Shown one piece after another: positions 1 to 16,506 of a stretch of DNA of 16,506 nt; within the stretch, counting starts at the first letter, position 1, and each line of letters starts with the position of its first letter. A model generated the notes under the pieces. The model made no database searches. It was not told the DNA's origin and saw nothing but the letters and a program-made list of their open reading frames with translations. The position numbers and the translations under genes were made by a program. Source of the DNA: Streptosporangiaceae bacterium (GTDB lineage: Bacteria; Actinomycetota; Actinomycetes; Streptosporangiales; Streptosporangiaceae); contig JASHSZ010000427.1 in the NCBI GenBank assembly GCA_030040815.1, positions 1-16,506 of the forward strand, in the 5' to 3' direction.

Positions 1-174
1 AACTACGTCGAGCTGCGCGGCCGGGTCACGATCACCGAAGACGTCGACCATCGGCTGGACACCGAGCTGTCCTGGAAATACGACGGCAGGAATCCGGGCC
101 AGGACCGGCCGGGAGCGGTTCGCGTCGCCGTCCGGATGACGGTGGAGAAGGTCACCGGTTACGCCGCGCGGTAG
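1..174 (+). CDS. C-terminal part of a PPOX-class (F420/FMN split-barrel) protein, 5' end outside the window
   Basis: The frame is open from the first base and ends with TAG at 172-174, giving 57 residues beginning NYVELRGRVT. The pattern of a short strand ('VELRGRVTI'), an acidic turn, an aromatic 'LSWKYDG' and a final strand ending 'VTGYAAR' resembles the C-terminus of pyridoxamine-phosphate-oxidase-like enzymes of the F420-dependent group (Rv1155-like). Such proteins bind F420 or FMN in a split beta-barrel and act in the cytoplasm. The cofactor-binding region lies upstream of the window, so cofactor and reaction cannot be judged. It is read in the same direction as the FAD monooxygenase that follows after a gap of 118 bases, so the two could share a transcript, but nothing shows this. 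Confidence 0.6.
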   Translation, partial: NYVELRGRVTITEDVDHRLDTELSWKYDGRNPGQDRPGAVRVAVRMTVEKVTGYAAR

Positions 175-292
175 CCGGACTGCGATCGCCCGCGAGCCCG
201 TTCCCTCCCGCTATGCCTGGCATGGCACGCGCTAGCACGGTAGACATGCCCTCAGCGCGCCGATGCGTCCGGCCAGTGATCGGGAGACAGAC

Positions 293-1492
293 GTGGATCA
301 AAAGCTACGGGTCGTGGTGATCGGAGGCGGCATCGGCGGGCTGACAGCGGCGCGAGCGATGCTGCGCCGCGGGCTCGACGTGCGCGTCTACGAGTCATCC
401 CCCGAGCTCAAGGAGATCGGTGCCGGGGTCGCGCTCGGCCCGAACGCCATGAAGGCGCTGCGGTCACTCGACCTCGAGGAGCCGGTCCGTGCCCTCGGAT
501 ACCACGCCCCGGTCCAGCTGCTGCGCACGTGGAAAGGCCGGGTGATCTCGAAGACGGACGCCACGCTGGCAGCGCAGCGATTCGGGGCGAACGGCTGCAC
601 GATCCACCGTGCAGACCTGCTCGACGTGCTCGCGCAGTCCGTTCCCGCCGACGTGGTGACCCTCCGCGCTCGCTGCGAGGCGGTCACGACGGGCGCCTCC
701 GGCGCGGCTGCACGCTTCAGCGATGGCACCGAGATCGAGGCCGACGTCATCGTCGGCGCAGACGGAATCCACTCCGCTGTCCGCACGAGCCTGTTCGGCC
801 CGGACGCGCCGCAGTTCACCGGGCGGATCTGCTACCGCAGCGTCATCCCGGTCGCGAAGCTGCCGGCGAGAAAGCTGGAGCCCTATGAGGGGCTCTGGCT
901 CGGGCCGCACGGCACGCTGGTCGTGTACGGCGTTCGCCGCGGCGAGCTCGTCAACATCGTCGCCCACTACGAGGACGCGACCTACCAGCACGAGTCCTGG
1001 ATCGCCGAGTGTGATCGCGCGGAGATCCAGGAGCGGTACCGCAGGTGGCACGCGTCGCTGCAGGAGATCTTCGCGGCGGGCGATATCTGGTACAAGTGGG
1101 CGCTCTACGACCGCGACCCGATCCCGGCCTGGACCAAGGGCCGCACCACGATCCTCGGCGACGCGGCGCATCCGATGCTGCCCTACCTCGGCCAGGGCGC
1201 TGGCCAGGCGATCGAGGACGGGTGCATCCTTGCCGCCGCGCTGGACAAGCTCGGCGACGATCCGAGCGCCGCGCTGCAGCTCTACGAGCGATCCCGGCGG
1301 CCGCGCGCCAGCCGCGTGGTGCTCACGTCCCGGTCGAGAGGCGACGACAACCACCTTGTCTCGCCGATCGCCGCGCTGCGGCGGGACGTGACCATCGCGG
1401 TCCGCAAGCGGTTCCGCGCTGACGTCACCGGGCGTGGCGAGGGCTGGATCGCCGAGTACGACGCCGGGTCTCCCAGCTCCCTCGCCGGATAG
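293..1492 (+). CDS. Class A FAD-dependent aromatic-ring monooxygenase (salicylate / 3-hydroxybenzoate hydroxylase type)
   Basis: This is a single-component flavoprotein hydroxylase of the PHBH fold, predicted to use NAD(P)H and O2 to hydroxylate an aromatic or similar ring in the cytoplasm. Counting from the GTG at 293 (399 residues), it has the dinucleotide-binding GGGIGG at 11-16 after strand LRVVVI, the acidic E at the end of strand 2 (VYES), the DG motif GADGIHS at 155-161, and the GD motif GDAAHPMLPYLGQGAGQA near 289-306. All three diagnostic motifs are intact and the length is normal. I chose GTG 293 over the ATG at 263 because GGAG at 283-286 lies six bases before the GTG, while the ATG has no ribosome-binding site; the ATG would add ten residues. 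A strong hairpin follows the stop directly, so this is probably the last gene of its transcript. The substrate cannot be assigned: salicylate, 3-hydroxybenzoate or 6-hydroxynicotinate type hydroxylases all fit. Confidence 0.88.
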   Translation: MDQKLRVVVIGGGIGGLTAARAMLRRGLDVRVYESSPELKEIGAGVALGPNAMKALRSLDLEEPVRALGYHAPVQLLRTWKGRVISKTDATLAAQRFGANGCTIHRADLLDVLAQSVPADVVTLRARCEAVTTGASGAAARFSDGTEIEADVIVGADGIHSAVRTSLFGPDAPQFTGRICYRSVIPVAKLPARKLEPYEGLWLGPHGTLVVYGVRRGELVNIVAHYEDATYQHESWIAECDRAEIQERYRRWHASLQEIFAAGDIWYKWALYDRDPIPAWTKGRTTILGDAAHPMLPYLGQGAGQAIEDGCILAAALDKLGDDPSAALQLYERSRRPRASRVVLTSRSRGDDNHLVSPIAALRRDVTIAVRKRFRADVTGRGEGWIAEYDAGSPSSLAG

Positions 1493-1518
1493 CCGGCCCG
1501 GCGATCAGGCCGGGCCGG
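1493..1518 (+). terminator. Strong GC hairpin directly after the FAD monooxygenase stop
   Basis: CCGGCCCGGC (1493-1502) and GCCGGGCCGG (1509-1518) are perfect 10-bp inverted arms around the loop GATCAG. The hairpin starts on the base after the TAG stop. There is no U-tract, which is common for actinobacterial terminator-like hairpins. It probably ends the monooxygenase transcript or stabilises its 3' end. Confidence 0.7.
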
Positions 1519-1577
1519 GCCGGTGACAGTCATGGGTGCAAACGGCCGGCCACGGGGCAGGCTGATGGCTATGGCGT

Positions 1578-1610
1578 CCCTGGATTACCGCGTCATGGGC
1601 GTAACCAGGG
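1578..1610. promoter_or_regulatory. Imperfect inverted repeat upstream of the DUF4331 gene
   Basis: CCCTGGATTAC (1578-1588) pairs with GTAACCAGGG (1601-1610) except for one extra A at 1584, leaving a 12-base centre. It lies 38 bases before the ATG of the DUF4331 gene and after the hairpin that closes the previous gene. It could be a repressor operator or a 5'-UTR stem. No clear -10 or -35 box was recognised beside it. Confidence 0.4.
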
Positions 1611-1648
1611 CAGCCGATCGGAGCAAAGCCGACTATTAGGGGGCTTTG

Positions 1649-2626
1649 ATGTCGAATCACTTCAGTGCGGCCAACATCAAATCGCCCGGTGGCGACCCGA
1701 GGCTCGATCTCACGGACGTCTTCGCCTTCGAGGCACCGCACGAGCCAGGCCAGACCGTGCTGATCATGGACGTCGACCCGTTCCGGGCCGACAGCATGTT
1801 CCACCCCGACGCGATCTACCGGCTCAACATCGACACGGACGGCGACGCTGAGGCGGACGCGTCGCTCCGGTTCCTGTTCTCGCCGCCGGAGAACGGCAGC
1901 CAGACCGCTACCGCCTACTACTCCGCCGGGAGCCAGGCGGCCGATCCCGAGCCGCCGGAGGAGGTGCTGCTGGGATCGGTCCCGGTCAGCGTTGACGGCA
2001 ACCCGCGCGCGCTGCGGTCGGGTGCGGCGCGGATGTTCGCCGGGGTCCGCAGCGACCCGTTCTTCGCCGACGCCGAGGGCGCCCTGCATGGCTTCCAGTG
2101 GACCGGTCACGACACCTTCGCCGGCTCGAACGTGCTGTCCATCGCGCTGCAGATGCCCGACGACATGCTGAGCCCGAGGCCGGAAATCGGCGTGTGGGCC
2201 ACCGTCAGCTTGTGGAAGAACGGGACGCTCGCCCAGATGGACCGCGGCGGGCATCCCACCATCAACCCGTTCGTCAACCCCGACGACGAGAAGGACCAGT
2301 ACAACGCGCGGCAGCCCGCCGACGACGTGCAGAACTACCTAGGGCCCTGGTCGGAGCTGCTGGAGAAGATGGGCGGGTACCAGCCCGCCGACGCCAGGGC
2401 TGCCGTCCTCCAGGTGCTGCCCGACATCCTGCACTACGACCGCACCAAGCCGGCGAGCTACCCCAACGGGCGGAGTCTCACCGACGACGTCTACAGCAAC
2501 CGGTTCGCCTGGCTCAGCAACGGCAAGATCGGGCCGGACGGTCTGTCCCCGCACAACGACCTGAGCAGCGAGTTCCCGTACCTCGGGCCGCCGAACGAGC
2601 ATCCGACGCAGCCGCCTGCTGGCTGA
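1649..2626 (+). CDS. DUF4331 family protein
   Basis: The 325-residue product opens SNHFSAANIKSPGGDPRLDLTDVFAFEAP, which matches the conserved opening of DUF4331 proteins (a small polar segment, then D-x-R-x-DLTDVFAF). It continues with the family's alternating strands and Asp-rich turns such as 'NIDTDGDAEAD' at 60-70, a possible metal-binding loop. The function of the family is not established. No signal peptide or membrane segment is visible, so this member looks cytoplasmic. The ATG at 1649 has AGGGGG at 1638-1643, five bases before it; a TTG immediately upstream is less likely. The gene stands alone between a hairpin on each side (1493-1518 and 2666-2689) and converges on the SDR gene that ends at 2761. 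Confidence 0.82.
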   Translation: MSNHFSAANIKSPGGDPRLDLTDVFAFEAPHEPGQTVLIMDVDPFRADSMFHPDAIYRLNIDTDGDAEADASLRFLFSPPENGSQTATAYYSAGSQAADPEPPEEVLLGSVPVSVDGNPRALRSGAARMFAGVRSDPFFADAEGALHGFQWTGHDTFAGSNVLSIALQMPDDMLSPRPEIGVWATVSLWKNGTLAQMDRGGHPTINPFVNPDDEKDQYNARQPADDVQNYLGPWSELLEKMGGYQPADARAAVLQVLPDILHYDRTKPASYPNGRSLTDDVYSNRFAWLSNGKIGPDGLSPHNDLSSEFPYLGPPNEHPTQPPAG

Positions 2627-2665
2627 GCGCGAGCGCAGGCAAGCAACCAGCAGTCCGCAGGCCGA

Positions 2666-2689
2666 GGGCCGGGCCGTCCGGCCCGGCCC
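2666..2689. terminator. Bidirectional GC hairpin between the convergent DUF4331 and SDR genes
   Basis: GGGCCGGGCC (2666-2675) and GGCCCGGCCC (2680-2689) are perfect 10-bp arms around the tetraloop GTCC. The hairpin sits in the 134-base space between two convergent genes, where a shared terminator is expected. There is no T-tract on either side. Its core GCCGGGCC also occurs in the hairpin at 1493-1518. Confidence 0.7.
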
Positions 2690-2760
2690 GCCGGCAGCCT
2701 GGGACGTCGGCGTACGGCCGCCGATGGCACACGGGAGTCCTCGGGTCGGCCCGCTGGCCG

Positions 2761-3483
2761 TCAGCGGGTGGTGTGGCCCGCGACCTGGCCCCCGTCGATG
2801 TGCAGGGTCTCCCCGGTGATGTATGGCGCGGACTCCAGGAACAGGACGCCGTCGACGACGTCGCCGACCTGGCCGACGCGCCCCATCGGAACGAGCGCCG
2901 CGCCGGCGGCATAGCTGTCCGGGTCGTGGAGCGGTGTCTGGATGATGCCGGGCGACACCGCGTTGAACCGGATTCCCCGACTGGCGTACTCGATGGCGAG
3001 GGACCTGGTGGCCGCCGCGAGGCCGCCCTTGGTGAGCGCGGCGAGCGCCGCCGGCACCGCGGAGTCGGCGTTCTCGGCGACGGTGGCCGCCATGTTGACG
3101 ACGTGCCCGCCGGAGTTCTTCAGCATTTCCGGAACGACCCGCTGAGTCATGCTGAAGAACCCCGTGAGGTTGACGGCGACAACGGTCGCGTAGTCGGCCG
3201 CGGTGTAGTCGGTGAAGGGCTTGCCGATGTACACGCCGGCGTCGTTGACGAGCGTGTCGACCCGCCCGAACCGGCGGAGCGCGGCGCTGACGATGCGGTC
3301 GGCGGTTTCCGGCTCGCTGACGTCGCCCTGGACCGTGAGGACGTCCGGGTTGTCGGACGCTTTGATGGCGAGCGCGTTGGCGACGACGGCCCAGCCTCGC
3401 TGCCGGTAGCCGTCGACCAGGCCAGCGCCGATGCCCTGCGAGGCCCCCGTGATGATGGCGACACGCTGATCGTTCCTGGCCAT
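2761..3483 (-). CDS. SDR-family protein lacking the catalytic Tyr
   Basis: This 240-residue Rossmann protein has TGASQGIG at 12-19 for NAD(P) binding, 'NDAG' at 80-83 in place of NNAG, and the usual C-terminal SPGIIQTP near 177-184 and ID-GG near 229-232. At the active site the YxxxK motif reads A148-A-L-T-K152, so the Lys is kept and the Tyr is Ala. The preceding catalytic Ser region reads NMAAT (130-134), with no Ser. From memory, an SDR subgroup with a conserved 'P-x-x-LA-x-LTKGGL' segment shares this loss. It may therefore be a non-classical enzyme or a binding protein rather than an oxidoreductase. ATG 3483 is preceded by GGAGG at a spacing of 11. A GTG at 3495 would overlap the stop of the upstream gene as GTGA, which suggests translational coupling, but leaves no room for that ribosome-binding site. 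It is the last gene of a leftward four-gene operon. Confidence 0.85.
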   Translation of the reverse strand: MARNDQRVAIITGASQGIGAGLVDGYRQRGWAVVANALAIKASDNPDVLTVQGDVSEPETADRIVSAALRRFGRVDTLVNDAGVYIGKPFTDYTAADYATVVAVNLTGFFSMTQRVVPEMLKNSGGHVVNMAATVAENADSAVPAALAALTKGGLAAATRSLAIEYASRGIRFNAVSPGIIQTPLHDPDSYAAGAALVPMGRVGQVGDVVDGVLFLESAPYITGETLHIDGGQVAGHTTR

Positions 3484-3491
3484 GACGCCCG

Positions 3492-4088
3492 TCACCTCCG
3501 GGCGATCGGCGGGTCGCTCGGATGCTCGGCCAGGGGCGTGACGTCCACCGTCTGGTACGGGCTCAGCGGCAGCGAGTCCAGGAAGGTTTGCAGCTCAGTG
3601 ACATCCTGGGAGCGCCACAGGCCGAGCGCGCGTCCCTCGCCTGGCAGCACCCACAGCCGGAGCAGGTGCCGCTGCCCGCCGAGTTCATTGGCCCGCACGG
3701 CCTCGCGCGCTTCGGCGTCCGCGACGTCCTGGCTCGGCGTGCCGTCCGGCACGGTTCGCGTGAAGATGGTGAAGAACTCCGGGCCGACTGTGGTCGGCTC
3801 GGCTTCGGGGTCGTTCGGATGCCGTCCTAGCGGCGTGACCACGTCGGTGCGCCAGACGTGCAGCGGCATGGACGCGAGGACCTTGCCCAGCTCGTCGGCG
3901 TCGGCCGCGGCGAACAACCCGAACGTGCGCCACTCTCCTGGCCGCAGCGGCGGACGCCAGAGCCGCAGCACGTGCCGTTGCGCCGCCAGTTCGCGCGTGT
4001 GAGCGGCTTCGCGGGCGCGGACGTCGTCGATCGCCTCGGCCGGCGTCCCGTCCGGCACGTGCGTGGTCATGCTGACCAGGTACTCCAT
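3492..4088 (-). CDS. Tandem two-domain muconolactone delta-isomerase-like protein
   Basis: The 198-residue protein is two copies of the muconolactone isomerase (CatC-like, ferredoxin-like) fold joined by about ten residues. Domain 1 covers 1-92 and domain 2 about 103-191. Both repeat the same landmarks: a first strand ('MEYLVSMTT', 'PEFFTIFTR'), the identical VPDGTP, an A-REA helix, EL-x-x-QRH-x-LRLW, an L-x-x-x-PL segment, and VTPL-x-x-HP. The known CatC protein is a single domain of about 95 residues that assembles as a decamer and isomerises muconolactone in the beta-ketoadipate pathway. A fused pair with diverged halves suggests a new assembly or a different lactone or dienone substrate. 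No catA or catB homologue is in the window. I chose ATG 4088 because the conserved domain starts there; its ribosome-binding site is weak. The stop overlaps the possible GTG start of the following SDR. Confidence 0.82.
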   Translation of the reverse strand: MEYLVSMTTHVPDGTPAEAIDDVRAREAAHTRELAAQRHVLRLWRPPLRPGEWRTFGLFAAADADELGKVLASMPLHVWRTDVVTPLGRHPNDPEAEPTTVGPEFFTIFTRTVPDGTPSQDVADAEAREAVRANELGGQRHLLRLWVLPGEGRALGLWRSQDVTELQTFLDSLPLSPYQTVDVTPLAEHPSDPPIARR

Positions 4089-4117
4089 GCCTGGCCGGTG
4101 CCCTGGCCAGCGGCGGG

Positions 4118-4828
4118 TCAAACGCCGGGCGAGCCAGTTGTCCCGTTCGCCTGCCACACCGACGCGGTGAGCACGGGCCTGCCCTCGAGGGCGATGCTGG
4201 CCGGGACCTGGTAGCTCGCCAGGCAGCGATACCGGCCACGCGGGAAGTATCGACGGCCGATGTCCCCGGTCAGCACGCTGGCACCCGCTGCCGACGCCGT
4301 GTCCAGGTAGGCGGAGGCCTGGCTGGCGAATTCCCGGTCGTACCAGACATCGCCCGCCAGCACCACCTCCGGGGCAGGGTCGGCCGCGCCGACGTCATCA
4401 ACGCAGGCGGGCCGCGGCACGCCGTTGGCCGCCGTGTTGAGTATGATCGCGGCGCGGCCGAGCGGGTCCGGCTCGCAGGCGATGACGCGGGCCGCGCCGG
4501 CCTTGGCGGCTGCGATCGCCACCAGGCCCGAGCCGGAGCCGAAGTCCAGCACGATACGGCCGGCCACCAGCGCCGCGTGGTCGAGCAGGTACCGGGCCAG
4601 TGCCTGACCGCCTGGCCACGGGGCCCCCCAGAACGGCGGCGACAGCCCGGCTCGGCCGAGGTGGCGCTCGGTCTGTGCCCAGAGTGCGTAGATGTCATCG
4701 GCCTGGTACAAGCTGATTTCCGGCACGAACGGCACCACGGCCAGCCGGGTGGTGGACCGGACGAACGACGTCGGCGTCACGCTGTTTATTTTGTCGGCCC
4801 TCGGCACGCTGGCGGCCTGAGTCAGCAC
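4118..4828 (-). CDS. Class I SAM-dependent methyltransferase (PrmA / ETF-beta lysine methyltransferase-like)
   Basis: The 236-residue protein carries motif I LDFGSGSGL at 94-102, the acidic end of strand 2 at E119 (IACEPDP), and a post-strand-4 motif VVLAGDVWYD at 155-164. Upstream are 'EISLYQADD' and 'PPFWGAPWPGGQALARYLLDH', which are typical of the group containing ETF-beta lysine methyltransferase and ribosomal-protein L11 methyltransferase-like enzymes. It should transfer a methyl group from SAM, probably to a protein side chain, though small-molecule acceptors are possible. The GTG start at 4828 shares one base with the TAG stop of the upstream gene (TAGTG), so translation is probably coupled. 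No good ribosome-binding site is seen, and a GTG 17 codons later is an alternative. The stop lies 29 bases before the tandem isomerase-like gene. Confidence 0.82.
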   Translation of the reverse strand: MLTQAASVPRADKINSVTPTSFVRSTTRLAVVPFVPEISLYQADDIYALWAQTERHLGRAGLSPPFWGAPWPGGQALARYLLDHAALVAGRIVLDFGSGSGLVAIAAAKAGAARVIACEPDPLGRAAIILNTAANGVPRPACVDDVGAADPAPEVVLAGDVWYDREFASQASAYLDTASAAGASVLTGDIGRRYFPRGRYRCLASYQVPASIALEGRPVLTASVWQANGTTGSPGV

Positions 4829-5124
4829 TAGTCGGGCTGGTGGCGGTAGCTGTCCGGCGGCAGGTCGGCGATCTGGTGCAGGATGTGATCGCCTTCGGAG
4901 ATGAAGTCGAGTTCCCCGCTCCGCGGGTCGGCGAGCAGCCGGCCGATGCTCGCCACCGCGACTCCCGCGCGCTGTTCCAGCAGGGCGAGGTGCTGCAGCC
5001 GCTCGCTGTGGCGCTGGGGAGCGGGCAGGCTGAGCGCCTGATGCACCGCTGCGAGTAAGTGCCGCATCGCGGCGCAGCCCGCGCAGCCTGCGGCTGGTGC
5101 GCGCCCAGCATCGGCGTCAGCCAC
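4828..5124 (-). CDS. Small unknown protein with a CxxC near its N-terminus, first gene of the leftward operon
   Basis: I do not recognise this 98-residue protein. It has an Ala-rich start with a C14-x-x-C17 pair (GCAGC), then mostly helix-forming sequence ('MRHLLAAVHQALSL', 'SERLQHLALLEQRAGVAVASIGRLL') and a short acidic C-terminus. There is no signal peptide or membrane helix. The gene is supported by a clear ribosome-binding site (GGGGAG, seven bases before the GTG at 5124), by its place at the head of the operon, and by a stop that overlaps the methyltransferase start by one base. The CxxC could bind a metal or serve in redox chemistry, but a single pair is weak evidence. It could be a small partner of the enzymes encoded downstream. 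Confidence 0.6.
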   Translation of the reverse strand: MADADAGRAPAAGCAGCAAMRHLLAAVHQALSLPAPQRHSERLQHLALLEQRAGVAVASIGRLLADPRSGELDFISEGDHILHQIADLPPDSYRHQPD

Positions 5125-5205
5125 GTTCCGTCTCCCCGGTTATCGCTGGCTGCGGGGGTGTCCCCGGCTGGCCCGCTGCGACCAGTCAGAGGCACTGTCT
5201 CACGT

Positions 5206-5236
5206 ATCGCATTCGATTGATAGCTGTGTGTAATCG
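5206..5236. promoter_or_regulatory. Candidate TetR operator cluster in the divergent promoter region
   Basis: The space between the two divergent operons contains ATCG-CATT-CGAT (5206-5217) and, overlapping it, CGATT (5214-5218) paired with AATCG (5232-5236) across 13 bases. TetR-family regulators commonly bind dyads beside their own gene, and this is the most dyad-rich part of the region. The arms are short, so the assignment is tentative. Confidence 0.3.
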
Positions 5237-5289
5237 TGTCGCAGCCGCACGAGGCCGGGTGCGCGAGGGAATTCACTGCCCTGCCGTCA

Positions 5290-5318
5290 TTGACCAATCA
5301 AATGAAGAGAATTTTAAT
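5290..5318 (+). promoter_or_regulatory. Sigma-70-type promoter for the TetR gene, predicted leaderless
   Basis: TTGACC (5290-5295) and TTTAAT (5313-5318) each match the housekeeping consensus in five of six bases and are separated by exactly 17 bases, in an AT-rich island of an otherwise very GC-rich region. The A of the TetR ATG at 5325 is the seventh base after the -10 box, where transcription should begin, so the mRNA would have no leader. The absence of a properly spaced ribosome-binding site agrees. The -10 box lacks the usual A at its second position. Confidence 0.6.
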
Positions 5319-5324
5319 ACCGCT

Positions 5325-5957
5325 ATGGGTCGGATAGCTGGTGTCACGGCGGACCAAACCCGCGAGCGGCTGCTACGCGCTGCGGCTGACGTGTTCGCCG
5401 AGCGCGGGTACGACGGCACGCGCGTCGCCGACATCGCGGTGGCGGCGGGGGTCAGCAACGGCGCCCTCTACGCGCACTTCGAATCCAAGGCGGAGCTGCT
5501 GCTGGCCGCGCTGCGCGCGCACGGCCGACGGGAGCTGGCCGACCTGCTGGCCGCAGATCCCGGCAGGCCCGTCACCGAACTGCTGCTCCAGGCCGGCCGG
5601 TCGCTGCCGCGGCGGTGCGACTCGCGCGGCTACCTCATCGTCGAGGCGCTGATGGCGGCCCGCCGGGACAGCGACGTGGCCGGGCCGATGCGGGACTACA
5701 CGGCCGAGCGGGCCGACTGGCTGGCCGGGCTGATCGAGGCCGGCCAGGCCGACGGCGAAGTGGATCCCGCGGTGTCGCCCGCCGCGGTGGCCCACTTCTG
5801 CCTGCTGCTCGCCCTGGGCAGCTCGCTGCTGCCGGCCGACCTGCATCCGATCGATGACGAGGAGTGGACCGCGCTCTTGACGCGCGTCGTAAGCGCTGTG
5901 GCGTCGTCAGGCGCGGCCCGAGACCACAACATGCAGCTGGTTGGACAGCAACCCTAG
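5325..5957 (+). CDS. TetR/AcrR-family transcriptional regulator
   Basis: The 210-residue protein has a standard TetR DNA-binding domain at about 10-57: TRERLLRAAADVFAERGY, then the helix-turn-helix 'VADIAVAAGVSNGALYAHFESKAELLL'. A variable all-helical ligand domain follows. The frame stays open far upstream, but those residues show no family similarity, and the ATG at 5325 is preceded by a good promoter with its predicted start site on the A of the ATG. It is the first gene of a rightward operon with the R2lox-like oxidase, which starts after 41 bases, and it diverges from the methyltransferase/isomerase-like/SDR operon. It most likely represses one or both operons and responds to a lipid or aromatic ligand; the ligand is unknown. 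Confidence 0.9.
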   Translation: MGRIAGVTADQTRERLLRAAADVFAERGYDGTRVADIAVAAGVSNGALYAHFESKAELLLAALRAHGRRELADLLAADPGRPVTELLLQAGRSLPRRCDSRGYLIVEALMAARRDSDVAGPMRDYTAERADWLAGLIEAGQADGEVDPAVSPAAVAHFCLLLALGSSLLPADLHPIDDEEWTALLTRVVSAVASSGAARDHNMQLVGQQP

Positions 5958-5998
5958 AGCGCCGCACGCGCTCGGAAGATGGCAGAGGAGGGAGCCAC

Positions 5999-7003
5999 AT
6001 GACGGATCGCAAGAGTCCCACGGCGGTGCTGCGCGAAGGACCACGTGCCCTGAGCGACGAGCAGGTACGGGAGATCGAGGAATCCGATCTTCAGGCGGTG
6101 CTGGACGTCGACATCGACGACGTCATCGAGTACGTCCACCGGGACCTGAAGTCGCTGCCGGACTTCACGACCCTGTATCGCAAGTACCTGAAGCAGCGGT
6201 GGGACGTCTACGAACTCGACTTCACCCAGGACAAGATCGACTGGAACGAGAAGATGAGCGCCGACGAGCGGGAGTCGTTCATCGCGATCTCGTCCGGGTT
6301 CCATCATGGAGAACGGCAGGTCGAGATCGAGCTGCCGGTGTTCATGATCGGGGCCAGCGAAGAGGAGAAGCTGCACATCGCCGCGCAGATCGAGGACGAG
6401 GCGCGGCACACCGTCTTCTTCGACCGGTTCTACCGCGAGGTCGTCGGCATGCAGGGCGACGACATCATGAGCCTTCTCGACGCGTCGTTCCCGTGGGTGT
6501 CGGAGACGTTCGTCGGGCCGTTCGGCCTGCTCGCTTACCAGGCCGAAGAGCTGCGCCGTAACCCGTACGACGAGCGGGCCCGGGTGCGGTACGGGACCAC
6601 CTACTTCCTGTGGATCGAGGGCGTTCTGGCGCTGTCGGTTATGAAGGTGACGCTGTCGTACGCGCGCTGGCGTGGCTTCTTGCCGGCTTACTACACCGGG
6701 TTCACCGCGACCTGCCGGGACGAGTCGCGGCACGTCCAGGGCGGCATGAAGTACCTGCAGGACGCGGTCCGCAAGGACCCGACGATGATCAACGAGATCC
6801 ACGACACGCTGCGGACCATTCTCTCGCTCGCCGGGGTGGCGAGCCGGCGGATCTATTTCGAGCCGCTGGGCTGGACCGAGGACGAGGTGACCGTGCTGTT
6901 CTTCCAGCAGCTCCGGCGGAAGCTGAACGACGTCGGGATCGACCTGGCTCCGGATATCGAAGAGATGCTGCAGTTCGTGCAGCCGCAGCTGGCGGGAGGG
7001 TAA
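5999..7003 (+). CDS. R2lox-like Mn/Fe ligand-binding oxidase (ribonucleotide-reductase R2-like ferritin fold)
   Basis: The 334-residue protein has the two-half di-metal carboxylate pattern of the R2 superfamily: E105 (HHGE), E134-x-x-H137 (DEARH), E207 (LWIEG) and E242-x-x-H245 (DESRH). The residue four after H137, where class I R2 subunits carry the radical Tyr, is F141. Instead V108 (three after E105) and Y202 (five before E207) occupy the places of Val71 and Tyr162, which form an ether cross-link in the M. tuberculosis R2lox Rv0233. The E207-E242 spacing of 35 matches as well. R2lox proteins hold a Mn/Fe centre and a fatty-acid-like ligand, and their physiological reaction is unknown. An N-terminal extension of about 40 residues precedes the usual start of the fold. 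ATG 5999 has GAGGAGGGA just upstream. It lies between a TetR gene and an SCP2-like gene in one operon. An ordinary R2 subunit is unlikely, as no large subunit is nearby. Confidence 0.83.
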   Translation: MTDRKSPTAVLREGPRALSDEQVREIEESDLQAVLDVDIDDVIEYVHRDLKSLPDFTTLYRKYLKQRWDVYELDFTQDKIDWNEKMSADERESFIAISSGFHHGERQVEIELPVFMIGASEEEKLHIAAQIEDEARHTVFFDRFYREVVGMQGDDIMSLLDASFPWVSETFVGPFGLLAYQAEELRRNPYDERARVRYGTTYFLWIEGVLALSVMKVTLSYARWRGFLPAYYTGFTATCRDESRHVQGGMKYLQDAVRKDPTMINEIHDTLRTILSLAGVASRRIYFEPLGWTEDEVTVLFFQQLRRKLNDVGIDLAPDIEEMLQFVQPQLAGG

Positions 7004-7006
7004 GCC

Positions 7007-7480
7007 ATGCCTGAGCCGAGGTTCTTCAGCAAGGAATGGGCCGACGCGGTGAGGGACGCGCTTGTCGCTGGCCCGTCGGAGCAGGTCAAGGAAGGCAAGC
7101 TGCAGGAGTACTGGGACTTCTTCGAGCTGATCAAGAGCATGTACCCGGCGTCGTGGGCACTCGGGTGCCGTGACCTGCCGGCTGAGCTCGGGGGCGGACC
7201 GGCCTACCTGCTCGTCCGGTGGGGTGGCGGCACGGTCACCGACTGCCAGATCGTCGGGCCCGATGACCCGCTCGAGGCGACCTACGTGCTCGGCATGGAC
7301 TATGCGGACTGGCGGGCGCTGCACGACGGCTACGATCCGCAGCGCACGGTCATGTACCGGAAGATCCTGCTCGAGGAGGGCAGCCTGCTCGAGTTCTTCA
7401 AGACGATCTACTTCTTCGTCGAGTGCCTCGGCGTCATCGGCGCGGTGCCGGTCGAGTTTCCGGAGCTCGCGCGGCGCTAG
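7007..7480 (+). CDS. Small SCP2-like (sterol carrier fold) protein
   Basis: The 157-residue protein begins with helices ('FFSKEWADAVRDALVAGPSEQVKEGKLQEYWDFF'), then shows strand-rich sequence including 'GPAYLLVRWGGGTVTDCQIVGPDDPLEATYVLGMDYADWRALHDGYD', and ends in a hydrophobic helix 'SLLEFFKTIYFFVECLGVIGAV'. The 'Y-V-L-G-M-D-Y-A-D-W' segment, followed by a short linker and a hydrophobic C-terminal helix, resembles SCP2 sterol-binding proteins, which carry lipids in a hydrophobic tunnel. I assign the fold by pattern only. It starts three bases after the R2lox-like stop, with its ribosome-binding site GGGAGG inside the end of that gene, so the two are almost certainly co-translated. Its stop shares the bases CTAG with the stop of the convergent transporter gene. 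Confidence 0.68.
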   Translation: MPEPRFFSKEWADAVRDALVAGPSEQVKEGKLQEYWDFFELIKSMYPASWALGCRDLPAELGGGPAYLLVRWGGGTVTDCQIVGPDDPLEATYVLGMDYADWRALHDGYDPQRTVMYRKILLEEGSLLEFFKTIYFFVECLGVIGAVPVEFPELARR

Positions 7481-8373
7481 CGGCTGGGGCTGGGGTCAGG
7501 GTGGGGCTGGTCCCTGGCCCTGGCTCCCGGCGCCAGGTGCGGCGCCCGGTGCGCGACAACGACGATGCCGACGCTCATCACGACCAGCGAGATGACCTCG
7601 CCCGCGATGGCCCATGCCGTGCTGGTGAGCTTCTCGTCCAGCCAGAGGGCGGCCAGCGCGATGGAGATCAGCGGGTCGCAGACCGTGATGATCGCCATGA
7701 CGGGCGCGATGACCGCGCCGGTCTGGAACGCGTCGATGTTGAGCAGGAAGCCCAGCGGGCCGACGATGGCAAGGGCGTAGATGGGCCAGTCGGTCAGGAT
7801 GCCCGCGAGACCACCGGTGTGCGAGACCACGAGCTTGATCAGGAAAGCCGAGACCCCGTAGGAGATGCCGCAGGCCAGCGCCAGCGCAAGCGGCCGCAGG
7901 CTCTCGCTGCGCCGCGCGACCATCAGGCAGCCGACGACCGCGGCGGCGAGCCCGGCACCGAGCGGCAGCACCACGAGGAACCCGACGCTGGAATGCCCGT
8001 TCGTGGGCCTGCCGATGGCGAGGAAGCCGATTACTCCCGCGGCGGTGGCGAGGACACCGCCGAGCAGCGTCGGGTCATACCGGTGTCTCAGCGCGGAGCT
8101 GATCAGCACGGCGAAGATCAGGTCGCAGACCAGCAGGGGCTCGACGAGCGCAAGCGGCCCGAACCGCAGTGCCAGCACCTGCAAGGCGAAGCCGATCACG
8201 GTCCCGCCGATGGACGCCAGCCACAGCGGCTGCCGGACAAGGTCGAGGAAGATTCTGGGATTCAGCGCGCGACGACGCTGCACGCGCTTGGTGCTGCGCT
8301 GGTCGGCCACGGACGCGATGCCCAGCACGAGCGCTGCGGCGAGGCCGAGCACAATAGCTGCCAAGTCGGACAA
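7477..8373 (-). CDS. DMT-superfamily (EamA/NIPA-like) membrane transporter
   Basis: The 298-residue product is an integral membrane protein with about nine or ten hydrophobic helices arranged as two similar halves, for example 'LAAIVLGLAAALVLGIASV', 'WLASIGGTVIGFALQVLAL' and 'PLALVEPLLVCDLIFAVLISSAL' in the first, and 'PVMAIITVCDPLISIALAALWLDEKL' and a final helix in the second. The P-E-P segment after the third helix and the terminal D-P-L-x-S / W-L-x-E pair are typical of DMT transporters. The substrate could be a metabolite or Mg2+ (NIPA-like) and cannot be decided. The tail is short, charged and Pro-rich. The start is a TTG at 8373; a GTG seven codons later is an alternative. It converges on the SCP2-like gene and overlaps it by the four bases CTAG. 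Confidence 0.82.
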   Translation of the reverse strand: MSDLAAIVLGLAAALVLGIASVADQRSTKRVQRRRALNPRIFLDLVRQPLWLASIGGTVIGFALQVLALRFGPLALVEPLLVCDLIFAVLISSALRHRYDPTLLGGVLATAAGVIGFLAIGRPTNGHSSVGFLVVLPLGAGLAAAVVGCLMVARRSESLRPLALALACGISYGVSAFLIKLVVSHTGGLAGILTDWPIYALAIVGPLGFLLNIDAFQTGAVIAPVMAIITVCDPLISIALAALWLDEKLTSTAWAIAGEVISLVVMSVGIVVVAHRAPHLAPGARARDQPHPDPSPSR

Positions 8374-8427
8374 CTATGCCCACCACTCCCCGAGTCCGCC
8401 GCGACCGCCCCGGGCTGAATCTACCCA

Positions 8428-8445
8428 GGCTGAGCGGTCTCAGCC
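8428..8445. promoter_or_regulatory. Perfect dyad between the divergent transporter and four-helix membrane genes
   Basis: GGCTGAG (8428-8434) and CTCAGCC (8439-8445) are perfect 7-bp arms around CGGT. It lies in the 157-base divergent space, so a shared operator or a leader hairpin are both possible. It is not placed like a terminator, since no gene reads into it. Confidence 0.4.
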
Positions 8446-8530
8446 CGCGGGCTACTGCCCGGTTGGCCCCGGCCTGCACCACCGCAGCCGATGTGCTCGT
8501 CCGCGATCTTGTTGATAAGGGGGCGGCGAC

Positions 8531-9006
8531 ATGCGGCGCGGCCTCGCGGTCAACCTCGTCACGTGCCTGTTGCTGCTGATCCAGTACCTACTCGGCATGG
8601 TCGACAACGTCTATGTCGTCCTCCCGCGCGGCATCCGGGCGCGAACGCTGCCAACTACTTCTCCGGATCGGCTGCCGGCCTCGGCTGGCTGATCGCCAGC
8701 GGTCCAGCCTGGGCCGCGGCGCACGCCGCGTTCGGACTGGCGCTCGTCGTTGCTGCGTTCGCCGCCGTCGCCCTGACGTGGCGGACGGGCAGCCGCGCCG
8801 GCCGGACGGTCGCGATCCTCGGCGCACTCGCGATCATCGGTGCTGGCTTCAACGGAGCCAGCTTCCTGATCTACGGCAAGGGGCTCAGCTCGATGATCAT
8901 GGCCGGGCTGTGGGCGCTCGCGCTCGCTTGCTACCTGATCGGTACCGTCCTCGCCGGCCGCCGACGGGCTGAGGCCGCTACTGCTCGAAGTCAGCGAGCG
9001 GCCTGA
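8531..9006 (+). pseudogene. Four-helix membrane protein gene, apparently frameshifted
   Basis: ATG 8531 has an excellent ribosome-binding site (AAGGGGG at 8517-8523, seven bases upstream) and begins MRRGLAVNLVTCLLLLIQYL, a clear first membrane helix, followed by GMVDNVYVVLP. This frame then turns into low-quality sequence and stops at 8690-8692. The other three helices lie in another frame: 'GANAANYFSGSAAGLGWLIA', 'AHAAFGLALVVAAFAAVALTW', 'VAILGALAIIGAGFNGASFLIYG' and 'SMIMAGLWALALACYLIGTVLAG', ending at 9006. Joining the frames near 8625 ('VVLP' to 'RHPGANAAN') gives a sensible protein of about 158 residues. One missing base, or two extra, near 8622-8632 would explain it. It may be a real pseudogene or a sequencing error in GC-rich DNA. 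The family is unknown to me. Its 3' end overlaps the convergent YCII gene by 29 bases. Confidence 0.62.
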
Positions 9007-9313
9007 TCTCGATGCGGCCGTGGCGCGCCATCGGGTGCGTCCGGGCGACCTCGATGGCCTCGTCCAGGTCCGTGCACTGGAGCAGGTCGAAGCCCACGAT
9101 GGCCTCCTTGGTCTCGGCGAACGGGCCGTCGGAGAGCAGGACCTGGCCATCCCGGACCCGCACGGTGGTCGCCGAGGAGACCGGGGCGAGCACGCTGCCT
9201 TGGAGCCGACGGCCTAGCGCGTCGTTCCTGGCCACCCAGTCGTCGATGTCAGGCACGTCGCTGGTGTCGGAGTCCGGCTCGGTATCGGTGCAGACAAGCA
9301 TCATGTACTTCAC
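8978..9313 (-). CDS. YCII-related (DGPF motif) protein
   Basis: The 111-residue protein begins VKYMMLVC, followed by an Asp-rich loop, 'DDWVARNDALGRRLQGSVLAP', and the signature DGPFAETKEAIVGFDLL with DGPF at 62-65. It ends with the strand 'GRIEIRPLADF'. This is the YCII-like dimeric alpha+beta barrel family. Family members are small cytoplasmic proteins, often encoded beside ECF sigma factors, but none is seen here. The biochemical role is generally unknown. The GTG at 9313 was chosen because AAGGAG lies nine bases upstream and KYMMLV is the conserved family start. A dyad at 9389-9407 lies upstream and may control it. Confidence 0.85.
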   Translation of the reverse strand: MKYMMLVCTDTEPDSDTSDVPDIDDWVARNDALGRRLQGSVLAPVSSATTVRVRDGQVLLSDGPFAETKEAIVGFDLLQCTDLDEAIEVARTHPMARHGRIEIRPLADFEQ

Positions 9314-9388
9314 TGCTGCGATCTCCTTCCGCGTCACTGCCCTGACGACGATCGGCGTGGGCCGAGATAGACAGCAGCGGAAGGTTGC

Positions 9389-9407
9389 TGACACCGATCG
9401 AGTGTCA
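9389..9407. promoter_or_regulatory. TGACAC-N7-GTGTCA dyad upstream of the YCII gene
   Basis: TGACAC (9389-9394) and GTGTCA (9402-9407) are perfect 6-bp arms around CGATCGA. The element is 76 bases before the YCII start, in a 132-base intergenic space downstream of the GNAT gene. Its arm length and spacing fit the binding site of a dimeric regulator. No confident promoter boxes could be fixed beside it. Confidence 0.45.
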
Positions 9408-9445
9408 CAGAACACAAGCAAACTTCCCGGCCGGCACGACGCGAG

Positions 9446-10024
9446 CTAAGCAGGCGGGACCACCTTGCGCATCACGCAGTTGTTCTTGCCTTTGGGGCGT
9501 TCGTACTCGAAGCCTGCCTTCTCGTACATGCTGCGTGTGCCGTTGTACAGAAAGGTTGACGACATCTTCTTTCCCGCTGTGTCATGCGGGTAGCCCTCCA
9601 CGACTCCGCCGCCTGCCCTCGCGATCAGGTCAAGCGCGCCCTCGACCGCGACTCTGGCCAGCCCTTCGCGCCGGTAATTTCGGTCCACAAAGATGCAGGT
9701 GAGGCGATAGTCGGGCAGGGATATGAGGCCTGCTTCGTACTCCTTCTTGTGATGGATGCTCGGGAGTTCGGCCGGTGATCCGAACTGACACCAGGCCACC
9801 GCGACGCCGCCGTCGAATACCAGGGCGGCGTGCGCCTTCCCGTCGCGGACCAGCCGCTCCTTGCAAGCCCGCCCAGTCTCGCCCTCGTTCTCCGTCTCGG
9901 TGCGCGGATGGAACCACGTGCACCAGCAACCGGCCCCGAAGCCGGCGCCCTTGTGCTTATCGAGAAGCCGGGCGAAGGCATCCCACGTCTCGCCATCGAG
10001 CGGTTTGATCGTGTACTCGGTCAT
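9446..10024 (-). CDS. GNAT-family N-acetyltransferase
   Basis: The 192-residue protein has the GNAT core: a strand 'AALVFDGGVAVAWCQFG', then 'YRLTCIFVDRNYRREGLARVAVEGALDLI'. In the latter, strand 4 is followed by the acetyl-CoA pyrophosphate loop RREGLA (118-123), a fair match to the Q/R-x-x-G-x-G/A motif. The C-terminal 'GTRSMYEKAGFEYERP' is the usual strand 5 to helix 4 region. The N-terminal segment has an unusual 'GCWCTWFHPR' (32-41) with two cysteines. The acceptor cannot be predicted; small molecules or antibiotics are possible. It lies 22 bases downstream of the flavin monooxygenase gene on the same strand and may share its transcript. No strong ribosome-binding site precedes ATG 10024. 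Confidence 0.82.
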   Translation of the reverse strand: MTEYTIKPLDGETWDAFARLLDKHKGAGFGAGCWCTWFHPRTETENEGETGRACKERLVRDGKAHAALVFDGGVAVAWCQFGSPAELPSIHHKKEYEAGLISLPDYRLTCIFVDRNYRREGLARVAVEGALDLIARAGGGVVEGYPHDTAGKKMSSTFLYNGTRSMYEKAGFEYERPKGKNNCVMRKVVPPA

Positions 10025-10046
10025 GGTCAGGACCGTGCGGGGGACA

Positions 10047-11258
10047 CTAGGTTAGCGGCGGCATCGGCAGCCCGAGTGCGGCCTTCGCCCACAGTCCGCT
10101 CTGCCAGTCCCACATGAGCCCGCGATGCGCAGCCGCGGCGTTCGTGTCCCGCCAGAACAGCTGGAGCAGGGACTTTTCCGAGAGCGCGCTCCCGCCGGAT
10201 TCCTCGTAGAGGACATTCACCGCCCGGCGCGCCTGCTGTGCGGTGAACGTCGTGTCGCGACGCAGCCGCATGTCCTCCTCGATCGGCACCTGGCTGACCG
10301 GCCGCCGGGCGTAGCGCTGGGCGTTCAGTAGCATGAGCGCCCGGCAGGAATCGATGGTGGCGGAGGCGTGCGCGAGCCGGGCCATCGTCTGCGGTATCCC
10401 CTCCGGCAGGTAGGGGCTGTTGGTGTCCTCAGGTACCTGGATCCGCGAGCCCATGCGTTCGGTGAATAGCTCGACCAGTCCTACCGCGGCGCCGATCGCT
10501 GGGACGGACATCGCCCCGGTGAAGTTAGCCGGCTCGGGTGCGCCGTACATGGGATGCGTGTTCACCTCGCGCCCCGGCGCCTCGCCGGCTGCTACTGCGA
10601 GCCGTGTCACTGTCCGGTACTCGGGAATGAATATGTCGTGGAACACGATGGTCTTGGAGCCGGTGCCGCGCAGGCCGAGCGTGTACCAGTCGTCGACGAT
10701 CTCGAGGTCCTCGCGCGGGATGAGCAGCCACCGCATCTCGGCGCGCTCGCCGTCCCTGACGATGGGGACGAGTGCGGTGAGCCAGTTGCAGTGGTCGACG
10801 CCGGAGGAGAAGAAGCCGCGCCCGTTCCACTGGTAGCCGCCGTCAACGGCGACGACATCGCCGGTGGTGGAGACCACGGAGGAGGCGAGGGTGTTGGGGT
10901 TCTCCCACATCTCGTCCAGCGCCTTCTCCGGCCACATCGCCTGCATCCACATGTGGGCGGTCCACAGCATGTACACCCAGCCCACCGACGGATCGGCGGA
11001 GGCGAGCTCAACCGTCACGTCGATCATGGTCTCAGTGCCGAGCTCTGAGCCGCCGTAGCGGCTCGGCTTCATCACGCCGTAAAGGCCCGACTCCAGAATG
11101 TCCGCGACGGTCTCGTCTGGGAGCCGTCGCAAATCCTGACCCTGGGGAAGACGCTCGCGCAGCGTGTCCCGCAGCGCTCGCGCGCGCTCTACCGCCTCGT
11201 CATGACTGGCAAGGACCGCAGGCTTCGAGCTCAGGGTGTAGACGGGTCGGGTATCCAT
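10047..11258 (-). CDS. Acyl-CoA-dehydrogenase-fold flavin-dependent monooxygenase (HsaA-like)
   Basis: The 403-residue protein has the acyl-CoA dehydrogenase-type fold of two-component monooxygenases such as HsaA. Landmarks are 'LPDETVADILESGLYGVMKPSRYGGSELG' near 46-74, 'ADPSVGWVYML' at 88-98, 'GRGFFSSGVDHCNW' at 146-159 and 'GLRGTGSK' at 195-202, which is highly conserved in this group. HsaA-type enzymes take reduced FMN from a separate reductase and hydroxylate aromatic or steroid rings. No reductase gene is visible here, so the partner is elsewhere. ATG 11258 was chosen because GGGAG lies ten bases upstream and the family start fits; the open frame continues 129 codons further, into the neighbouring reductase gene, without similarity. 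It reads leftward, 118 bases after the ketopantoate-reductase-like gene, and precedes the GNAT gene. Confidence 0.85.
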   Translation of the reverse strand: MDTRPVYTLSSKPAVLASHDEAVERARALRDTLRERLPQGQDLRRLPDETVADILESGLYGVMKPSRYGGSELGTETMIDVTVELASADPSVGWVYMLWTAHMWMQAMWPEKALDEMWENPNTLASSVVSTTGDVVAVDGGYQWNGRGFFSSGVDHCNWLTALVPIVRDGERAEMRWLLIPREDLEIVDDWYTLGLRGTGSKTIVFHDIFIPEYRTVTRLAVAAGEAPGREVNTHPMYGAPEPANFTGAMSVPAIGAAVGLVELFTERMGSRIQVPEDTNSPYLPEGIPQTMARLAHASATIDSCRALMLLNAQRYARRPVSQVPIEEDMRLRRDTTFTAQQARRAVNVLYEESGGSALSEKSLLQLFWRDTNAAAAHRGLMWDWQSGLWAKAALGLPMPPLT

Positions 11259-11363
11259 TCGAGACGTACTCCCTCGGGGCGGAAAGATCTGCCGGCGGCA
11301 GGTGTGCTCATCTTCTGGCCGCCGCGAACAGCGTGTCGAGTACGTTGCCGGGCTGCGGAAGCT

Positions 11364-11375
11364 CCGCTTTCGCGG
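11364..11375 (-). terminator. Small GAAA-capped hairpin just after the reductase stop
   Basis: On the minus strand the sequence CCGC-GAAA-GCGG lies one base beyond the TAA of the ketopantoate-reductase-like gene. Its stem extends with AAG/CTT past a two-base bulge. The GAAA cap is a stable GNRA tetraloop. It may be a weak terminator or 3'-end stabiliser before the monooxygenase gene. Confidence 0.35.
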
Positions 11376-11376
11376 C

Positions 11377-12375
11377 TTAGCGCGCCAGCAGGTCGGCAGG
11401 CTCGATGCTGCGTGGCGTGAGGGACCGCCGGGTGATCTCCCGCATCCGGGCCTGGACCGCGGCATTGACCGGCGTGGGCACCCCGTGGAGCCGGCCAAGC
11501 CGCACGACCTCGCCGTTGAGGAAGTCGGTCTCGACTGTGGGCAGGCCGCGCTGCACGCTCTGCCAGGTCGACCCGCCGCTGCGCGGCCGGCCGCAGACCG
11601 CCACAATCTCGAATCCGCTCGTCCCGGCCCGGTAGGCACGGGCATCGGTGACGGTCCAGCCGGCCGCGCCGAAGCACGCGAGGGCCTCAGCGCGCAGCTG
11701 CGCCATCACCTCGCCGAGGGCGCCGTCGGCTGGAGCCCACCGCTGGAAGCCGCCTGTGCACAGCACCTGCAGCGCGTTCGCGAGGTTCGACAGGAGCTTG
11801 GCGCGCTTCCACGGCATGACGTCGGCATGCACCGACGAGGTGAGCCCGCAGCGGCCGAGGTCCGTAGCCACCGCCTGCACCAGGTCGTCCGGCGGGCCGG
11901 CCGGGTAGCGGCCCAGTTGCAGGATGCCGCTTACCGGGGAGCCAGCCGCCTCGATGACGCCCGGCTCGAGGTGCGTCGCCGGCAGGTTGACGCATACGCC
12001 GTACACGCGGTCCACGTAGCGCAGCGCGGCGTCTTCGTTCGCGACCCCGTTCTGCGCGCAGAACACGGGCAGGTCGCCGACTCCGGCGCCATCCTCCACG
12101 CCGACGGCGGCCAGCTGGTTCAGCAAGTGCGCGGTGTCTTGCGACTTGACCGCCAGGATCAGGACGTCAGCGGCATGCAGGCGCAGCTCGTCCATCGTGA
12201 GCATGGGAATCGGCAGTCGACTGACTCGATCCGGCAGCGCCAGGACGAGCCCGTTCCGCTTCACCGCTGCTGCGTGCTCACCGCGCCCAACGAGGGTGAC
12301 GTCGCAGCCCCCTTCGGCCAGCCGTCCGCCGATCGTGGCGCCGATCGCCCCGGCCCCGAGGATGACATATCGCAT
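11377..12375 (-). CDS. Ketopantoate reductase (PanE/ApbA)-family oxidoreductase
   Basis: The 332-residue protein begins MRYVILGAGAIGATIGGRLA, with the NADP-binding GAGAIG at 7-12. It then has 'LILAVKSQDT' at 72-81, 'CAQNG' at 106-110 (N109), 'WKRAKLLSNLAN' at 189-200 with K193 in the place of the PanE catalytic Lys, and 'VETDFLNGE' at 281-289 with E282 in the place of the active-site Glu. All the family's key residues are present and the length is normal. The classical reaction is NADPH-dependent reduction of 2-ketopantoate to pantoate in CoA synthesis. Many paralogues act on other 2-keto acids, and with no panB or panC here a catabolic role is as likely. The lipoprotein gene lies upstream on the same strand, 42 bases away. 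Confidence 0.87.
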   Translation of the reverse strand: MRYVILGAGAIGATIGGRLAEGGCDVTLVGRGEHAAAVKRNGLVLALPDRVSRLPIPMLTMDELRLHAADVLILAVKSQDTAHLLNQLAAVGVEDGAGVGDLPVFCAQNGVANEDAALRYVDRVYGVCVNLPATHLEPGVIEAAGSPVSGILQLGRYPAGPPDDLVQAVATDLGRCGLTSSVHADVMPWKRAKLLSNLANALQVLCTGGFQRWAPADGALGEVMAQLRAEALACFGAAGWTVTDARAYRAGTSGFEIVAVCGRPRSGGSTWQSVQRGLPTVETDFLNGEVVRLGRLHGVPTPVNAAVQARMREITRRSLTPRSIEPADLLAR

Positions 12376-12399
12376 CTGTCCAGTCTGTCACCCGCCTTG

Positions 12400-12413
12400 C
12401 GGCGGACCCGCCG
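12400..12413 (-). other. Short perfect palindrome between the lipoprotein and reductase genes
   Basis: CGGCGGACCCGCCG (12400-12413) is self-complementary except for the central AC. It sits just after the lipoprotein stop on the minus strand and before the reductase ATG. It could be a weak terminator, which would separate the two transcripts. There is no T-tract. Confidence 0.3.
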
Positions 12414-12417
12414 TGTG

Positions 12418-13416
12418 CTAGGGCGCCAGCCACTGCGCGCCGGGCACGATGGGGGAGACGACCACCTGACCCTCGCACGGCGCCATGCTGGCCGATACGA
12501 CGGAGTGGCCGGCGGTGTTCGGCATGCTGACCTCGACCTGCGTTGCCGCCGGGCATGCCGTGGCGTATGGCTGGTTGGCTGCCGCGCCCACCGGACTGGC
12601 GTAGTACTGCAGATCGAAGCTGCCGACCGCGCCCGGCGCCAGCGCCACCGAGTGCGGCACGACGGCCGGGAACAGGTAGGCCCCGCTCACGGCGTGCACC
12701 ACTGTGGTCGGCAGCGCCCGGCCGGTGCTGTCGAGTAGCTGCAGGCCTGGGTAGCCGTCGAGCCGGCAGCTCACCGACGAGGTGTTGCGCAGGGTAAACA
12801 GCACGCCGACGTGGCCGAGCGCCGCGCCTTCCCCGGTGGCCGCCACGGTCAGCTCGGCCTGGCGGCACTGCGGCCAGGACGCGCTCGCGGCTGGCGCGGC
12901 GGGCAGCACGCGCAGCGACAGCGACGCTCCGGCCAGGCTCGCCTCGGTCTGGGCAGCTCGGCCGCACACGGTGGCAGCCGTCACGCTGGGGCTGACGACG
13001 CCGGAGTGGCGGTAGACGTGCCGGACGAGCAGGCCCGCACTCGGCGGCGGCAGCGATGCGCCTTCGCACTTGCCGGTCACCGTGGCGGTCGTCCCGTCGC
13101 CGAGCGCCACAGTCGCGGTGGCGAGCCTGAGCCACTGCGGGCTGGGCTGCCCTGCGGCCGCCTGAATCCTCAGCATGACGGTGTCACCGGTGAACGGCGC
13201 CTGCGCGCTGCTCTGCAGACTCACAACCGCCCCCGAGCTGGCGCCAGGCGCCGGAGCGGTGGCCGCTGGGTGCGAGCCCGATGCCGAGGACGCAGCCGGG
13301 CCGCTCGGCGTGACCGCGTGCTTACTAGCCGCGCCCGGCTGGCTGCTGCCGCAACTGGCCAGCGCCAGGGTGCCGGCGGTGACGGCTCCCATCATGATCG
13401 CAGGCCAGCGGCTCAT
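12418..13416 (-). CDS. Secreted lipoprotein with PKD-like and DUF4232 domains
   Basis: The 332-residue protein starts MSRWPAIMMGAVTAGTLALASCGSS, a lipoprotein signal with lipobox L-A-S-C22. A Ser/Ala/Pro-rich linker follows to about residue 75. A region at about 75-150 has 'TVALGDGTTATVTGKC' and 'HVYRHSGVVSPSVTAATVCG', the GDG-T and H-x-Y-x-x-x-G spacing of PKD-like beta-sandwich domains. The C-terminal half, from 'CRQAELTVAA' onward ('VLFTLRNTSSVSCRLDGYPGLQLLD'), matches DUF4232. Paired cysteines suggest disulfides outside the membrane. The protein is probably anchored on the cell surface; its ligand is unknown. ATG 13416 has GGAGGGG six bases upstream and gives the correct signal peptide. 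It diverges from the LtrA gene. Confidence 0.83.
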   Translation of the reverse strand: MSRWPAIMMGAVTAGTLALASCGSSQPGAASKHAVTPSGPAASSASGSHPAATAPAPGASSGAVVSLQSSAQAPFTGDTVMLRIQAAAGQPSPQWLRLATATVALGDGTTATVTGKCEGASLPPPSAGLLVRHVYRHSGVVSPSVTAATVCGRAAQTEASLAGASLSLRVLPAAPAASASWPQCRQAELTVAATGEGAALGHVGVLFTLRNTSSVSCRLDGYPGLQLLDSTGRALPTTVVHAVSGAYLFPAVVPHSVALAPGAVGSFDLQYYASPVGAAANQPYATACPAATQVEVSMPNTAGHSVVSASMAPCEGQVVVSPIVPGAQWLAP

Positions 13417-13609
13417 CAGGATCCCCTCCCCGGCACCGGCTGCGGCAAACGCCTGCCATGAGTGGATCACGGCCGGCCGGGCTGCTGGCAGCGCGACGCG
13501 CCGAGACCGGCCTGCTCAGGCCGTCACCGGTCTGGGCAGGCCAGGGCGGGCGTCGGACTAGTCCCAAGCGGGCACAACCTGCCCCGGACAGACCGAAAGG
13601 ACACCTGCG

Positions 13610-14815
13610 GTGGGTGCTGGCAGCCGTGTGCTGGCCGTGACGGGGCTGCTGCGGCGTCCGCTGCTCACCGAGGAAGCCCACCAGGTCACCAGCTTCGAGG
13701 TGTTCTTCGACCTGGTCTTCGTGTTCGCCGTCATCCGGGTGACGAACTTCATCACAACCCCGCTGACGTGGGAGAGCCTGGCCGAGGGCAGCCTGCTCGT
13801 GCTGCTGCTGTGGTCGACCTGGTCCGCTTACGCCTGGGTCGGCAACCAGACTCGTGCCGACACCGGCCTGCTGCGGGCCGGGGTGACGGTGTCGATGGCG
13901 GCGATCTTCGTGGCCGGGCTCGTCATGCCGGAAGCGTGGGACGACCACGCGCCGCTCGACCCGCCCGTGGTGCTGGCGGTGGCGTTCGCGGTCGCGCGGG
14001 TGATCTACCTAGCCCTGTACCTGCGGGCAACTGCGGGGGAGCGACTGGTCCGCAGCCAGCTGCTGCTCGACACGGTCCCGCAGTCACTCGCCCTGATCGC
14101 GATCATCCTCGGCGCGGTGATCGGCGGCGCTGCGCAGGCCGCAGCGTGGGCCGTGGCGTTCACGGTCGACTTCAGCGGCGGCAGGGGTAGCTCCGGGGTG
14201 CGGGGCTACCGGCTGCGCAGTCCGCGCCACTTCGCCGAGCGGCACACCCTCGTGATGATCATCGCGCTCGGCGAGACGCTGATCGCGGTGGGCGAGGGCG
14301 CTGGGACCACGATCACCCACCGGCTTGTGATCGGTGCGGCGGTGCTTGGCCTGGCCATGGTGGTGTCCCTGTGGTGGCTCTACGCCGCCTGTACCGCCGC
14401 GGCGCAGCGGGCCCTGGAGCAGACCGACGCGGCCCGGCGCGCGAAGATGGCCAGAGACGCCTACACCCTCGCTCACCTGCCGCTCATCGCCGGCGCGCTG
14501 TACCTCGCTGCCGGAGTGGAAGAGGTGATCAGTCACGTCAGCACCGGCAGCCCGGCGCACGCGACGGTGGCCTTCGGCTGGCTGGCGGCGATCGCCCTGT
14601 ACGGGGGCGTGGCGCTGTACCTGGTCGGCCGGGTGGCCTTCGTCCGGCTCACCGCCGGGCCGGTGTCAGTGCCGCAGCTCGTCGGCGCGGGCGTGACGGT
14701 GCTGCTGCTGCCGGCCGGCGCGAGCCTGCCGGCGGTGGCGGCCCTGGGCCTGCTGTGCGTCCTGGTGGCCTTCATCGCCGGGTACGACCGGCACGTCGCG
14801 CCCAGGCCGGCCTGA
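13610..14815 (+). CDS. LtrA-family (low temperature requirement A) membrane protein
   Basis: The 401-residue protein has about ten to twelve hydrophobic helices. The family signature near the start is 'SFEVFFDLVFVFAV' at 28-41, and the second is 'RHFAERHTLVMIIALGETLIAVGEG' at 206-230, with conserved His, Glu and Arg residues inside or beside helices. LtrA was named from Listeria growth at low temperature; its molecular role is not settled. The GTG start at 13610 has GAAAGGA eight bases upstream. It stands divergent from the lipoprotein gene, and no promoter was identified in the 193-base space between them. The 12-base palindrome CAGGCCGGCCTG ends at its stop codon. Confidence 0.88.
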   Translation: MGAGSRVLAVTGLLRRPLLTEEAHQVTSFEVFFDLVFVFAVIRVTNFITTPLTWESLAEGSLLVLLLWSTWSAYAWVGNQTRADTGLLRAGVTVSMAAIFVAGLVMPEAWDDHAPLDPPVVLAVAFAVARVIYLALYLRATAGERLVRSQLLLDTVPQSLALIAIILGAVIGGAAQAAAWAVAFTVDFSGGRGSSGVRGYRLRSPRHFAERHTLVMIIALGETLIAVGEGAGTTITHRLVIGAAVLGLAMVVSLWWLYAACTAAAQRALEQTDAARRAKMARDAYTLAHLPLIAGALYLAAGVEEVISHVSTGSPAHATVAFGWLAAIALYGGVALYLVGRVAFVRLTAGPVSVPQLVGAGVTVLLLPAGASLPAVAALGLLCVLVAFIAGYDRHVAPRPA

Positions 14816-14823
14816 CGACCCTC

Positions 14824-14859
14824 AGCGCGGCGAGTGCCCTCGGCGCGGCGAGTGCCCTC
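14824..14859 (+). repeat. Two tandem copies of an 18-bp repeat
   Basis: Copies at 14824-14841 and 14842-14859 are identical except for the first base, with core GCGCGGCGAGTGCCCTC. They lie between the LtrA stop and the CoA-binding protein start. Each copy holds an in-frame GTG (14834 and 14852) for the downstream gene, but neither has a ribosome-binding site. They look like a local slippage duplication. Confidence 0.7.
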
Positions 14860-14890
14860 ATCGGCGTGCGGGGCCCAGTCTGCTCGGAGT

Positions 14891-14905
14891 TACCGTGGCT
14901 CCGTG
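14891..14905 (+). promoter_or_regulatory. Possible leaderless promoter -10 for the CoA-binding protein gene
   Basis: TACCGT (14891-14896) fits the actinobacterial TANNNT -10 pattern, and the GTG start at 14903 begins seven bases after it. No properly spaced ribosome-binding site exists. No -35 element was found, so support is limited. Confidence 0.3.
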
Positions 14906-15319
14906 ACCGATACCGACTCGATCGTCGAGCGCATCCTCACCGGCTACCACACCATCACCGTGGTCGGGGCCAGCGCGCACGCGGCCAAGGCGGCGCACAC
15001 GGTGCCCGCGCACATGCAGCGGCACGGCTGGCGCATCATCCCGGTCAATCCGCACGCTGACCAGATCCTCGGCGAGCCCGTCTACCGCAGCCTCGGGGAC
15101 GTGCCCCGGCCGGTGGGCCTGGTCGACGTTTTCCGGCCAGCGCCGCAAACGGCTGACGTCGCCCGCCAGGCGGTCGCGGTGCGCGCGACCGCGCTGTGGC
15201 TGCAGCTAGGCATCGTGTCGGCGGAGGCGCGCGCCATCGCCGAGAGCGCAGGACTGCTGTACGTCGAGGACCGCTGTCTGGCCATCGAGCAGCGCAGACT
15301 CGGCGTCTCCCCGCCGTAA
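14903..15319 (+). CDS. CoA-binding domain protein (YccU-like, CoA_binding_2)
   Basis: The 138-residue protein is a single Rossmann domain: a helix 'SIVERILTGYHTITVVGAS' leading into the CoA-binding loop VGASAHAAKAAHTVPAHMQRHGW (21-43), then 'RIIPVNPHADQILGEPVYRSLGDVP', 'VGLVDVFRPA', 'ALWLQLGIVS' and 'LLYVEDRCLAIEQRR'. This is the full YccU/CoA_binding_2 pattern of about 135-145 residues, and such proteins bind CoA alone in the cytoplasm. I chose GTG 14903 because the conserved domain starts there; open frame continues upstream to 14834 through the tandem repeat. It lies 87 bases after LtrA and may be transcribed separately. The biological role of the family is poorly defined. Confidence 0.88.
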   Translation: MTDTDSIVERILTGYHTITVVGASAHAAKAAHTVPAHMQRHGWRIIPVNPHADQILGEPVYRSLGDVPRPVGLVDVFRPAPQTADVARQAVAVRATALWLQLGIVSAEARAIAESAGLLYVEDRCLAIEQRRLGVSPP

Positions 15320-15341
15320 ACAGGCAGGGCGCACGCAGTGG

Positions 15342-15376
15342 CGCGGACATTCTTGGTCCGCGAGACATGGCTCGCG
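15342..15376 (+). promoter_or_regulatory. Two overlapping, mutually exclusive hairpins before the last SDR
   Basis: CGCGGAC (15342-15348) pairs perfectly with GTCCGCG (15356-15362). CGCGAG (15359-15364) pairs perfectly with CTCGCG (15371-15376). The bases 15359-15362 belong to both stems, so only one can form fully. The pair lies in the 83-base space between the CoA-binding gene and the SDR gene. It could end the upstream transcript, act as an attenuator, or be a double operator; no T-tract follows. Confidence 0.4.
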
Positions 15377-15402
15377 GCGTCGCGTGCTGGTAGGCAGGCG
15401 GC

Positions 15403-16266
15403 ATGACAGGAAATGCGGATGTCGTGGCTCCTGGGCGGGTGGCGGTGGTCACGGGTGCGGCGAGCGGGATCGGCTTCGGTCTGTGCGAGCGCTTTGTGGC
15501 CGAGGGCATGCGCGTGGTGATGGCCGACATCGAGGAGCCCGCCCTGACCGAGGCCTGCGCCGCGCTGGCCGGCCGGGGCGGCGCTGTGCTGCCCGTGCCG
15601 ACCGACGTGTCGAGGGCCGAGCAGGTGGCGGCCCTGCGTCAGGCGGCCATCGCCCAGTTCGGCGCCGTGCACGTGCTGTGCAACAACGCCGGGGTAGGCG
15701 GGCCGCACGGGCTGCTGTGGCAGATTCCCGCCGGTGACTGGGAGTGGGTGCTCCGGGTGAACCTCGGCGGCGTGATCAACGGCATCCGCGCGTTTGTCCC
15801 GCTGCTGGCGGAGCAGGACGCCGCGCACGTGGTGAACACGGCCTCGGTCTTCGGGGTCTTCGCTGGCGCGCTCGGGCCCTATGGCATCTCCAAGCACGCC
15901 ATCGTCGCCCTGTCAGAGACGCTCTACTTTCAGCTGCAGTCGGTCGCCCCGCACGTCGGCGTGTCCGTGCTCTGTCCGGGAGCGGTGCGGACCCGGTTCG
16001 GCTCCTCGGCACGGAACCGGCCAGCGTGGGCCGGTCCCGCGGCTGCGCTCACCGAGTCCGAGCGAGCGAGCGCGGAGCGCTTCGACCAGCTGAGCGCCAC
16101 GGGCGCCGACGCTGCCGACGTCGCCGCGGCCGTGGTAGCGGGCATCCGCAGCTCGCGGTTCTACATCCTGACGTCCAGCAACCGCAACGACGCGATCGTG
16201 CGTCGGGGCACCGAGATCATCGCGGGCGGGCCGCCAGCTGCCCCGTTCCCTAGCGCGCCGGGCTGA
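15403..16266 (+). CDS. Classical short-chain dehydrogenase/reductase
   Basis: The 287-residue protein has TGAASGIG at 17-24, D42 at the end of strand 2 (which favours NAD(H) over NADP(H)), NNAG at 94-97, N120, S148 in 'NTASVF', and Y160-x-x-x-K164 (YGISK), so the complete catalytic set is present, unlike the SDR at 2761-3483. 'CPGAVRTRF' at 191-199 is the usual segment after the active site. The extended C-terminal part ('RASAERFDQL...FYILTSSN') is typical of SDRs of about 280-290 residues acting on hydrophobic alcohols or ketones. The substrate is unknown. ATG 15403 lies after a weak AGGCAGG ribosome-binding site. It is the last gene in the window. Confidence 0.9.
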   Translation: MTGNADVVAPGRVAVVTGAASGIGFGLCERFVAEGMRVVMADIEEPALTEACAALAGRGGAVLPVPTDVSRAEQVAALRQAAIAQFGAVHVLCNNAGVGGPHGLLWQIPAGDWEWVLRVNLGGVINGIRAFVPLLAEQDAAHVVNTASVFGVFAGALGPYGISKHAIVALSETLYFQLQSVAPHVGVSVLCPGAVRTRFGSSARNRPAWAGPAAALTESERASAERFDQLSATGADAADVAAAVVAGIRSSRFYILTSSNRNDAIVRRGTEIIAGGPPAAPFPSAPG

Positions 16267-16506
16267 GTTTCGCCTGTCCAGTGTGATCCGCGCCACTGTG
16301 GCAATGCACCGTGCGCTTACGGGCGTTAACCATGAGTAACAGATAGCACCCAGGCGCGAAGTTAGTGCCCCGAGCACAGTGCCGCCGTGACCCGCGGCAC
16401 GTTCGCGCGCCCTGGCCGGTGTCGCGGTAGTAGTCAGCGCAGGGCAGGTTTCCTGGGTTTCGCCGAGCGCCCCCCCGCTCCCGAACAAAGGCTCATCGGT
16501 GCACTT
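16267..16506. other. Right-edge intergenic region with weak hairpins
   Basis: I see no supported gene in these 240 bases. A weak hairpin of CAGTG (16279-16283) with CACTG (16294-16298) could terminate the SDR transcript. GAGCG (16465-16469) pairs with CGCTC (16476-16480) around six C residues. The stretch 16321-16350 is less GC-rich than its surroundings and might hold a promoter, but no convincing -35/-10 pair was found. Confidence 0.4.

Follow-up and report, generated by a model that had tools for sequence, protein, structure and literature searches.

For R2lox, the described family closest to the oxidase analyzed here, the literature has long listed the biological role as unknown (PMC4118035, PMC6060897). 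GkR2loxI has been reported to oxidize alkanes, and its gene lies in an alkane and beta-oxidation cluster; alkane oxidation was the only R2lox activity on an outside substrate for which a report was found (PMC10867098). Two further systems resemble the arrangement proposed below. In the UbiJ/UbiT systems, an SCP2 protein likewise serves a hydroxylation pathway that acts on hydrophobic molecules, although the hydroxylases there are UbiI, UbiH, and UbiF, or UbiU-UbiV; for UbiT, this role is a proposal (PMC6747719). COQ9 is described as binding lipid and supporting the di-iron hydroxylase COQ7 (PMC9774615). In this pair, too, a lipid-binding protein is dedicated to a di-iron ExxH enzyme, but the COQ9 fold is TetR-like rather than SCP2, and COQ7 is not an R2lox.

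Here we describe an R2lox-like oxidase gene and an SCP2-fold gene that follow one another in a 16,506-nucleotide stretch of DNA from a Streptosporangiaceae bacterium (the whole stretch is referred to as the window). Both folds were already known; no description of their constant pairing, or of the altered active-site motif, was found in the open-license literature searched. A sister group of R2lox that was never seen without a lipid-carrier-fold neighbor makes the question of the R2lox ligand directly testable.

Active site and phylogenetic position of the oxidase

The oxidase gene (5999..7003, + strand) is a single ORF of 334 aa. An earlier note on this DNA had assigned to it all six R2-type metal ligands, the Val/Tyr cross-link pair of R2lox, and a Phe at the R2 radical-Tyr site, and these assignments held. 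In HMM alignments to solved R2lox chains (7qbp, 6qrz, and 4hr0), E105, E134/H137, E207, and E242/H245 align on the ligands, V108 aligns on Gk V72, and Y202 (6602..6604, + strand), the residue to which the predicted ether cross-link would join V108, aligns on Gk Y162. V108 and Y202 were examined for misplacement relative to the cross-link site, and both align there; the spacing is as claimed, with V108 three residues after E105 and Y202 five residues before E207. The pair corresponds to what is presumably Val71/Tyr162 in M. tuberculosis Rv0233. F141 lies four residues after the first ExxH, at the position that we take to be the R2 radical-Tyr site.

Conservation was assessed over 279 relatives (120 proteins, 119 proteins, and 40 locus ORFs, sets that overlap in part). 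Five residues (Y202, E207, A211, E242, and H245) are kept in all 279, three (E134, H137, and F141) in 278 each, and two (E105 and V108) in 276 each, with 3 gaps; judged from the alignments, this conservation is far above chance. Among R2lox proteins, the cross-linking Val is described as fully conserved (PMC6060897). A211 is the equivalent of Gk Ala171, a small residue to which opening of the ligand channel is ascribed (PMC4118035).

The active site has also been altered. Residues 102 to 108 form a clade-specific HHGERQV motif (6302..6322, + strand) that contains ligand E105 and cross-link residue V108, and it is nearly invariant, with H102 kept in 275, H103 in 276, R106 in 276, and Q107 in 275 of the 279 relatives, with 3 gaps each; 27 canonical R2lox rows read [I/V/L/M][A/G]GEE[A/S]V at this place. 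The conserved cavity tyrosine of R2lox (Gk Y175) is replaced by M215 (6641..6643, + strand), the position being Met in 279/279 clade rows versus Tyr in 27/27 canonical rows. Because this tyrosine has been lost, the chemistry of the oxidase may differ from that of R2lox. Direct counting gave pN/pS values of 0.07, 0.13, 0.18, and 0.30 against the genes of loci L001, L004, L010, and L013, respectively; synonymous change exceeds nonsynonymous change, and the gene is thus under purifying selection.

The earlier note had also placed the protein with R2lox rather than ribonucleotide reductase. The placement stands insofar as the protein is R2lox-like and carries the cross-link pair, but calling it simply R2lox goes too far. 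Its best score against the NCBIfam R2lox models was 93.5 bits versus a cut-off of 194, whereas all six canonical actinobacterial R2lox controls passed at least one of these models. A tree of 51 rows, in which the canonical rows are actinobacterial only and from which repeats were omitted, as were L112 and L114, both of which score as canonical, separated 14 clade rows from 27 canonical R2lox rows with supports of 100/99 and 99/98. Long branches meet in this tree, L039 being on a very long one (8.65), so that the order in which the groups branch at depth is uncertain, but support for the clade and for the canonical group is good. On sequence grounds, then, the oxidase belongs to a separate clade that is R2lox-like but is no ordinary R2lox. 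A structure search with the oxidase model returned R2lox first, at 17 to 25% identity. R2lox structures (3ee4, 4hr0, 7qbp, 6qrz, and 7qbk) share with it the six ligands, the Val/Tyr pair, the radical-site Phe, the channel Ala, and the fold; the window oxidase differs in the cavity Met, the HHGERQV motif, an N-terminal helix of its own, an AGG tail, and a constant SCP2 neighbor. Genome and metagenome collections contain many close relatives: 1,247 protein clusters matched, the best 120 of the 1,247 being 81 to 93% identical, and source names put relatives in Acidimicrobiia/Acidimicrobiales, Thermoanaerobaculia, and Spirochaetaceae.

Both termini have clade-specific elements. An N-terminal extension of about 40 residues had been claimed; it is real, the protein being about 36 residues longer than mycobacterial R2lox (Trp68 matches about Trp32 there, counted by eye), but it was overstated as a trait of the family. 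The first ∼25 residues (the KSPTAVLxEGPR region) occurred only in the subgroup to which the window protein belongs, and with script-chosen starts the extension common to the clade is ∼18 residues. What is clade-wide is a short N-terminal helix in which D38, D40, D41, and H47 are invariant in 30 aligned rows and are kept in 268, 273, 257, and 263, respectively, of the 279 relatives. The C terminus ends in an Ala-Gly-Gly tail (6992..7000, + strand) with low pLDDT in the model. A C-terminal xAGG is found in 274/279 clade rows (117/120, 117/119, and 40/40 in the three sets). Among 33 other R2lox-like proteins, none has a terminal AGG and two have a terminal LGG. The C-terminal tails of R2 subunits serve docking, and by likeness to these the AGG tail is a candidate docking peptide.

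The SCP2-fold partner gene and readings of the pair

The earlier note had expected a lead from the operon context, which was correct, but the decisive SCP2-fold partner was not named there. This gene (7007..7480, + strand) encodes 157 aa and starts 3 bases past the oxidase stop. The predicted model of its product has the SCP2 (sterol carrier) fold over 128 residues, and a sequence profile also matches; SCP2 entries 2cx7 and 1wfr (the latter from Thermus, by its title) align on the same residues, but at only ∼20% identity. The Pfam SCP2 model gave no match over its cut-off for the window partner, and 8 of 35 relatives matched at E values up to 1 (best, 4.9e-5). A match of the partner to OxaG (E value, 0.13) was dropped as chance.

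The partner lies directly 3' of the oxidase gene on the same strand in 36/36 loci that have downstream sequence, with gaps of −4 to +14 bases as measured from script-chosen starts. The loci, 38 in all, had been found by the oxidase alone, and in two of them (L014 and L037) the sequence stops inside that gene or at its end. The same oxidase-partner order is present in two additional genomes, G098 and G374; G001 repeats L013, and G327 very probably repeats L026. Among 394 genomes of the class, 4 have the clade oxidase and the same 4 have the partner, as scored from the best 5 (oxidase) or best 9 (partner) first-look candidates per genome. The oxidase profile had some match in 52 of the 394, with the clade oxidases at >560 bits and the next best at 109. 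No match to the partner profile was found in the neighborhoods of 33 other R2lox-like genes, of which 29 are canonical (27 of them represented in the tree) and 4 belong to two other groups. Downstream sequence extends for 1 kb or more in 30 of these neighborhoods and for 306, 374, and 450 bases in L118, L125, and L126, respectively. Similarly, no Pfam SCP2 match at E values up to 0.01 was found near canonical R2lox genes in 30 genomes, the matches there lying either on a different contig or no closer than 600 kb. The partner-profile result is the one that carries weight, because the Pfam SCP2 model misses the divergent partner in G001.

Since a gene of lipid-carrier fold follows directly in all loci with downstream sequence, the pairing suggests that the oxidase acts on a lipid-like molecule received from the carrier, and the analogy with UbiJ/UbiT and COQ9-COQ7 makes a two-component system with a carrier-fed lipid oxidase the best reading. 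We give a probability of roughly 60% to this reading as a whole, in which the TetR regulator, oxidase, and SCP2 genes would be transcribed jointly as one operon and the SCP2 protein would feed a hydrophobic substrate to a di-metal oxidase. The oxidase would bind Mn/Fe or Fe/Fe, activate O2, and during maturation probably form the Val108-Tyr202 ether cross-link; it would then oxidize a hydrophobic molecule by two electrons, through either hydroxylation or desaturation. As its dedicated partner, the SCP2-fold protein would hold the substrate in a lipid cavity and deliver it to the entrance of the oxidase channel. Two elements of the oxidase, the N-terminal helix specific to the clade and the conserved AGG tail, are candidates for docking. 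The most detailed form of this proposal, in which the AGG tail and the DIDD...H helix of a Mn/Fe oxidase dock the carrier and the oxidase receives from it a lipid or isoprenoid to be oxidized at a C-H bond, is tentative, and we put it somewhat short of an even chance. If the proposal is true, carrier-bound lipids are the substrates of some members of the R2lox superfamily.

The same strict pairing, which comes without common metabolic neighbors, would also be expected if the SCP2 protein were itself the substrate, a scaffold, or a membrane anchor, with the oxidase modifying one of its residues or being held at the membrane by it. In favor of such a role, R118, E139, and several Trp do not vary in a partner alignment of 35 rows, but no target motif was identified, and SCP2 domains are described as typically binding lipids (PMC6747719); this explanation is unlikely. 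We consider it quite unlikely that the oxidase is an R2lox of the stand-alone kind known from mycobacteria and Geobacillus, with the SCP2 gene beside it as a passenger. The ligands and the cross-link pair are all kept and the top structure match is R2lox, as that explanation would have it, but the adjacency in every locus with downstream sequence, the co-occurrence of the pair, and the absence of the partner beside the 33 other R2lox-like genes led us to reject a passenger gene, and the separate clade and reworked active-site motif likewise argue against it.

Regulation and gene neighborhood

A TetR-type regulator gene (5325..5957, + strand; Pfam TetR_N, 8.7e-18), the start codon of which was picked from conservation in the alignment, ends 41 bases before the oxidase gene. 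Directly 5' of this start codon, an alignment of the window with L001, L003, L007, and L037 revealed an AT-rich conserved noncoding block (5286..5324, + strand) that, from its conservation, is a probable promoter; the TetR mRNA is possibly leaderless. Scans for sigma-70 consensus promoters and for terminators found nothing. A TetR gene is upstream at the matching place only in these same four of the 38 loci. Canonical R2lox genes in L110, L118, and L126 follow a TetR-like gene (named by eye) with a 4-base overlap, and because both these genes and the window oxidase gene follow TetR-type genes, regulation by TetR proteins may date far back in the R2lox superfamily.

A larger conserved gene cluster was not found, the oxidase-SCP2 pair alone being common to all loci. 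Genes for MFS transporters, TetR, CoA-transferase III, an S51-like peptidase, and others come and go between loci, and 20 neighbors of 19 loci included CoA-transferase III, a glycosyltransferase, a P450, and an alcohol dehydrogenase. A homologous full-length MFS gene is directly upstream in 7 of 41 loci (6 Nonomuraea and 1 Planosporangium), a full-length MFS gene is convergent downstream in 2 (both Pseudonocardia), and short MFS matches of 28 to 75 residues are found in 2 more. These genes raise the alternative that the pair serves a secondary-metabolite route, with the MFS transporter, where present, carrying the product. With no full-length MFS gene in 32 of the 41 loci (some of which are on short contigs, and one of which is a repeat) and unrelated neighbors in other loci, this alternative is very improbable.

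Two other features of the window were observed. An ORF at 3492-4157 (− strand) encodes two tandem muconolactone isomerase-like domains and adjoins an SDR gene. A gene at 263-1492 (+ strand) encodes an FAD monooxygenase nearest to 3-hydroxybenzoate 6-monooxygenase, though far under the cut-off for that enzyme, and of the 38 loci, some of them short, only L001 and L037 have this gene upstream.

Ribonucleotide reductase genes in host genomes and other R2lox-like groups

Source databases often name relatives of the oxidase ribonucleoside-diphosphate reductase beta chain, and the oxidase matches Pfam PF00268. Whether it could be a class I ribonucleotide reductase small subunit was examined in 12 host genomes. 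A class I R1 was over cut-off in 8 of the 12 and a class II NrdJ in 11. The four genomes with no class I R1 over cut-off (G003, Pseudonocardia nigra, and G008, Planosporangium mesophilum, both isolates; G010 and G011, metagenome-assembled genomes that may be incomplete) all hold NrdJ over cut-off. All 12 have PF00268 matches, and besides the oxidase there is a strong R2 match in 7 and another R2lox-like match in at least 6. R1 lies beside another R2 in 6 of the 12, and in none of the 12 are the oxidase gene and an R1 match on one contig. In G012, a metagenome-assembled genome, a class I R1 is present and the oxidase is the sole PF00268 match, which may reflect incompleteness. The earlier note had named a phylogenetic position inside the class I R2 subunits as a result that would refute its assignment; the tree keeps the oxidase apart from them. 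Class Ic R2 proteins also do without the radical Tyr, so F141 alone is not decisive, but with the missing R1 in four genomes and the separation from R1 by contig, the identity as a class I R2 was rejected and has next to no probability.

The comparison also revealed two other R2lox-like groups. One retains every metal ligand but no longer has the cross-link pair, with Gly in place of Val and Phe in place of Tyr; it is represented by L101 (6177-7148, + strand) and an ORF of L103 (5081-6280, + strand), the latter gene having a 4-base overlap with the gene for a 928-aa adenylating ligase. The other is a second, short R2lox-like protein of 253 to 254 aa, encoded within the stretches 1992-6034 (+ strand) of L124 and 372-1367 (− strand) of L125. 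In one Pseudonocardia, its gene lies behind pqqB, pqqC, pqqD, and pqqE, all four over NCBIfam cut-offs, at 339 bases after pqqE, and it is possible that the protein is an oxidase of PQQ or a related cofactor. In another Pseudonocardia, the gene lies 3 bases behind a rubredoxin gene, and rubredoxin is a plausible electron donor for the short protein.
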